This document shows positions 1-64,000 of a stretch of DNA of 64,000 nucleotides, one piece after another. This stretch comes from an uncultured bacterium. GTDB lineage: Bacteria > Bacillota_I > Bacilli_A > RFN20 > CAG-826. Positions within the stretch are counted from its first letter, which is position 1. Each line of letters opens with the position of its first letter. A program made the translations under genes and the position numbers. The stretch is from assembly GCA_949290395.1 (NCBI GenBank), contig CASERQ010000005.1:1-64000 (forward strand). The letters are read 5' to 3'. The notes beneath the pieces were generated by a model, which saw only the letters and a program-made list of their open reading frames with translations, was not told the origin of the DNA and ran no database searches.

Positions 1-128
1 CCTACCGTAAGATGAGATTTCCCATTCGCAAGAAGTAAGATCCCTCTAATGTCAAGAGGTTGATAGGATGGAGTTGTAAGTGTTGTAAGGCATTTAGACA
101 ACCATTACTAATAGATCGAGGACTTAAT
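1..128 (+). rRNA. 23S ribosomal RNA, 3' end (partial)
   Basis: The first bases match the conserved 3' end of bacterial 23S rRNA. The final domain ends with the typical ACTAATAGATCGAGGACTTAAT block just before a tRNA-free spacer and 5S rRNA. The 5' part lies outside the window. The exact 3' end is estimated from the family. Confidence 0.93.
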
Positions 129-232
129 TTCATAAGATTTTAAGAGATTTTAAATAAAATTTGGGGTAATGAAAGAACATATCTAAAAAGTATCTAGTTT
201 TCAGGGAATAATTATTGTATTCTCTTGAATAA

Positions 233-340
233 GTCTGGTGACGATGACGCAGTGGACACACCTCTTCCCATCCCGAACAGAGAAGTTAAGCACTGCAGTG
301 GTGAAGGTAGCTTTATAGCAAGAATAACACGTTGCCGGGC
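233..340 (+). rRNA. 5S ribosomal RNA
   Basis: The sequence has the 5S core, with the CCATCCCGAACAG segment and the AAGTTAAGC and GTAGC blocks. The ends GTCTGGT and GCCGGGC pair as the terminal stem (with G-T wobbles), giving about 108 bases. It follows 23S by about 105 bases, as in a standard 16S-23S-5S operon. No strong intrinsic terminator hairpin was seen right after it, only a T-rich stretch. Confidence 0.95.
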
Positions 341-648
341 TTTTTATTTTGCCCTGAAACTTAAAAAATATCTTTTGTAGACTTTGAAAATATAAAACTT
401 TATTAAACAAAAGTTGAAAATAATGAAAAAATAAAAATTTTTTTCATAAATTTTACTTAGATTTAACTTGGGATTAGTAGAGTTTTATATTTTTTTAATA
501 GTAGATTTTAAAAATAATCGATAATTTAGCGAAAAAAATGTATTTGCATAATAAAAAATTAAATGATAGATTTAATTCACTTTCATCAAAAAATGTTTCG
601 AAATAATTGAAAATGAAAGTTTTTTCAACAATGAAAGGGCAATCTTTT
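341..648. other. A+T-rich gap after the rRNA operon
   Basis: No gene, RNA or clear terminator is visible here. A weak promoter-like TTGCAT (543-548) with a TAGATT about 17 bases downstream could serve the next gene. Open frames across this stretch on either strand look like chance frames in A+T-rich DNA. Confidence 0.5.
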
Positions 649-1197
649 ATGTTAGTTTTTGACACTAAAATACCATTTGCAATCATAGAATCTCAGATAA
701 GTAAGGATGACTTAACTTTTCAGCAAATGTTTTTAGAGATACGTGCGATCTTAGAACCTTATAATCTTCCTAAGATTGATAGAGATGTATTCTTATTATT
801 TTTAGCTGAAAGAGGTTTTATTGAACTAAGAACATTTGGGGAGAGGAAAATAGCGAAGGGTTATATGGCAAAATTTTACGATCTAGGAATAATTGAAATT
901 GTAAGAGTAAACGCAAAAGGCGATACTTACACCACGTTATTGTTTACACATGATGCTAGACAATTTATTTATCGATATCTAAGTCACTATAAGGAGTTTC
1001 TTGTTCACTATAAGATTACAGCAAGGAAACTTACCTTGAAGGATGTTGAGCTTGTTGAAACTATGCTAAATGAAGGGTTTACACTTCAAGAGGTTTGTTT
1101 AAATTTAGGAAGAAAGCCAATGGTTGTTTATCGAGCAATCAATAATCGACATTTCTCCTTTATTGACGCAACTTTAGATGAAGAATATTCGGCATAA
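649..1197 (+). CDS. uncharacterised protein with C-terminal helix-turn-helix-like segment
   Basis: I do not recognise the family. The frame is open from a TTG at 607 with ATGs at 613, 631 and 649. I chose 649 because AAAGGG (634-639) sits 9 bases upstream. The product is about 182 residues, mixed charge, without signal peptide or membrane segment. The last third (around LTLKDVELVETMLNEGF and LQEVCLNLGRKPMVVYRAI) has the spacing of a resolvase-type helix-turn-helix, so a DNA-binding role is a guess. The next gene starts 48 bases later from what looks like its own promoter. Confidence 0.6.
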   Translation: MLVFDTKIPFAIIESQISKDDLTFQQMFLEIRAILEPYNLPKIDRDVFLLFLAERGFIELRTFGERKIAKGYMAKFYDLGIIEIVRVNAKGDTYTTLLFTHDARQFIYRYLSHYKEFLVHYKITARKLTLKDVELVETMLNEGFTLQEVCLNLGRKPMVVYRAINNRHFSFIDATLDEEYSA

Positions 1198-1233
1198 TTA
1201 TCGATTTTTAAGGCAAAATTATCAGTTTTATTT

Positions 1234-1239
1234 TATAAT
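1234..1239 (+). promoter_or_regulatory. -10 box (TATAAT) six bases before the next start codon
   Basis: TATAAT is followed by TGTGGC and then ATG at 1246. With a usual -10 to start distance of about 7 bases, transcription would begin at or next to the A of ATG. No Shine-Dalgarno fits between, so the mRNA may be leaderless. No good -35 is visible. Confidence 0.5.
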
Positions 1240-1245
1240 TGTGGC

Positions 1246-2373
1246 ATGAATAAAGGGTTACTTACAAAAGAGGCTTTAATTTCGTTTTTATCAAACAATA
1301 GACTTGCAGATAAAGATGATTTTGATAATCTTTATGAAGTTTATACTCTTGTTATTGAAACAATTAATGAAGTAGTCCTTGCGGCTCAAGATTTACTTAA
1401 TGTTTATATTAATCACTATGTTGTAATTTTATACATTATAAACGAATATAAATATTTATTACTAGTAAACCGTATTAGTGATAAATCTTCACTTGATGAA
1501 GAAAAGATCCAATATATCGCAAGCTTATGTGCTGATAAATATTTAACTAACGAAAAACTTAACTTTAAATCAGAGGCATTCTTAAATAGGTTTAATCCAC
1601 CTATTTCAACCTTAAATTTATATCTTAATTTTTCTTTAAGAACGCTCGAAACGATTAAGACAACAGCTCGCAATGCTGGGTTATTAAAAGACATGCTTTT
1701 AAAGTCATTAAAAATGAGTAAATGTATTTTAAATTTACTTATGGAAGGATTTGAAACAGAAGCATTTTCAACTTGGCGAACACTTCATGAAACAGAGTGT
1801 ATAATGCTTTGTTTAGTTAAATATGGCAGTAAGATGTATGATTCCTATTTTGAACATATTAAATATGCTTTGGCTTATCGAAATCAAATAAACAATAAAG
1901 AAGAAGTTGATGCAATCTTTTTAAAGATTAAATCTGAAATGAAAAAGTATGATTTAAAAAGCAAAGATATGAAAAAATTTATTGAATATGGCTATCTCTA
2001 TACAGCTAACGAAAATGGTGATCAACGAATTAAACTGAACTTTAGAGATGGAGTTGAAAAGTTAGCTGGGTTATCTAACTATTCAAAAGCTTACGAAATG
2101 GCAAGTGAAATTGCTCACTCGTCTCCATTATTACTTCTTTCAAAAAGAACATATTACTTTGAAGTAACACTTTTAAATCTTTATGAATCATTTTTTAGAC
2201 TTGTATTCATTTATGATGCCTTTTATAAAACATCAGTTAGTGAAGAAGTGTTTGCTCAGTATCTAAAAATGAAAGAAGTTTACCTTAAAGAATTAAGAAA
2301 CGTTTACTCTATTCTTAGAAATTCATTTATTAAAAGAAATTTAAAACCTCAACCTAAAGAGGCTGAGGTTTAA
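1246..2373 (+). CDS. uncharacterised helical protein, DUF5677-like
   Basis: This is a 375-residue, mostly alpha-helical, probably cytoplasmic protein. Around residues 168-190 it carries an aromatic/Arg-x-x-His-Glu segment (AFSTWRTLHETECIMLCLV) that resembles the R-x-L-x-E core of DUF5677 proteins. That assignment is by eye only. There is no signal peptide and no recognisable catalytic motif. The start codon directly follows a -10 box, suggesting a leaderless message. It ends in a hairpin shared with the convergent gene on the other strand. Confidence 0.6.
   Translation: MNKGLLTKEALISFLSNNRLADKDDFDNLYEVYTLVIETINEVVLAAQDLLNVYINHYVVILYIINEYKYLLLVNRISDKSSLDEEKIQYIASLCADKYLTNEKLNFKSEAFLNRFNPPISTLNLYLNFSLRTLETIKTTARNAGLLKDMLLKSLKMSKCILNLLMEGFETEAFSTWRTLHETECIMLCLVKYGSKMYDSYFEHIKYALAYRNQINNKEEVDAIFLKIKSEMKKYDLKSKDMKKFIEYGYLYTANENGDQRIKLNFRDGVEKLAGLSNYSKAYEMASEIAHSSPLLLLSKRTYYFEVTLLNLYESFFRLVFIYDAFYKTSVSEEVFAQYLKMKEVYLKELRNVYSILRNSFIKRNLKPQPKEAEV
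2343..2372. terminator. bidirectional hairpin between convergent genes
   Basis: AAACCTCA (2343-2350) pairs with TGAGGTTT (2365-2372) and overlaps the end of the upstream reading frame. On the minus strand the stem is followed by TTAAATTT, on the plus strand by few T. It could end transcripts of the nucleoside kinase gene better than those of the gene it overlaps. Confidence 0.45.
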
Positions 2374-2390
2374 AGCTTTAAATAATTTTC

Positions 2391-4049
2391 TTATTTAGCG
2401 TCTCGATAACAAGATCCTCCAATAAATTCTTTTAATAAAGAAGTACTTGGGATCCGTTTTTCATCGATATCTTTAAAGTATTTTAATAAACTTATTAAAC
2501 GTTCGGCATCAGGACCGTATTCCCCTTCTTTATCTATTGCTTGAAGAAGTGGCATAGCATGTTTTTTAATAACACATAATTCATAATTTAAGAAGCTATC
2601 AAAGACATAATTTGCGTCTTCTTGGCTATTATAAATCCATTTAAATTCACCTTTTCTTACAACAGGCCACATTGAAATTGTTTCTTCCGCGTCGCTTCCA
2701 CGATATTGATTATCTCTAACAATTCTTCTTAAAAGTCTGATGTCTGTTAATGAAATTGGGTTCTCATTATCAAGATTGATTTGGGCTTGTGGAGAAATGT
2801 AAATCTTGAATTTAAGATATTTTGGAATAGAAGAAGTTACTGCTTCGTTTAATGCATGGATTCCTTCGATAATAATAGGATCATTTGGACCAATTTTAAC
2901 TTTTCTATTAAAGACACGGTCATTAGTTTTGAAATCAAAGGAAGGCAAATTTACTTCCCATCCATTTAATAAACTAACTAAATTTTGATTAAATAATTTT
3001 ATATCTAAAGCTTCAGTGCATTCAAAATCATAGTTTCCGTCCTCATCTTTTGGGACATCTTCTCTTCTTTTATAGTAATCATCCATGGAAATTCTGATTG
3101 GATTAATGCCACGCGATTTAAGTTCGGCGGTTAACCTATCAGCAAAAGTTGTTTTTCCACTACTTGAAGGACCGGCAATACAAATAAGTCTAATCTTCTT
3201 TATATTATATTCAATTGTTTGGCCTAAGTCACAAAGCATACGATTATGTCTATTTTCACAAAGATTGATTAATTCGACTGTGCTTAATTCGTTGTCTTTA
3301 ATTTTTTGGTTAATGTGCGATACAAAAGATAAATCTGTTAAATTTGACCAATCTCGTGAGCGAATTAATGCATCAGCAAAAACAGGTTCATCTTTAAAAA
3401 CTGGAATTTCTCCATTAACTTCACTTCTTGGGTATTGGATTAATAAACCTGGTGTATAGAAAATAAGTTTAAAAGATTTAAGGTAGCCAGTTGATGGAAC
3501 CATTTTTCCATACATATAGTTACAATATCCATTACAATCATAAAAGTGGACTGTTTTTTCAGGACGATATTGTAAGACTTCAAGTTTGTCATCTAAATTA
3601 AATTTTTTATAAATTTCTTCGGCTTCTTCGTTTGTTTTGATAAATCTTTTAAATGGATAATCTGCTTCGACAATGCGTTTCATTTCATTGCTGATTTGTT
3701 CAACCATTTCTTCACTTAAAAATTTAGTTTGATCATCTAAAGCGTCGACTTGTGCATAGATACTTCTTGAAACAGAATAAGTTAATCTAAAGCGAAGACC
3801 TGGAACGAGATTATGAACGGCCATCGCAAAAATAAAACGGATTCCTCTTTCATAAATTCCCATAGCATCATGGTCATTAACTTTTAAGAATTTAACATCC
3901 GCATCGTAATAGACATCATAGTCCAATTCGCGAACTCTGCCGTTAACAGTAGCGCAGATAATGTCTTTATCACCTTTTGTTAAATCTAATAATTTAACTT
4001 TCTTTTCAAACGTGCTTGAAAGCCCGTCTATGTTTAACGTAAAACTCAT
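2391..4049 (-). CDS. nucleoside (uridine-type) kinase with N-terminal TGS/ThrRS-like domain
   Basis: This P-loop kinase family of about 550 residues probably phosphorylates uridine or a related nucleoside in pyrimidine salvage. The N-terminal ~70 residues resemble a TGS domain (ATVNGRVREL), followed by a region like the second ThrRS editing-associated domain. From about residue 290 comes Walker A GPSSSGKTT, then DDYYKRREDVP, a TEALD segment and the EGIHALNE motif of the uridine kinase/phosphoribulokinase family. I chose the ATG at 4049 over one 16 codons upstream because GAGGT lies 8 bases before it. The TGS domain suggests RNA or nucleotide sensing, but substrate and regulation are inferred from the family. 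Confidence 0.85.
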   Translation of the reverse strand: MSFTLNIDGLSSTFEKKVKLLDLTKGDKDIICATVNGRVRELDYDVYYDADVKFLKVNDHDAMGIYERGIRFIFAMAVHNLVPGLRFRLTYSVSRSIYAQVDALDDQTKFLSEEMVEQISNEMKRIVEADYPFKRFIKTNEEAEEIYKKFNLDDKLEVLQYRPEKTVHFYDCNGYCNYMYGKMVPSTGYLKSFKLIFYTPGLLIQYPRSEVNGEIPVFKDEPVFADALIRSRDWSNLTDLSFVSHINQKIKDNELSTVELINLCENRHNRMLCDLGQTIEYNIKKIRLICIAGPSSSGKTTFADRLTAELKSRGINPIRISMDDYYKRREDVPKDEDGNYDFECTEALDIKLFNQNLVSLLNGWEVNLPSFDFKTNDRVFNRKVKIGPNDPIIIEGIHALNEAVTSSIPKYLKFKIYISPQAQINLDNENPISLTDIRLLRRIVRDNQYRGSDAEETISMWPVVRKGEFKWIYNSQEDANYVFDSFLNYELCVIKKHAMPLLQAIDKEGEYGPDAERLISLLKYFKDIDEKRIPSTSLLKEFIGGSCYRDAK

Positions 4050-4201
4050 TATTTGTACCTCAATTTTTGTAAATACTAATTTATCATAAAACCACATTGA
4101 TTAAAAGATATAGGCTTAAAAATGTCTATTTTAAGGCGAAATCTATTCAAAATCGATGTAAAACACCACAGAAATGAATAGGAAATTTATTTAAAAAAAT
4201 T

Positions 4202-4228
4202 TTAGCACTTACCTATTGACAGTGCTAA
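4202..4228 (+). promoter_or_regulatory. CIRCE operator 1 (HrcA site)
   Basis: TTAGCACTT, 9 bases, CAGTGCTAA: the 9-9-9 geometry of CIRCE (TTAGCACTC-N9-GAGTGCTAA) with one change per arm. It contains the -35 TTGACA (4216-4221), so HrcA binding would block the promoter directly. hrcA itself is not in the window. Confidence 0.88.
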
Positions 4229-4243
4229 ATTTAGTCTTATAAT
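4216..4243 (+). promoter_or_regulatory. sigma-A promoter of the hsp20-htpG operon
   Basis: Perfect TTGACA (4216-4221) and TATAAT (4238-4243) with a 16-base spacer, placed between and inside two CIRCE elements. The start codon of hsp20 lies 44 bases after the -10 box, with GGAGGT at 4274-4279. Confidence 0.88.
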
Positions 4244-4247
4244 ATAG

Positions 4248-4274
4248 TTAGCACTTAGGTAAAGAGAGTGCTAG
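4248..4274 (+). promoter_or_regulatory. CIRCE operator 2 (HrcA site)
   Basis: TTAGCACTT, 9 bases, GAGTGCTAG, again 9-9-9. It starts 5 bases after the -10 box, so it covers the transcription start and would form a hairpin in the 5' leader just ahead of the ribosome site. Confidence 0.9.
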
Positions 4275-4286
4275 GAGGTCTTAATT

Positions 4287-4727
4287 ATGAGTAGAAAAAA
4301 TTATGAGTTAGGTTTCTTTGGTGATCCATTCTTTGATGATTTTGATAACTTCTTTGACTTACCAAAAACATATCATAGATATGACCACAATATGTTAAAA
4401 ACAGATATAAAAGAATTTAAAGATAATTATGTAATTGATATTGATATTCCTGGTGTTAAAAAGGAAAATATTAATCTTAAGTTGAACAATGGTTATCTTG
4501 AAATAACTGCCACAGTTAAAGAAGAAAATGATGACAATTCTGAAAAGAGTAAATATTTAAGAAAAGAAAGATTCTATGGTTCAATGTCTAGAAGTTTCTA
4601 TATTGGAGAAGATTATAAACAAAAAGATATTTCTGCATCGTTTAAAGATGGTGTCTTATCAATCAACTTACCAAAATTAGAAAAGTTAGAAAAACCTGAA
4701 GAACCTGAAAGAATTGAAATTCAATAA
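4287..4727 (+). CDS. small heat-shock protein, Hsp20/alpha-crystallin family
   Basis: An ATP-independent holdase that binds unfolding proteins in the cytoplasm as oligomers. The 146-residue product has a short N-terminal arm (NYELGFFGDPFFDDF) typical of Hsp20, then the alpha-crystallin domain from about residue 40, with DIDIPGVKKENI and the conserved GVLSINLPK near residue 125, and a charged tail. GGAGGT precedes the ATG. It is the first gene of a two-gene operon with htpG under double CIRCE control, which implies HrcA-regulated heat induction. Confidence 0.95.
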   Translation: MSRKNYELGFFGDPFFDDFDNFFDLPKTYHRYDHNMLKTDIKEFKDNYVIDIDIPGVKKENINLKLNNGYLEITATVKEENDDNSEKSKYLRKERFYGSMSRSFYIGEDYKQKDISASFKDGVLSINLPKLEKLEKPEEPERIEIQ

Positions 4728-4732
4728 TCTAA

Positions 4733-4762
4733 CAAGAGTTGATAGTTAGCTATCAACTCTTG
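4733..4762 (+). terminator. 13-bp hairpin between hsp20 and htpG (attenuator or processing signal)
   Basis: CAAGAGTTGATAG (4733-4745) pairs perfectly with CTATCAACTCTTG (4750-4762) around a TTAG loop. Only CTTTATAA follows, so termination would be partial. It probably lets hsp20 message exceed htpG message, or protects the hsp20 3' end. Confidence 0.7.
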
Positions 4763-4782
4763 CTTTATAAAAGGAGAATAAC

Positions 4783-6699
4783 ATGTCTGAAACAAGAGAA
4801 TTCCAAGCTGAAAGTAAAGAATTGCTTCAATTAATGATCAATTCTATTTATTCAAACAAAGAAATATTTTTAAGAGAGCTAATTTCAAACGCAAGCGACG
4901 CGATTGATAAATATAAATATGAAGAATTAACAAGCGAAGGAAAAGTTCCTGGAAAAAGTTATGAAATTTGGCTTGAACCAAACAAGGCAAACAGAACATT
5001 AACTATTACCGATAACGGAATCGGTATGACTAAAGATGAATTAATTTCAAATTTAGGTACCATTGCTCATAGTGGTAGTAAGGAATTTTTAGAAAAGATT
5101 AAAGAAGCAAAAGAGAAAAACGAATTCGATATTATTGGTCAATTCGGTGTTGGCTTCTATAGTGCTTTTATCGTTGCAGATAGTGTTGAAGTGCATACTA
5201 AATCCATTAACGATGAACATGGTTATGTTTTTACAAGCGATGGTAAATCAAGTTATACAATTGATGAAGAAGACTTGAGTGAAAGCGGAACAAAGATTGT
5301 TTTACATTTAAGAGAAAATTCTGATGATGAAAATTTTGATAAATATCTTGAAAACTATGAAATTGAATCATTAGTTAAAAAGTATAGCGATTTCGTAAGA
5401 TATCCTATCAAAATGAAAGTAATGGAAAAAGTTTCTTCAAAAAATGAAGAGGATAAAGATTTAACTGATAATCAAGAAGAAAAAGAAGTTGTTAAGACTT
5501 TAAATTCGATGATTCCTCTTTGGAAAAAGAACAAAAAAAATGTTACTGAAGAAGAGTTAAATTCTTTTTATAAAGCAAACTTCATGGATTATGAAGATCC
5601 ATTATTAGCAATTAATTTAAATGTTGAAGGCGTTGTAAATTTTAACTCTTTAGTATTTATTCCTTCACACATTCCTTATGATTTATACTCACAAAATTAT
5701 GAAAAAGGTTTAAAACTTTATATTAAAGGAATTTATATTAAAGAAAAAGCTCATGAACTTGTTCCTGATTACCTCAAGTTCATTAAAGGTCTTGTTGATA
5801 CAAATGACTTAAGTCTTAATATCTCAAGAGAAATGTTACAAGAAGATCCAAGACTTAAGAAAATTAGTGAAACTATTGAAACCAAAGTTATTAGTAATCT
5901 AAAAGATCTTAAAAATAATGACTACGATAAATATTTAAAATTCTATAGTCTTTATGGCGAACACTTAATGTTTGGAATTTATTCAAGTTACGGATTTAAA
6001 AAGAATGTTTTAGCTGACTTATTAGTCTTTAATTCTTTAAATAGTGATAAAGAAATTGATTTAAAGAAATATAAAGATGAAATGAAGGAAGGCCAAAAAT
6101 ATATTTATTATGCTAGCGGAAAAACAGTTGATAGCATTAAACTTCTTCCTGAAATTGAAAAGTTTAAAAAGGATGGTGTCAATGTCTTGTTCTTAACAAA
6201 GAATATTGACGAGTTTGCTTTCCAAATGATGAATGAATATGAAAAGATTCCATTTAAAAATATTACCGAGCACGATAAAGATGCTTTAAGTGAAGAAGAA
6301 AAGAGTGACTTAGAAGTAAAAGAAGCAGAAAACAAAGAACTTCTTGATAACATGAAAGAGGCTTTAGGTGATAAAGTTGATAAAGTCGCAATTTCTACAA
6401 AACTTGTTGATTCTCCTGTCTGTATTTCAACTCAAAATGGTCTTTCATTAAATATGGAACAAACAATTAATGAGATTCCAGGAGATGAAAAAGCAAAAGC
6501 TAGTAAGGTGCTTGAGATTAATCCAAACCATGAATTATTTAAAGCTATTTCTGAGTTTAAAGGCGATAAAGAAGCCATCAAAAAATATAGTGACGTTTTA
6601 TATAACGAAGCTATGTTGCTTGAAGGATTTGATATAGAAGATAAAACTTCATTTATCAAAAACTTGAATGAATTAATGCTTAAAGCTTTAAAGAAATAA
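4783..6699 (+). CDS. htpG: molecular chaperone HtpG (Hsp90)
   Basis: ATP-driven cytoplasmic Hsp90 chaperone. The 638 residues begin with the family signature ETREFQAE and RELISNASDAIDK, with the GHKL ATPase motifs DNGIGM near residue 80 and GQFGVGFYSAF near 120. The middle domain includes LNISREMLQ around residue 350 and the C-terminal dimerisation domain follows. Length is normal. It lies 55 bases after hsp20, behind a hairpin, with AAGGAG before the ATG, and probably shares the CIRCE-controlled promoter. A strong terminator follows. Confidence 0.97.
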   Translation: MSETREFQAESKELLQLMINSIYSNKEIFLRELISNASDAIDKYKYEELTSEGKVPGKSYEIWLEPNKANRTLTITDNGIGMTKDELISNLGTIAHSGSKEFLEKIKEAKEKNEFDIIGQFGVGFYSAFIVADSVEVHTKSINDEHGYVFTSDGKSSYTIDEEDLSESGTKIVLHLRENSDDENFDKYLENYEIESLVKKYSDFVRYPIKMKVMEKVSSKNEEDKDLTDNQEEKEVVKTLNSMIPLWKKNKKNVTEEELNSFYKANFMDYEDPLLAINLNVEGVVNFNSLVFIPSHIPYDLYSQNYEKGLKLYIKGIYIKEKAHELVPDYLKFIKGLVDTNDLSLNISREMLQEDPRLKKISETIETKVISNLKDLKNNDYDKYLKFYSLYGEHLMFGIYSSYGFKKNVLADLLVFNSLNSDKEIDLKKYKDEMKEGQKYIYYASGKTVDSIKLLPEIEKFKKDGVNVLFLTKNIDEFAFQMMNEYEKIPFKNITEHDKDALSEEEKSDLEVKEAENKELLDNMKEALGDKVDKVAISTKLVDSPVCISTQNGLSLNMEQTINEIPGDEKAKASKVLEINPNHELFKAISEFKGDKEAIKKYSDVLYNEAMLLEGFDIEDKTSFIKNLNELMLKALKK

Positions 6700-6718
6700 C
6701 AAGTATAAATTTTATGAG

Positions 6719-6747
6719 AAACTCGAGTTATAATGCTCGAGTTTTTT
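6719..6747 (+). terminator. intrinsic terminator of hsp20-htpG
   Basis: AAACTCGAG and CTCGAGTTT form the stem around an 8-base loop, followed by a run of six T (6742-6747). On the minus strand the same hairpin could help end the clc message, although its T tract there is weaker. Confidence 0.88.
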
Positions 6748-6768
6748 AATAACTCCACAAAACTGAAC

Positions 6769-8040
6769 TTAAATTTTAATCATTCCATCATAAAGAGAAT
6801 CTTGTTTAAATATTTTTTTCATTAAAAATGTTCCTAATATTATGAAAACTAGAAAGACAGGAACAATTGAAAATGAATCTATAAAATCGTTTGTGAAGAA
6901 AAATATCGTCGAGAAGAGTAATGCGGTTGAAGTAAGAGGCGTTCTTATAATTAGTCCAAAAAGCATGAGTGCAGATATTAACGAAATTAATTCATAATAA
7001 GTAGAAGAGAAGCCAAAAATCTCGTGCGAAATCAATGAAACAATCTGACCATTGATAGCACCAATTGCCATGATTGGAATAACTAAACCACCAGTTACGC
7101 TGCCGCTTCCTGAAAAAGCAGTTATTATAATTCTAAAAATAATTAGGGCGATTAAGACATAGAAACTAGTGATGCTTTCAACATTAGAAATCAAATTTCC
7201 ACCTGATTGCATAAAATCAATTATTAAAAAGTTTAATATGATGGTTACAATAAAAAGAAATATTGAGCGGTTTTTAATAAGCTTATTTTTTGATTGTTTT
7301 TTGAAAAAAGCACGCAAAACTAGCATTATTTTAATAAAAACAAGAGAAATAATGATGTTAAAAATTAGAAGTAGAACAAAAATATAGAAATCTTTACTAG
7401 CTAAAGGAGTAAATGAAGTTATTGTTAAAAGATGATGGGAGTTTAAAAAATAAGACACTAAAAATGCTATAGCCATGAGGATAATAATTCTTATTATTCT
7501 ACTTAAGTTAATGTGATTCTTAACTCCTTCCTCAATCCCATAAAATATACCAGCAAGAGGCGATAGAAAGGCGCATCCAAAACCTACGCCTTCACAAAGT
7601 TCATCAGTGTCAGTTTTATCAATTTTCATTACTTCTTGAACTGCGTAGCCACTTTTACTAGCCATAACAACTGAAGGTCCTTCGCTACCTAAAGTAAATC
7701 CACAAAATGTAGAAATAAAGGAATTAATAATTTGTAAAGGAATGTCTTTGTACCATTTAATTTTCAGATTATCACGTGTAGCAATTTTTAGACTTGGTAT
7801 TCCAGAACCATCAATTGCAGGATCGTAAATTTCAATTAAATAATTTAAAACCATGCAAATCCCGCACAAAATTAGCAGAATTGCTATCAATATGGGAGTT
7901 TTGGATGTGTATAGAAATGTAGAAACTTTAACAATATTTTGAATCCCTAATTGATATAAACTTACAATGAGGCCACAAAGTGCGCCTATGATAATTAATG
8001 AAATAAATTCTTTTGTAAGTTTAAAAATTAAGGTTTTCAT
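6769..8040 (-). CDS. ClC-family chloride channel/antiporter
   Basis: Integral membrane protein of 423 residues with about ten hydrophobic segments. The chloride-pathway motifs are present: GSGIPSLK (near residue 78), GSEGPSVV (near 120, with the gating Glu) and, near the third site, GSGSVTGGLVIP. Ser in GSGIP suggests chloride rather than fluoride selectivity, and an IEE near residue 168 matches the internal proton glutamate, so a proton/chloride antiporter is likely. No regulatory CBS or TrkA domain follows. A TATAAT lies 9 bases before the ATG. It is convergent with htpG and seems to be a single gene. Confidence 0.92.
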   Translation of the reverse strand: MKTLIFKLTKEFISLIIIGALCGLIVSLYQLGIQNIVKVSTFLYTSKTPILIAILLILCGICMVLNYLIEIYDPAIDGSGIPSLKIATRDNLKIKWYKDIPLQIINSFISTFCGFTLGSEGPSVVMASKSGYAVQEVMKIDKTDTDELCEGVGFGCAFLSPLAGIFYGIEEGVKNHINLSRIIRIIILMAIAFLVSYFLNSHHLLTITSFTPLASKDFYIFVLLLIFNIIISLVFIKIMLVLRAFFKKQSKNKLIKNRSIFLFIVTIILNFLIIDFMQSGGNLISNVESITSFYVLIALIIFRIIITAFSGSGSVTGGLVIPIMAIGAINGQIVSLISHEIFGFSSTYYELISLISALMLFGLIIRTPLTSTALLFSTIFFFTNDFIDSFSIVPVFLVFIILGTFLMKKIFKQDSLYDGMIKI

Positions 8041-8079
8041 ACCTGAATTATTATAAAACTCTTAAATAAACTTTCTAGA

Positions 8080-9264
8080 TTAAATATTGTTATCGATAAT
8101 ATCGTTTGCTTTGCTTTCTTCTTTTTTGAATATGTCTTTTAAAGTTAAAAAAGGACCAACTTTTTTATTTTTAATTGGTTCAACTTTAATAGGTGTGTTT
8201 TCATCTTTCTTATCTCCGTTTTTAAAAAGTAAGGATAATAATTTTTTAGTTTCTTCACTTTTATTTGCTAAAACTTTTCTAAACCTAAGAGCAAAATTAA
8301 AAATTGAACTTCCGAATTGGATCATATCGTCTTCAGTCATTTCTTTAACAAGACTAAAGAGAGTCTCGACAAATTCAACTTTTTGATCGTAAGTCATAGT
8401 TTGAAGATTTGTTTTGACCATATTATCGATTTTGTTTGAGAAGTAGGTAAATTTATCTAACGTTTTAAAATGATTGTTTTCAATATTCCAATTATAAAGA
8501 TTATGTTGATTTAAAAGAGCTTTGTTAGAATCAACGATTGTAGTTTCATAATCGTGATAAAGTAATCTTCCAATAATTGAAGACTGAGGAGCGTAATGTT
8601 TAATTAAATGTTTGATTCTTTGAAAGTTTTTGCGGTTTAAGAAATCTTTATTGAATCCAGGAGAATCATAAGCGTATATTTTTAAAAGTCTCTTTGGATT
8701 TAAAAAAGAAGAAGCATAAATTGCTAGATTCCCGCCTTTTGAGTGTCCGGTAACAATAACTTTCCTATAATTTGAATATCGGGTTATCTTTTTAAGGTAC
8801 ACTTTACTTTCATCTTGAGCAGGAATTGATGATTTGTAAGACAATTCGAAATCTTCTTTCCAACCAGTATATGAACCATCAGTTCCTCTAAATGAAACTA
8901 TTAAAAACTTGTTATTCTTAGTTTTGTTAAAAAAGGTTGTTGCTGAAAATTGCTTTACATCATCTTTATCAGTTTTTTTAACATAACTTTTTATAAAAAT
9001 ATCTTTGAAACGTGAAGAATAAGAGATCTGTTCTAAGATTAGTAAATCCTCTTTTAATCTAAAGCGATTGTCATCTTTTAAGATAGAAGTTGTTTTAATA
9101 AGTTTGTTTAGGTTTTTTGAAGAGAAATATTTAGATGGTTTTATGTATGATGAAAAATCCATATAACTAAGTCGTGAAAAAATTAGGCCATCAATTTCAT
9201 TGAATTCCTCGTCTTTAAAACTAATATTTCCATATTTTTTCAAATATTCAAAAACATCTGTCAT
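8080..9264 (-). CDS. DUF2974 (Mbeg1-like) alpha/beta-hydrolase
   Basis: A lipase-like serine hydrolase of unknown substrate, 394 residues, without signal peptide. The N-terminal part matches the Mbeg1/DUF2974 pattern (EFNEIDGLIFSRLSYMDF). The nucleophile elbow GHSKGG is near residue 172, preceded by the oxyanion-side segment VSFRGTDGSYTGWKED. A YDSPGF segment near residue 198 probably holds the acid. The C-terminal ~60 residues are charged and low complexity. AGAAAGG lies before the ATG. It is divergent from the Nudix gene, so the short region between holds both promoters. Biological role is unknown. Confidence 0.85.
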   Translation of the reverse strand: MTDVFEYLKKYGNISFKDEEFNEIDGLIFSRLSYMDFSSYIKPSKYFSSKNLNKLIKTTSILKDDNRFRLKEDLLILEQISYSSRFKDIFIKSYVKKTDKDDVKQFSATTFFNKTKNNKFLIVSFRGTDGSYTGWKEDFELSYKSSIPAQDESKVYLKKITRYSNYRKVIVTGHSKGGNLAIYASSFLNPKRLLKIYAYDSPGFNKDFLNRKNFQRIKHLIKHYAPQSSIIGRLLYHDYETTIVDSNKALLNQHNLYNWNIENNHFKTLDKFTYFSNKIDNMVKTNLQTMTYDQKVEFVETLFSLVKEMTEDDMIQFGSSIFNFALRFRKVLANKSEETKKLLSLLFKNGDKKDENTPIKVEPIKNKKVGPFLTLKDIFKKEESKANDIIDNNI

Positions 9265-9320
9265 AAAAAAATTACCTTTCTCTTTTTATATGATAAAATA
9301 AAACGTCGAAGGTGGTAACT

Positions 9321-9863
9321 ATGGATTTAAAAGAGAAAAAAATATCTTCTGAAGAAATTTATAAAGGTAAAATTATTGATGTTTATAAGGATAAGGTTCT
9401 TTGTCCAAATGGACATGAATCTTATAGAGAATATGTAACTCATTGTAAGGCAAGCTGTGTTATGGCAATGCTTCCAAATGGTAAGTTTATTTTAGAAAAA
9501 CAATATCGCTATCCTTATGATGAAGTTATTTATGAATTTCCTGCTGGTAAATGTGATGGAAATGAAGATCCATTAAATACAGCCAAAAGAGAACTTGAAG
9601 AAGAAACCGGATATGTAGCAAATAAATTAGTTTATCTTGGTGAAATTTATCCAAGCTGTGCTTATACAAATGAAATTATTTATTGTTACTTTGCAAGTGA
9701 ACTTGAAAAAGGGAAACAACATTTAGATGAAAACGAAGCGGTTGAAGTTTATGAATATTCTTTAGAAGAATTAAATAATCTTGTTAAGATTGGGGAAATA
9801 AAAGACGCAAAAACTCTTACTTGCTTAGTTTTCTTAAATGCAAAAGGATTATTAAATAAATAA
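9321..9863 (+). CDS. Nudix hydrolase, ADP-ribose pyrophosphatase type
   Basis: Probably hydrolyses ADP-ribose to AMP and ribose 5-phosphate, a NAD turnover housekeeping step. The Nudix box GX5EX7REUXEEXGU is complete as G-KCDGN-E, then RELEEETGY near residue 90, with FPAGK in front, as in NudF-type enzymes. The ATG at 9321 was chosen over an in-frame GTG at 9312 because GAAGGTGG ends 5 bases before it. The length of about 180 residues is typical. It is followed by a strong bidirectional terminator. Substrate choice is inferred from the family. Confidence 0.92.
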   Translation: MDLKEKKISSEEIYKGKIIDVYKDKVLCPNGHESYREYVTHCKASCVMAMLPNGKFILEKQYRYPYDEVIYEFPAGKCDGNEDPLNTAKRELEEETGYVANKLVYLGEIYPSCAYTNEIIYCYFASELEKGKQHLDENEAVEVYEYSLEELNNLVKIGEIKDAKTLTCLVFLNAKGLLNK

Positions 9864-9880
9864 CTAAAAAACGAGAGAAT

Positions 9881-9911
9881 AAAAAATCAAGCCATGAGGT
9901 TTGATTTTTTT
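9881..9911. terminator. bidirectional intrinsic terminator
   Basis: AAAAAATCAAGCC pairs with GGTTTGATTTTTT around ATGA (one G-T wobble), with T runs on both strands. It serves the Nudix gene and the convergent DUF2804 gene. Confidence 0.9.
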
Positions 9912-9912
9912 A

Positions 9913-10917
9913 TTACCATCTATTTTTGAAATGTTCGATGAACCCTAATGAATCTTTGAATTCGATTATCTTTTCTTTAGTTTTAATTGTTCCGTTAAAT
10001 CTTCCAAAAACTTGGTTTTGCCTTGTTGATAAAATTAAGAAATCTAAAGAATCTTTACGGTTGATGATTGGCGTAAAAGTAAGATTTATGTCGTTATTTT
10101 TTGAGCTTAGTTTCCGTTCTGAAAGATAATCAATTTTATTTTTAATCTTAGGAATATCTAGAGTTAGATCGTCAAGTTTAAAGTTTTGATTATCATTGTA
10201 AACCATGTTTTCGGTTTCTTCTGAGTTTCCAAAACCAAAACCTAAATTAAATCCAATATTATCTTTTATAGATGAAGTAGAAATCCAAAACCATTCAGTT
10301 TTATAAGGCCATATACCTCTTCCAAAGTCATAAACGCCATCACCTATAAAATCTAGTTTTTCATTATTACCAAGTTTGAGATAACCATTCCCTAACAATA
10401 GATTTTCTTTAAAGTTATAGTAAAATTGGTGCTTATTTTTAAATGGATGAAGAATATAAATTGAACTGTTAGCACTGTTTCTTTTCACATCGAGTTTTAA
10501 AGATAAATCAAGTTTATTTGTAAAATGAGTGAATTTTGCAGCGATTTTTATTAAATTATCGACTTTCTTAATGCTTATATAGAAGCGTGAATCCTTGATT
10601 TCTATATTTCTATTTAATGGAGTTTTAGATAGTGTAATCTTCTTAGGTGAAAGCAAACTTAAATAAGTTTTTGTAATGTAATCTTTTTTAATTAAATCAA
10701 TTAAAGAGAAACTTACATAAGACATATAAGAGTTATTTGCAATGGTGATTAAGAAACTGATTTTTTCATTGGAAAAAGAGTAATAATCCCGTTCTTTAAT
10801 TCTGCTTCTTAAATAAAACGGAATCTTGTTTTTGTTATATATGAGATTCTCATCAAAAAAGACGCCTGAGCAATTTAATTTTCCTTTCTCAGTTAAAATG
10901 TTTTTCCTACTTTCCAT
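9913..10917 (-). CDS. DUF2804 family protein
   Basis: A 334-residue beta-rich protein. It matches DUF2804 by GDGVYDFGRGIWPYKTEWFW near residue 200, the hallmark D-x-GRG-x-WPY block, and the C-terminal GFIEHFKNRW. The family's fold is tocopherol-cyclase/carotenoid-hydratase-like, but its function in bacteria is unknown. There is no signal peptide. Its start overlaps the end of the upstream PH-like membrane gene by 11 bases, so the two are co-transcribed and probably translationally coupled. Confidence 0.85.
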   Translation of the reverse strand: MESRKNILTEKGKLNCSGVFFDENLIYNKNKIPFYLRSRIKERDYYSFSNEKISFLITIANNSYMSYVSFSLIDLIKKDYITKTYLSLLSPKKITLSKTPLNRNIEIKDSRFYISIKKVDNLIKIAAKFTHFTNKLDLSLKLDVKRNSANSSIYILHPFKNKHQFYYNFKENLLLGNGYLKLGNNEKLDFIGDGVYDFGRGIWPYKTEWFWISTSSIKDNIGFNLGFGFGNSEETENMVYNDNQNFKLDDLTLDIPKIKNKIDYLSERKLSSKNNDINLTFTPIINRKDSLDFLILSTRQNQVFGRFNGTIKTKEKIIEFKDSLGFIEHFKNRW

Positions 10918-11401
10918 TTAGTTCCTCATCTTTAATAACACTTAAATAAACGTTTAAAACTTTTTCTAAATACATTGGAGAGATTAAATATTTAATACGA
11001 TAAGTTTTATCTTTTGTAATTAAATATAAACTCCCAAGATTTAAAACATTAAAAAACATTTTCTCCTTAATTATTTTGGTTTGAGTAATGTCAGTTAACG
11101 GAACTTCAATAGATCTAACAATTCTTTTATTTATTGTAATGGTCTCTTTTTCAAAATTAATTGTCACAAGTTTTTTATCGACAAGCAAAAATTGAACAAT
11201 TAGATATAAATCAAAAACAGTAATTAAAGCAAATATAGCTAAAAAAGCAACGGAAGCATAGTTTTGAGGATCCATTACTATAACTGCAATGTTTAAACCC
11301 ATAATTGCTAAACAAATTGCAAGCATTACTAGGTATAAAATTAAATAGAGTCTATCTTTTTTAATATATTTATCAAAATCGTTAAATTTAAATTGTTTCA
11401 C
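10907..11401 (-). CDS. two-helix membrane protein with PH-like domain
   Basis: A 164-residue protein. Two transmembrane helices lie at about residues 18-40 and 50-72. A cytoplasmic beta-rich domain of about 80 residues follows, reading like a bacterial PH (bPH) domain: INFEKETITINKRIVRSIEVPLTDI. Translation starts at GTG 11401 with AGAGG about 8 bases upstream. It is the first gene of a pair with DUF2804. Function is unknown, possibly membrane association or scaffolding. Confidence 0.7.
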   Translation of the reverse strand: MKQFKFNDFDKYIKKDRLYLILYLVMLAICLAIMGLNIAVIVMDPQNYASVAFLAIFALITVFDLYLIVQFLLVDKKLVTINFEKETITINKRIVRSIEVPLTDITQTKIIKEKMFFNVLNLGSLYLITKDKTYRIKYLISPMYLEKVLNVYLSVIKDEELNGK

Positions 11402-11523
11402 TATAATTTCCTCTTAAGTTTATTATAGAGTGAAAAAAGTCGATTAAAAAGGTAATTTATCAATTATTTTGTCTGTTTTATGAAAGATTTTCAGAAAGAA
11501 AATAATATATCTTTACATATATA

Positions 11524-11532
11524 TGGTATAAT
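11524..11532 (+). promoter_or_regulatory. extended -10 (TGGTATAAT) directly before the response regulator
   Basis: TG-G-TATAAT is followed by TACCGC and then ATG at 11539. The extended -10 explains the lack of a good -35. The distance predicts a leaderless message, and no Shine-Dalgarno is present. Confidence 0.6.
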
Positions 11533-11538
11533 TACCGC

Positions 11539-12228
11539 ATGGAAAGAGAAAGCAAGGTAATCCTTGTAGTTGAACCAGATAGGGTTTGGCAAGCAAGAAT
11601 AAAAAACGATTTAAAAGATAACGGGTACAAAGTTGCTTCTGTCGACACCGCTCAAAGTGCTATAGATTTTTGTATTAAAAACGTTGTTGATATTGTTTTA
11701 CTTGAATTAAATTTGCCTGATAAAGATGGGATTTATTTTATTCAAACTATCAGAAGTTTTAACAACTCTTTACCAATTATCGTAGTTTCTTCAAGAAATT
11801 TAACTGAAACAAAAGTTTTGGCTTTAGATGCTGGCGCAAATGACTATATGGTTAAGCCATTTCATTTATCTGAACTTGAAGCACGTATAAGAAAAGAGCT
11901 TCGTTACATAATTAATGAAGAAAAACATCTTTTTATTAATGGAAATCTAGCCATTGATTATGATGCTAAAACAATTTATATAAATGGAGTTGAAGTCCAT
12001 TTTACAAATTTTGAATACAAAATTATTGTCTTACTTGCCTATAATTTAGGAAAAACTCTTACATACGATTATATTATTGATCATGTATGGGGTAAAAACG
12101 GCCAAGACCAAAACGGATTACGTGTTTTTATGGCTGGGATTAGAAAGAAGACAAGTCGCGATAACAAATCATCGAAACTTATCAGAACAGATATTGGCGT
12201 TGGTTATCGTATGAACAAAATTAAATAA
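11539..12228 (+). CDS. orphan OmpR/PhoB-type response regulator with Glu at the phosphoacceptor site
   Basis: A DNA-binding regulator of 229 residues with a receiver domain (1-120) and a winged-helix transcriptional domain (about 130-229, with the conserved GVGYR near the C-terminus). Two key receiver residues differ. The phosphoacceptor Asp is Glu56 (LLELNLPDKDG), and one acidic-pocket Asp is replaced (VVEPD at 11-14). The switch Ser and the Lys in VKPF are kept. No histidine kinase is adjacent. It may therefore act without phosphorylation, or Glu56 may mimic the phosphorylated state. The message seems leaderless. A small membrane protein follows 20 bases later. Confidence 0.9.
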   Translation: MERESKVILVVEPDRVWQARIKNDLKDNGYKVASVDTAQSAIDFCIKNVVDIVLLELNLPDKDGIYFIQTIRSFNNSLPIIVVSSRNLTETKVLALDAGANDYMVKPFHLSELEARIRKELRYIINEEKHLFINGNLAIDYDAKTIYINGVEVHFTNFEYKIIVLLAYNLGKTLTYDYIIDHVWGKNGQDQNGLRVFMAGIRKKTSRDNKSSKLIRTDIGVGYRMNKIK

Positions 12229-12248
12229 GTTTTTTAACGTTTTTAAAT

Positions 12249-12686
12249 ATGAGAAATTTTTTTGGTAGAATCCTTATTTTGCTTGCATCAATAATTAATA
12301 TTATTTTGATATTAGTTATTGGATGTTCTGCTGTTTTTGATTTAGCAACAAGAACAGAAGATTTTAATCTTGCCTATAATGGTGGAAATCAACTTGTAAA
12401 CATAATTGATGCCTCACTATTTTTCTTATTTTTTATTGCTTTTATTGTTCTAACAATTTGGTGCATTAAAAATATCGCAACCGCACGACCAATGAAGCAA
12501 AATCTAATTGGGACTAATGTTTTATTAGTTATTGAAATTACATATTTCACTTACCATCTTTCTGTACCAGGTGTGCTTATCACTAACTTAGGCTTATTTA
12601 TTGGTGTTGGTATAACTTATTTTTTAACTACACTAGCTTTACTTACTGGTTGTATAGCTAATTTTTATAAAGACTGTAATAATTAA
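12249..12686 (+). CDS. four-helix membrane protein, unknown function
   Basis: A 145-residue hydrophobic protein with four predicted membrane spans (about residues 5-28, 52-72, 85-105 and 110-135). No conserved motif is recognised. It starts 20 bases after the response regulator with no clear ribosome site, so co-transcription or translational coupling is likely. This makes it a possible target or partner of the regulator. Confidence 0.65.
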   Translation: MRNFFGRILILLASIINIILILVIGCSAVFDLATRTEDFNLAYNGGNQLVNIIDASLFFLFFIAFIVLTIWCIKNIATARPMKQNLIGTNVLLVIEITYFTYHLSVPGVLITNLGLFIGVGITYFLTTLALLTGCIANFYKDCNN

Positions 12687-12725
12687 AATATTGTTTTCTG
12701 ATATTTAATTTTTTATATTTAATTG

Positions 12726-12739
12726 AGAAAGCGCTTTCA
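12726..12739 (+). promoter_or_regulatory. cre-like site upstream of rex-adhE
   Basis: AGAAAGCGCTTTCA matches the cre consensus TGAAAGCGCTTTCA at 13 of 14 positions and contains a perfect 12-base palindrome. It lies about 35 bases before the proposed -35, a place where CcpA usually activates rather than represses. CcpA is not in the window. Confidence 0.6.
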
Positions 12740-12772
12740 TAGTTTTTTAAAGTGTTTTCAATCAAATCTCAC

Positions 12773-12802
12773 TTTACAAAAGAAGTGGATTTTGAGTATT
12801 AT
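12773..12802 (+). promoter_or_regulatory. probable promoter of rex-adhE
   Basis: TTTACA (12773-12778), 18 bases, TATTAT (12797-12802). Transcription would start near 12809, about 22 bases before the chosen rex start codon. Confidence 0.55.
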
Positions 12803-12806
12803 TAAC

Positions 12807-12824
12807 TCGGTAAAAAAATACCGA
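12807..12824 (+). promoter_or_regulatory. Rex-like operator candidate over the transcription start
   Basis: TCGGTA-AAAAAA-TACCGA is a perfect 6-6-6 inverted repeat. Rex operators have the same layout (TTGTGA-N6-TCACAA) but different arm sequences. It overlaps the predicted +1, so Rex could autoregulate the rex-adhE operon here. The match is by geometry only. Confidence 0.4.
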
Positions 12825-12830
12825 CTTACG

Positions 12831-13481
12831 ATGATGAGAAAAGCGAAACTAACAAAAAACCAATTACATCGTTTACCAGAGTATCTCTGGGTTTTAAAAA
12901 ATCTTGAAAGTAATGGTTTAAAAACTGTTAACTCTCAAACATTAGCGGATTGTTTAGATTTAAATAACGAACTTGTTAGAAAAGATATCGCTTCGATCAG
13001 CACGGAGAATGGCGTACCAAACAAAGGACGTAAAATTGTCCAATTGATTTCTGACATTGAAACTATTTTAGGTTTTAATACTATTTCAAATGCTATTCTT
13101 GTTGGAGTTGGTAGTTTAGGTACCGCTTTTTTGCACTATAAAGGATTTGAGGACTTTGGTTTAAAAATTGTCGCTGGATTTGATAGTAATCCTTTATTAA
13201 GTGGTAAAGAAGTAGGAAATAAGCCAGTTTACGATGTTAGCGAATTAACTGAAGAGAAAATCAAAGAGTTAAATGCACACATCGGCATTATAACTGTACC
13301 TGGATATGCTGCCCAGGTTGTTGCAGACACCTTAGTTAAAGCAAAAATTCAAGGCATTTGGAATTTTGCTCCAACTAAGCTTAATGTTCCTGATAACGTA
13401 ATAGTTTCAAACATTAATCTTGCAACCTCCTTAGCTGTTTTATCCTATGAACTTTATTTTAGAAATGAAAAGGAGAATTAA
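12831..13481 (+). CDS. rex: redox-sensing transcriptional repressor Rex
   Basis: Dimeric repressor that senses the NADH/NAD ratio and controls fermentation genes. The N-terminal winged helix (RLPEYLWVLKNL, then LVRKDIA) precedes a Rossmann domain with GVGSLGTA near residue 93 and the conserved DSNP. The C-terminal swap helix follows. The frame extends 36 codons upstream to 12723, but that stretch does not look like Rex and would leave a 252-residue protein. Starting at 12831 (or 12834) gives the usual length of about 216 residues and fits the promoter. It is followed by adhE after 2 bases. Confidence 0.93.
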   Translation: MMRKAKLTKNQLHRLPEYLWVLKNLESNGLKTVNSQTLADCLDLNNELVRKDIASISTENGVPNKGRKIVQLISDIETILGFNTISNAILVGVGSLGTAFLHYKGFEDFGLKIVAGFDSNPLLSGKEVGNKPVYDVSELTEEKIKELNAHIGIITVPGYAAQVVADTLVKAKIQGIWNFAPTKLNVPDNVIVSNINLATSLAVLSYELYFRNEKEN

Positions 13482-13483
13482 AA

Positions 13484-16108
13484 ATGGATAAAGTTTTAAA
13501 CCCTGAAGCAGTAAAAGAAGTTGATGCTTTAGTTAAAAAAGGTGTTACTGCTTTAAATGAATTCGAAAAGCTTAACCAAGAACAAGTTGACTACATTGTT
13601 GCTAAAGTTTCAACAAAAGTTCTTGATCACCACGAATATCTTGCACGTCTTGCTATTCAAGAAACAAAAAGAGGTGTTTTTGAAGACAAATGTACTAAAA
13701 ACTTATTTGCTTGCGAATACATCACAAACGCAATGAGACACCTTAAAACTGTCGGCGTCATTTCTGATGATCCAGTTACAGGTATTACTGAAGTTGCAGA
13801 TCCACTCGGTGTTATCGCAGGTGTTACTCCTGTTACAAACCCAACAAGTACTGTTATCTTTAAATCATTAATCGCTTTAAAAACAAGAAACCCAATTATT
13901 TTCGGTTTCCATCCAAATGCGCAAAACTGCTGTGTTGAAACTGCAAAAATTATTGAAGAGGCAGCTGTCGCAGCTGGCGCTCCAAAAAATTGTGTTCAAT
14001 GGATTGAACACCCATCACTTGATGCAACAACAGCATTAATGGAACACAAAGATGTTGCATGTATTCTTGCAACTGGTGGTAATGCAATGGTTAGAGCAGC
14101 TTATAGCTGTGGAAAACCAGCTTTAGGTGTTGGCGCTGGTAACGTTCCTGCATATGTTGAGAAAACATGTAATGTTGCACAAGCTGCAAACGATATCTTA
14201 ATGTCAAAAGCATTTGATAATGGTATGGTTTGTGCTTCTGAACAAGCAGCTATTATTGATAAAGAGATTTATAACGAATTTGTTAAAAACATTAAAAAGT
14301 ATGGCGCTTATCTCTGTAACAAAGAAGAAAAAGCTATGCTTGAAAAATTAATGTTCCAACCAAACAAAGATGGTGTTGTTACTGGCGTTTTCCCACAAAT
14401 CGTTGGACACCCAGCTTGGGAAATTGCTGAAAGAGCTGGCTTCTCAGTTCCAAAAGATACTCCAATTTTAATGGTTGAATGTTCTAAAGTTGGCCCAGAA
14501 GAACCAATGACAAGAGAAAAACTTTCACCAGTTCTTGCTTTAATTAAATCAAATTCGACAGAAGATGGTTTCAACAAAGCAGAAGCTATGGTTGAATTCA
14601 ATGGTTTAGGACACTCTGCATGTATTCATACAGCTGATAAGAAGCTCGTTGATGAATTCGGCATCAGAATGAAAGCTTGTAGAATTATTTGGAACCAACC
14701 AACTTCCTTCGGTGGTATTGGTAACATTTATAACTCTTACTTACCATCCATGACACTTGGTTGTGGATCATATGGACACAACAGTGTTAGCGGTAACGTT
14801 AGTGCTATCAATTTAATTAATATTAAGAGAATCGGTAAGAGGAGAAATAATATGCAATGGTTCAAGGTTCCAAGCAAAATTTATATTGAAAGAAACAGCA
14901 TCCAATATTTAAAAGATGCTAAAAACGTTAATAAAGTATTTATCGTTACAGATAAATCCATGGTTCAACTTGGATTCATGCAAAAGATTATCGATCAACT
15001 CAAATTAAGAAGAAACGAAGTTACAATTCAACTCTTCACAGATGTTGAACCAGATCCAGATATCACAACAGTTAGAAAAGGTTGTGAATTAATGAAATCA
15101 TTCGAACCAGATACAATTATCGCTCTTGGTGGTGGTAGTGCAATGGATGCTGCAAAAGGTATGTGGTTATTCTATGAACATCCAGAAGTTAACTTCGACG
15201 ACTTAAAACAAAAATTCATGGATATCAGAAAGAGAGCTTTTAAATATCCTGAACTTGGTAAGAAGAGCAAACTCATTTGTATCCCAACAACTTCTGGTAC
15301 AGGTAGTGAAGTTACTCCATTTGCTGTTATCTCCGATAAAGCAAATAACAAGAAATACCCATTAACTGACTATTCTTTAACTCCAACTATCGCTATTGTT
15401 GATGCTGAATTTACAACAAACTTACCAGCAAGTGTTACAGCTGATACAGGTATGGACGTTTTAACTCACGCTCTTGAAGCTTATGTCAGTATGCTTGCAA
15501 CAGACTATACAGATGCTTTAGCTATTCAAGCTGCTCAAATGGTCTTCAAATATCTCCCAAGATGTGTTAAAAACGGTAAAAATGATTTAGAAGCTAGAGA
15601 AAAAATGCACAATGCTTCCACAATGGCTGGTATGGCATTCGCTAACGCATTCTTAGGTATGAACCACTCAATGGCTCATAAGATCGGTGGCTTATTCCAC
15701 GTCCCACACGGAAGAACAAACGCTGTCTTACTTCCATTTGTTGTTATGTATAATGGTGAAATTCCACAAAAACTCGGTACTTGGCCAAAATACAACGTCT
15801 ACGATGCAAACGAAAGATATGCAAATATTGCTAGACTTCTTGGCTTAAAGTTCAATACAACAGAAGAAGGCGTTAGAGCTCTTGCTGATGCAATCTATGA
15901 TTTAGGTATTGAATGTGGTGAAAAGATGAACTTCAAGGCTGAAGGTCTTGATGAAAAGACATGGATGGATGCAACAGAAGAATTAGCTTATGCTGCATTT
16001 GAAGATCAATGTACACCATGTAACCCAAGAATCCCATTAGTCGCTGATATGCAAGAAATTATGAAACAAGCATACTTCGGCTACGTTAAGGGAAAATCAA
16101 AAATCTAA
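13484..16108 (+). CDS. adhE: bifunctional acetaldehyde/alcohol dehydrogenase AdhE
   Basis: Converts acetyl-CoA to acetaldehyde and then ethanol, re-oxidising two NADH, and forms spirosomes in the cytoplasm. Residues 1-440 are the CoA-acylating aldehyde dehydrogenase with the catalytic Cys in NGMVCASEQ near residue 247. Residues 457-874 are the iron alcohol dehydrogenase with GGGSAMDAAK near 547 and the metal-binding GMNHSMAHKIGG and HVPHGRTNA. Length (874) is normal and the catalytic motifs are intact. It is in one operon with rex, consistent with direct redox control. A strong Shine-Dalgarno sits inside the linker between domains. Confidence 0.97.
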   Translation: MDKVLNPEAVKEVDALVKKGVTALNEFEKLNQEQVDYIVAKVSTKVLDHHEYLARLAIQETKRGVFEDKCTKNLFACEYITNAMRHLKTVGVISDDPVTGITEVADPLGVIAGVTPVTNPTSTVIFKSLIALKTRNPIIFGFHPNAQNCCVETAKIIEEAAVAAGAPKNCVQWIEHPSLDATTALMEHKDVACILATGGNAMVRAAYSCGKPALGVGAGNVPAYVEKTCNVAQAANDILMSKAFDNGMVCASEQAAIIDKEIYNEFVKNIKKYGAYLCNKEEKAMLEKLMFQPNKDGVVTGVFPQIVGHPAWEIAERAGFSVPKDTPILMVECSKVGPEEPMTREKLSPVLALIKSNSTEDGFNKAEAMVEFNGLGHSACIHTADKKLVDEFGIRMKACRIIWNQPTSFGGIGNIYNSYLPSMTLGCGSYGHNSVSGNVSAINLINIKRIGKRRNNMQWFKVPSKIYIERNSIQYLKDAKNVNKVFIVTDKSMVQLGFMQKIIDQLKLRRNEVTIQLFTDVEPDPDITTVRKGCELMKSFEPDTIIALGGGSAMDAAKGMWLFYEHPEVNFDDLKQKFMDIRKRAFKYPELGKKSKLICIPTTSGTGSEVTPFAVISDKANNKKYPLTDYSLTPTIAIVDAEFTTNLPASVTADTGMDVLTHALEAYVSMLATDYTDALAIQAAQMVFKYLPRCVKNGKNDLEAREKMHNASTMAGMAFANAFLGMNHSMAHKIGGLFHVPHGRTNAVLLPFVVMYNGEIPQKLGTWPKYNVYDANERYANIARLLGLKFNTTEEGVRALADAIYDLGIECGEKMNFKAEGLDEKTWMDATEELAYAAFEDQCTPCNPRIPLVADMQEIMKQAYFGYVKGKSKI
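14837..14854 (+). promoter_or_regulatory. internal ribosome site and in-frame ATG inside adhE
   Basis: AAGAGGAG (14837-14844) is followed 7 bases later by an in-frame ATG (14852, residue 457), exactly at the start of the iron-dehydrogenase domain. It could yield a separate alcohol dehydrogenase of 418 residues. The KRR-x-NM linker residues are also common in other AdhE proteins, so the signal may be a relic of gene fusion. Confidence 0.5.
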
Positions 16109-16127
16109 TAAATAGTTATTAAAATCG

Positions 16128-16154
16128 AGGGCGTTAGTGTGTAGCTAGCGCCCT
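16128..16154 (+). terminator. hairpin between adhE and the hydrogenase gene
   Basis: AGGGCGTTAG pairs with CTAGCGCCCT (one wobble) around a 7-base loop. Only TTACT follows, so it may be an attenuator rather than a full stop. The hydrogenase has its own AAGGAG and starts 21 bases later. Confidence 0.6.
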
Positions 16155-16175
16155 TTACTAGATAAGGAGAAAAAA

Positions 16176-17609
16176 ATGCCAAAGTTTGATACGAGAGTCC
16201 AAGAATTAAGATATAAAGTTTTAAAAGAAATTATCAGACATATTGACAAAGGTGACCTTGCTGAAGCTTTATATGATATTCCAAAAGATGTTATGCCAGG
16301 TCCAAAACCAACAATGCGTTGTTGTATCTATAAAGAAAGAGCAATTATCCAAGAAAGAATTAAAATCGCAACAACACATACATCCCAAATGGATGAAAAC
16401 ATTATTAAAGTTATTCCAATTGCTTGTGATGAATGTCCTCTTGGTGGTTACACTGTTAGTGATGCTTGTAGAGGATGTATTGCCCATAGATGTTCTGAGG
16501 CTTGCCCAAAACACTGTATTTCATTTGATTCATCTTTGAGAGCTCACATTGATAAGAGTCAATGTGTGAACTGCGGAATGTGTGCAAAAGCATGTCCTTA
16601 TAGTGCTATTGAAAATAGAATTAGACCATGCGAAAGAGCATGTAAGCAAAAAGCTATTAGTCCAAATCCAGAAACAAATGCAGCACAAATTAACGATGAA
16701 AAATGTATTCACTGTGGTGCTTGTGTCTATACTTGTCCATTCGGTGCTATCGTCGATGTTAGCTTCATAAAAGAAATTATTGAACTCTTAAAAGGAAGTA
16801 AAAATAATACAAAATATAAGGTTTTTGCAGTAGTTGCCCCTTCAATTGGCGGAAATTTCATCGAATATAAAAACGGACAAATCATTGCTGCATTAAAGAA
16901 ATTAGGTTTCTACGATGTTGCTGAAGCAGCATTAGGCGCTGATATGGTAGCAATAAGTGAAAGTAAAGAACTTGTAGAAAGAGGAAAATTAACTTCATCC
17001 TGCTGTCCAGCATTTGCTCTATATATTAGAAAGTTCTTCCCAGAACTTGCTCAATATATTTCATCTTCACCATCCCCAATGCATGCAATTGCAAAATATA
17101 TTAAGGAAAAATTCCCAGGTTCAAAAGTTGTATTTATTGGACCATGTACTGCTAAAAAGAGCGAAATTAAACATCCTAATGTAAGACCATATGTTGATAG
17201 TGCAATGACATTTGAAGAATTACAAGCTTTCATTGATGCTAGAGAAATCAAGGTCACTGAACTTGAAGAAGATACCTATGGCGAATTTGGAGGATCTTTC
17301 TTTGGTAGAGGTTTTGCAAAATGTGGAGGTTTATCTAGTGCTGTTAACGAAGCAATTGCTGAACAAGGAATTGACTTCAAGGTAAATGGTCAAGCTGTTG
17401 ATGGCATGGAAAATGTTAAGAAAGCTTTAATGTTATTTAAAAACCCAACAAGTAACATTAACTTCTTAGAAGGTATGGCTTGCGAAGGTGGATGTATTGG
17501 TGGACCATGTAATTTACAACACCAAATCAGAAACAAACTAACACTTGATAAATATTCTGCTGGTGCAGAAAAGAATATTACTGAAAACGTCGAAAAAAGT
17601 ACAAAATAA
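16176..17609 (+). CDS. [FeFe]-hydrogenase, group B-like, monomeric
   Basis: Probably evolves hydrogen from reduced ferredoxin. Of 477 residues, the N-terminal half holds several iron-sulfur cysteine clusters (CDECP, CVNCGMCAKACP, CIHCGACVYTCP). The H-cluster domain carries TSCCPAF (near 272), GPCTAKKSE (near 321) and EGMACEGGCIGG (near 431). TSCCPA and PCTAKK are the group B forms of the L1 and L2 motifs. It follows rex-adhE, another electron sink, and sits 2 bases before a ureohydrolase gene. The maturases HydE, HydF and HydG are not in the window. Group assignment is by motif memory, function by family. Confidence 0.9.
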   Translation: MPKFDTRVQELRYKVLKEIIRHIDKGDLAEALYDIPKDVMPGPKPTMRCCIYKERAIIQERIKIATTHTSQMDENIIKVIPIACDECPLGGYTVSDACRGCIAHRCSEACPKHCISFDSSLRAHIDKSQCVNCGMCAKACPYSAIENRIRPCERACKQKAISPNPETNAAQINDEKCIHCGACVYTCPFGAIVDVSFIKEIIELLKGSKNNTKYKVFAVVAPSIGGNFIEYKNGQIIAALKKLGFYDVAEAALGADMVAISESKELVERGKLTSSCCPAFALYIRKFFPELAQYISSSPSPMHAIAKYIKEKFPGSKVVFIGPCTAKKSEIKHPNVRPYVDSAMTFEELQAFIDAREIKVTELEEDTYGEFGGSFFGRGFAKCGGLSSAVNEAIAEQGIDFKVNGQAVDGMENVKKALMLFKNPTSNINFLEGMACEGGCIGGPCNLQHQIRNKLTLDKYSAGAEKNITENVEKSTK

Positions 17610-17611
17610 GT

Positions 17612-18502
17612 ATGAACGAATTTAGAGATTTAATGGCAAAAGGCGAAGAAGAAGCTAACGTTTTTCTTTGCGGTGTTCCTTTTGATAAGAACGCTAGTGT
17701 TGGTAAGGGCGCAAGTTTAGCACCTAAAGTAATCCGTGAATTAAGTTATGATTTACCAGCTTTAGATATGCTTGGTAATGATCTTAGAAAAGTAAAAATT
17801 CATGATTTAGGTGACTTTTGCGGGGATAATTTCGAAGAATTAGAGAAAAATATCGGTGATAAACTTTTAACTAAAGATGGTTTTCATATCATTTTAGGCG
17901 GAGATCACTCTATTGCTATCGCTAGTGAAAGAGCTTTTTATGATAGCTGCATTAAGAGGGGGAAGGTACCTGTAATTATTCACATGGACGCTCATCCTGA
18001 TATTTGCGATGTTTATGAAGGAAGTAAATATTCTCATGCTTGCCCAATCTTTAGAGCTTTAGAGTATGGCTATGAAGATAGAAATATTACGATGCTTGGT
18101 ATCAGAGGTTTTGAAGCCCAAGAAATCGAAACCTTTAAGAAACATCCTAATTTAGATGTATTTAAAAGTTTTGATATTAAAAAACTTGGAGTGGAAGCAT
18201 TACTTACTTTACTTGTCTCAAAATATAGAGATGAAAAGTATGAAGTTTACTTTAGTTATGACATTGATGCAAATGATCCCGCATATGCTCCAGGTACAGG
18301 CACTCCAGAAGCATTTGGTCTAACAAACTTTGAAACGGTCGCAATTTTAACTGGATTAATAGCTAACTTAAACGTTACTTGTTTAGACATTGTTGAAGTT
18401 GCTCCTCCTTTAGATGTTAATAACATTACTTCATGGCTTGCTTTAAAATCTCTTTATGAAGTTTTCCATACTTTAATTGAATCTAATAAATTAAAAAGAT
18501 AA
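17612..18502 (+). CDS. agmatinase/arginase-family ureohydrolase
   Basis: Mn-dependent hydrolase that releases urea from a guanidino compound such as agmatine, arginine, guanidinobutyrate or formiminoglutamate. All metal motifs are present: GGDHS near residue 96, DAHPD near 126 and SYDIDANDPAYAPGTGTPE near 214. Length is 296, typical for agmatinase. There is no strong ribosome site, and the start is 2 bases after the hydrogenase stop, so translation is probably coupled. Family is certain but substrate is not, as no polyamine or arginine genes are nearby. Confidence 0.9.
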   Translation: MNEFRDLMAKGEEEANVFLCGVPFDKNASVGKGASLAPKVIRELSYDLPALDMLGNDLRKVKIHDLGDFCGDNFEELEKNIGDKLLTKDGFHIILGGDHSIAIASERAFYDSCIKRGKVPVIIHMDAHPDICDVYEGSKYSHACPIFRALEYGYEDRNITMLGIRGFEAQEIETFKKHPNLDVFKSFDIKKLGVEALLTLLVSKYRDEKYEVYFSYDIDANDPAYAPGTGTPEAFGLTNFETVAILTGLIANLNVTCLDIVEVAPPLDVNNITSWLALKSLYEVFHTLIESNKLKR

Positions 18503-18506
18503 AAAT

Positions 18507-19187
18507 ATGTTTTTTGATGAAGGAAATGAGTGGAATGAATTTTTTGAAAATATTCAAAAGAAAGAATATTTTCAAAAGTTAATGAAGTTTGTTAATGAAG
18601 AGTATCAAACTAAAATCATTTATCCTTTAAAAGAAAATCTATTCAATGCTTTTAAATTAACACCATTACAAGATGTTAAAGTAGTTATTTTAGGCCAAGA
18701 CCCATATCCTAATCCTAATCAGGCTATGGGCTTGGCTTTTAGTGTACCTGAAGGAATAAAATTACCTCCAAGTTTAAAAAATATTTATAAAGAAATTATT
18801 AGTGAATTTAATTTAAGTATTGATTTACCTCAAAGCGGGGACTTAACTTATCTTGCTCAGCAAGGAGTTTTGCTTTTAAACCCTTATCTTACAGTAGTAG
18901 CTGGAAAACCTTTAAGCCATAAAATAAAAGAATATGATTATCTTTTTAAAGACATCATGCTTAAATTAAACTCATTAGATAAACCTATCGTATTTATGCT
19001 ATGGGGAAATAATGCGAAAAAGCATCATAAGTATTTGACAAACGAAAAACATATGGTGATAGAAACAGCACACCCTTCGCCTTTAAGCGCCAATCAAGGC
19101 GGTTGGTTTGGATCAAATTGTTTTTTAAAAGCAGACGAATTTTTAAAAGAAAACAACTTGAATGAAATTAAATGGATAAAAGATTAG
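18507..19187 (+). CDS. ung: uracil-DNA glycosylase (family 1)
   Basis: Removes uracil from DNA at the start of base excision repair. The catalytic GQDPY is near residue 65 and the C-terminal loop HPSPLSANQGGWFGSNCF near 193; both are complete. The usual His after GQDPY is Pro here (GQDPYPNPNQA), a variation that leaves the catalytic Asp and uracil-binding residues in place. Length of 226 is normal. It starts 4 bases after the ureohydrolase and overlaps the next gene by 16 bases. Confidence 0.95.
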   Translation: MFFDEGNEWNEFFENIQKKEYFQKLMKFVNEEYQTKIIYPLKENLFNAFKLTPLQDVKVVILGQDPYPNPNQAMGLAFSVPEGIKLPPSLKNIYKEIISEFNLSIDLPQSGDLTYLAQQGVLLLNPYLTVVAGKPLSHKIKEYDYLFKDIMLKLNSLDKPIVFMLWGNNAKKHHKYLTNEKHMVIETAHPSPLSANQGGWFGSNCFLKADEFLKENNLNEIKWIKD

Positions 19188-19984
19188 AAGAGTTTAAAGA
19201 ATATTTTCAAATTATCAAAATTGATAATCGAACTTATGCAATTTGTGAAGACAAAATTTCTTATAGAGCAAATTGCTTTTTATTGATTGGAGAAAATGAA
19301 GGATTATTGATTGATGCTTTAAGTGGAGTTTTTCCTAATTTTATTAAAATTCTTCAATTAATTTTTAACATTAAAATAAACAAATTACTTTTGACTCACG
19401 CTCATTACGATCATTTTGGAGGATATGATTCTAAACTTATAAAAGAAGTTTACGTTAGTAAGAAAGAAAAAGAGTATTTAACTCATTACTACTTGACTGA
19501 TGAAGAAGTAAGAGAAGAAATCAATAGTGATGATTCTATATTTCCTTCTGATTTTAATCTTGAAAAATTTAAAGTTAATAAAATTTATGATGCTAATTTT
19601 ATTAGTGAAGGCGATGTTATCGGCATTCCTAATAGAAAACTAAGAGTTGTTTCTACTCCAGGCCATACTGATGGTTCACTTTCTTTTTATGAGGAAGAAT
19701 CTGGGTACTTATTTGTCGGTGATTTTTTATATAACGGATTGCTTGATATAAGAGATATTAAAAGTAATTTGGATGACTTTATAGTTTCATTAGAAAAGAT
19801 AAGAAATTTAAATGTTTCAAATTATCTATGTGGTCACTATAAGCCTTGGATTAGATTTAGTGATTTTGAATTAACTAAACTTATTAATGTCTCAAAAAAG
19901 ATGCTTGGAGACGACAAAAATTCAAAGAACGATAATGCAAGGGTTTATAAAACAGGAGTAAAAGACATAAAAATCCGGTATTAA
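19172..19984 (+). CDS. metallo-beta-lactamase-fold hydrolase
   Basis: A 270-residue zinc hydrolase of the glyoxalase-II-like group. The HxHxDH motif reads THAHYDH near residue 75, with the second histidine in TPGHTDG near 165, the Asp in GDFLYNG near 187 and the last histidine in CGHYKPW. There is no signal peptide. Its start lies inside the end of ung, so the two are translationally coupled. The substrate cannot be told from sequence. Confidence 0.88.
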   Translation: MDKRLEEFKEYFQIIKIDNRTYAICEDKISYRANCFLLIGENEGLLIDALSGVFPNFIKILQLIFNIKINKLLLTHAHYDHFGGYDSKLIKEVYVSKKEKEYLTHYYLTDEEVREEINSDDSIFPSDFNLEKFKVNKIYDANFISEGDVIGIPNRKLRVVSTPGHTDGSLSFYEEESGYLFVGDFLYNGLLDIRDIKSNLDDFIVSLEKIRNLNVSNYLCGHYKPWIRFSDFELTKLINVSKKMLGDDKNSKNDNARVYKTGVKDIKIRY

Positions 19985-20063
19985 TATAAAAACCCTGCAA
20001 AAGGCCACTTAAATTTTGTTAAAAAAATAACTTTTATTCTATGTTTAAAAGTTTATAATACAT

Positions 20064-20150
20064 TTGGGTGCTCAAGAATGGGCTGAGATAAACGTGATAC
20101 TCGTTTGACCGATAACCTGATCTAGGTAATGCTAGCGTAGGAAATCGTTT
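20064..20150 (+). promoter_or_regulatory. TPP riboswitch (THI element)
   Basis: The conserved parts of the thiamine pyrophosphate aptamer are present in order: GGGTGCTC, GGGCTGAGA, ACCTGATCTAGGTAATGC and the closing AGCGTAGGAA. TATAAT (20054-20059) lies just upstream as the -10 box. It sits 56 bases before a ThiT-like gene followed by thiamine pyrophosphokinase. Confidence 0.95.
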
Positions 20151-20159
20151 TAGAATTTT

Positions 20160-20185
20160 ACTCTACGCTTGCGTAGAGTTTTTTT
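20160..20185 (+). terminator. TPP-controlled intrinsic terminator
   Basis: ACTCTACG and CGTAGAGT form the stem around CTTG, followed by seven T. The 5' arm can instead pair with AGCGTAG (20134-20140) in the 3' part of the aptamer. Without TPP an antiterminator forms; with TPP bound, that strand is held in the aptamer and the terminator folds. Confidence 0.9.
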
Positions 20186-20205
20186 ATTAAAGAGAGGAGA
20201 CTTTT

Positions 20206-21315
20206 ATGGAAACTCTTACACTATGGGAAAAATTTAAAATTTTCTTAAAAACCTATTTTAATGAAATTCTATTTTCCGTATTTTTCATTGTTGCACTTTC
20301 TACAATGGCCTTGCCTTATTCTAATTTAGAAATTGGCGAAGACAGTGGCGTCATCTATTTTATGGATGTTATAAGTAATGGCAGTTTTACTTATAACGGC
20401 GCAAATTATGCACTAACAAATACTTTTGCTTTATTGTTAGTTGGACTTATATTGCTTATTGGAAGTGAAGTAGTTTTAATTGTTTCTTCTTTCTTTAAAA
20501 ATAAGAAAGTCAAAGTTATTTTAAATTCGGTCACTCTTACCTTATTACTCGCTAGTTTATTTATAAATTTACTTGGCGGTTTTTTAATTGGTGCTTTAGA
20601 TTTATCAGCTATTGAAGCAAACGGAACGCTGGATAACACATTTGGTATTGTTTTTACTATTCTTGTTATTTTAATGGCTTTAATTTCATTCTCAAACATT
20701 TTCGATTTAAAGAAATATTCTATTCAAGAAATTTGTGAAACATCAATTTTAATCGCTTTAGCTGTTGTTTTAGATCAATTTGTTAAAATTCCAATTCAAG
20801 CAAATGGTGGTTCTATAAGTTTTTCGGCTTTACCACTTTTTATAATTGCTATTAGATATGGTTCTTTTAAGTCATTTGTTGCTAGTAGTTTTATCTTTGG
20901 CTTTTTAACATGTTTACTTGATGGCTATGGTTTCCAAACGTTCCCGTTTGATTATCTTGTAGCTTTAAGTGGATATGGACTTGTTGGAACAGCTTATAAT
21001 TTTGCAAAAAGATTTTATGTTAATATTGAAGACAAATCTAAGCAAACAAAAATGCAATTTGTTTACTCTTCCATAGCTATTATTATTGCTGCAATCCCTG
21101 TCATGTTTGTTAGATACGCAGGTCATATGATTTCTGCGTGCATTCTTTATGGATATGATTTTATTAATGATTTTGCTGCAAACTTCCTTTATCAATCAAC
21201 TTATGTTCCAGGAGCAGTTGGTTGTTCAATCGCAGGTATGATTTTATTATTGGAACCTGTTATTATGATAAATAGGGTATTCCCTATTAAGACTGTAAAA
21301 GAAAGTAAATATTAA
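20206..21315 (+). CDS. thiT: ThiT-like thiamine ECF transporter S component with long N-terminal membrane extension
   Basis: Substrate-binding membrane subunit for thiamine import by an ECF transporter; its EcfA/EcfT partners are not in the window. Residues about 175-369 match ThiT: an ETSILIALAVVLD helix, then GGSISFSALPLFIIAIRYGSF and six membrane helices. Residues 1-170 add about four further helices not found in the usual ThiT of about 190 residues. The TPP riboswitch upstream and the kinase gene behind it support thiamine as the substrate. It overlaps the next gene's start by 1 base. Confidence 0.85.
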   Translation: METLTLWEKFKIFLKTYFNEILFSVFFIVALSTMALPYSNLEIGEDSGVIYFMDVISNGSFTYNGANYALTNTFALLLVGLILLIGSEVVLIVSSFFKNKKVKVILNSVTLTLLLASLFINLLGGFLIGALDLSAIEANGTLDNTFGIVFTILVILMALISFSNIFDLKKYSIQEICETSILIALAVVLDQFVKIPIQANGGSISFSALPLFIIAIRYGSFKSFVASSFIFGFLTCLLDGYGFQTFPFDYLVALSGYGLVGTAYNFAKRFYVNIEDKSKQTKMQFVYSSIAIIIAAIPVMFVRYAGHMISACILYGYDFINDFAANFLYQSTYVPGAVGCSIAGMILLLEPVIMINRVFPIKTVKESKY

Positions 21316-21920
21316 TGAATAAATGTGTAGTCATTTCTGGCGGAGTATTTTATAAAAGCGATCTTAATGAAATAAAAGATAGTTTTATAATTTGCGCCGA
21401 TAGTGGCTATAAACATGCCTTGAAATATAATATAAAACCAAATTTGCTTGTTGGGGATTTTGATTCCATTGAAGAAATTCCAGATAACATTGAAATTAAA
21501 AAACTTAACCCAATTAAAGACGAAACCGACACTTTTGAAGCCATCGAAGAAGGCATTTTAAGAGGCTTTAAAGAATTCATTTTATTAGGAGCATTAGGAA
21601 AAAGAGAGGAGCATGCTATAGCTAATATTTCTCTTTTAATCTATTTAAAAAATAGGGGTTTTGCAGGGAAAATTGTTCAAAATGGCAAAACATTTGTTGT
21701 TTTAAAAGATGAGTCTATTAGATTAGATAAGAGAAAAAATGGCTATTTTTCTCTCTTTTCATTAAGCGCAACATGCGATGGTGTTTCTATTAAGAACGCT
21801 AAATACGAGTTAGAAAGAGCAACATTAACTCAAGATTTTCCTTTAGGCATAGATAACGAATTTATTAACTTATCTCCTGAAATTTCTATAAAAAATGGTA
21901 CAATTTTGTTAATTTATTGA
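21315..21920 (+). CDS. thiN: thiamine pyrophosphokinase
   Basis: Transfers pyrophosphate from ATP to thiamine, giving TPP, the ligand of the upstream riboswitch. Motifs are GDFDS near residue 48, the DETDTFEA segment near 76 and GALGKREEHAIANI near 98, where the usual Asp-His is Glu-His. The C-terminal thiamine-binding beta domain is complete at 201 residues. The TAATG overlap with thiT means coupled translation. The pair forms a thiamine salvage unit. Confidence 0.94.
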   Translation: MNKCVVISGGVFYKSDLNEIKDSFIICADSGYKHALKYNIKPNLLVGDFDSIEEIPDNIEIKKLNPIKDETDTFEAIEEGILRGFKEFILLGALGKREEHAIANISLLIYLKNRGFAGKIVQNGKTFVVLKDESIRLDKRKNGYFSLFSLSATCDGVSIKNAKYELERATLTQDFPLGIDNEFINLSPEISIKNGTILLIY

Positions 21921-21926
21921 TAAGTT

Positions 21927-22232
21927 ATGAAAATTAAGAATCTTGTTATCCGTGAACTTGAAAAGACTGAGAGAGCAATTGGCGTAATTAACGATGAAAT
22001 CGAAACTTTGCCTAAAGGGAGTTTGGTTAAAGTTAAAGCAAAAGAAAATTGCTATGTTTACCTTAAATATCGTGAAGGTAATAAGGTAAAAAGCGTTTAT
22101 ATTGGACGCGATAACGATGTAGAAACAACTAAGCTTGAAGCTGATATCAAAAAAAGACAAAAATTAGAAAAAGATCTTGCTAGTTTTAAAGAAGAAAAGC
22201 GATTAATGCTTAAAATGTTAAAAGTAAAGTAA
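21927..22232 (+). CDS. small basic protein, DUF6788-like
   Basis: A 101-residue protein with a central ETLPKGSLVKVKAKENCYVYLKYREG-type beta segment resembling DUF6788 proteins (by eye). Helical, highly charged segments lie on both sides, the last 45 residues probably coiled coil. It starts 6 bases after the thiN stop and is likely in the same transcript, but no link to thiamine is evident. Function is unknown. Confidence 0.6.
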   Translation: MKIKNLVIRELEKTERAIGVINDEIETLPKGSLVKVKAKENCYVYLKYREGNKVKSVYIGRDNDVETTKLEADIKKRQKLEKDLASFKEEKRLMLKMLKVK

Positions 22233-22320
22233 TTCTGCCTATAAAATAATTACATTATTTTAATATCTATAACTTCTTGTTTATAGTAGAATATTTTCAA
22301 CTATCAAAGGAGTTTATTTT

Positions 22321-23367
22321 ATGGCACTAAAAAAGTATGACAAGGAAGAAATGCTTAAACAAGAGGAAGCAGAAAAAGAGAAAGTCGAAGAATCTACAAA
22401 CAAGATTCAAATGACAATTGAAGCTAATAATCTTGTTGATGAAGAACTTAAGAAAGCACCTCTTGATGCAAGTCAAGAAACTCTGTGCAAAAATATCGAA
22501 GAAGCAAGACAAGTTTATTTTGATGCAAGCAAGAAACAAAAAAGAATTAGTACAATCATTACTGTTTGCACTATGTTAGTTCTTGTTGGTGCATTAGTCT
22601 TAATGATTGTTTTAAGCCAACAATACAACTGGATAACTTGGGTATCAATTGGAATTATGGTTGTGGTTTTGGTGGCGGTTTTTGTATACAACCGTTTTGC
22701 TAGAAATCAACTTTCCAAAAAAGCCGAAGAATATATTTCTAAACTTTATAGTGAAATTGATAACTACCTATTTGCTGGTGAAAACTTTGCAGAATTAAGT
22801 TATAAACCTCAAGGACAACTTAAAGACGAAATTTTCTTTGATGCAAGATTCTATAAAGATCTCAAGAATACTAGAAGTAGAAATTTAGTAAGTGTTCAAT
22901 ATAAAGGAAAACTTTTTGTTGCTTGTGATATCGCTGGCAACGTTTTAGTCAAAAACAGATTATCTCCAATGTTCTTAGGTAAATTTTACGATTACGTTAA
23001 TTCTTATGACAAAGAAGGCAAAAGAATTATTATGCAAATCAAAGGTGGAGAATTATCAAGACCAATTGACGATGTTGATGATTTAAAACTTGTTGAAGGA
23101 AATGATACTTTTGCAATTTATACTAACGATGAAGAATGGCGTAAAGTTTTAAAACAAAATGTAATTTCTGAAATTTGTAAACTACGTATCGATAAAACTT
23201 TAATTGATGTAATTGTTTCAATTAGACCTGGTAAAACAAGTATAGGAATTGATTATGTAGATGAATTTATGAATATTCCTGTTGATCACGAATTTGATTT
23301 TAATTTAGTTAGAAGAACAAAAGCTGATTTAGAAAAAGTTTTAACTATTCTTGATGAAATAAAATAA
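22321..23367 (+). CDS. uncharacterised membrane-anchored protein with two helices
   Basis: A 348-residue protein. A charged, probably coiled N-terminus (residues 1-75) is followed by two membrane helices at about 80-100 and 107-127. A cytoplasmic alpha/beta domain makes up the rest (FFDARFYKDLKNTRSRNLVS onward). I do not recognise the family. AAAGGAG precedes the ATG. A DUF402 phosphatase gene follows after 29 bases with its own AAGGAG, suggesting an operon. Confidence 0.65.
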   Translation: MALKKYDKEEMLKQEEAEKEKVEESTNKIQMTIEANNLVDEELKKAPLDASQETLCKNIEEARQVYFDASKKQKRISTIITVCTMLVLVGALVLMIVLSQQYNWITWVSIGIMVVVLVAVFVYNRFARNQLSKKAEEYISKLYSEIDNYLFAGENFAELSYKPQGQLKDEIFFDARFYKDLKNTRSRNLVSVQYKGKLFVACDIAGNVLVKNRLSPMFLGKFYDYVNSYDKEGKRIIMQIKGGELSRPIDDVDDLKLVEGNDTFAIYTNDEEWRKVLKQNVISEICKLRIDKTLIDVIVSIRPGKTSIGIDYVDEFMNIPVDHEFDFNLVRRTKADLEKVLTILDEIK

Positions 23368-23396
23368 CAAATTCATTTGTTTTTAAGGAGAATTTT

Positions 23397-23942
23397 ATGA
23401 ACTCATTTAAAGATAAATGGATAGAAATACAGGGATATAAACACGATGGAAGAATGCACCGCATTTGGGATAGTGTTTATGTTGTTGATCAAACCGATGA
23501 ATATATAGTTGCAGCTAGCACGAAGACTAAAGTCATTGAGCATGATTTTCGTATTTGGTACACAAAGGAGCCTGCGATTATGATTTTCTTTACGAAAAGA
23601 TGGCGGAATGTAATTGCGATGTTTAAAAAGACTGGCATTACATATTACGTAAATTTAGCTTCTCCATTCATTATCGATATGAAAAGAATTAAATACATCG
23701 ACTATGATCTTGATTTAAAACTTTATCCAAATAACGATATTCGTTTAATTGACGTTAAAGAATATGGCTACCATCGTAAAAAGTTTAAATATGGTAGCGA
23801 AATTGACCAGATTCTTAAATATAACATTGGCAATGTTAAGCAAAGAATGGAAAATGGGGATTTTCCTTTCGATGATGAAAAGATCAAAGAATATTACGAT
23901 ATGTTTTTGAAAGCAACGAAGCGAGGTGATTCAAATGATTAG
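23397..23942 (+). CDS. DUF402 (Ntdp-type) nucleoside tri-/diphosphate phosphatase
   Basis: The family hydrolyses terminal phosphates of nucleotides such as GTP, ATP and GDP in staphylococci. The sequence fits from end to end: YKHDGRMHRIWD near residue 14, IMIFFTKRWRNVIAMF near 61, GITYYVNLASP near 80 and KYIDYDLDLKLYP near 99. All are conserved in Ntdp. Length is 181. It overlaps the tsaE start, and its message probably runs into the t6A genes. Confidence 0.88.
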   Translation: MNSFKDKWIEIQGYKHDGRMHRIWDSVYVVDQTDEYIVAASTKTKVIEHDFRIWYTKEPAIMIFFTKRWRNVIAMFKKTGITYYVNLASPFIIDMKRIKYIDYDLDLKLYPNNDIRLIDVKEYGYHRKKFKYGSEIDQILKYNIGNVKQRMENGDFPFDDEKIKEYYDMFLKATKRGDSND

Positions 23943-24411
23943 CGAAATTATTACTTCTTCTCAAGAAGAAACTATAAAACTTGGTGAAGCAATTGCTAAT
24001 AAACTTTTTGTTGGAAGTGTTATTACTTTAAACGGAGATCTTGGAGCTGGAAAAACAACTTTAACTAAAGGTATTGGGAAAGGACTTGGAATTGAAGAAG
24101 AAATTAATTCACCAACCTTTAATATTTTAAAATGTTACTTCAATAAGACATTAAATTTATACCACATCGACGCCTATAGACTCGAAGACGTTGATGCTCA
24201 AGGTAAAAATATTGGTTTAGAAGAAGTTATTGAAGGTGATGGTGTCGCTGTCATTGAGTGGCCTGATTTTATTAGAGAAATGATACCTTTTGATTCGGTA
24301 AATATAGAAATTCGTAATCTTGGCGATAATAAAAGAAAATTTATAATTTCTTCATTAAGTTCAAAATATAAAGAGCTTATTGAATCTCTTGGAGGAAAAG
24401 TAAGTGCTTAG
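23935..24411 (+). CDS. tsaE: tRNA t6A biosynthesis ATPase TsaE
   Basis: P-loop ATPase that drives turnover of the TsaB-TsaD complex making N6-threonylcarbamoyladenosine at tRNA position 37. Walker A GDLGAGKTTLTKGI is near residue 33 and the conserved SPTFNIL and HIDAYRLED follow. I preferred the ATG at 23935 over an upstream in-frame GTG because GAGGTG lies 6 bases before it. It overlaps both neighbours and begins the tsaE-tsaB-rimI-tsaD cluster. Confidence 0.95.
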   Translation: MISEIITSSQEETIKLGEAIANKLFVGSVITLNGDLGAGKTTLTKGIGKGLGIEEEINSPTFNILKCYFNKTLNLYHIDAYRLEDVDAQGKNIGLEEVIEGDGVAVIEWPDFIREMIPFDSVNIEIRNLGDNKRKFIISSLSSKYKELIESLGGKVSA

Positions 24412-25012
24412 TTTGTTGTTAGATAGTGCCAATAAGGATTTATGTGTTGGCGTTGCTAAAGATGGCAAGTTAATTGATAAAACTGTTTATGGAGCTTGGC
24501 AAAGACAAAGCGAATATATGGTTCCTGAAATAACCAAGATTTTTGAGAAAAACGGCATTAATCCAAAAGATATCACGGAAATTTTAGTAACAGAAGGGCC
24601 TGGAAGTTATACAGGAGTTAGAATTGCTTTAACAATTGCTAAAGTTTATGCATATGTTCTTAGTCTCCCTGTCTATCTATTTTCTTCTCTTCAAGTTATT
24701 TCTGACTCTAAGATTATTTCAATTTGCTTAATTAATGCTAAAAGCAATAGAAGTTATTTTGCTGTTTATAAAGGTAATGAAGTCTTAGAGAAGGACCAAG
24801 TGTTAACAAATGAACAAGTGAAATCATACATTCAAGAACATTCTGATTTTAAATTATGTGGTGAACTTGATTACCTTGGTTTAGATGGTTATAAGGCTGA
24901 TGTTTTAGAAAATATGCTTTTATTAAAAGATGAAACTCATAAATGTGAAAATATTTTAAAGTTAAAAGCAGTTTACCTTAAAGATGAAAATGAATATACG
25001 AAGAGCAAGTGA
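24404..25012 (+). CDS. tsaB: tRNA t6A biosynthesis protein TsaB
   Basis: Partner and scaffold of TsaD in the t6A-forming complex. The 202-residue product has the ASKHA fold with LLLDSANKDLCVGV at the N-terminus and the hallmark TEGPGSYTGVRIALTIAK near residue 63. Translation starts with GTG at 24404, 8 bases after GGAGG and inside the end of tsaE. Confidence 0.94.
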   Translation: MLSLLLDSANKDLCVGVAKDGKLIDKTVYGAWQRQSEYMVPEITKIFEKNGINPKDITEILVTEGPGSYTGVRIALTIAKVYAYVLSLPVYLFSSLQVISDSKIISICLINAKSNRSYFAVYKGNEVLEKDQVLTNEQVKSYIQEHSDFKLCGELDYLGLDGYKADVLENMLLLKDETHKCENILKLKAVYLKDENEYTKSK

Positions 25013-25427
25013 AAACGATCTTGAAGAGATTTCTTTATTAGAAAATTCTTCATTTAAGAATCCATTTAATAAAGAGAATCTTCTTTATGAAATTTCGAAA
25101 AATCCTGTATCAAGATTTTATGTTTTAGTACAAGAAGATAAGATTATTGGTTTTATTGATTTCTGGGTTACTTTTGATTCAGCAACGATTGATCAGATTT
25201 GTGTTAAAGAAGAAGAAAGAAATAAGGGTTTTGCGAGTTTATTGCTTGAAAATGCAATTAATGAAGTGAGGAATGAAGGAGTTGAGTTCTTTACTTTAGA
25301 GGTAAGAAAATCAAATATAAACGCAATTAAATTATATGAAAAGTTTGGTTTTCAACACGTCACCATTAAACCTAAGTATTATGATGATGGTGAAGATGCA
25401 ATTTATATGGTGAAAGGACTGATTTGA
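24990..25427 (+). CDS. rimI: ribosomal-protein-alanine N-acetyltransferase RimI-like
   Basis: GNAT acetyltransferase of about 145 residues. The acetyl-CoA loop reads VKEEERNKGFASLLLENAI near residue 73, followed by LEVRKSNINAIKLYEKFGF typical of RimI. It acetylates N-terminal alanines, classically of ribosomal protein S18. The gene overlaps tsaB, with two possible ATGs (24984 and 24990). It sits between tsaB and tsaD, the normal arrangement in Firmicutes. Confidence 0.9.
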   Translation: MNIRRASENDLEEISLLENSSFKNPFNKENLLYEISKNPVSRFYVLVQEDKIIGFIDFWVTFDSATIDQICVKEEERNKGFASLLLENAINEVRNEGVEFFTLEVRKSNINAIKLYEKFGFQHVTIKPKYYDDGEDAIYMVKGLI

Positions 25428-25430
25428 TAT

Positions 25431-26450
25431 ATGGAAAAGGAATTAGTTATTTTAGGACTTGAAAGTAGTTGCGATGAAACTGCTTGTGCTATCACAAAAG
25501 GCGGCAAGCTTTTAGCAAACGCTATTTCTTCTCAAATTAGTGTTCACCAAAAATACGGTGGTGTTATGCCTGAAATAGCGTCTAGATTGCATCTAGAAAA
25601 TATTGCTTGTGTTTTAGAAGATGCTTTAAAGGAAGCCAAAATAACAGTGGATGAAGTAGACGCAATTGCTGTAACTAGAGGCCCTGGCTTAATTGGTGCG
25701 CTTCATGTTGGAATTCAAGCTGCGAAAACATTATCTTTAATTTATAACAAACCATTAATTCCGGTTCATCATTTAGCAGGTCATATCTATGCTAATGAGT
25801 TTGTATCACCATTAAAATTTCCTCTTTTAGCAGTTGTTGTTAGTGGCGGCAATACTGAACTTGTTTATATGAAAGAACACTTAAACTTTGAAATAATTGG
25901 CGAAACAAAAGATGACGCAATTGGTGAAAGTTTTGATAAAGTTGCTAGAGTCCTTGGATTACCTTATCCTGGAGGAGTTGCTATTGATAAACTTGCTAAA
26001 GTTGGTGAGCATACATATAAATTGCCAAACCCACTTCATGATGGAAGTTTAAATTTCTCTTATAGTGGTCTAAAAACTGCTGTTATTAATTTGAAGCATA
26101 ATTTAGAGCAAAAAGGAGAGGAAATTGTTATAGAAAATATGGCAAAATCTTTCCAAGATGTCGCTGTAGGTATGGTACTTGATAGAGTTAAAAGAGCTAC
26201 GGAATTATATCCTGTGAAACAAGTTGTTCTTGCGGGCGGTGTTAGTGCAAATAGTTATTTAAGAAGTGAAATAACAAAATTGTTTGAAGGCAGTGAAATT
26301 GAAGTTATTATTCCGCCAATTTGGTGCACAACAGATAATGCAGCCATGATTTGTAAAGTTGGCGAATATCTTTATAAACAAAATGTCTTTGCCGATTTAT
26401 CAATTTCTGTAGATCCAAGTTGGAGAATTGAAGATTTTAAAAAATTTTAA
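25431..26450 (+). CDS. tsaD: tRNA t6A transferase TsaD
   Basis: Transfers threonylcarbamoyl to A37 of ANN-decoding tRNAs. The sequence begins with LGLESSCDETACAI, includes the metal ligands HHLAGH near residue 110, VSGGNTELVY near 134 and VLAGGVSANSYLR near 262. At 339 residues it is full length. It is the last gene of the t6A cluster, with asnS 34 bases behind. Confidence 0.97.
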   Translation: MEKELVILGLESSCDETACAITKGGKLLANAISSQISVHQKYGGVMPEIASRLHLENIACVLEDALKEAKITVDEVDAIAVTRGPGLIGALHVGIQAAKTLSLIYNKPLIPVHHLAGHIYANEFVSPLKFPLLAVVVSGGNTELVYMKEHLNFEIIGETKDDAIGESFDKVARVLGLPYPGGVAIDKLAKVGEHTYKLPNPLHDGSLNFSYSGLKTAVINLKHNLEQKGEEIVIENMAKSFQDVAVGMVLDRVKRATELYPVKQVVLAGGVSANSYLRSEITKLFEGSEIEVIIPPIWCTTDNAAMICKVGEYLYKQNVFADLSISVDPSWRIEDFKKF

Positions 26451-26484
26451 TTAGTTTATAATTTTTTTGTTGAAGGAGTGTTTT

Positions 26485-27867
26485 ATGAGTCAAGAAAGAG
26501 AATTAACAGCCAGAAAATTGTTTTTTAGTTTTTATGATGGCAAATTAAACGATAATCAAGAAGTAACATTAGAAGGATGGGTTAAATCTCATAGAAATAA
26601 TGGCTCTGTTGGTTTTATAGAATTTAATGACGGAAGTTATTTTAAAAATATTCAACTTGTCTATGATAAAGACAATAAGAATTTTGAACAAATTTCCAAA
26701 ATTAAGTACGGATCCTCAATTCAAGTAAAGGGTTTAATCAAATTAACTCCTGAGATGAAGCAACCTTTTGAAGTACATATTGATTCAGCTACTGTTTTAG
26801 GAGATTGTGCTGAAGATTATCCTCTTCAAAAGAAAAAACATAGTTTTGAATTCTTGAGAGATATTGCTTATTTAAGACCACGTGCAAATACTTTTAATGC
26901 TGTATATAGAGTTAGAAATACATTAGCTTATGCAATCCATAAATTCTTCCAAGAACGCGGATTTATGTATGTTCATACTCCTATTATTACAGCAAACGAC
27001 GCTGAGGGCGCAGGACAAGTCTTTCATGTCGTAAACGACTTTAAGCATCCTGATGAATTTTTTAATTCTTCAGCATGTTTAACAGTTTCTGGCCAATTGC
27101 ATGTTGAATCCTTTGCTCTTGCTTTTAGAGATGTTTATACCTTTGGTCCAACTTTTAGAGCTGAAAATAGTAATACAAATAGACACGCAAGTGAATTCTG
27201 GATGATTGAACCTGAAATTGCTTTTGCTGACTTAGATGATGATATGGATCTTATTGAAAGTTTCCTTAAATATATCATCAAGTATGTTTTAGATAATTGT
27301 CCTGAAGAAATGAAATTTTTCGATACATTCATTGATAAAGGTGTTATTGAGAAATTGAATAACGTTATCAACGCTCCTTTTGTAAGAATGGATTATACAA
27401 AAGCTATTGAATTATTAGAAAAAGCCGTAAAAGCCGGACATAAATTTGAAAATAACAATATTTTCTGGGGTATGGATTTAAATAGCGAGCATGAAAGATA
27501 TGTTACTGAAGAGATTGTTAAAGGACCAGTTTTCTTAATTAACTATCCAAAAGAGATTAAAGCTTTCTATATGAAACTTAACCCTGATAACAAGACAGTT
27601 GCAGCCTGTGATTTACTTGTACCAAAAGAAGGTGAAATTGTTGGTGGTTCTCAAAGAGAAGAAGATTATTCTAAACTACAGGCTAAGATGAAAGAATTAG
27701 GTAACGAGAAAGGGCTCGAGTGGTACTTGAACTTAAGAAAATATGGTGGTTGTATCCATAGCGGTTTTGGCCTTGGATTTGATCGTTTATTAATGTATAT
27801 CACTGGAATGCAAAATATTAGAGACGTTCAACCTTTCCCACGTTGCCCAGGTAGTTTAAAATATTAA
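26485..27867 (+). CDS. asnS: asparaginyl-tRNA synthetase
   Basis: Class IIb synthetase charging tRNA-Asn. It has an N-terminal OB anticodon domain (EVTLEGWVKSHRNNGSVGF), then motif 2 FGPTFRAENSNTNRHASEFW near residue 217 and motif 3 GFGLGFDRLLMYITG near 434. The ATG at 26485 has GAAGGAG ahead of it; an upstream TTG at 26467 is less likely. With asnS present, the GatCAB genes at 32-36 kb are most likely needed for Gln-tRNA-Gln only. Confidence 0.96.
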   Translation: MSQERELTARKLFFSFYDGKLNDNQEVTLEGWVKSHRNNGSVGFIEFNDGSYFKNIQLVYDKDNKNFEQISKIKYGSSIQVKGLIKLTPEMKQPFEVHIDSATVLGDCAEDYPLQKKKHSFEFLRDIAYLRPRANTFNAVYRVRNTLAYAIHKFFQERGFMYVHTPIITANDAEGAGQVFHVVNDFKHPDEFFNSSACLTVSGQLHVESFALAFRDVYTFGPTFRAENSNTNRHASEFWMIEPEIAFADLDDDMDLIESFLKYIIKYVLDNCPEEMKFFDTFIDKGVIEKLNNVINAPFVRMDYTKAIELLEKAVKAGHKFENNNIFWGMDLNSEHERYVTEEIVKGPVFLINYPKEIKAFYMKLNPDNKTVAACDLLVPKEGEIVGGSQREEDYSKLQAKMKELGNEKGLEWYLNLRKYGGCIHSGFGLGFDRLLMYITGMQNIRDVQPFPRCPGSLKY

Positions 27868-27872
27868 TAGGT

Positions 27873-28148
27873 ATGAATTACGAACAAGAAAATAGTGACA
27901 TTTATTTAACGCCAGAAGACAGAAAAACTCATATTGAGCCTTCTTTTCTTTCTCATGAAAGCGAAAATTTAGAAAATGAAAATTTTCGTGAAAATAAAGA
28001 AGAAAGTATAAAACGTAAAGAAGAAAATGCAATTTTAAAGAAAAAGAAGAAGAACTTTATCTTGTTTTCTGTTATTACTATCGTTGATCTTGTTTTGGTT
28101 GGATATATACTCTATCTAATCATTTCTATTTTCGCTGATATTGCTTGA
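27873..28148 (+). CDS. small acidic/basic protein with C-terminal membrane helix
   Basis: A 91-residue protein. The first 50 residues are highly charged, then a KKKKK run precedes one membrane helix (about 65-87), so the N-terminus should be cytoplasmic. There are 5 bases between it and asnS. A strong terminator follows directly. Function is unknown. Confidence 0.6.
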   Translation: MNYEQENSDIYLTPEDRKTHIEPSFLSHESENLENENFRENKEESIKRKEENAILKKKKKNFILFSVITIVDLVLVGYILYLIISIFADIA

Positions 28149-28151
28149 TTT

Positions 28152-28180
28152 ATGGAACACCTTTAGGTGTTCCATTTTTT
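28152..28180 (+). terminator. intrinsic terminator after asnS unit
   Basis: ATGGAACACC pairs with GGTGTTCCAT around TTTA, followed by T to 28180. It closes the run that includes tsaD, asnS and the small membrane protein. Confidence 0.93.
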
Positions 28181-28222
28181 AAAATTAAGTAGTCATTTCT
28201 TCTATTTTTAAAAGGTCAAAAA

Positions 28223-28231
28223 TGATATACT
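28223..28231 (+). promoter_or_regulatory. extended -10 (TGATATACT) for pcrA
   Basis: TG-A-TATACT ends 9 bases before the pcrA ATG (28241). The leader would be only a few bases, and no Shine-Dalgarno is present. Confidence 0.55.
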
Positions 28232-28240
28232 TTTTAGGCT

Positions 28241-32773
<4,533 letters not shown>

Positions 32774-32775
32774 TT

Positions 32776-34257
32776 ATGAAACATATATTAGATTTAACTA
32801 TTGCTGAAATTCACGAAGCACTTCTTGAAGGGAAGGTAACACCATTAGATTTAACCAAAGAAGCTTTAAGAAGATGCAAAGAAAATAAAGACAATGCTTT
32901 CGAAATGATTATCGAAGAAGATGCTTTAAAGAAGGCTGATGAATTGTCGAAAATGCCTGTTCCTAAAGATAATTTTTTCTTTGGTATACCTTATGTAGCA
33001 AAAGATAATTTTTCTACCAAAGGTTATGAAACTACAGCAAGTAGCAACATTTTAAATGGATACATTCCACTTTTTGATGCAAGCGTTATTAAATATTTAA
33101 ATGAAGCTGGCGCAATTATGATTGCTAAATCAACTTTAGATGAACTTGCAATGGGCGGTACTGGGACTACAGGACATAAAGGAATTACTTTTAATCCTTG
33201 GGATAAATCCCATACTAGATTAGTTGGTGGATCAAGTGCAGGCAGCGCTGTCTCGGTTTCGGATGCTATTGTACCTTTTGCTTTAGGAAGCGATACTGGT
33301 GACTCAGTTAGAAAACCAGCTTCTTATTCTGGACTTGTTGGTTTTAAACCAACATGGGGACTTGTCTCTCGTTTTGGTTTATTTCCTTTTGCTCCAAGTT
33401 TAGACCATGTTGCTTATTTTACTAGATCTGTTTTTGATGCAGCAATTGCGACAAGCTTATTATCTAGACACGATGAGAACGATTCTACATCCTCTTATAA
33501 GGATAGACCTAATTATTTAAATCTTGATTCATCTGTTAAAGGAAAGAAGATTGCAGTTATTAAAGGGATAATAAACTCTATAACGGATAAACATGTTTTA
33601 AATGTTTTTGATAAAAGTGTTAATTTTTTAGAAAAAAATGGCGCAAAAGTTGACTATATTGATTTTAATGCGGATTTATTAAAAGCAATTTATCCAGCTT
33701 ACGTTGTTATATCATGTGCTGAAGCAACAAGTAATGATGCTAATTTAGATGGAATTAAATTTGGCCCTAATTATGGTGGAAAATCATATCAAGAAGTAAT
33801 GTTTAATGCTCGTACAAAGGGATTTTCTGCATTAATTAAAAGAAGATTTGTTATTGGAAGCTATGCGCTTATGAGAGAAAATCAAAATGAAGTTTTTTTG
33901 AGGGCGCAAAAAGCCAGAAGGCTTATCGTAGATGCTTGTAATAAGATTTTCGAATCTTATGATGCTATTTATTGTCCAGCCGCTCCAAGTATTGCTCCAT
34001 TTATTAACAAAACATCTGAAAATGTTAGTGAAGATTTCATGATTGCTGATAACTGGTTGGCGATTGGCAATTTCGGTGGATATCCATCAATCACTTTACC
34101 AATTGGATTTGAAAATGATTTACCATTCGGTGCTAATTTAATTTGTAAACCTTTTGATGAAATAAATTTATTTAATATATCCCTTAAGATTGAAGAAGGA
34201 ACTGGCTTAAAGAACTTGAGTTATCCTAAGTATATGGAAGAAAAGGAGGCAAAATAA
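32776..34257 (+). CDS. gatA: Asp/Glu-tRNA amidotransferase subunit A
   Basis: Amidase subunit that releases ammonia from glutamine for tRNA-dependent amidation. The Ser-Ser-Lys triad is present: Lys in YVAKDNF near residue 77, Ser in GGSSAGSAVS near 153 and Ser in GSDTGDSVRKPAS near 177. The usual TGGS is TGDS here. Length is 493. It is 1 base from gatB. Confidence 0.96.
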   Translation: MKHILDLTIAEIHEALLEGKVTPLDLTKEALRRCKENKDNAFEMIIEEDALKKADELSKMPVPKDNFFFGIPYVAKDNFSTKGYETTASSNILNGYIPLFDASVIKYLNEAGAIMIAKSTLDELAMGGTGTTGHKGITFNPWDKSHTRLVGGSSAGSAVSVSDAIVPFALGSDTGDSVRKPASYSGLVGFKPTWGLVSRFGLFPFAPSLDHVAYFTRSVFDAAIATSLLSRHDENDSTSSYKDRPNYLNLDSSVKGKKIAVIKGIINSITDKHVLNVFDKSVNFLEKNGAKVDYIDFNADLLKAIYPAYVVISCAEATSNDANLDGIKFGPNYGGKSYQEVMFNARTKGFSALIKRRFVIGSYALMRENQNEVFLRAQKARRLIVDACNKIFESYDAIYCPAAPSIAPFINKTSENVSEDFMIADNWLAIGNFGGYPSITLPIGFENDLPFGANLICKPFDEINLFNISLKIEEGTGLKNLSYPKYMEEKEAK

Positions 34258-34258
34258 T

Positions 34259-35683
34259 ATGAATTTTGAAACAGTTGTTGGTATTGAAATTCACGTCGAA
34301 ATGAAAACTAAGTCTAAAATGTTTTCATTGGCGCCTATTAGTTTTGGTTTAACTCCTAACACCGAAGTTGTGGCTTTAGATATAGCTTTTCCTGGAACAA
34401 TGCCTCGAGTCAATAAAGAAGCTGTTAAAAATGCTATTAGAGTTTCAAACGCATTACATATGCATATTGACCAAGAAATCTGGTTTGATAGGAAAAATTA
34501 TTTTTATTCAGATCTTCCTAAAGGTTATCAAATTACTCAACAAGCTAGACCTATCGGCAGTGAAGGTTATTTAGTTATTAATGTTGATGGTAAGGAAAAG
34601 AAAATTGGTATCGAAAGACTTCACATGGAAGAAGATACATGTATGCAACATCACTTTAGTGATTACACTCTTCTAGACTATAATAGAGCTGGCATCCCTC
34701 TTATTGAAATTGTCTCTAAACCAGAAATAAGAAGTGGCGAAGAAGCTAGAAAATACGTAGAAAAAATTAGAGAAATTGTTACATTTTCTAATGTATCTGA
34801 TGGAAAAATGGAAGAGGGTTCTTTACGTTGCGACGTTAATGTTTCTATTAGACCTTATGGAAGCGATAAATTTGGTACTAAAGTAGAAATTAAAAATCTA
34901 AATTCAATTGCTAATGTTGAAAAAGCTATTGACTATGAAGCAAGAAGACAAAGTGAATTATTGCTTTTAGGTAAAGAAGTCGAACAAGAAACAAGAAGAT
35001 TTGATGAAGCAAAGAAAGAAACAGTTTTAATGAGAAAGAAAACTGATGCTGCTGATTACAAATACTTTACAGAACCAAACATTCCGCCAATTAGACTTAG
35101 TGATGAATTTGTTAAAGATGCTATTGATACTTGTCCAGAATTATATGATGAAAAACTTTATAGATTTCTTAATAACTATAAACTTAACGAAGTTGATGCA
35201 AAAATTCTTTTAGCAAGTGTTGAAATGGCAGATTATTATGACAAAGCTGCAAAATTTACAAGTTTATACCAACCTTTAGCTAATTTTATGATTAGTGAAG
35301 TTAATGGTTATTTAAATAAAAACAACTTAACTATCTCTAAGTTTAACATTGACCCAAAATTTATTAGTGAATTAGTCGAACTTTTACAATCTAAGAAAAT
35401 CAATTCTTCCCAAGGTAAGCAAATTTTTGAAAAATTAGTTAAAGAAAATCGTTCACCTTTAATAATTCAAAAAGAGTTAGGTGCAACTCTTGTTAATGAT
35501 GAAGGAACAATTCTTAAATTAGTTTTAGAAGTATTGGATGCTAACCCAACTTTAAGAGATGATTTTAAAGCTGGAAAAACTAGAACCCAAGGCTTTGTTA
35601 TGGGTCAAATCATGAAAAAGACTGGTGGTAAAGTTGATCCAATGATTGCTAACAAATTAATTCTCCAAGAATTAAAGAAATAG
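34259..35683 (+). CDS. gatB: Asp/Glu-tRNA amidotransferase subunit B
   Basis: Kinase and transferase subunit that activates Glu-tRNA-Gln and adds ammonia. It starts with the hallmark ETVVGIEIHVEMKTKSKMFS. It carries DRKNYFYSDLPKGYQITQ near residue 79, the metal-site region RLHMEEDTCMQHH near 122 and the C-terminal YqeY-like tail ending in GQIMKKTGGKVDP. Length is 474. A GGAG sits before the ATG in the gatA end. Confidence 0.97.
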   Translation: MNFETVVGIEIHVEMKTKSKMFSLAPISFGLTPNTEVVALDIAFPGTMPRVNKEAVKNAIRVSNALHMHIDQEIWFDRKNYFYSDLPKGYQITQQARPIGSEGYLVINVDGKEKKIGIERLHMEEDTCMQHHFSDYTLLDYNRAGIPLIEIVSKPEIRSGEEARKYVEKIREIVTFSNVSDGKMEEGSLRCDVNVSIRPYGSDKFGTKVEIKNLNSIANVEKAIDYEARRQSELLLLGKEVEQETRRFDEAKKETVLMRKKTDAADYKYFTEPNIPPIRLSDEFVKDAIDTCPELYDEKLYRFLNNYKLNEVDAKILLASVEMADYYDKAAKFTSLYQPLANFMISEVNGYLNKNNLTISKFNIDPKFISELVELLQSKKINSSQGKQIFEKLVKENRSPLIIQKELGATLVNDEGTILKLVLEVLDANPTLRDDFKAGKTRTQGFVMGQIMKKTGGKVDPMIANKLILQELKK

Positions 35684-35691
35684 GAATTTTA

Positions 35692-38100
35692 ATGGCGCTT
35701 AAAGAAATAATAAACAACGAAGAAACAATCTTTATAGCTCCATTAGAATTGAAAGATTTCTTTTTTGAGTCGAGAAAAGAAAATCCTTTTTTAAACTTTA
35801 AATTTTTTACATTAGATGATGTAGTTAGAAATTTAAGAGGTGATTATCTTAATAAAAATGTACTTAAAATAGGGCTACATTTTTTTGATGGTTTAACTTA
35901 CTCCACTATTAAAGAAATTGCAAAATTTGTCTTTTATTGTAATGATATAAGTCTTTCAAGTGATAAAAAAATAGTTGAGTTTTGCGATCTTATTAAGGAA
36001 AAAGGATATTTAAAATTCAATAAGGACTTCTTGAATTTATTAAAAAATAGAAAACTTATTTTTGTTAATTATACTGAAAGTTCTTATGTAAAAAACTTAT
36101 TAGAAAAATATCAAATTACAAATTATTCATTTATAGAACTCTTTGATTTGTTTGAGTATGAACATAACAAACCATATCATGAATTTTTTAATCATGGCGA
36201 TGAGTTGAAGTATGCTTTAAATAAAATCTTATCCGAAATTAACTCAGAGAATATTGATAATTACAAAGTAATTTTAGACTTTGATCGATACGATTATTAT
36301 CTTAAACTATTTACTTCTAATTTAAAAATTCCTATTGAGATTAAAAAAAGAAGGACTCTTAAAGATTCAGCATTATTTAAAGAAATTTATTCTTTAGTCG
36401 ATGACGACTTTAATGTTCTTGAATATTTAAGTTTAAACAGAGATAACTATGATCAAGAGGAATTTAATACTTTTTATAAAGCAATAGAGTTTTTCGACCT
36501 AGATACCTTAAAGAATAAACGTATTAACTTTAAGGAAATCTTTTCTTCTATTTCGTTAAATGAAGATAAATATTTACACTCTTTAGAATTTAATAAGAAT
36601 ATTACTTTCTCGAAATCTAAAAATATTTTTGTTCTTGGATTGGATAACTCGTTCTTACCTAAAGTAATCAAAGATACCAATTATTTTTCTTATGATTATT
36701 TAGTAAAATGTGGTTTCGATTCTTTAGATGAAACAAACATAATGAAAAACAAATTAGAAGTAGCTTTCTTGTATCAACCTTCTTTAAGATTTATCTCGTA
36801 TCATTTGAAAGATAATAATGGAAAATATCAAAAGAGCTATTATTTAGAATCCTCGGATTTTAAAAAGGTTAATAACGATATTTTAAGACACGAATATGTG
36901 ACCGATGTTTCGAAGCTTTATTATCGCAATCTCTTTGATAAATTTATTAAAAATGGTTTAAAAAATAAAGAATTAGAAATGTATAAAGCTTTTTATGGCC
37001 AAGAACTAGAAAGTTATAATCCTCTTTTTACAAGACTTAAATCTTATACTTATGATGAAAAAAAGAAACATTCGTATAGTTCATTAAAAACTCTTTATTT
37101 ATGTCCTTTTTCATATTATTGCGATGAAATTTTAAATTTAACAATCAACGAGAAAAGTATCTACCAAAAATATGGAACTCTGGCTCACTCAATTTTAGAA
37201 CATGCTTATGAAGAATCTTTTGATTTTGACAGTCAAGCAAAAATAGAAATCAATAAACTAATTGAAAGAGGAAATGTTATAGACCCAAAAGAAGAAGTTT
37301 TATTAAAGCGTTTTCTTTTTGAATTAAAAAAATCTGTTGAAATAATCTTATTTCCTCATAAAGAGAAGATGTCATATAAAACAAGTTATTCAGAAATAAC
37401 AGTTTATGCGAATAAAGATATATCCGGGTTAGATGTCAATTGGGAAAGTGGTGAATCTACTCCAAAAGTTTTTCATACTACATTTAAGGGAACAATTGAC
37501 TCGGTTATAGAAACAAGTGAAAATCGACTTTTTATTGTAGATTACAAAACCGGAAAAGATACTTTTAGCAAGGACACTGTTTTTAAATATCAACTAGAAT
37601 TACAACTTCCTACTTACATTTACCTTATTCATAATTCAACAAGCAGACTTTTTGATAATAAAGAAGTTTATGGTGTATTTCTAGAAAAGGTGATTGCTTC
37701 TGATGGGCGTTTTTATAATTATAAGAATCCTACAGAAGATGATCTTTCCTGTTTGAAACTAGATGGAGCATATTTAGAAGATTACGAAACAATGTTGAGT
37801 TTTGATTATTCTATAGATGATGATAAAAAGCAGAGTTTATTTGTTAAAGGATTACAAACAGGTTCTAAAGGTAAAAAGTTATCACGTGCGGGAGCCGCAA
37901 AAGTTAGAGCGTTAAACCGTGAAGAATTTGCAAAATTAGATAAAGTTGTTGAAGAGAATTACTTTGATTGTGTTAGGAAAATTGCAGCAGGCAGCTTCCA
38001 TATTGAACCTTATAAAAAATCTAGCGAATATCCTGGATGCAAATACTGCAAACATAAGGATATCTGTTTCCAAAGAATTAAAGATTTGGAGGAAGAATAA
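35692..38100 (+). CDS. addB: AddB/RexB-like subunit of the ATP-dependent helicase-nuclease
   Basis: Works with AddA in double-strand break repair. The 802-residue protein is shorter than B. subtilis AddB (about 1160) and shows no Walker A in its N-terminal region, as in RexB-type subunits. The C-terminal nuclease domain is intact, with HSYSSLKTLYLCPFSYYC near residue 460, TIDSVIETSE and the catalytic VDYKTGKDTF near 618. The terminal CKYCKHKDIC completes, with the first Cys, an iron-sulfur cluster. addA follows with no gap. Confidence 0.85.
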   Translation: MALKEIINNEETIFIAPLELKDFFFESRKENPFLNFKFFTLDDVVRNLRGDYLNKNVLKIGLHFFDGLTYSTIKEIAKFVFYCNDISLSSDKKIVEFCDLIKEKGYLKFNKDFLNLLKNRKLIFVNYTESSYVKNLLEKYQITNYSFIELFDLFEYEHNKPYHEFFNHGDELKYALNKILSEINSENIDNYKVILDFDRYDYYLKLFTSNLKIPIEIKKRRTLKDSALFKEIYSLVDDDFNVLEYLSLNRDNYDQEEFNTFYKAIEFFDLDTLKNKRINFKEIFSSISLNEDKYLHSLEFNKNITFSKSKNIFVLGLDNSFLPKVIKDTNYFSYDYLVKCGFDSLDETNIMKNKLEVAFLYQPSLRFISYHLKDNNGKYQKSYYLESSDFKKVNNDILRHEYVTDVSKLYYRNLFDKFIKNGLKNKELEMYKAFYGQELESYNPLFTRLKSYTYDEKKKHSYSSLKTLYLCPFSYYCDEILNLTINEKSIYQKYGTLAHSILEHAYEESFDFDSQAKIEINKLIERGNVIDPKEEVLLKRFLFELKKSVEIILFPHKEKMSYKTSYSEITVYANKDISGLDVNWESGESTPKVFHTTFKGTIDSVIETSENRLFIVDYKTGKDTFSKDTVFKYQLELQLPTYIYLIHNSTSRLFDNKEVYGVFLEKVIASDGRFYNYKNPTEDDLSCLKLDGAYLEDYETMLSFDYSIDDDKKQSLFVKGLQTGSKGKKLSRAGAAKVRALNREEFAKLDKVVEENYFDCVRKIAAGSFHIEPYKKSSEYPGCKYCKHKDICFQRIKDLEEE

Positions 38101-41100
38101 ATGGTCGATACCAAGTTTGATTTTGATCAAGAGCGTGCAATCAATAGCACTGGTAATGCTATCGTAAGTGCTGGTGCAGGTAGTGGTAAAACTACTGTTT
38201 TAACTGAGCGTGTTAAAAGAAATATTCTTGGTCAAACCGCAAATGGTGAAGTCAAACTTGATGAACTTTTAATTCTAACTTTTACTAACGATGCAGCGAC
38301 ATCAATGAAAAATAAGATTAAAAAAGCGCTTGCCGAAGATAGTGAATTATCTTACCTTGTTCCGTTCGTTGATAGTGCTCATATTGAAACTTTTGACGCT
38401 TACTCACAATTTATTGTTAAAAAATATGGGCATTATATTGGTGTTTCAAAAAACATAAATGTTCTAGACAACGATATACTTTTTGTCAAAATTTCGAACT
38501 TAATTAGTGATAAATTGAATGAACAATATCTTAAAAAAGATCCAATTTTTGAAGAGATAATTTTTAATTGCTGCAGTAAAAACGATAATAATTTCCTTAA
38601 TTTCTTGCTTCAGATATATAACGATATTCTAGTAAGAAAAGATAACCCTATAGAATTTTTAAAAAACTATGAGGAAAACATTTTAAACAAAAAATTCTTT
38701 GAAGATATTTTAACTCAATGCGAAACAATATATAAGAAAACCAAAGATGAAATGCGTGAGCTGATTGAAGAACTCAATACTCTTGAAATTTGTGATTTGT
38801 TTAACGAGGCAATTGCAGTATTTTCTGGCGCAGAAACATTGGATGGACTATTAAACTTAAAAGATAGTGTTATTCCGTACTCGAAACTTCATGATAAGTT
38901 AAACAAGATTTTAAAAGATTCAGCGAGTGATTTTTATGCTCAATACGATAAAGATATAGCTTTTAGACTTGATCGTAATTATCGAAGAATTTACCGAATA
39001 TCTAGAATTGATAAAGAAACCTTTCTTGAGACAGATATAGAACTCCAAATTAAGCATTTAACTTTTTTAATAGATAACGTTTTGATGCCTGCTTTGTATG
39101 AAGCCGAAAAATTTAAACGCTCAACAAACTATTTTACTTTTGGCGATATCGCTAATATGGCTATTAGGATTCTTAAGGAAAATGAAAGTGTAAGGCTCGA
39201 ACTTAAAAATAAATATAAATTAATTATGGTTGATGAGACTCAAGACAATTCTTTTTCGCAAGAAGAATTTATTTCATTAATCTCAAATAATAATGTTTTT
39301 TCAGTTGGTGATATTAAGCAATCTATTTATCGCTTTAGAAATGCTCGCCCTGAACTTTTTAAGACAAAATATGACAAATATTCTGCTCAAGAAGGCGGAG
39401 TCGCACTCAACATGAATAATAATTATCGTAGCCGTAAAGAAATACTTAATGTAGTTAACGATATGTTTTCAAACTTAATGAGTGATGATTTTGGAGGGGC
39501 TAACTACAAAAAAGACCATATTATTAATCCAAAAAACCAAGCCTATGAAACTTATGGCAAAAGTAAGGTAAAACATGGCGTCTTCCAAATTCCTTATTCA
39601 GAAACTTATTTTAATGAAAGTGGGGAATTAGAAACTAATAAAGAAAGTCGAATAAGGGGCGAAGCTCAAACGATTTGTGATAACATTCTTGCAAGAATAA
39701 ATGGCGGTTTTGAAGTTTATGAACAAGCTTTAAAAACCAACAAGAAGTGCGAATTTAAAGATTTTACAGTATTAACTTACAAAGGGGTTAATTTCCAAAT
39801 CTTTGAAGAAGTTTTCAAAGAAAATGGTATCCCATTAAATGCCATTTATTCAGAAGATTTAAAAACCGACAATTCAATTGTTGTCCTCATCAACATCTTC
39901 TCTTTGCTGTGCTTGCTCAATAAGAATGAGAAGAGTGATGAGGACGAAAGTAATATTCGCCATAATTTTGCTTCTATTTTAAGATCCTTTATTTTCAGAT
40001 ATAAGGATGAAGAGTTATATAAAATTTTTAAAGATAAAGACCAATCTTATAAGAATAATGAAATTTTTATTTTGTTCGAGAATTTAGCGAAAAACTACGC
40101 AAATTCGAGCTTAAATTTATTATTTGATAAAGTTATTGAGTCTTTAAATTATGTTTCTGCATTTTCAACTATTAAAGAAGTTATTAATGCAATTGATAAA
40201 AATAATATCTTCTATAATAAAACAAAAACTATGGACGAGCTCGGCTATACCTTAGATGACTTCGTGCTTTATCTTAATTCTTTAGGCAAATTCAACATCA
40301 AAATGGAGCAGACTATTTATAGCGAGGCGAGTAATGCTGTTACTTTAACAACCATCCATAAATCCAAAGGCCTAGAATACCCTGTTGTTTATTTACCAAA
40401 CTTATTTGACTTTGTGATACCTGACTTCAAAAATAATGGAGACTTTTATGTGGTTAACGGAGAGTTTTTCTTTATGCCGTTTTTTTCAGATCCACATAAA
40501 GAAACCAATCTCATTGCTCTGATTTTAGAATCTGATAAAGATGTTTTAAAAGCTGACAAAGAAGAAAGACTTAGACTTCTTTATGTTGCTTTAACAAGAG
40601 CTAAAGAAGATTTAATTTTTATCGTAAGCAAAGATAAAGTTAAAAGTTATGAAGAGGTAAAAGAAGATTTCACCAACAAAGTTAAAGCTAGATTAGATAA
40701 AAGAGGCGTTAAATATAGTACTGATCAATTACATGAATTAGCTATTAATGAATTAAATAAATATGTCAAAGAACACGATGGCGCTACATTTGATGATTTC
40801 CTTTTTAACGCCTTTATCTCTTTTGAATTAGATCCATATGCTGATCCTTCGATTTTGAAGGTGGATCAAATGGTTGAAGATAGCCTCAAAGACGAGAAAA
40901 TAGAAATAAAGAAAGCCTTTAAAACAGAAATACTTAAATATTTTTATTTTAATAAACATTCATTTAAAAACATCAAACTTGACGACCTGCTAACTAAAGC
41001 AAGTGACTCCGCAAATGGCAAAAAAGAAATCGCGCTTTATGCTACCGACCTCCTTATTATTAAACCTACCATGAAATTTGGAGAGTATCTTATTAAAGTA

Positions 41101-41808
41101 ATGCGTCATAAACAATCAGATGGAAAAATAGCTTTATCTTTCGAGTTTTATGCTTATAAAACAATTACTTTACGTAATTTAGAAGAGGAAGAAGCTGATA
41201 AAATCATCGAATCAATTAAGAGTGATGATTCATCTTTTGCTTATTCTTATCTAAAAAGATATTTCCAAAGCGGCGCAAAATACGACAATAGTGACGATTT
41301 CAATAAAATTGAAACCGACAAAGAAAATAGCAAGATAATTTCAGATTTGGTCATTGCGAAGCAGCCTAGACCAACTTTAGAAAGAGCAAGTAAGGAATTA
41401 GATGATAACACCGATGAAACTAGTTTAGATTATGGAACGCATATGCATTCACTCTTGGAAGCGGTTTCTTTCACTAATCCTGATTACACATTTATTGAAA
41501 ATAATAGAGAAAAAGAATTAGTTAAAGGTGTTATTAAAATCCTAAGCAACTTTGATATTGATAAAGCAAATATTTATAAAGAATACCAATTCATTGATCA
41601 AGTGAATGGACATAAAGGGATAATTGATCTTTTAATCTTGCACAAAGATAAAGCAATAATAGTCGACTATAAATTAAAGAATATCTCCGATAAAGACTAC
41701 GAAAAACAATTATCGATATATAAAGATTTTGCTGAATCAACTTTTAAAGTTCAAACAGAAGCTTACTTGCTATCAATCATTGGTCAAACGATTGAAAGAG
41801 TTCTTTAG
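38101..41808 (+). CDS. addA: ATP-dependent helicase/nuclease subunit AddA
   Basis: Helicase-nuclease that degrades from DNA ends to a Chi-like site and loads RecA. The 1235 residues include Walker A SAGAGSGKTTVL near residue 20, Walker B VDETQDN near 378, GDIKQSIYRFR near 401, TTIHKSKGLEYPV near 755 and YVALTRAKEDL near 835. A C-terminal PD-(D/E)XK nuclease carries GIIDLLILHKDKAIIVDYKLK near 1180. The ATG directly follows the addB stop, so they are coupled. Confidence 0.96.
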   Translation: MVDTKFDFDQERAINSTGNAIVSAGAGSGKTTVLTERVKRNILGQTANGEVKLDELLILTFTNDAATSMKNKIKKALAEDSELSYLVPFVDSAHIETFDAYSQFIVKKYGHYIGVSKNINVLDNDILFVKISNLISDKLNEQYLKKDPIFEEIIFNCCSKNDNNFLNFLLQIYNDILVRKDNPIEFLKNYEENILNKKFFEDILTQCETIYKKTKDEMRELIEELNTLEICDLFNEAIAVFSGAETLDGLLNLKDSVIPYSKLHDKLNKILKDSASDFYAQYDKDIAFRLDRNYRRIYRISRIDKETFLETDIELQIKHLTFLIDNVLMPALYEAEKFKRSTNYFTFGDIANMAIRILKENESVRLELKNKYKLIMVDETQDNSFSQEEFISLISNNNVFSVGDIKQSIYRFRNARPELFKTKYDKYSAQEGGVALNMNNNYRSRKEILNVVNDMFSNLMSDDFGGANYKKDHIINPKNQAYETYGKSKVKHGVFQIPYSETYFNESGELETNKESRIRGEAQTICDNILARINGGFEVYEQALKTNKKCEFKDFTVLTYKGVNFQIFEEVFKENGIPLNAIYSEDLKTDNSIVVLINIFSLLCLLNKNEKSDEDESNIRHNFASILRSFIFRYKDEELYKIFKDKDQSYKNNEIFILFENLAKNYANSSLNLLFDKVIESLNYVSAFSTIKEVINAIDKNNIFYNKTKTMDELGYTLDDFVLYLNSLGKFNIKMEQTIYSEASNAVTLTTIHKSKGLEYPVVYLPNLFDFVIPDFKNNGDFYVVNGEFFFMPFFSDPHKETNLIALILESDKDVLKADKEERLRLLYVALTRAKEDLIFIVSKDKVKSYEEVKEDFTNKVKARLDKRGVKYSTDQLHELAINELNKYVKEHDGATFDDFLFNAFISFELDPYADPSILKVDQMVEDSLKDEKIEIKKAFKTEILKYFYFNKHSFKNIKLDDLLTKASDSANGKKEIALYATDLLIIKPTMKFGEYLIKVMRHKQSDGKIALSFEFYAYKTITLRNLEEEEADKIIESIKSDDSSFAYSYLKRYFQSGAKYDNSDDFNKIETDKENSKIISDLVIAKQPRPTLERASKELDDNTDETSLDYGTHMHSLLEAVSFTNPDYTFIENNREKELVKGVIKILSNFDIDKANIYKEYQFIDQVNGHKGIIDLLILHKDKAIIVDYKLKNISDKDYEKQLSIYKDFAESTFKVQTEAYLLSIIGQTIERVL

Positions 41809-41980
41809 TTTCTCTTTGAGAGTTCATAAACTAGAGGCACGCTTAGCCCAAAAAATAGAGAAACTTAAGTGAGTATATTATTCAACAAAAAAAGTGAAGT
41901 TTTGCAAAGATTTTTTTAAAAATTTTTTCTTAATTCCTATAATATACTCTGTATATTAGATTTTTTTGAATAAAAAAATA

Positions 41981-42000
41981 AAGTCAACACGTGTTGACTT
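41981..42000. promoter_or_regulatory. perfect 20-base palindrome (operator or minus-strand terminator)
   Basis: AAGTCAACAC joined to GTGTTGACTT without spacer. As DNA it could be an operator. As RNA, on the minus strand it would fold with loop ACGT and is followed by TATTTTTTTATT, so it may be a second terminator for the minus-strand gene ending at 42062. A -10-like TATAAT lies about 40 bases upstream on the plus strand. Confidence 0.6.
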
Positions 42001-42014
42001 GCTTTCCTCGAACT

Positions 42015-42046
42015 AAAAAAGGCAGACATTTTTGTCCGCCTTTTTT
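42015..42046. terminator. bidirectional intrinsic terminator
   Basis: AAAAAAGGCAGAC pairs with GTCCGCCTTTTTT (one A-C mismatch) around a T-rich loop. It has T runs at both ends, fitting both the addA side and the convergent flavin-reductase-like gene. Confidence 0.85.
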
Positions 42047-42061
42047 GAAGTTTATATTTGA

Positions 42062-42820
42062 TTATCTTTTACTTTTTTCAGCTTTTCTTTTATCGTTAAT
42101 ATCTTTCATTACCTTTTCATCGATAAGGGTAATCCCGTGTTCTTTAGCGTAATTTACGTAGCCTGTTAAAACAGTCTTTAAGAATACTCTAGGAACCTTT
42201 ACAACCATCTCACAAGCTTCTTCTGTGAAGTGTACATTAGGATTAATTCTATTGGCAGCATATTTGACTGATTCTAAGTTGTTAGATTGAACATTTGGAA
42301 TAGGACACTTGATTGGTTTTCTAAATTTTGTATACCAGAAATAAGTTGAATCTCTGTAGCCATAGTCAACTGGAACTTTAGGGAAAGTAGAAGCTTTAGC
42401 TCCGTTTACAATTGCATTATAGTATTTTTCTTTGATTAAAATTTTGTCTATTTTGAGAATAAAATGGCAACCGAATTTAGAAGTAACACCATTGAAGTTT
42501 TTATAAGGTCCTTCAATTCCATCAAGTTGACCGACTTTAACCTTATCTTCAAATGCATTTTCTAATTGGTCGTCCCAAGTACATTCAAAAACTTGGTAAG
42601 CGTCTTTTAGAACAAGTGGTCTATCATCGCCTTCAGCAATACCTTTTTCAAGTTCAAAATTTACTTTAGACATTTTTTCTTTTGGTGTTTGACCTGGGAA
42701 TCCAAGTTTAACGATTTGTTTAAAATTGGACTTTGAGTTTTCTAAAAAGTTTAAAGCACATTTTCCTCTTTTAAGTAAGTTTTGCGCAGTATTTGATGAA
42801 TTTCTGCACTCTAAAATCAT
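42062..42820 (-). CDS. flavin reductase-like (FMN-binding split-barrel) protein, apparently 5'-truncated
   Basis: The 252-residue frame reads like a flavin-reductase-type protein of the FMN split-barrel group, with MILECRNSSNTAQNLLKRGKCALNFL at its start. The frame is open for 42 further codons upstream to 42946. Those codons (KILNGKVTDAINGVRYGF) look like true protein continuing into the domain. But that stretch contains no ATG, GTG or TTG, and a stop lies at 42947-42949. The gene has probably lost its start, and ATG 42820 falls inside the domain. Substrate is unknown. Expression as a functional protein is doubtful. Confidence 0.6.
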   Translation of the reverse strand: MILECRNSSNTAQNLLKRGKCALNFLENSKSNFKQIVKLGFPGQTPKEKMSKVNFELEKGIAEGDDRPLVLKDAYQVFECTWDDQLENAFEDKVKVGQLDGIEGPYKNFNGVTSKFGCHFILKIDKILIKEKYYNAIVNGAKASTFPKVPVDYGYRDSTYFWYTKFRKPIKCPIPNVQSNNLESVKYAANRINPNVHFTEEACEMVVKVPRVFLKTVLTGYVNYAKEHGITLIDEKVMKDINDKRKAEKSKR

Positions 42821-42938
42821 TGCATAATAATCCTTGCCGGCAATGTAATAAGGGAACCCATATCTTACACCATTTATTGCATCAGTTACTTTGCCATTAA
42901 GTATTTTTGCTCTTGTATTTATATTTGCGAAAAAGGTA

Positions 42939-43271
42939 ATGGATAGTTATTTACTTTATACTTATGGTAACGAAGAATTTCTAAAGTATAAATATGGAAA
43001 TAAATATCAATATCAATCCAATCTCGTTGTAATATTGATTTTAGCTTTAATATTTTTATTAGCTATTGTTTTTTTAAATGATGTGGCAATGATTGAAATG
43101 CTATCTTTAGAAGGCCTAATTTATCTTCCAATATTATTTCCGTTTATTCTCTTTTATAGAAGCAGGATTGGCAAACGCAACTTTTATATTGATAAAGGGA
43201 CCTCTATTCTCTATTTCACGAGTAATATTGTTTCACATGTAATGATTTTTATTGTGATTAACTTAACTTGA
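42939..43271 (+). CDS. small membrane protein, possibly 5'-truncated
   Basis: About 110 residues with hydrophobic helices near residues 33-52, 63-80 and 95-110. I do not recognise the family. The frame is open upstream to a TTG at 42891, but that part overlaps the other truncated gene in antisense. The ATG at 42939 has AAAAGG only 2 bases ahead, a poor spacing. Together with its neighbour this suggests a rearrangement point near 42935. Confidence 0.5.
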   Translation: MDSYLLYTYGNEEFLKYKYGNKYQYQSNLVVILILALIFLLAIVFLNDVAMIEMLSLEGLIYLPILFPFILFYRSRIGKRNFYIDKGTSILYFTSNIVSHVMIFIVINLT

Positions 43272-43326
43272 TTGAAATAAATATCTTTATGTTTTTTTGA
43301 TTAAGTTAATTATAATTAATGGGCAT

Positions 43327-43402
43327 GGGTCCATAGCTCAGTTGGGAGAGCGTTTCGTTCGCATCGAAAAGGTCACCAGTTCGATTCTGGCTGGATCCAC
43401 CA
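43327..43402 (+). tRNA. tRNA-Ala (anticodon CGC)
   Basis: A 76-base cloverleaf with encoded CCA. The acceptor stem GGGTCCA/TGGATCC has the G3-T70 wobble that identifies alanine tRNA. The D arm is GCTC/GAGC, the anticodon stem TTTCG/CGAAA encloses TTCGCAT, giving anticodon CGC, and the T loop is TTCGATT. The T stem has one A-C mismatch at its base. TATAAT at 43311-43316 may be its -10 box, and a terminator follows. Confidence 0.93.
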
Positions 43403-43414
43403 GTTGAACTTTAT

Positions 43415-43451
43415 CTGCCATTTTCTTCTTATTAATGAAATGGCAGTTTTT
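43415..43451 (+). terminator. terminator of tRNA-Ala
   Basis: CTGCCATTT pairs with AAATGGCAG over a 14-base loop, then TTTTT. Confidence 0.88.
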
Positions 43452-43468
43452 ATTTACTAAGAGTTTAA

Positions 43469-43497
43469 TTGACATATTGTCAGTTCGAAACTATAAT
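43469..43497 (+). promoter_or_regulatory. consensus sigma-A promoter with operator-like palindrome over the -35
   Basis: TTGACA (43469-43474), 17 bases, TATAAT (43492-43497): a perfect match. The -35 is part of TGACA-TAT-TGTCA (43470-43482), an inverted repeat that could bind a repressor. It drives the CMD-cupin gene at 43520. Confidence 0.85.
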
Positions 43498-43519
43498 CTA
43501 ATTCAAAGAAGGATTTGAA

Positions 43520-44242
43520 ATGAAACAAACTGCAGGAAGAAAAGGATTGGGAGATTTAGCTCCAAAATTTGCCGAACTTAATGATGATGTTCTCTTTGGT
43601 GAGGTTTGGTCAAGAGTCGACAAACTTTCATTAAGGGATAGATGTATCATTACAGTTGTTGCTCTCGTTTCAAAAGGAATTTCAGATAATTCTTTAATGT
43701 ACCATTTAACCAACGCTAAAAATCATGGCGTAACAAAAGAAGAAATGGTTGAGATTATTACTCATATTGCATTTTACATTGGTTGGCCAAATGCATGGGC
43801 TTTTTTTCCAATGGTGAGAGAAGTCTATAAAGACGAAACTACTGGACGAGAACCTATGTTTGGGCTTGGCGAAAAGAATGATGCATTTGCAAAATACTTT
43901 ATTGGCCAATCATATTTAAATCCATTAATTAAAGATGGAGTCTTTATCGCTAACGTTACCTTTGAACCAAGATGCCGAAACAATTGGCATATCCATCATG
44001 CTACCAAAGGTGGAGGACAAATTTTACTTTGTACTGATGGTGAAGGCTGGTATCAAGAGGCAGGTAAAAAAGCTCAAAAATTACATCATGGCGATGTTGT
44101 TTATATAGCTCCAGGAATTAAACACTGGCATGGCGCTACTAAAGATAGTTGGTTCTCCCATCTTGCTTTAGAAGTACCAGGTGAAAACACAAGTAATGAA
44201 TGGCTTGAGGCCGTGGATGATGATTCTTACCCTAATCTCTAA
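43520..44242 (+). CDS. carboxymuconolactone decarboxylase-like/cupin fusion protein
   Basis: A 240-residue protein. The N-terminal CMD-like helical domain (residues 10-105) has LSLRDRCIITVVALVSKG and GVTKEEMVEIITHIAFYIGWP. The C-terminal cupin (125-225) has the metal-binding NNWHIHHA, then GEGWYQEAGKKAQKLHHGDVVYI and GIKHWHG. Such fusions are common in gut bacteria and may act on small carbonyl or aromatic compounds, but the reaction is unproven. GAAGGA precedes the ATG. The promoter is consensus and may be repressed. A UUCG-loop terminator follows. Confidence 0.88.
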   Translation: MKQTAGRKGLGDLAPKFAELNDDVLFGEVWSRVDKLSLRDRCIITVVALVSKGISDNSLMYHLTNAKNHGVTKEEMVEIITHIAFYIGWPNAWAFFPMVREVYKDETTGREPMFGLGEKNDAFAKYFIGQSYLNPLIKDGVFIANVTFEPRCRNNWHIHHATKGGGQILLCTDGEGWYQEAGKKAQKLHHGDVVYIAPGIKHWHGATKDSWFSHLALEVPGENTSNEWLEAVDDDSYPNL

Positions 44243-44270
44243 AAAATAATTCTCAAATTTCATATCGCTT

Positions 44271-44296
44271 AACTCATTCTTCGGAATGAGTTTTTT
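44271..44296 (+). terminator. intrinsic terminator with TTCG tetraloop
   Basis: AACTCATTC and GAATGAGTT enclose TTCG, then six T. It ends the CMD-cupin transcript. Confidence 0.92.
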
Positions 44297-44393
44297 AAAT
44301 CCTACAAAAAATCAAAATTATGTCGTTCTTTTAAGTAAACATAATGTTCAAAATATAGTTGTCCCTGAAATGAGGGCGGGAGGTATATAGATT

Positions 44394-44741
44394 ATGAGAA
44401 ATATTGACGAAGAAAAATTATTAGAAGAGTACGCACCTAAAAAGAAAACAGGACTTGATGAGGCTAAAAAGCTAGATCGTAAAGCAAAACTTCCAGCTTT
44501 AATTTTAGCTTATACTTTCGGAATTATTGGTACTTTAGTCTTAGGAGTAGGAATGTGCATAGCAATGAAGGTAATTGGCGATGGCAGTGCAGGAATTATT
44601 GCCTTAGGAATTATTATTGGTATAGCTGGTATTGCTATGGTTTCAGTAAATTATCCAATCTATAAAGTAATCGAAAGAAATAGAAAAGAAAAATACGCTA
44701 GCGCAATTATTCTTACTTTAAATAAAGACAAGCAACAATGA
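44394..44741 (+). CDS. small two-helix membrane protein
   Basis: A 115-residue protein. It has a charged cytoplasmic N-terminus, membrane helices at about 35-58 and 64-86 (glycine-rich) and a basic C-terminus. GGGAGG lies before the ATG. It overlaps the next gene by 4 bases (ATGA). Family and function are not recognised. Confidence 0.65.
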   Translation: MRNIDEEKLLEEYAPKKKTGLDEAKKLDRKAKLPALILAYTFGIIGTLVLGVGMCIAMKVIGDGSAGIIALGIIIGIAGIAMVSVNYPIYKVIERNRKEKYASAIILTLNKDKQQ

Positions 44742-45367
44742 GAGATATATTTAAGAATATATTTACTTTCTTCTCAAAACACAGCATTGGATTAACTGGT
44801 TTTTACAACCTAGTTTGGTCTTTAGCAAAGATTATTACTGGTTTTGTTATTTCATTAAATTTTATCTCTTTAAGCGGAGTTTGGGGCCTAGCGGCAGGAG
44901 CTGCTAAGCTTTATTATTATAAAAATTCCAAACTTATCGAGCGAAAAGAACAGGAAAGATTAGAGATTGTTGTAGCAATTTTACAAATTATAATGGCGAT
45001 TTCTTATATTGCTTTTATGAGTAGAACTTTTTATACGGAAGTTGAAGTGCATAATTATGGAAAAATTGAAGCGATTGCAATTGCAGCTTTTTCATTTCTA
45101 GAACTTTGTATCGCAATCTACTCTTTAAATAAAACAAGAAAGAACAAAAATATTGCCATGATGTCGGTTAGAAGTTTAATTTTATCCACAAGTATTTATG
45201 CAATTGTTAATACTCAAAACGCTTTATTAGCAATGAGTGGAGAAGCAAATCCTATTTATGATGCTGTGTTTGGTATTGTTGCTGGATCTTTTACAATACT
45301 TGCTGCAATATTTTTAATTTTCAAAATTTTACTTTTCAAAAACAAAAATAATTCTCAAAAAGAGTAA
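44738..45367 (+). CDS. six-helix membrane protein, unknown
   Basis: A 209-residue hydrophobic protein with about six membrane spans and no recognised motif. The ATGA overlap with the small two-helix protein upstream suggests they are made together and may interact. Confidence 0.65.
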   Translation: MRDIFKNIFTFFSKHSIGLTGFYNLVWSLAKIITGFVISLNFISLSGVWGLAAGAAKLYYYKNSKLIERKEQERLEIVVAILQIIMAISYIAFMSRTFYTEVEVHNYGKIEAIAIAAFSFLELCIAIYSLNKTRKNKNIAMMSVRSLILSTSIYAIVNTQNALLAMSGEANPIYDAVFGIVAGSFTILAAIFLIFKILLFKNKNNSQKE

Positions 45368-45401
45368 ATTTTTGCAATGTTTTTATTATAATGAAAAGGA
45401 A

Positions 45402-45880
45402 ATGAATGAAATTTTTGAGACAAAAAGGTTGATATTACGACCTATAACAACAGATGATTTGAAGGATTTTTTTGTATTATTAGCAGACAAGAAAACTAAT
45501 ATCTATTTGCCTTGGTTTCCTATTAGAAGCATTGATGAAGCAACAAAGTTTTATAAAGATAGATTTGACCAGTCGCGAGATATAAATAAATGGAATTTAG
45601 GTGTTTGTTTAAAAAAGAGAATAAAGTCATTGGTTATTTGACTCTTAAAAACGATGCTAGTCATGATTTTGGATATGCACTTCGAAGTGATTTTTGGAAT
45701 CAAGGAATTATTACAGAAGCATCAAAATTTAAAGAAGATGGAATTCCTTTTATCACTGCGACACATGATATAACTAATCCTAGGAGTGGTAGAGTCATGG
45801 AAAAGATTGGCATGAAATATTGTTATACATATAAGGAGTTTTGGAGACCAAAAAATATTGAAGTATATTTTAAAATGTAA
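45402..45880 (+). pseudogene. RimJ/RimL-type GNAT acetyltransferase, frameshifted
   Basis: The first part (ETKRLILRPITTDDLKDFF) and the second (KVIGYLTLKNDASHDFGYAL, then GIPFITATHDITNPRSGRVM) belong to one GNAT protein but lie in different frames. The switch is a -1 shift at A-AAA-AAG (45611-45617), where one A would restore the frame. Compared with my memory of close relatives, six or seven residues are also missing after GIITEASK and the C-terminus is short. The gene is therefore probably decaying, although the heptamer is a classical -1 slippery site. Confidence 0.8.
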
Positions 45881-45972
45881 CAATTAAATTTGAATGATTT
45901 AAACGCGCCAATCTACAAAAAATATTGGAACGAATCTACAGAAAAATTTTTATAATCAAAAGCTTAATGAAT

Positions 45973-46490
45973 TTATTTTTTTAGCGAGATTATTAAATTA
46001 GCAATATTCGCTTCGCTTTCTAGACAATCGCGACTAAGCCAAAGTTTTACAATAGCTATTATGCCCTCGATATAAAATTTAGAGATATAAAGAATTGACA
46101 TTTCATCTTTCGCGCCTTTTTCTCTGGCTTTTGGAAAAATAATGTTTTCAAAAAGCTTCTCAAAATTTTTGTCGCTACCTAAAATTAAACCATTATTAAT
46201 GTAAGCTAAAAATAATTTTGAATTTTGCTTGATAAAGTTTAAATAGCTTATTAATAATGGCTTGTTTATATAATCATCATTTTCGTTAATGTTTTAACTT
46301 CACTTAAAAATTTATTTATACAATATTCTTTTGTTGCCTCTAAAAGATCAAACATATTTTCAAAGTAGGCATAAAAAGTAGTTCTATGGACTTTTGAGAC
46401 AATGCAAAGTTCAGAAATAGTAATATCCATAAAATCTTTGATATTAAGTAATTCTAATAAGCCATTAATCAATTTTTCTTTTGAGTTCAT
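45973..46490 (-). pseudogene. TetR/AcrR-family regulator, frameshifted
   Basis: The N-terminal 74-residue frame is a TetR DNA-binding domain (INGLLELLNIKDFMDITISELC, then HRTTFYAYFENMFDLLEATKEY). After the shift near 46292-46295 (a TTTT run on the plus strand), another minus frame continues. It reads NKPLLISYLNFIKQNSKLF, then FYIEGIIAIVKLWLSRDC, the usual TetR C-terminal helices, to a stop at 45973. One extra A in the coding strand would join them. A -10 box TATAAT lies 7 bases before the ATG, so expression of the DNA-binding part alone remains possible. Confidence 0.8.
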
Positions 46491-46571
46491 TGACTATATT
46501 ATAAACAATTTATGTTAACGAAATAACTGGTTGGAAGTTTATGTTTATAACTAATAAAATAAAATTAAGAT

Positions 46572-47528
46572 ATGAATTTGATTGAATTAAATAACACAAA
46601 AGAATTATTGAAAGAAATCTCTCGTAAATTTGATTCTTTTAATGTCAGGTGGGCCATTGGAGGCTCCTTGCTTTTATACTTTTATAATATTGTTGAAGAA
46701 TTTCATGATATCGATATTGTAGTAGATATCGAGGATGCTATAAAAGCGAAAGAAATTTTAAGTGAATTAGGCGTCTTCCAAGAACAAAAATGTAAACTAA
46801 ACTATTTAACAACACACTTTTATGAATTCAATATAAATGGCATTGATATTGATCTCATTGGAGGATTCGCAATCAAAAAGGAAGATAAAATTTATGATTG
46901 TTCTTTTAATAGTGAAATCGTGGATTCTTATGTAAAAATCGATGATAAATTTATACCATTAGATTCACTTAAAAAATGGGCAAAATATTATGCTCTCATG
47001 GATAGAGAAACAAAAGTAAATCTCATTGAAACTTATTTAAGTGAAGGACATAGAGAGATAACAAATATTCTAAAAGTTAAAAGATATAAAAAAGCAAATT
47101 CCTCTGATGTAGTTTCTTTAATTAAAAAATCAATTCGCGAATCTTGTTATAAAGACTATAATGACATAGAGTTAAACGCTTGGATTGACGCTGTTGAAGA
47201 AAGCAAAATTGACAAATCTTTTAGTAATAGCTTTTCTTGCCTGCTATATTATCAAAGACAACTTGTTGCTTGCGGCAATGTTGATTTTAATGGTTATATT
47301 GACTATTTCTATGTAGATCAAATTTTTCAAGGGACTGGCTTTGGCAAGTTTTTGTTAAAACAACTTGAACACATTAAAGTTAAGGAATTCACTTCCTATG
47401 TTTCCTTGACCGCCTTACCTTTTTTTGAATCAATGGGGTATGAGGTGTTAAAGAAAAATAAAGTAGTTAGAAACGGAATAACACTTAAAAATTTTCTTGT
47501 AGGAAAATCAAAAAGTTTGCAAAACTAA
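46572..47528 (+). CDS. nucleotidyltransferase-GNAT acetyltransferase fusion
   Basis: A 318-residue protein. Residues about 10-150 form a polymerase-beta-type nucleotidyltransferase with GGSLLLYFY near residue 31, the metal pair HDIDIVVDIE near 46 and a third acidic strand INGIDIDLIGG. Residues about 168-318 are a GNAT acetyltransferase with DYFYVDQIFQGTGFGKFLLKQL near 241. The first half resembles aminoglycoside nucleotidyltransferase-like proteins. The fusion of both transfer activities is unusual. No ribosome site is seen; TAAAAT lies 6 bases before the ATG. It is the only intact gene between three broken ones. Confidence 0.75.
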   Translation: MNLIELNNTKELLKEISRKFDSFNVRWAIGGSLLLYFYNIVEEFHDIDIVVDIEDAIKAKEILSELGVFQEQKCKLNYLTTHFYEFNINGIDIDLIGGFAIKKEDKIYDCSFNSEIVDSYVKIDDKFIPLDSLKKWAKYYALMDRETKVNLIETYLSEGHREITNILKVKRYKKANSSDVVSLIKKSIRESCYKDYNDIELNAWIDAVEESKIDKSFSNSFSCLLYYQRQLVACGNVDFNGYIDYFYVDQIFQGTGFGKFLLKQLEHIKVKEFTSYVSLTALPFFESMGYEVLKKNKVVRNGITLKNFLVGKSKSLQN

Positions 47529-47556
47529 CTTATTTTAAAGAAAAAGTAGAACAATT

Positions 47557-48184
47557 ATGTTAAATAAAGATCTTGTATTTCCCAATGAATTTAAAACTTC
47601 AGTTTATTTAAAAAATGTAATTAAAGCCAAAAATATCCATGTTGGAAACTATACTTACTATGATTGTCCAAGTGGTGATCCATTAGAATTTGAAACCAAA
47701 AATGTTCTTTTTAATTATGAGATATTTGGCGATCGATTAATAATTGGCAACTTTTATTATGGGAGCAGCCAACCATCGATTAAATTCGATTTCAACATAT
47801 CCATTTAATATTATGAATGAAAAATGGGCGAAAAATTCTACTCCTCATATTAAAGAATTGCCTCATAAGAGTGATATAGTCGTTGGTAACGATGTATGGA
47901 TTGGACATAAAGCAACTATCATGTCAGGAGTTAAAATAGGGGATGGAGCAATAATAGGAGCTTATTCTGTTGTAACAAAAGATATTCCACCATACGCCAT
48001 AGCTGTAGGCAATCCGGTGAGAGTTGTCAAATATCGTTTCGATGATGAAATGATTGATCTTTTGCTTAAGTATAAATGGCGGTTCAAAGAAGAAGATGAA
48101 ATAGAAATAATCTTGCCTATTTTAATATCTTCTGACTTAAATGTTGTAAAGAATTTTCTTAAAAAAGAGTTGAGTTTGACGTAG
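47557..48184 (+). pseudogene. Vat-like xenobiotic (streptogramin-type) acetyltransferase, broken
   Basis: The first frame gives the N-terminal region (IHVGNYTYYDCPSGDPLEF, then FGDRLIIG). The second frame resumes with [20 protein letters not shown], including the catalytic His in ANHR, and the hexapeptide repeats ([21 protein letters not shown]). Roughly eight residues (KFC-x-IASG in relatives) are missing at 47744-47760 and the frame changes, so a small deletion inactivated it. It would have acetylated streptogramin A or a similar compound. Confidence 0.82.
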
Positions 48185-48187
48185 TTT

Positions 48188-48982
48188 TTAAGATTTTAAC
48201 AAGCCAAATTTAATTAAAGCTTTATAAATACCATCGTTTTCAATTGTATCTGTTACGTAGTAAGCAGCTTCTTTTGCCTCTTCTTTTCCGTTTCCTAAAC
48301 AGACGCCATACTTAACTAGATTGAACATTGAAATATCGTTTACATCATCACCAAAAGCCATTGCATTTTCTGGCTTGAGATTTAAGTAATTTAAAATCGC
48401 ATTAATCCCTTTACTCTTAAGAAATTCTATAGGAGTTAATTCAACATTATTTTCTGCAAATCTATTAAAAAGCAAACCATATTTTGCTGATTCAGCTTTA
48501 AGAGTTTCATCATCTTTTTCTTCTGAAAAAATTTGAATTGCTAAAAGTGATTCATCTTTATAATCTTTTATAGGCAGCGGATAAGGTTCATAGAAAACTT
48601 CATAAAAATTATCAATAAGATTTTTATTTTCTTCTTTTATATAAGTATCGTATTGGCCAATAAGATTATATCCAAAATGATTACTGTCTAAGAATTTGAT
48701 TAAATTATTGGAGTAATCTTTACTAATAAAATCTGCATAGAGAGTGTTGCCATCAATCATGGCCGCTCCACCATTTGACACTATAAATCCATCAAAAGGA
48801 ATTAGTTCAAATGTGTGTAATTCCTTTAAAGCGTAATAAGTACGAGCAGAATTGATTACAATCTTAATTCCTTGTTTGTGTAGTTTGTTTAAAGCCAAAA
48901 TTGTACTTTGAGTAAATGTTCTTGTTTTATGATCAAAGAGTGTCCAATCAAAGTCAAAAAATATAATTTTAATTTCATCCAT
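48188..48982 (-). CDS. HAD-superfamily Cof-type phosphatase
   Basis: A 264-residue haloacid-dehalogenase phosphatase of the Cof/YidA type, probably acting on sugar phosphates, PLP or flavin nucleotides. Motif I is DFDWTLFD near residue 10, motif II NSAR near 44, and motif IV GDDVNDISMF near 217. The C2 cap lies in the middle. TTTACA-17-TATATT ends 6 bases before the ATG, suggesting a leaderless message. The gene ends 3 bases from the convergent Vat-like pseudogene. Confidence 0.92.
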   Translation of the reverse strand: MDEIKIIFFDFDWTLFDHKTRTFTQSTILALNKLHKQGIKIVINSARTYYALKELHTFELIPFDGFIVSNGGAAMIDGNTLYADFISKDYSNNLIKFLDSNHFGYNLIGQYDTYIKEENKNLIDNFYEVFYEPYPLPIKDYKDESLLAIQIFSEEKDDETLKAESAKYGLLFNRFAENNVELTPIEFLKSKGINAILNYLNLKPENAMAFGDDVNDISMFNLVKYGVCLGNGKEEAKEAAYYVTDTIENDGIYKALIKFGLLKS

Positions 48983-48988
48983 GAAGTT

Positions 48989-49017
48989 AATATAAATAAA
49001 GTGAAGTTATTTGTAAA
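48989..49017 (-). promoter_or_regulatory. promoter of the HAD gene, apparently leaderless
   Basis: On the minus strand TTTACA, 17 bases, TATATT, then AACTTC and ATG. Both hexamers and the spacing fit sigma-A, and the start codon coincides with the expected +1. Confidence 0.65.
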
Positions 49018-49089
49018 TTAACTATTTAAGAAACTTTTTTCCTTAATTATTAAAGTAGAAAAAAATATACTTATATAGAGGTAAGCTTT

Positions 49090-50289
49090 ATGACTAAAGA
49101 AATTAAGGATAATGAAATTCCTAATTACGATGAATTCGAAGAAGGAAAGGATAATAATGAATCTTCAGACTTTGAATTGATTGGTGGGGTATCGAAGGAA
49201 GAACAAGAATTATTTGATTTGTATGATTTATATGATGCAACTGATGATATTGAAGAAGCTATTAAATACGGTAAAGAAATAATTAAGCGTGAACCAGATT
49301 ATTTTGGAATGAGGACAGAAGTATTCTTTTTAGAAAACAGACACCTAAGTAAAGAAGATTCCCTTATTAAGTATATTGAATTCTTCAATAAAGAAAAAAT
49401 CGATTTCTATAAATTTAACGAAATAAAAGAAGAAGACATTTTTAAAAATGAGCCTTTAAGTTTATATGGCTACCATAAGAATCGCGGCTTTTTTAGATTA
49501 ATTTATTGGATTATTCGTTATGCGATGGAATTGGGAAAATTGGATATTGCTGAAGAATTTGCTAAACTTTCTCTTGAATTAAATGAAAACGATAATCTTG
49601 GGACAAGATTTTTGGCTGGATATATTTACTTGGGTAAGGAAAATTATCAAGCAATAGAAGATTTAAAAGAAAAATATGATGATTCTGAGTTACAAATCGC
49701 TTCCCCTTTTGCTAAATATTTTAAAGATGGAGATGAACTAAATTTTATTAGAAACATTTTCAGTTGTAACATTTATTTAGCGTTTCTAATTGCAAATAAA
49801 TTAAAAATTCCAAAGAAGGTCTATAAAGCTATTTCCGAAGTTCATTCCTATGAGCATAATACAATTGAGCATGCTGTTCTCATTTATAATGAATTATTCC
49901 CTGCATTAAACAATAATCAAATTATGATGATTAACAAAATTGCAAAATCGAAAAAAGTTTATTATGAATTAGTTGGAAATATGATTGATAAAAAATTGGA
50001 CCTGCTAAATTGGTTAAACTATTTATATGAACGTTTTTATAGTAGAGACAGTCTTAAAATTGAAGAAGTAAAAAACGTTGCTAGAGGCATTGGAAAAGGG
50101 AAAACAGTCAATTACCATAAAAATTATTTTTATGGATCGTTTAAAAACAGAGAAGAGGACTTAGATAATGGCTTAGAATTTCTATTTGTTAATAAACTTA
50201 TTGAAGTTAGTTATAGGAATAAAACCATAAATCCTAATTATGCAGGTTATATATTGCTTAAAAGTATCAATAAAAATTTTTGGTACTAA
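49090..50289 (+). CDS. uncharacterised helical-repeat (TPR-like) protein
   Basis: A 399-residue cytoplasmic protein. It has an acidic N-terminus (1-35), then helical repeats with TPR-like spacing (DIEEAIKYGKEIIKREPDYFG near 55; LDIAEEFAKLSLELNENDNLG near 155). The C-terminal 150 residues are less regular. GAGG precedes the ATG. No catalytic motif and no family are recognised. An SDR gene follows after 24 bases. Confidence 0.6.
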   Translation: MTKEIKDNEIPNYDEFEEGKDNNESSDFELIGGVSKEEQELFDLYDLYDATDDIEEAIKYGKEIIKREPDYFGMRTEVFFLENRHLSKEDSLIKYIEFFNKEKIDFYKFNEIKEEDIFKNEPLSLYGYHKNRGFFRLIYWIIRYAMELGKLDIAEEFAKLSLELNENDNLGTRFLAGYIYLGKENYQAIEDLKEKYDDSELQIASPFAKYFKDGDELNFIRNIFSCNIYLAFLIANKLKIPKKVYKAISEVHSYEHNTIEHAVLIYNELFPALNNNQIMMINKIAKSKKVYYELVGNMIDKKLDLLNWLNYLYERFYSRDSLKIEEVKNVARGIGKGKTVNYHKNYFYGSFKNREEDLDNGLEFLFVNKLIEVSYRNKTINPNYAGYILLKSINKNFWY

Positions 50290-50313
50290 TTTTTATAGAG
50301 GTGAATAGATATT

Positions 50314-51090
50314 ATGGAATACACATTAATAACCGGAGCTGCAAGTGGCCTAGGAAATTCATTTGCTAAACTTTATGCAAAAGACAAAGAAAATTTAATT
50401 TTAGTTGACATTAACGAGGAAAAACTTCAAAAAGCGACAGAAGAATTAAAAACTATTAATTCTGAAATTGATATTCTTACCTATGTAGCCGATGTTTCTA
50501 ATATCGACAGATTAAAAGAAATTGTTAAAGACATCGATGATAAAAATTTATTTGTTTCTCGTTTAATTAATTCAGCCGGATTTGGTGATCGAGAAGATTT
50601 TTTAAAGATGAATATCGATAAGCAAATCAAAATGACAGAAGTTAATTGCAACGCTTTATTATATTTGTGTCACGCTTTTGGAACTAAAATGGCTATGGCA
50701 AGAAACGGCCATATCATTAATGTTTCATCAATTGCTGGTTTTATCCCTGGACCTTACATGTGTACATATCATGCAACAAAAGGATATGTATATCTTTTAA
50801 GTGAATCAATTGCTTATGAGCTTAAAAAGTTCGATGTAAAAGTTTTAACTTTATGTCCTGGGCCATTTAATTCAAACTTTGTTAAAGAAGCACACAATGA
50901 CTTTACTTTTAAAAAGATAAAACCATTAGAATCAAGTGAAGTTGCATTAAAAGCGTATAAAGCTTCTAAAAAAGGCAAAAGAATTCTTATTACTGGTATG
51001 AAGAATAAGTTAACTATTTTCATTACTCGTTTAGCACCTAGAAGACTTATTACAATGGTCAGTGCTAAGAATATGAAACCTAATGCCTAA
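50314..51090 (+). CDS. short-chain dehydrogenase/reductase
   Basis: A 258-residue classical SDR, NAD(P)-dependent. TGAASGLG (residue 7) binds the cofactor, with Asp in LVDINEEK suggesting NAD preference. Catalytic Ser is in NVSSIAG near 140 and Tyr-Lys in TYHATKGY near 154. PGP follows in LCPGPFNS. The C-terminal lysine-rich tail is hydrophobic. GAGGTG lies before the ATG. Substrate unknown; the tail resembles DltE/steroid-type SDRs acting on lipids, which is a guess. Confidence 0.9.
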   Translation: MEYTLITGAASGLGNSFAKLYAKDKENLILVDINEEKLQKATEELKTINSEIDILTYVADVSNIDRLKEIVKDIDDKNLFVSRLINSAGFGDREDFLKMNIDKQIKMTEVNCNALLYLCHAFGTKMAMARNGHIINVSSIAGFIPGPYMCTYHATKGYVYLLSESIAYELKKFDVKVLTLCPGPFNSNFVKEAHNDFTFKKIKPLESSEVALKAYKASKKGKRILITGMKNKLTIFITRLAPRRLITMVSAKNMKPNA

Positions 51091-51191
51091 AGTTTTTTTA
51101 TTCACAATCTTTCTTATATAGTAAAAAAATTTAATAAGAGTAGAATATTTCTCACAGGGGTTAATTTTTCTTTAAAAGTAGTGAGGATTTT

Positions 51192-51821
51192 ATGAAAAAG
51201 AAAAATTGGATTTCAAAATCAGTAAGTTTAGTTACTTCAATTCTTTTAATTGTCCTTGGAGTTTTAGCAATTTTTGCAAAAGATTTTTTTTCATCTGCTC
51301 TTGGATTAATTAGTGGAATCTTTTTAATCGCGATTGGTGTTTTAAGTATTGTATACGCAGTAGCCATTAAAAAGATGATCCTTGGTAGCGGATGGTTAAT
51401 AGTCCAGGGCATTCTTGCTATTGTTTTAGGTATTGCTTTAGCAACTATTCAAGACGCTTCAATTACTGCTATCTCTATGATTTTAGCTACATGGTTAGTA
51501 ATAAGAGGTGTAGCTAAAATGTGGGATTCAACAACATTGAGAAGATTTAGAGTTTCAACGCGGTGCTTAACTCTTACTCTTGGGGCTCTTTATTTTATTC
51601 TTGGTATTCTTCTTTATATCTTTAACTCGTTTACTAACGACTTAATAATTGTTTTAATTGGTGTTTTCTTTATAGTAAGCGGTTGTTTAAACATCGTTGA
51701 ACTCTTTGACATTTCTAAAAGAGAAAAACGTGAAGAAAGAATTATTAATTCGCTTAACAAATCTATCGATAATGATGTTGACCACATTGATATCGATTTT
51801 ACAAAAGATAAGAAAGATTAA
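51192..51821 (+). CDS. HdeD/DUF308-like membrane protein
   Basis: A 209-residue protein with six membrane helices in pairs, each with small-residue runs (SILLIVLGVLAIFAKDFFS, then LGLISGIFLIAIGVLSIV). This is the repeating pattern of DUF308/HdeD. The C-terminal 35 residues are charged and cytoplasmic. The function is unknown in Firmicutes; HdeD in enterobacteria is linked to acid stress. It appears to be a single gene. Confidence 0.82.
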   Translation: MKKKNWISKSVSLVTSILLIVLGVLAIFAKDFFSSALGLISGIFLIAIGVLSIVYAVAIKKMILGSGWLIVQGILAIVLGIALATIQDASITAISMILATWLVIRGVAKMWDSTTLRRFRVSTRCLTLTLGALYFILGILLYIFNSFTNDLIIVLIGVFFIVSGCLNIVELFDISKREKREERIINSLNKSIDNDVDHIDIDFTKDKKD

Positions 51822-52367
51822 ACTAAGTGCATTTTTAAAAAGCAGTAGTAATTCCAATACTCGCCAACTTAGAATTCTTTTCGCCTTATAAAATTGCAGT
51901 TTTTAATAAAGGTTTATTACTTATCTTGATTAAATCTTTGACTTCAAACTTTCTAAGCGTTAACGAAGTCAGAATTAATGCTAGAAAAGTTTAGATTTAA
52001 GCTTAGACAAGTTAAGAAACCTTTTGGAAACTATTAAGTGTAAAAAAAGAAGGTGTTTGGTCCACTGATAGTTTCCAAAAAGTTTCTTCTACTAATACAA
52101 AATAAGTAATTTCTAAAATAATTTAAAAAATCTAATGTTACTGGTAAAAAATTACTTCAAAGAATAAAACTAATTTTCTCTTCTTGATAATTAATACAAG
52201 TTCTGCAGGGATTTTGTTGGGAAAAAATATATATTTTGTATTGTTTTTTTGAAATTATATTTTCTAGTTCAAAATTATTCAAAACAAAACAAAAAAATCA
52301 TAAAAGTTGATTAACTTTTTAAAAACAATACTTTTTCTAGATTAATTATTATAAAGATAATAGAATA
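51822..52367. other. 546-base noncoding region before the polysaccharide locus
   Basis: No convincing gene lies here on either strand. It contains a long inverted repeat (52014-52088) and shorter arms CTAAGC (near 51953) and GCTTAG (near 52000), so part of it could be a structured RNA. The last 50 bases hold a GATAAT (52356-52361) before the first membrane gene. Confidence 0.5.
52014..52088. repeat. 21-base inverted repeat with 33-base loop
   Basis: AAGAAACCTTTTGGAAACTA(T) at 52014-52034 matches the reverse complement of 52068-52088 except one position. The whole is 75 bases. On the minus strand the odd position is a G-T wobble, so a minus-strand RNA would pair fully. It could be a small structured RNA, a MITE-like relic or a terminator without T tract. 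Confidence 0.7.
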
Positions 52368-52376
52368 GTGCTTGCT

Positions 52377-53780
52377 ATGAAAATTGATAAGGCAAGGATT
52401 TATTCATATATTTATTTTTTCTTGATAGCTCTATTTATAGGTTTATCAACTTTATATATCCAAGGAATGGTATCTAGCATTGGTAGTTTTCCTCCTTTTA
52501 ATAAAGGATTTGAAAACATTGAACTACCTTTAATTATTACTTCGCCAATTCTTCTAACGATACTATTTGGATTAATCATGTTTTATGCTTATAAAACAAA
52601 ACTTTTTAAGTTTAACGCTAGAAACATAATTATAATCGCTGGATTCCTTGTAATGTTTCTTTACATGGCGCTTATTATCTTTTTAAAAGATGCAACGCAT
52701 GCCTATAACATTGCTTATCAAGGAGTGAATGATTTACCTAGTTTAAAAGAAAAGCTATATTCTTTATTTAGTTTTTATTTAAATTTACTTGCGATATTTA
52801 CACTCTTAAAATTTCTTAAACCTGTTAAAGGATATAAAGAAGTAACTATTGTTGTTTTGTCTGTTTTTATATTAATAGCAGTTGCTGCAATTATTTATTC
52901 TTTAATTTTTGAAATTGATAAATATGCTAATTTTGATTTAGTTGATGATTTATATGATAAACCTTATAGCAATCTTATAATGTCTTTCTTCTATATCGGG
53001 AATAGCTTTGGACATACTGTATATAACGCAATTCTTTCAATTGTTGTAATGGGATTTTTATTTAGAAAAGATTATATTCATTTATTTACTTTAATCTTCT
53101 TCCCATTTGTTTTTTACAGCAATTGTAGAGCTTCGATTCTTTCGACTATTTTCCTTTTATTTTTAACTTTACTTGTTTGTTTTGTTAGAAGTTATAAGAA
53201 AAATATGGTGAAGTTTTATATTTTAGGCGCAATCTTCTTCTTAATATTAGGACTTTTAATAATTGATATTGGTTATTATCCTCTTGTTACTTATACTCTT
53301 GAAGATGGATCAACAACTTTAAAAGCAATGCTTGATGATATGATTGTTTCTTTTGAAGAAGATAGACTTGGAATTATTTATGATGTTATAAAAATTGATC
53401 CACTTGATAGATTCTTAGGTTTTGGCTTTGGTCCTAACTATATTGTTAGTAGAACTTATGGCTATTATTATTATGTTCATAATGCAATTTATGAAGTTTT
53501 AATGATTGGAGGCGTTCCTTTCTTCTTATTCATTGGTTTAATCTTTGCTGTTATGTTTTATCGCTTTTTCTTATATCGCTTTAAAACAAGAGATTCATTA
53601 TATTTATCTTTATTTATAATTTTATTAATCACTGAAACTATATATGGTTTATTTGAAAGTCACGTAACCTTAATATTTGATTATCAGGGAATGGTTTTAT
53701 CTATTTTAATTATCGGTCTTCCTAAACTTTTCTTTGAAGCTGACATAAATGGTAAAAACGAAAATTATATTAGAATGTAA
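52377..53780 (+). CDS. O-antigen ligase/Wzy-like membrane protein, first of a tandem pair
   Basis: About 467 residues with around eleven membrane helices. A large extracytoplasmic loop is near residues 305-370 (DMIVSFEEDRLGIIYDVIK, then FGPNYIVSRTYGYYYYVHNAIYEVLMIGGVP), the usual place in Wzy/WaaL proteins. H-N-x-x-Y-E in this loop is typical. It probably polymerises or ligates lipid-linked glycan at the outer face. The ATG has no ribosome site; an in-frame GTG at 52368 lies 6 bases after GATAAT and may be the true, leaderless start. A close paralog follows. Confidence 0.82.
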   Translation: MKIDKARIYSYIYFFLIALFIGLSTLYIQGMVSSIGSFPPFNKGFENIELPLIITSPILLTILFGLIMFYAYKTKLFKFNARNIIIIAGFLVMFLYMALIIFLKDATHAYNIAYQGVNDLPSLKEKLYSLFSFYLNLLAIFTLLKFLKPVKGYKEVTIVVLSVFILIAVAAIIYSLIFEIDKYANFDLVDDLYDKPYSNLIMSFFYIGNSFGHTVYNAILSIVVMGFLFRKDYIHLFTLIFFPFVFYSNCRASILSTIFLLFLTLLVCFVRSYKKNMVKFYILGAIFFLILGLLIIDIGYYPLVTYTLEDGSTTLKAMLDDMIVSFEEDRLGIIYDVIKIDPLDRFLGFGFGPNYIVSRTYGYYYYVHNAIYEVLMIGGVPFFLFIGLIFAVMFYRFFLYRFKTRDSLYLSLFIILLITETIYGLFESHVTLIFDYQGMVLSILIIGLPKLFFEADINGKNENYIRM

Positions 53781-53887
53781 GCATAAATTTTTCAAAAAAC
53801 TTGCAAAACTTAAACATTTTTTTTGAAATAATTCTCTTATCTAGTTCATTTTAAGGCTTTAGAAAACCTTACTTTTTATTTAGATTA

Positions 53888-53901
53888 TGAAAACGCTTTC
53901 C
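53888..53901 (+). promoter_or_regulatory. cre-like site before the second Wzy-like gene
   Basis: TGAAAACGCTTTCC matches the consensus TGWAANCGNTNWCA except the last base. It lies between the expected -35 and the GATAAT -10 (53909-53914), where CcpA would block the promoter. Confidence 0.55.
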
Positions 53902-53917
53902 AAAAGTAGATAATACT

Positions 53918-53940
53918 CTTTAATTGTTTTACAATTAAAG
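53918..53940 (+). promoter_or_regulatory. 10-bp hairpin abutting a start codon
   Basis: CTTTAATTGT and ACAATTAAAG pair perfectly around TTT, ending 2 bases before ATG 53943. The only weak ribosome-site bases (AAAG) are in the stem. It may be an operator at the transcription start, or it may limit translation. Confidence 0.65.
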
Positions 53941-53942
53941 CG

Positions 53943-55610
53943 ATGGAAAAAAGAAGTACAAGTTTGAGGGGGCTTATATATCTTGTTCTTGTTGCTATAG
54001 CTATTATAGCTTCTTTTGTTTACGGTTCACTAATGGAATCAAACATTGGTTCTTTTGATGAATATGGGCCAAGAATGCCTCTTTTACCATTATATGCAAT
54101 AATCTTAATTCCAATTTTAATCACTTTATATTTTGTCTTTTTAAACATTGCTTCTTTAAAACTTAAGTTTACAAGATGGAAATGGGAAAACACAGTTTTT
54201 ATACTCTTAATCATCTTTTTTACGATTTACATGCTCGTTCTTTGTTTAACAAGCGATGTAAGCGATTCGATTAATCCTAATTTTCCTTTAAAAGATGAAC
54301 TACCTACATTAAACGAAAGAATTTGGGGATTTTTCTCTTTTTATTTAGGACTCCTTAATATTTATGCATTTTTATTTTTAATTAAACCAGTCGATGGTTA
54401 TAAAACTTTTGTAACTTTAATCTTACTTGCTTTAATCATGTATGCAGTTGCTGCAATCATTTATTCCTTAATTGTTGAATGGGATAAATATGTAAACTTT
54501 AAAGGTTTTGAAGATATTTACGATAAACCTTATGAGAATTATATTTTTTCATTTTTTGCGATTGGAAATATATTTGGACATACTTTATTTGCGGCGATTA
54601 TTGCTTTAATCGCGCTTTCAATGTTTTATAGAAAATATTGGATTTTATTCTTTATTTTATTTTTTCTTCCATTTGTTGTTTATTCAAACTGCAGAGTTGC
54701 TTTAATAGGGTGCGCGATTTTAATTTTAGGAATTGTTATTTATCTTTATATTAGAAGTTATAAATATTGTAGATGGCTATTTTATGTTTTAACTGTAATC
54801 CTTGTTTCAGCTGCAATTCTTCTAGTTGTTGATTTATTTATTTATAACTTTATTTATATTGAGTTTGGAAATGGCAAACACTTATCAATAAAAGAACTTT
54901 TTGATTCTGTTGTTAACTCTTTTAAAAACGATCGTTTAAACATTATTGAAAAAGTTCCTGTATCAACAAGCGATATCTTATTAGGAGTTGGCTATGGAAT
55001 TCAATTTTTCCTTCCACGCACATATGGCCATCATTATTATTTTCATAACGTTGTTTATGAGGTTTTGATGGCAGGTGGTGTTCCTTATTTAATTTTCTTA
55101 TTAGTTATATTAATTTATATTTTTGTTAAAGCAATTATCTTCGCTAAAAGAAATCGTAATTATCATCCTTTAGGATTTTTCTTAATTGTTTTTGGAGCTT
55201 CAGTCTTCTATGGATTATTTGAATCACACGTTCCTTTATTTAACAATTATATAGGTATTGTTATGGGTTTTTTCCTTGTGCTCCTTCCAAATCTTTTTAT
55301 GAATGAAAAGTGGAAAACTAACTTTGCAACAAAAGAAAGTGGCATTATTAAAAATGGCGGAAGTATTGTTTTTGATGTTTACTATTTATTTGATGAATCA
55401 AAAGCAACTGAGTTTAAAGAAATGGCCAACCTAAATGACAACATTATTAATATTTTAAAAAAGTTTTGCAGGGATTTTTCGTTAGATGCCACATGGAAAA
55501 TAGATTTATGTTTAAATAAAAAAGGAGATTATTTTCAAAATGATTATTCAATAAATAACGTAAATGTTTCTTTTGATTATGAAAATAAGATATTAAAAAT
55601 AAGTCTCTAG
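53943..55610 (+). CDS. O-antigen ligase/Wzy-like membrane protein with cytoplasmic tail, second of a tandem pair
   Basis: The membrane part (residues 1-455) parallels the upstream gene along its whole length: a similar first loop (NIGSFDEYGPRMPL against SIGSFPPFNKGF), YDKPYENYIFSFFAIGN and the loop RTYGHHYYFHNVVYEVLMAGGVP. So the pair arose by duplication. The last ~95 residues (after NLFMNEKWK) are soluble and absent from the first copy (IVFDVYYLFDESKATEFKEM onward); I do not recognise them. A cre-like site, a GATAAT box and a hairpin lie directly upstream, so this copy probably has its own control. Confidence 0.82.
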   Translation: MEKRSTSLRGLIYLVLVAIAIIASFVYGSLMESNIGSFDEYGPRMPLLPLYAIILIPILITLYFVFLNIASLKLKFTRWKWENTVFILLIIFFTIYMLVLCLTSDVSDSINPNFPLKDELPTLNERIWGFFSFYLGLLNIYAFLFLIKPVDGYKTFVTLILLALIMYAVAAIIYSLIVEWDKYVNFKGFEDIYDKPYENYIFSFFAIGNIFGHTLFAAIIALIALSMFYRKYWILFFILFFLPFVVYSNCRVALIGCAILILGIVIYLYIRSYKYCRWLFYVLTVILVSAAILLVVDLFIYNFIYIEFGNGKHLSIKELFDSVVNSFKNDRLNIIEKVPVSTSDILLGVGYGIQFFLPRTYGHHYYFHNVVYEVLMAGGVPYLIFLLVILIYIFVKAIIFAKRNRNYHPLGFFLIVFGASVFYGLFESHVPLFNNYIGIVMGFFLVLLPNLFMNEKWKTNFATKESGIIKNGGSIVFDVYYLFDESKATEFKEMANLNDNIINILKKFCRDFSLDATWKIDLCLNKKGDYFQNDYSINNVNVSFDYENKILKISL

Positions 55611-55641
55611 AGTGATAATTTTTAAAAGTTTATTAAACTAT

Positions 55642-55666
55642 TACATAAATCTTTAAGATTTATGTA
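55642..55666. promoter_or_regulatory. perfect 12-base inverted repeat around one T
   Basis: TACATAAATCTT, T, AAGATTTATGTA. No T run follows on either strand, so it looks more like an operator or an RNA fold than a terminator. It lies 65 bases before the sugar transferase start and ahead of the rest of the polysaccharide operon. Confidence 0.65.
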
Positions 55667-55730
55667 TCAAAAAACAACTTTAAAAACTCTTATAGAAATT
55701 ATAAATATTCGTGTTAAAGGAGAAAAAAAG

Positions 55731-57320
55731 ATGAGTGAACTTAAAAATAAAGATTTAGCAGAAAACAATTCATCGCCAAAAACAATCGATCAAAATCAAG
55801 ATTTATATGATGATGATATGTATCTCGACGATGTTTACTCTTTAAGAAGAAGATTACAAAATATCGAAAAAATTGTTGTTGTTTTGCTCGCCCTAATTTC
55901 TTTCCCAATATCACTTGGTATCCTTTATGGTTTAAATTATTCGAGCCAACTTTTAACATACCCTGGTTACATTTATTTTATTGTTGAATGGTTGGTTTCT
56001 TTCCTTTTAATTATCTTTTTGGAATTTGCTACTAAGAATGTTTCAATCTTAAAAGGATTACTTCAAACATTTTTTGTAAGTTCTTTCTTTTCTTTCTTCA
56101 TAAGTTTAGCAACTTCCTTTATTTGGGAAACAGCAGCATCAATTGAAGGTGCAGATTGGCTTAAACTTAGTTTAGGAGCTGCGGCTTTCTATGTTATCAT
56201 TTTAACTATTTGTAGAATTGTCTTTGCTATTTTAGATAAGCATCATATGAAAATTACTTTAATTGTTGGACCAAAAGATGATGCAGAAAACTTAGCAAGA
56301 AAATTATTAAGCGAAAAAAATTCATACTTTAAAATAAGATATATTTTCTACGAAATTGATGGAAAAATCAGCGATAAAATCTTTACGAAATTTAAAAACG
56401 TTAATGAGATAATTCTTTTAAACACTTTAACCCAGAAGAATAAACAAAGATTAATGTATTTCTTTACATCAAGCTTGAATAAAGACCTTTATCTTTGCTC
56501 AAATTATTTTGATATCATTATTACTTCTTTAAACAGTAGAAATATTGGTGACATGTTGGCTTTTGAGCAAAGACCCTTAAGAATCAATCTTGTTGAAGGT
56601 ATCGTTAAAAGAATTATGGATATTGTAATTTCTAGCATATTTTTAATTTTAACATTACCTGTTTGGCTTATCGTACCTCTTGCAATTAAACTTTATGATA
56701 GAGGGCCAGTTTTCTACTCTCAAGTGAGACTTACAAAAGACATGAAGGAATTTAAAATTTATAAGTTTAGATCGATGAAAGTTGATGCTGAAAAATATGG
56801 TGGAGCACAACTTGCAAAGGCTCATGACGATAGAATTACTCCAATTGGAAAATTTATAAGAGCAACAAGACTTGATGAAATACCTCAAATCATTAATATC
56901 TTAAAAGGGGATATGAGTTTTGTCGGTCCTAGACCTGAAAGACCAGAATTTGTCAAAGAATTCTTAAAAGAAAATGAAATCTACAGATATAGATATAACG
57001 TAAAGGCTGGTTTAACCGGTTTACAACAAGTTAAGTGTACATATCATACAGATTTTAATGATAAGTTAAGATATGATTTAAACTACATTTCTGAATACTC
57101 TATTGGCTTAGATTTTTATATTATTTTAATGACTATTAAAACTGTTTTATCAAAAGGAATGGCAGAAGGTGTTACTATTGATAACGTTAATTTCCATGAA
57201 TTTTTGAAAGCTTATGATCATGAATTTAATCAACATGACGATTATATCCGTGTTCTTAACCATAAGAGACATTTCGATGACGAAACTGGAATTATTATTC
57301 CTTTAAAGAGGAGAAAATAA
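55731..57320 (+). CDS. polyprenyl-phosphate sugar-1-phosphate transferase (initiating transferase)
   Basis: Starts repeat-unit synthesis by moving a sugar phosphate onto undecaprenyl phosphate. The N-terminal ~200 residues hold four membrane helices and a nucleotide-binding-like segment. The C-terminal catalytic domain (PF02397 type) has KRIMDIVISSIFLILTLPVW, then YKFRSMKVDAE, RLDEIPQIINILKGDMSFVGPRP and GLTGLQQV. The ATG at 55731 was chosen since AAAGGAG precedes it, not the ATG at 55662, which falls in a palindrome. Five bases separate it from the next gene. Confidence 0.92.
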   Translation: MSELKNKDLAENNSSPKTIDQNQDLYDDDMYLDDVYSLRRRLQNIEKIVVVLLALISFPISLGILYGLNYSSQLLTYPGYIYFIVEWLVSFLLIIFLEFATKNVSILKGLLQTFFVSSFFSFFISLATSFIWETAASIEGADWLKLSLGAAAFYVIILTICRIVFAILDKHHMKITLIVGPKDDAENLARKLLSEKNSYFKIRYIFYEIDGKISDKIFTKFKNVNEIILLNTLTQKNKQRLMYFFTSSLNKDLYLCSNYFDIIITSLNSRNIGDMLAFEQRPLRINLVEGIVKRIMDIVISSIFLILTLPVWLIVPLAIKLYDRGPVFYSQVRLTKDMKEFKIYKFRSMKVDAEKYGGAQLAKAHDDRITPIGKFIRATRLDEIPQIINILKGDMSFVGPRPERPEFVKEFLKENEIYRYRYNVKAGLTGLQQVKCTYHTDFNDKLRYDLNYISEYSIGLDFYIILMTIKTVLSKGMAEGVTIDNVNFHEFLKAYDHEFNQHDDYIRVLNHKRHFDDETGIIIPLKRRK

Positions 57321-57325
57321 CTTTC

Positions 57326-58150
57326 ATGAAAGGTAATATGAGACTTTGCTGTTTAATGTCGATTTATAAAAAAGATAATGTTGAATGGGTTGAAGAAGCG
57401 ATTAAAAGTGTTGTTAATCAAACAAAAATCCCTGATGAATTTTTAATTGTTGGCGATGGGCCATTAAATAATGATTTGCAAAATCTTATAAACTCATATT
57501 CTGAAAAATTCCCATTTATTAGATTCATTACCTATCCCGAAAATAAAGGTTTATGGTTCGCGTTAAAGTACGGAGTTGAAAAAACTGAATGCGAATTAAT
57601 TGCCAGGATGGACTCCGACGATATTTGCGACAACAGAAGATTCGAATTAGAGTTTGATGAATTTCAAAAAAATCCTTCTTTAACAATGGTTGGATCAAAC
57701 ACTGTTGAGTTTGAAAACTCTATAGATAATGTTATTTCAACTAGAAAAATGCCTCTTAGTGACGAGGAAATAAAAAAATATTTAGAAACACGCAACCCTT
57801 TTATTCATTCTTCAGTAATGTTTACAAAAGGAAGCTGCTTAAAAGCTGGAAATTATCAAAATAGTTATCTTTGCGAGGACTATGATCTTTGGGCTAGAAT
57901 GTTTTTGTCAAATGCTGTTTTCAAAAATATTGACCAAAACTTAGTTTATATGAGAGTCGACAAGAATTTTTATAAAAGAAGAGGTGGCTTGAAATATGTT
58001 AAAGCTATTCTAAAATTAAAGAAATTCTTATATAAAAATAAGATTAGTTCTTTCAAAAGTTATTTTATATCAAGTTTAGCAACTCTTGTAATTGGGCTTT
58101 GTCCAAACTTTATTAGAGAATTCTTTTATAAAAGGTTTTTGAGATCATGA
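57326..58150 (+). CDS. glycosyltransferase family 2
   Basis: Adds a sugar to the lipid-linked repeat unit at the cytoplasmic face. The GT-A domain starts LCCLMSIYKKDNVEWVEEAI; the metal-binding DxD reads ARMDSDDIC near residue 95; LCEDYDLWARM near 184 gives the catalytic acidic pair. A C-terminal hydrophobic segment may attach it to the membrane. Start could be 57326 (GAGGAG 12 bases upstream) or 57338. Overlaps the next gene by 4 bases. Confidence 0.92.
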   Translation: MKGNMRLCCLMSIYKKDNVEWVEEAIKSVVNQTKIPDEFLIVGDGPLNNDLQNLINSYSEKFPFIRFITYPENKGLWFALKYGVEKTECELIARMDSDDICDNRRFELEFDEFQKNPSLTMVGSNTVEFENSIDNVISTRKMPLSDEEIKKYLETRNPFIHSSVMFTKGSCLKAGNYQNSYLCEDYDLWARMFLSNAVFKNIDQNLVYMRVDKNFYKRRGGLKYVKAILKLKKFLYKNKISSFKSYFISSLATLVIGLCPNFIREFFYKRFLRS

Positions 58151-59205
58151 AAAAGATTTTAATGATACTAACAACTTTAAAGAAAAGCGATGGCGTAGCT
58201 AGTTTTTGCATGAACTATTATTCTCATATAAATCATGATAAGTTTAAAGTTGATTTTGTTGTCCATAATGATGAAGTATATGATGACTACAGGAATTTAA
58301 TTGAACAATCAAATGATAAAATTTTTGTTTTTCCAACTTTATCACCTTTAAATTTTAAAGATATCAAATCACAATTTTTAAAAATTTTAAATGATGGAAA
58401 TTACGATGTCTGTCATTGTAATTTATCAAATATGGCATTTATTTATTTAAAACTTGCTAAAGAAAAAGGTGTTAAAGAAAGAATTATTCATTCGCATGCA
58501 ACAAAATTTTCTGACTCTAAATTAAAGTCCATCAGAAACTATCTTCTATGGAAAATTGGTAAAAAATATGCAAATAAGAATCTTGCTTGTTCTAATCTAG
58601 CCGGAAAATTTCTTTTTAAAAAGGGTAAATTCACGGTAGTAAATAACTGCATTTCTTTTGATAGATTTAAATATGATTTCGAAAAAAGAAAAACGTTTAG
58701 AAATGAGTTCGGCATTAATGATAACGACATTGTTTTTGCTTGTATTGGAAGAATTTCAAAGCAAAAAAATCAATTATTTATAGTAAAAAACCTTGCAAAA
58801 CTCTTACCAAATTCTAAATTTTACTTTGCTGGTTCGAATGCTTCTGATAAATATTATGAAAAATTTAAAATAGATCTTCCAAGTAATTGCATTTATTTAG
58901 GAAGTCTTGATAAAGTGGACAATTTGTTGAATGGTTCGGATGTTTTACTTATGCCTTCTAAATTTGAAGGACTCCCAGTAACGGCCATTGAAGCGCAAGC
59001 AACAGGTCTTACCTGTTTTCTATCTGATAAAATTACAAAAGAAGTTAATCTAGGCCTGTGTTCTTTTTTAAAGTTAAATGCAAAAACTTGGAAAGAAAAA
59101 ATAACTTTAGGCAAACTTCCTGATAGAGTTAGTGGCTATTTTGAGGAGTATGACATTGGAAAACAAGTTAAAAAACTTGAATCAATCTATAACGAGGAAT
59201 TTTAA
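58147..59205 (+). CDS. glycosyltransferase family 4-like
   Basis: A 352-residue GT-B enzyme. The N-terminal domain opens KKILMILTTLKKSDGVASF. The nucleotide-sugar domain has GRISKQKNQLF near residue 193 and the EX7E-type segment FEGLPVTAIEAQ near 271, so an alpha-retaining transferase using a UDP- or GDP-sugar is likely. The ATGA overlap with the GT2 gene shows coupled translation; the next gene starts directly after its stop. Confidence 0.92.
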   Translation: MKKILMILTTLKKSDGVASFCMNYYSHINHDKFKVDFVVHNDEVYDDYRNLIEQSNDKIFVFPTLSPLNFKDIKSQFLKILNDGNYDVCHCNLSNMAFIYLKLAKEKGVKERIIHSHATKFSDSKLKSIRNYLLWKIGKKYANKNLACSNLAGKFLFKKGKFTVVNNCISFDRFKYDFEKRKTFRNEFGINDNDIVFACIGRISKQKNQLFIVKNLAKLLPNSKFYFAGSNASDKYYEKFKIDLPSNCIYLGSLDKVDNLLNGSDVLLMPSKFEGLPVTAIEAQATGLTCFLSDKITKEVNLGLCSFLKLNAKTWKEKITLGKLPDRVSGYFEEYDIGKQVKKLESIYNEEF

Positions 59206-59736
59206 ATGAAAAAAATTATCTTAAAAATTTATACATTACTACAAAAAATCTTTTTTAAGATACGTTTTGGCAAAAAAATTTTAATCGGAAAAAATTGTAA
59301 GTTTGGCAAAAATAATTATTTTAAAATAAGAAAAAATACAAATGTTGGAATAGGAAACAATTTTCTTTCAAGGAATAATGTTACTATAAATACAGAAAAA
59401 GGCGGTTCAATCGTTATAGGAAAAAATGTTTTTATTAATTCAAATTCTATGGTTGTTGCACTTGGGGATAATATTTTAATTGGAGACAATGTCCTAATTG
59501 GAGATAACGTTACTATAATTAATCATAACCACTTAAAAATTGATAACGAAAGTTTTGATTATAAAGCAATTACGATTGGTAGTAATGTATGGATCGGATC
59601 TCACTCTGTAATTTTAGAAGGTGTTCATATTGGCGATAATGTCAAAATTGCAGCTGGTTCTATTATTACAAAAGATGTTCCAGATAACACAACCGTAATT
59701 CAAAAAAAGGAGAATACATACATTGAAAGAAAATAA
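59206..59736 (+). CDS. hexapeptide-repeat O-acetyltransferase
   Basis: A 176-residue left-handed beta-helix enzyme. Repeats such as IGKNCKFGKN, IVIGKNVFIN, ILIGDNVLIGDNVTI and ITIGSNVWIGSHSVIL fill the middle. The catalytic-type His is in INHNHL near residue 104. It ends with the usual AAGSIITKDVPDNT. Probably acetylates a sugar of the polysaccharide. It overlaps the GT14-like gene by 14 bases. Confidence 0.9.
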   Translation: MKKIILKIYTLLQKIFFKIRFGKKILIGKNCKFGKNNYFKIRKNTNVGIGNNFLSRNNVTINTEKGGSIVIGKNVFINSNSMVVALGDNILIGDNVLIGDNVTIINHNHLKIDNESFDYKAITIGSNVWIGSHSVILEGVHIGDNVKIAAGSIITKDVPDNTTVIQKKENTYIERK

Positions 59737-60604
59737 AGTTGCCATTTTAATTTGCTTTCACAAGAATTTTCATCAATTGTTTAGATTTATAAAATGCTTT
59801 GATGTTTCTCTTTTTGATATATTCGTTCATATTGATAGAAAAACAACAAGGGAAGATCCTTATTATGAAAAAGTTAAAAATTTACCAAATGTAAGTATTT
59901 TAAATGAAGAAAACTCCTTTGATGTAAACTGGGGCAAATTCTCACTAGTTGAAGCACAGCTTAGCCTTTTAAAAGAGGCTTCTAAGAATGAGTATCTTTA
60001 TTACCTATTTTGTTCAGGACAAGATTTTTTGGTAAGAAAATCAAAAAGCTTATATGCATATCTAAAAGATAATAGAGAATTTTGTTTAAATGATTTAGTC
60101 ACATCTGATGTTTCTAGATTTGAAAGAAGAAACAAATATAGAATTTTTGAATTCTGTTATAAAAGAGATTTTTTATCAAAAATTTTAAAAAAGATTTATT
60201 TTTCAAAGTTAAATTTATTTAAGTTTTTGTTTATTAGAAGCGATTACAAAAAAATAATAAAAAATGTGAAATTTTATTATGGAAGTAACTGGATTGGTAT
60301 TAATTATGGAATGGCTAAAGAAGTGTTTGATTTTATTAATTCCATTAGGGGATTTCCTGATTTTATGAAGAAAAGTCTTATTCCTGATGAATCATTTTTC
60401 CAAACAATTCTTATCAATAAAGGATTTAAATTTAAAGAGGGCGTGTTTTATATTGATTGGTCTGAAGGCAAATCTTCCCCTAAAATTTTGAATGAATCAG
60501 ACTATTTTGATATTATTAAGTCTAACAAATTTTTAGCGAGAAAATTTGACGAAAAAATTTGTGATAGTATTATTCAAAAGTTTGAAGAAGAGGTAGGAAG
60601 TTAA
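59723..60604 (+). CDS. GT14 (beta-1,6-GlcNAc-transferase, core-2/I-branching type) family protein
   Basis: A 293-residue transferase recognised by VNWGKFSLVEAQLSLL near residue 73, YYLFCSGQDFLV near 92, YYGSNWIGIN near 188 and PDESFFQTIL near 222, all typical of bacterial GT14. Its acceptor is unknown; it may make a branch in the repeat unit. Translation most likely begins with TTG at 59723, 10 bases after AAGGAG in the end of the acetyltransferase gene. Confidence 0.88.
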   Translation: MKENKVAILICFHKNFHQLFRFIKCFDVSLFDIFVHIDRKTTREDPYYEKVKNLPNVSILNEENSFDVNWGKFSLVEAQLSLLKEASKNEYLYYLFCSGQDFLVRKSKSLYAYLKDNREFCLNDLVTSDVSRFERRNKYRIFEFCYKRDFLSKILKKIYFSKLNLFKFLFIRSDYKKIIKNVKFYYGSNWIGINYGMAKEVFDFINSIRGFPDFMKKSLIPDESFFQTILINKGFKFKEGVFYIDWSEGKSSPKILNESDYFDIIKSNKFLARKFDEKICDSIIQKFEEEVGS

Positions 60605-60605
60605 T

Positions 60606-61910
60606 TTGGTTATTACTAAGAACAAAGTATTATTTTTAGCATTAATATGTTTAACCATATTAGGTTTTTTTGTAACTGTTCCTATTCAATTTCTTTCGGT
60701 TGGTATTTTTTTATCCTTAATAATATATATTGTATTTGTATTTCAAAAGATTGATGTTTGCTTTTCTTTGATGATGCTATTTCTACCGTTGCAGGGACTT
60801 TTTGACAATAGCGGATTTGTTTATTTTTATAATATTTTAATTTTTCTTTTTGCTTTAAAACTCTTCTATCATTCAGGGATGAGATTATATCCGCCACTTT
60901 TGGTAATTATATTTTTATATATTTATAATGCTGCTTTACTCTTTATTAACTTTACTGATTTATCTTCTTTTTTAGGCGCAACATCATTTTTTGTTAGCAT
61001 TACATGTTTTCTATATGCTTCAAGGATGAAAGAAAAACTAAGCTTTTTAAACAAGCGCAATTTAATAATGTATTTTATTGGTTGTCTTTTAAGTGGATTT
61101 TTTAGTTACTTTAATCTATTTAGAGAATTTGGTTTTAGTTTAGATATTAGACTTGTGAGTTTAGCAAGAGACGCAAATTATTTTGCTACATATTGCTTAT
61201 GTGGCTTCTTTTTAAGCACTTTTTATATTGTTAAAATTGCAAGAACAAACAGTGAAAAGTGGCTATTTAGAATGATGAAATACGCTTTTTTAATTCTTGG
61301 GTTATTAACGACGTCTAAGATGTTTTTACTTTTGCTAGTAGTCGGAGTTGCGATATCTATATTATTTAATTTGCGTTTTTACAAAATAAAAACTATAGTT
61401 TTGCGGGTTTTTTTGATAATTGGCGCTGTTTTAGTGCTCTATTTTACTGGGATTTTAGAGTTTTTTATTGATAGATATATAGGTAGAATTGATTTTTCAG
61501 ACATCACAACTGGACGTGTTGAAATCTCTTTAGCTTTTCTTGAAGAACAATTTAAAAGTGTTCCAAGAGTCCTTTTTGGTGTAGGTACAAATTACAATAA
61601 CGTCTATAATATTCAATACAATTCGGAACATATGTCTTGTCATATGGCTTACTTAGAAATGTTCCTTTCTTTAGGTCTTTTTGGAAGCCTTGTTTTTATG
61701 GGTTTAATTTTTAGCATACTTTATCGTTTTTGGAAAAAGTCACCTTTTTATCTTAATCATCTTTCATATGCTTTAGCATTATTTTTACTTTGCGCTTTAG
61801 CTCTCCCTATTTTTACCAACGATGCAATGTGGATTTTTGCGTTATATCTTGTGGGAATAATATATAGTGGAAACAAGTTATTATATAACGCTAGAGGAAG
61901 AAGAGCATGA
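60606..61910 (+). CDS. wzy: Wzy-like polysaccharide polymerase
   Basis: A 434-residue protein with about eleven membrane helices. A long outer loop (about residues 295-355, GRIDFSDITTGRVEISLAFL, then GTNYNNVYNIQYNSEHMSCHMAYLEMFLSLG) has the layout and the H-x-x-Y/E pattern of Wzy. It probably polymerises the repeat units exported by the Wzx gene further on. TTG at 60606 is the likely start, after a GAGGTAGG. It overlaps the next gene by 4 bases. Confidence 0.85.
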   Translation: MVITKNKVLFLALICLTILGFFVTVPIQFLSVGIFLSLIIYIVFVFQKIDVCFSLMMLFLPLQGLFDNSGFVYFYNILIFLFALKLFYHSGMRLYPPLLVIIFLYIYNAALLFINFTDLSSFLGATSFFVSITCFLYASRMKEKLSFLNKRNLIMYFIGCLLSGFFSYFNLFREFGFSLDIRLVSLARDANYFATYCLCGFFLSTFYIVKIARTNSEKWLFRMMKYAFLILGLLTTSKMFLLLLVVGVAISILFNLRFYKIKTIVLRVFLIIGAVLVLYFTGILEFFIDRYIGRIDFSDITTGRVEISLAFLEEQFKSVPRVLFGVGTNYNNVYNIQYNSEHMSCHMAYLEMFLSLGLFGSLVFMGLIFSILYRFWKKSPFYLNHLSYALALFLLCALALPIFTNDAMWIFALYLVGIIYSGNKLLYNARGRRA

Positions 61911-62893
61911 ATTTAAACTATAAAGTAATGCTTAAAGATGTATTAAAACATCCTTCGGTTGTTAAATATTTCTTTTCCAAGTATTTAAATATTAAAAAGA
62001 AAAATAAGTCTCCTGAAGGTTTAGAAGAGAATTTATATGATAAGTTAACTCCTAGATTTTTCTCTGCTTTTAAAAGAATATTTGAAAAATCTTATGCAAA
62101 GTCTAAAGAGATAGAGAACCCTAACTTTAAAGAGATTGAGTTAGACTCAAAAGGGACAATTTTTGTTTTTTGGTATCAAGGATTTGATAACTTACCAGAA
62201 ATTTATGACATATGTTTAAAATCTCTTAAAAAGCAAAATTCAGACAAAAAAATAATATATCTCGACAAAACTAACTACTTAAATTACGTTAATATAAGTA
62301 AAAATATAATTGATAAATTGGATAAGGGCAAAATTTCAATAACTCATTTTTCTGATATTTTGCGTTTTAATATCCTTGCTAAATATAAAAAAACTATATG
62401 GTGTGATGCAACGTTATTTTTTATCAAAAGTATCCCTGATTCTTATTTTGATTTGGATTACATTAATATTTCTAAACAACAAGATTTTGACAAGAATGAA
62501 TATAATATTTATCCAAATTTTGATTATGGAAACGTTTATTTCATAGGTGGAGAAAATAAAAGTGTCTTTAGATTCCTTTCGTATTTCTGGGAATTTTATT
62601 TAGAGTCTTTTGGACAAGTTTACGATTATTTTTCTTCAGCTATGGCTATTGAATATTTTAAAAGAAATAATCCTGAATTTAGCAAAATCGTTGCAAATCG
62701 ACCATTAAATAATGAAAAATCTGAATCTTTACTCCCTCTTATAAACGAAATTGCTTCAAAAGAAAAAGCTAGTTGTTTTCTCTCAGAAACTACATTTTTC
62801 TATAAATTAAATTGGCACCCAAAATATATTGAAAAGGATAATAATGCCCTAACTTTTTTTGGCGAGATTAAGAAAGAATATGGAAAAAACTAA
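61907..62893 (+). CDS. capsular polysaccharide synthesis glycosyltransferase (PF05704-like)
   Basis: A 328-residue protein with the family layout: TIFVFWYQGFDNLPEIYDIC near residue 85, then ISITHFSDILRFNILAKYKKTIWCDATLFF near 144-170, with the D-x-x-R and W-x-D-A-T motifs of Caps_synth/GT32-like enzymes. It probably adds a side sugar. It starts with ATGA overlap and its end overlaps the flippase gene by 14 bases, so the operon continues. Confidence 0.87.
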   Translation: MNLNYKVMLKDVLKHPSVVKYFFSKYLNIKKKNKSPEGLEENLYDKLTPRFFSAFKRIFEKSYAKSKEIENPNFKEIELDSKGTIFVFWYQGFDNLPEIYDICLKSLKKQNSDKKIIYLDKTNYLNYVNISKNIIDKLDKGKISITHFSDILRFNILAKYKKTIWCDATLFFIKSIPDSYFDLDYINISKQQDFDKNEYNIYPNFDYGNVYFIGGENKSVFRFLSYFWEFYLESFGQVYDYFSSAMAIEYFKRNNPEFSKIVANRPLNNEKSESLLPLINEIASKEKASCFLSETTFFYKLNWHPKYIEKDNNALTFFGEIKKEYGKN

Positions 62894-64000
62894 GTCGTTT
62901 AAAGTAAACGTTATCTTTAACACTATCTATCAAATATTGGCCTTGTTAACCCCCTTAATTACAACGCCATATATTTCTAGAATCTTCAATAGCGATTTAA
63001 TTGGAAGATATTCTTTTTTATATTCAATTGTTACTTATTTTACTTTAGTAGCGGCTTTTGGCTTTAATGATTTTGGAACCAAAATCATCTCTGAAAATCG
63101 TGATAATTATGGTGCAAGATCTAAGATTTTTTCAAATATTTATATAAGTAAAATGATTTTATCAATCGTTGTTTTGATAATTTATGGTTTTACTTTTTTT
63201 ACTTTTTTAGGCGATCCCTTATCTTTGACTCTCCTTCTAACAATGGCGCTTTATATAGTTACAATTGCTATTGACCCAATATTTTATTTTCAAGGAACTG
63301 AGAATTTTGTAAGTATTTGTATTAGAAATATTATAGTGAGAGTTCTTACCTTAGTTCTTATTTTTATTTTTGTTAGAACAAGCGACGATCTTTATGTTTA
63401 TAGTTTAATACTTTCAGCTGGTAATTTTCTTTCTGTTTTCATTATGCTTTTCTCTTTAAGAAAAAAGGTTTCGTTAGTCAAACCATCTTTAAGTGAGATG
63501 AAAAGTTTAACCATTAAGTCTGCGCCTTATTTTATTCCTTTAGTAACGAATACTTTATCAATGTATGGATATCAGACTTTGCTTGGATTTTTTGGCAATG
63601 ATACTTATAGTGGGCTTTATGCGCAAACAACTAAATTTACTTCCATATTAATTGGCTTAATAAGTTCGATAAGTGTAATTGTTCTTTCAAGAATGTCTTA
63701 CCTAAACAAGACAAAGCAAGAAGAAGAATATAATAGAAAACTTGGCCAAATTTCAAGATTATATTGGCTAATAAGTTTACCTTGTTTTGCCGGGCTTCTA
63801 TTTATTAACCATGATTTAGTTCCATGGTTTTTTGGAGATGACTATATCGATGTAGTTCCTTTGGTTTATATTATGGCAGGCTGCGTATTATTCTCTTCGC
63901 TAAATACGTTAATAACAAATCTCTATTTTAGACCAAATGATAGGATTAAAACTCACACAATTATCGTTCTTGTTAGTACAGTGATTGGCGTTACTTTGGC
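62880..64000 (+). CDS. wzx: Wzx-like polysaccharide flippase (partial, runs off the window)
   Basis: The ATG at 62880 opens a frame that stays open to the window end (at least 373 residues). It begins KSFKVNVIFNTIYQILALLTPLITTPYISRIF, the first-helix pattern of MATE/MVF-type Wzx proteins, and continues with about ten hydrophobic helices. YFQGTENF and PYFIPLVTNTLSMYGYQTLLG are typical. It would flip undecaprenyl-linked units to the outer face for the Wzy upstream. The 3' end is missing. Confidence 0.92.
   Translation, partial: MEKTKSFKVNVIFNTIYQILALLTPLITTPYISRIFNSDLIGRYSFLYSIVTYFTLVAAFGFNDFGTKIISENRDNYGARSKIFSNIYISKMILSIVVLIIYGFTFFTFLGDPLSLTLLLTMALYIVTIAIDPIFYFQGTENFVSICIRNIIVRVLTLVLIFIFVRTSDDLYVYSLILSAGNFLSVFIMLFSLRKKVSLVKPSLSEMKSLTIKSAPYFIPLVTNTLSMYGYQTLLGFFGNDTYSGLYAQTTKFTSILIGLISSISVIVLSRMSYLNKTKQEEEYNRKLGQISRLYWLISLPCFAGLLFINHDLVPWFFGDDYIDVVPLVYIMAGCVLFSSLNTLITNLYFRPNDRIKTHTIIVLVSTVIGVTL

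Follow-up and report, generated by a model that had tools for sequence, protein, structure and literature searches.

The response regulator encoded at 11539..12228 of the window (the whole stretch of 64,000 nucleotides analyzed here) carries glutamate in place of its phosphoacceptor aspartate, and it belongs to a set of orthologues for which no cognate kinase is detectable across a genus of uncultured Bacilli. It is read here as the descendant of a KdpE-type regulator that lost its kinase and that would now act as a phosphorylation-independent dimer, activating operons of surface lipoproteins through a direct repeat. From the sequence comparisons described below, the probability of this reading is put at roughly 0.55. 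It proposes a controller for surface lipoproteins in these uncultured Bacilli.

The regulator and its phosphorylation site

The gene, its likely promoter element and the codons and domain discussed in this section are as follows.

11527..11532, + strand: TATAAT, likely -10 element, 6 nt before the regulator start codon
11539..12228, + strand: orphan KdpE-like OmpR-family response regulator, 229 aa (ORF translation, domain profiles, NCBIfam and PDB matches)
11575..11577, + strand: codon 13, Pro replacing the second (metal-ligating) pocket acid (translation, alignment)
11704..11706, + strand: codon 56 (GAA), Glu replacing the phosphoacceptor Asp (translation, alignment, codons of relatives)
11788..11790, + strand: codon 84, switch Ser retained (alignment)
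11854..11856, + strand: codon 106, conserved Lys retained (alignment)
11992..12213, + strand: OmpR-type winged-helix DNA-binding domain (PF00486 match)

In the product, PF00072 covers residues 8-118 as a complete receiver (E 3e-24, profile positions 1-111 of 111), and PF00486 covers residues 152-225 as a winged helix of the OmpR type (E 3e-14, 53.5 bits against a cut-off of 26.2). KdpE, of the KdpDE potassium system, is the closest match by family, sequence and fold: KdpE entries are the best PDB matches by sequence, KdpE-DNA complexes are the best fold matches of the predicted model (mean pLDDT 89, low in the linker), and KdpE is the best NCBIfam model, although the equivalog cut-off of that model, NF007820, is missed (143.4 bits against 325).

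An earlier note on this DNA had placed a Glu at the phosphorylation site and a Pro in the acidic pocket, with the switch Ser and the Lys intact, and translation and alignment bear out all of these points. When the window regulator was aligned with 30 relatives, Glu56 fell in a column that is Asp in 21 of the 31 rows; residues 12-14 read E-P-D where many relatives have E-D-D or D-E-D, and Ser84, Lys106 and also Tyr103 are retained. An alignment slip was ruled out because the alignment offers no other Asp that fits the acceptor position, and an assembly or sequencing error because four close relatives carry the same Glu, three of them as GAA and one as GAG.

By its residues the protein is an aspartate-less pseudo-receiver (ALR), recognized as a receiver and lacking the acceptor Asp, and it very probably cannot use Asp phosphorylation. 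Loss of the second pocket acid (Pro13) and retention of Lys106 are traits typical of this recognized class, in which Glu is given as the commonest replacement of Asp (26%) and the Lys position as usually kept (PMC4395418), and in which the second acid position is stated to be acidic in only 29% (PMC4395418; PMC12632262). Glu at the acceptor site is thus by itself ordinary, and the interest of the window regulator lies more in its history.

Kinases, orthologues and site 56 across the genus

The earlier note had also reported that no kinase lies nearby, which holds for the window, where the sole HATPase_c match is a chaperone. The neighboring genes of relevance are listed here.

4783-6699: HtpG, chaperone, the only HATPase_c match in the window
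12249..12686, + strand: small membrane protein, 145 aa, directly following the regulator; lineage-restricted
12723..13481, + strand: Rex redox repressor (profile matches)
13484-16108, after Rex: a product which we take from its sequence to be AdhE

The source genome (1.37 Mb and 96% complete, so that a kinase gene could have been missed) encodes three receivers and five HATPase_c proteins, the latter comprising two kinases, HtpG and two others. Both histidine kinases adjoin other regulators, one in a YesM/YesN-type pair and the other in a PhoR/PhoP pair behind the pst genes, which rules out a free kinase in this genome. Judged as a canonical two-component system, the window regulator has neither a cognate nor an unpaired kinase among those found in the source genome.

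The same picture extends to the genus, where an orthologue without stop codons is present in all 26 genomes. On the contig sequence available, 0 of 26 have a kinase within 10 kb of the orthologue, several orthologues lying only a few kb from a contig end beyond which a kinase could be located. KdpD (PF02702) was found in 0 of 26 genus genomes by a search that was positive in 6 of 14 known genomes used as a control. Among 150 HATPase_c matches in the genus, 77 are kinase-like; the other 73, whose frames measure about 600-730 aa, were not counted as kinases but assumed to be gyrase, ParE, HtpG and similar proteins, the HtpG of the window alone having been family-checked. Comparison of the 77 with 136 receivers placed 72 within 6 kb of another receiver, and the remaining five are short frames of 87-405 aa.

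The five best non-genus matches among 146 family genomes were used as outgroups, weaker family matches being excluded as orthologues. All five outgroup orthologues lie directly downstream of a DUF4118-HisKA-HATPase (KdpD-type) kinase, one of which is a full KdpD and another of which stands beside TrkH/TrkA, and all five carry Asp56. We infer that the ancestor of the genus lost the kinase of a KdpD/KdpE-like pair, with the regulator kept in every genome examined. No potassium genes were recognized beside the window regulator.

Control of the window regulator from a non-cognate source, be it cross-talk from PhoR, acetyl phosphate, phosphorylation of the Glu or an interacting protein, for instance the membrane protein encoded downstream, appears quite improbable. 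The pocket (acids 12 and 13, Asp56, Ser/Thr84 and Lys106) is complete in 13 of the 26 orthologues and Asp56 is kept in 16, so that in those species a role for acetyl phosphate or for a foreign kinase is conceivable; the window regulator, in contrast, has neither Asp56 nor the metal-ligating acid, and in its genome both kinases are already placed beside other regulators. As to a partner, the earlier note had described a four-helix membrane protein directly downstream and suggested that it might be the regulated or sensing partner. The position is correct and the helix count approximate, a hydropathy scan giving three segments (and three to five in three downstream ORFs of relatives). The protein follows the regulator immediately in each of the 10 genomes that have it, and was not found in the other 16; it diverges fast, with 53-63% identity within the Glu clade and 24-35% outside. 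This occurrence rules it out as a general sensor, and on its distribution it is a lineage-specific neighbor and no constant sensor. In G098 the regulator is followed by a 138-aa membrane protein (L063:5870) whose start resembles that of the 145-aa protein of the window (MKNIIGR / MRNFFGR); by eye it looks like a diverged homolog that was missed by the search.

Other neighbors are also shared by part of the genus. Rex lies near or after the regulator in 12 of 26 genomes, with or without the small membrane protein between them, these being the window, four Glu-clade relatives and seven genomes of other lineages. In nine other genomes a gene of 535-545 aa directly precedes the regulator; the one tested is a formate-tetrahydrofolate ligase and three more appear similar. 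The Rex ORF of the window as listed starts at TTG, but Rex models begin at ORF residues 37-43 and the true start is therefore probably the ATG at 12831 or 12834.

Site 56 is Asp in 16 of the 26 orthologues, Glu in eight, Cys in one and Ser in one. On the best tree Glu56 takes three changes, at least two of which are forced by supported branches, and placing all Glu rows in a single clade can be rejected (p-AU 5.3e-5; active-site columns excluded from the tree). Given the Asp outgroups, two or three separate gains of Glu56 would be the simplest history, and one gain plus a reversal a possible one. Acid 13 is lost in seven of the eight Glu56 rows (P, A, T, S, S, S and N, the exception being G158 with Glu), in 2 of 16 Asp56 rows and in the Cys56 and Ser56 rows; Ser84 and Lys106 are retained in all eight Glu56 rows. 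The joint loss of acid 13 and Asp56 gives a Fisher value of 0.003, uncorrected for kinship, and with only two or three independent events the association cannot reach significance in a phylogenetic pair test. In the proposed mechanism, having no dedicated kinase would have relaxed selection on the phosphorylation pocket, and the acceptor Asp would then have been replaced, two or three times by Glu and also by Cys and Ser, mostly together with the metal-ligating acid.

Relaxation of the pocket could also be taken as the beginning of decay, with the gene heading for loss, and two observations point that way: in none of the ten pairs compared does the receiver show better conservation than the DNA-binding domain, and the pocket has been lost repeatedly. 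Decay is nevertheless scarcely credible and was rejected, given the presence of the gene without stops in 26 of 26 genomes and low dN/dS in both domains (NG86, ten pairs; about 0.01-0.14 for the receiver and 0.01-0.06 for the DNA-binding domain, with dS saturated in several pairs). Both domains are under purifying selection, and residues 131-226 are 92-100% identical in five Glu-clade pairs. Residues K92, D102, E112 and R116 of the window regulator, which by the PhoB/OmpR interface belong to the alpha4-beta5-alpha5 dimer face, do not vary in alignment A1, even in the orthologues with Cys56 or Ser56. A1 comprises 22 of the 26 orthologues; of the four outside it (G113, G148, G153 and G154), G148 has Ser in place of D102. 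The most divergent orthologues are those of G146, G148, G149 and G156, at 41-43% identity. The receiver of the G153 orthologue (L047) reads DFFFFFLVD where its close relative G137 has DFCIKNIVD, a run of Phe codons that is possibly an assembly error.

Together with Ser84, Lys106 and the retained alpha4-beta5-alpha5 residues, Glu56 would favor an active dimer. The earlier note had argued that Glu can mimic phospho-Asp and that the factor may be constitutively active or respond to another signal. The latter part is still the best reading of an orphan without a detectable kinase. The causal role of Glu56, on the other hand, is open to doubt, since Asp, Cys and Ser orthologues have no detectable kinase either and since DNA binding by ChxR, a chlamydial pseudo-receiver with Glu at this position, is described as not abolished when the Glu is replaced (PMC4395418). 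A stronger form of the argument makes Glu56 a true phosphomimetic under selection, with the Glu lineages locked on and the Asp orthologues weakly on or driven by acetyl phosphate. We consider this rather unlikely. The Glu rows do not form one clade although many substitutions were possible, Ser84 and Lys106 are kept in 8 of 8 Glu rows as would-be binders of the carboxylate, and Asp to Glu is said to partly activate many response regulators (PMC12632262), all of which speak for it; yet changing one third codon position turns Asp into Glu (GAT/GAC to GAA/GAG, from 16 orthologues read), which makes recurrence cheap, some of the changes could be reversals, and Cys and Ser occur at the site as well.

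If activity does not depend on phosphorylation, it would be set in another way, and the promoter offers one candidate. In 17 of 26 orthologues an exact TATAAT precedes the start codon by 4-9 nt (in one case after manual relocation of the start), against 3.9% in shuffled upstream sequence; of the 58 ORFs of the window, 4 have it, the regulator included. This suggests that the regulator mRNA is leaderless. Control through protein level is plausible, and activity would be set either by the amount made from this probably leaderless promoter or by some ligand or partner.

A candidate operator and its probable reader

An 11-bp direct repeat, CTTAAT-N5-CTTAAT (counted as exact CTTAA-N6-CTTAA in either orientation), stands before the regulator gene in five of the 26 genomes, spanning three lineages (G155/G070, G098 and G143/G106). 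Of random 160-base windows taken from these loci, 0.25% contain an exact repeat, a comparison to be read with the fact that the repeat was derived from the same promoters in which it was then counted. One exact repeat was also found at a 15-bp period in the regulator upstream regions, and none was found before the regulator gene of the window species itself.

A genus-wide search with CTTAATAN4CTTAAT returned 44 exact matches, compared with 17 for the reversed pattern. Thirty of the 44 had loci and were classed, 25 as intergenic and five as inside genes, and the 25 intergenic repeats comprise 16 before lipoproteins, four before the orphan regulator and five with another target or none. From the other 14 matches, three were inspected, namely two in the source genome and the site at the regulator gene of G070. 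Fourteen of the 16 lipoproteins were assigned by a written rule of signal peptide plus lipobox and two (L178 and L183) by eye. On their ATTAAG side the sites have 18 genes at a distance of up to 200 bp, and by the rule 14 of these encode lipoproteins, against 7 of 304 background ORFs (Fisher p 3e-16, kinship of genomes ignored), and all lipoprotein sites have the same orientation, ATTAAG-N5-ATTAAG in the sense of the gene.

The source genome contains six repeat sites with at most one mismatch. Four are on contig C3, where four lipoproteins of one 31-kb stretch start 76, 106, 117 and 86 bp after them, each of these lipoproteins coming after a gap of about 140-390 bp; two of the four were judged by eye, the written rule having missed them. 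A subtilase and an oligopeptide ABC transporter are encoded in the stretch too, together with five further lipoproteins that have no repeat and whose starts lie at most about 80 bp from the preceding gene, in the manner of operon-internal genes. Another of the six sites is inside a 135-aa ORF. When two mismatches were allowed, the source genome gave 29 sites against 18 for the control, with 19 of the 29 inside genes, and the weaker sites are consequently taken to be mostly noise; among the intergenic ones, one is a second copy before the first C3 lipoprotein and another stands ahead of a further lipoprotein (L220).

Several observations were made around these sites. At positions of about 88000-126500 on C3 (L240, L241), large surface lipoproteins follow one another in a long series, and the majority of those tested have no Pfam match. 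The sixth site of the source genome, a one-mismatch repeat at C6:61229 (L197), lies near a contig end, ahead of sequence that by eye resembles a ribosomal RNA leader. In G143 and G106 (L191, L188) an exact repeat stands just before what by eye appears to be a tRNA gene.

The identity of the protein that reads the repeat can be narrowed down, as the source genome encodes only two PF00486 (OmpR-type DNA-binding) proteins, the orphan regulator and PhoP. A likely PhoP box, TTTACA or TTAACA at 11-bp steps, precedes pstS in the 14 promoters that were read; TTTACA-N5-TTTACA is present with at most two mismatches in 13 of the 14 and exactly in six, the box of G113, where the start was misplaced, being visible only at the edge. 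In the source genome the pstS box is an exact TTTACA-N5-TTTACA, the best CTTAAT score there is three mismatches, and by reading a third TTTACA unit is off the 11-bp step. A triple TTTACA pattern, tried as a genus-wide test for PhoP, was found in 3 of 26 genomes against four control places. The pstS promoters of the genus (L225-L239, L083) show the probable PhoP box in forms ranging from TTTACA repeats to TTAACA repeats.

Whether PhoP itself reads the lipoprotein repeats, leaving the orphan a different regulon perhaps near rex-adhE or formate-tetrahydrofolate ligase, has to be weighed at this point. PhoP is of the OmpR type too, it would recognize 11-bp TTAACA/TTTACA repeats before pstS, and in G143 and G153 its box is CTTAAC-N5-CTTAAC, two mismatches from the repeat, which makes reading by PhoP or by both proteins possible there; the neighbors of the orphan gene, rex in 12 of 26 genomes and a preceding formate-tetrahydrofolate ligase gene in another clade, would suit a separate regulon. 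We regard this alternative as unlikely, in view of the three mismatches that separate the source genome pstS box from CTTAAT at best, of lipoprotein repeats that are alike across clades and opposite to the pstS box in orientation relative to the gene, and of the repeat upstream of the orphan gene itself in five genomes. No intergenic exact repeat was found in the genomes with divergent orthologues (G146, G148, G149 and G156), and G156 keeps PhoP and its box. No exact repeat was found in G153 and G158 (74% and 70% complete) either, despite their ordinary orthologues. The orphan regulator is favored as the reader because there are only two OmpR-type proteins, because the PhoP box is distinct and because the repeat is missing where the orthologue is divergent.

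The mechanism favored here would then have the active dimer of the orphan regulator bind CTTAAT-N5-CTTAAT some 30-130 bp before start codons and activate operons of large surface lipoproteins and, in some species, its own gene. A more specific version, held tentatively and with less than even confidence, is that a single kinase loss was followed by parallel, convergent replacement of Asp by Glu (and by Cys and Ser), with the same operator and lipoprotein regulon being read by Asp and Glu orthologues alike. If this is true, constitutive activity preceded the phosphomimetic residue and is independent of it, and the genus would represent a natural experiment in the conversion of a two-component regulator into a stand-alone transcription factor.

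Comparison with known systems

ChxR, an OmpR/PhoB pseudo-receiver of Chlamydia trachomatis, resembles the window regulator in having Glu at the Asp position (PMC4395418), and in both proteins active-site residues are missing and an OmpR-type domain is present. ChxR is reported to dimerize, to bind DNA and activate while unphosphorylated, and to recognize sites in its own promoter (PMC3960148). It is the nearest functional precedent for the predicted activity of the window regulator. The two differ in that Asp, Glu, Cys and Ser states coexist here within one genus and in that the ancestor looks KdpE-like.

RitR and HP1043, both among the fold matches (5u8m, 2hqr), are further orphan aspartate-less regulators of the OmpR family that are described as independent of Asp phosphorylation. 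At the acceptor position HP1043 has a residue other than Glu. RitR has Asn there (PMC4395418), in contrast to the Glu of the window regulator, and is a redox sensor according to its PDB title, so that its regulation differs.

What seems new is the repeated loss of Asp56 within one kinase-less genus, combined with a predicted regulon; no such case appeared among the listed open-licence papers on orphan KdpE-like regulators, direct repeats at lipoprotein genes of Firmicutes, Asp to Glu replacement, ATTAAG direct repeats and pseudo-receiver convergence or kinase loss. How pseudo-receivers are switched on and off has been called a major unknown, and their functional convergence is said to be unclear (PMC12632262). 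With Asp, Glu, Cys and Ser orthologues, no detectable kinase and a predicted operator and target set, the genus would allow the effect of the site-56 residue to be tested within one regulon.

For the operator, the closest parallel is SaeR of Staphylococcus aureus, which has a dedicated kinase, SaeS, whereas none was found for the window regulator. The SaeR operator is GTTAA-N6-GTTAA, a string that occurs in two SaeRS papers, and CTTAA-N6-CTTAA in the present genus has the same architecture. The SaeR regulon includes surface proteins (PMC5083920), as do the predicted lipoprotein targets here. TTAA half-sites at an 11-bp period are found before surface-protein genes in this genus, with the orphan regulator as their putative reader.
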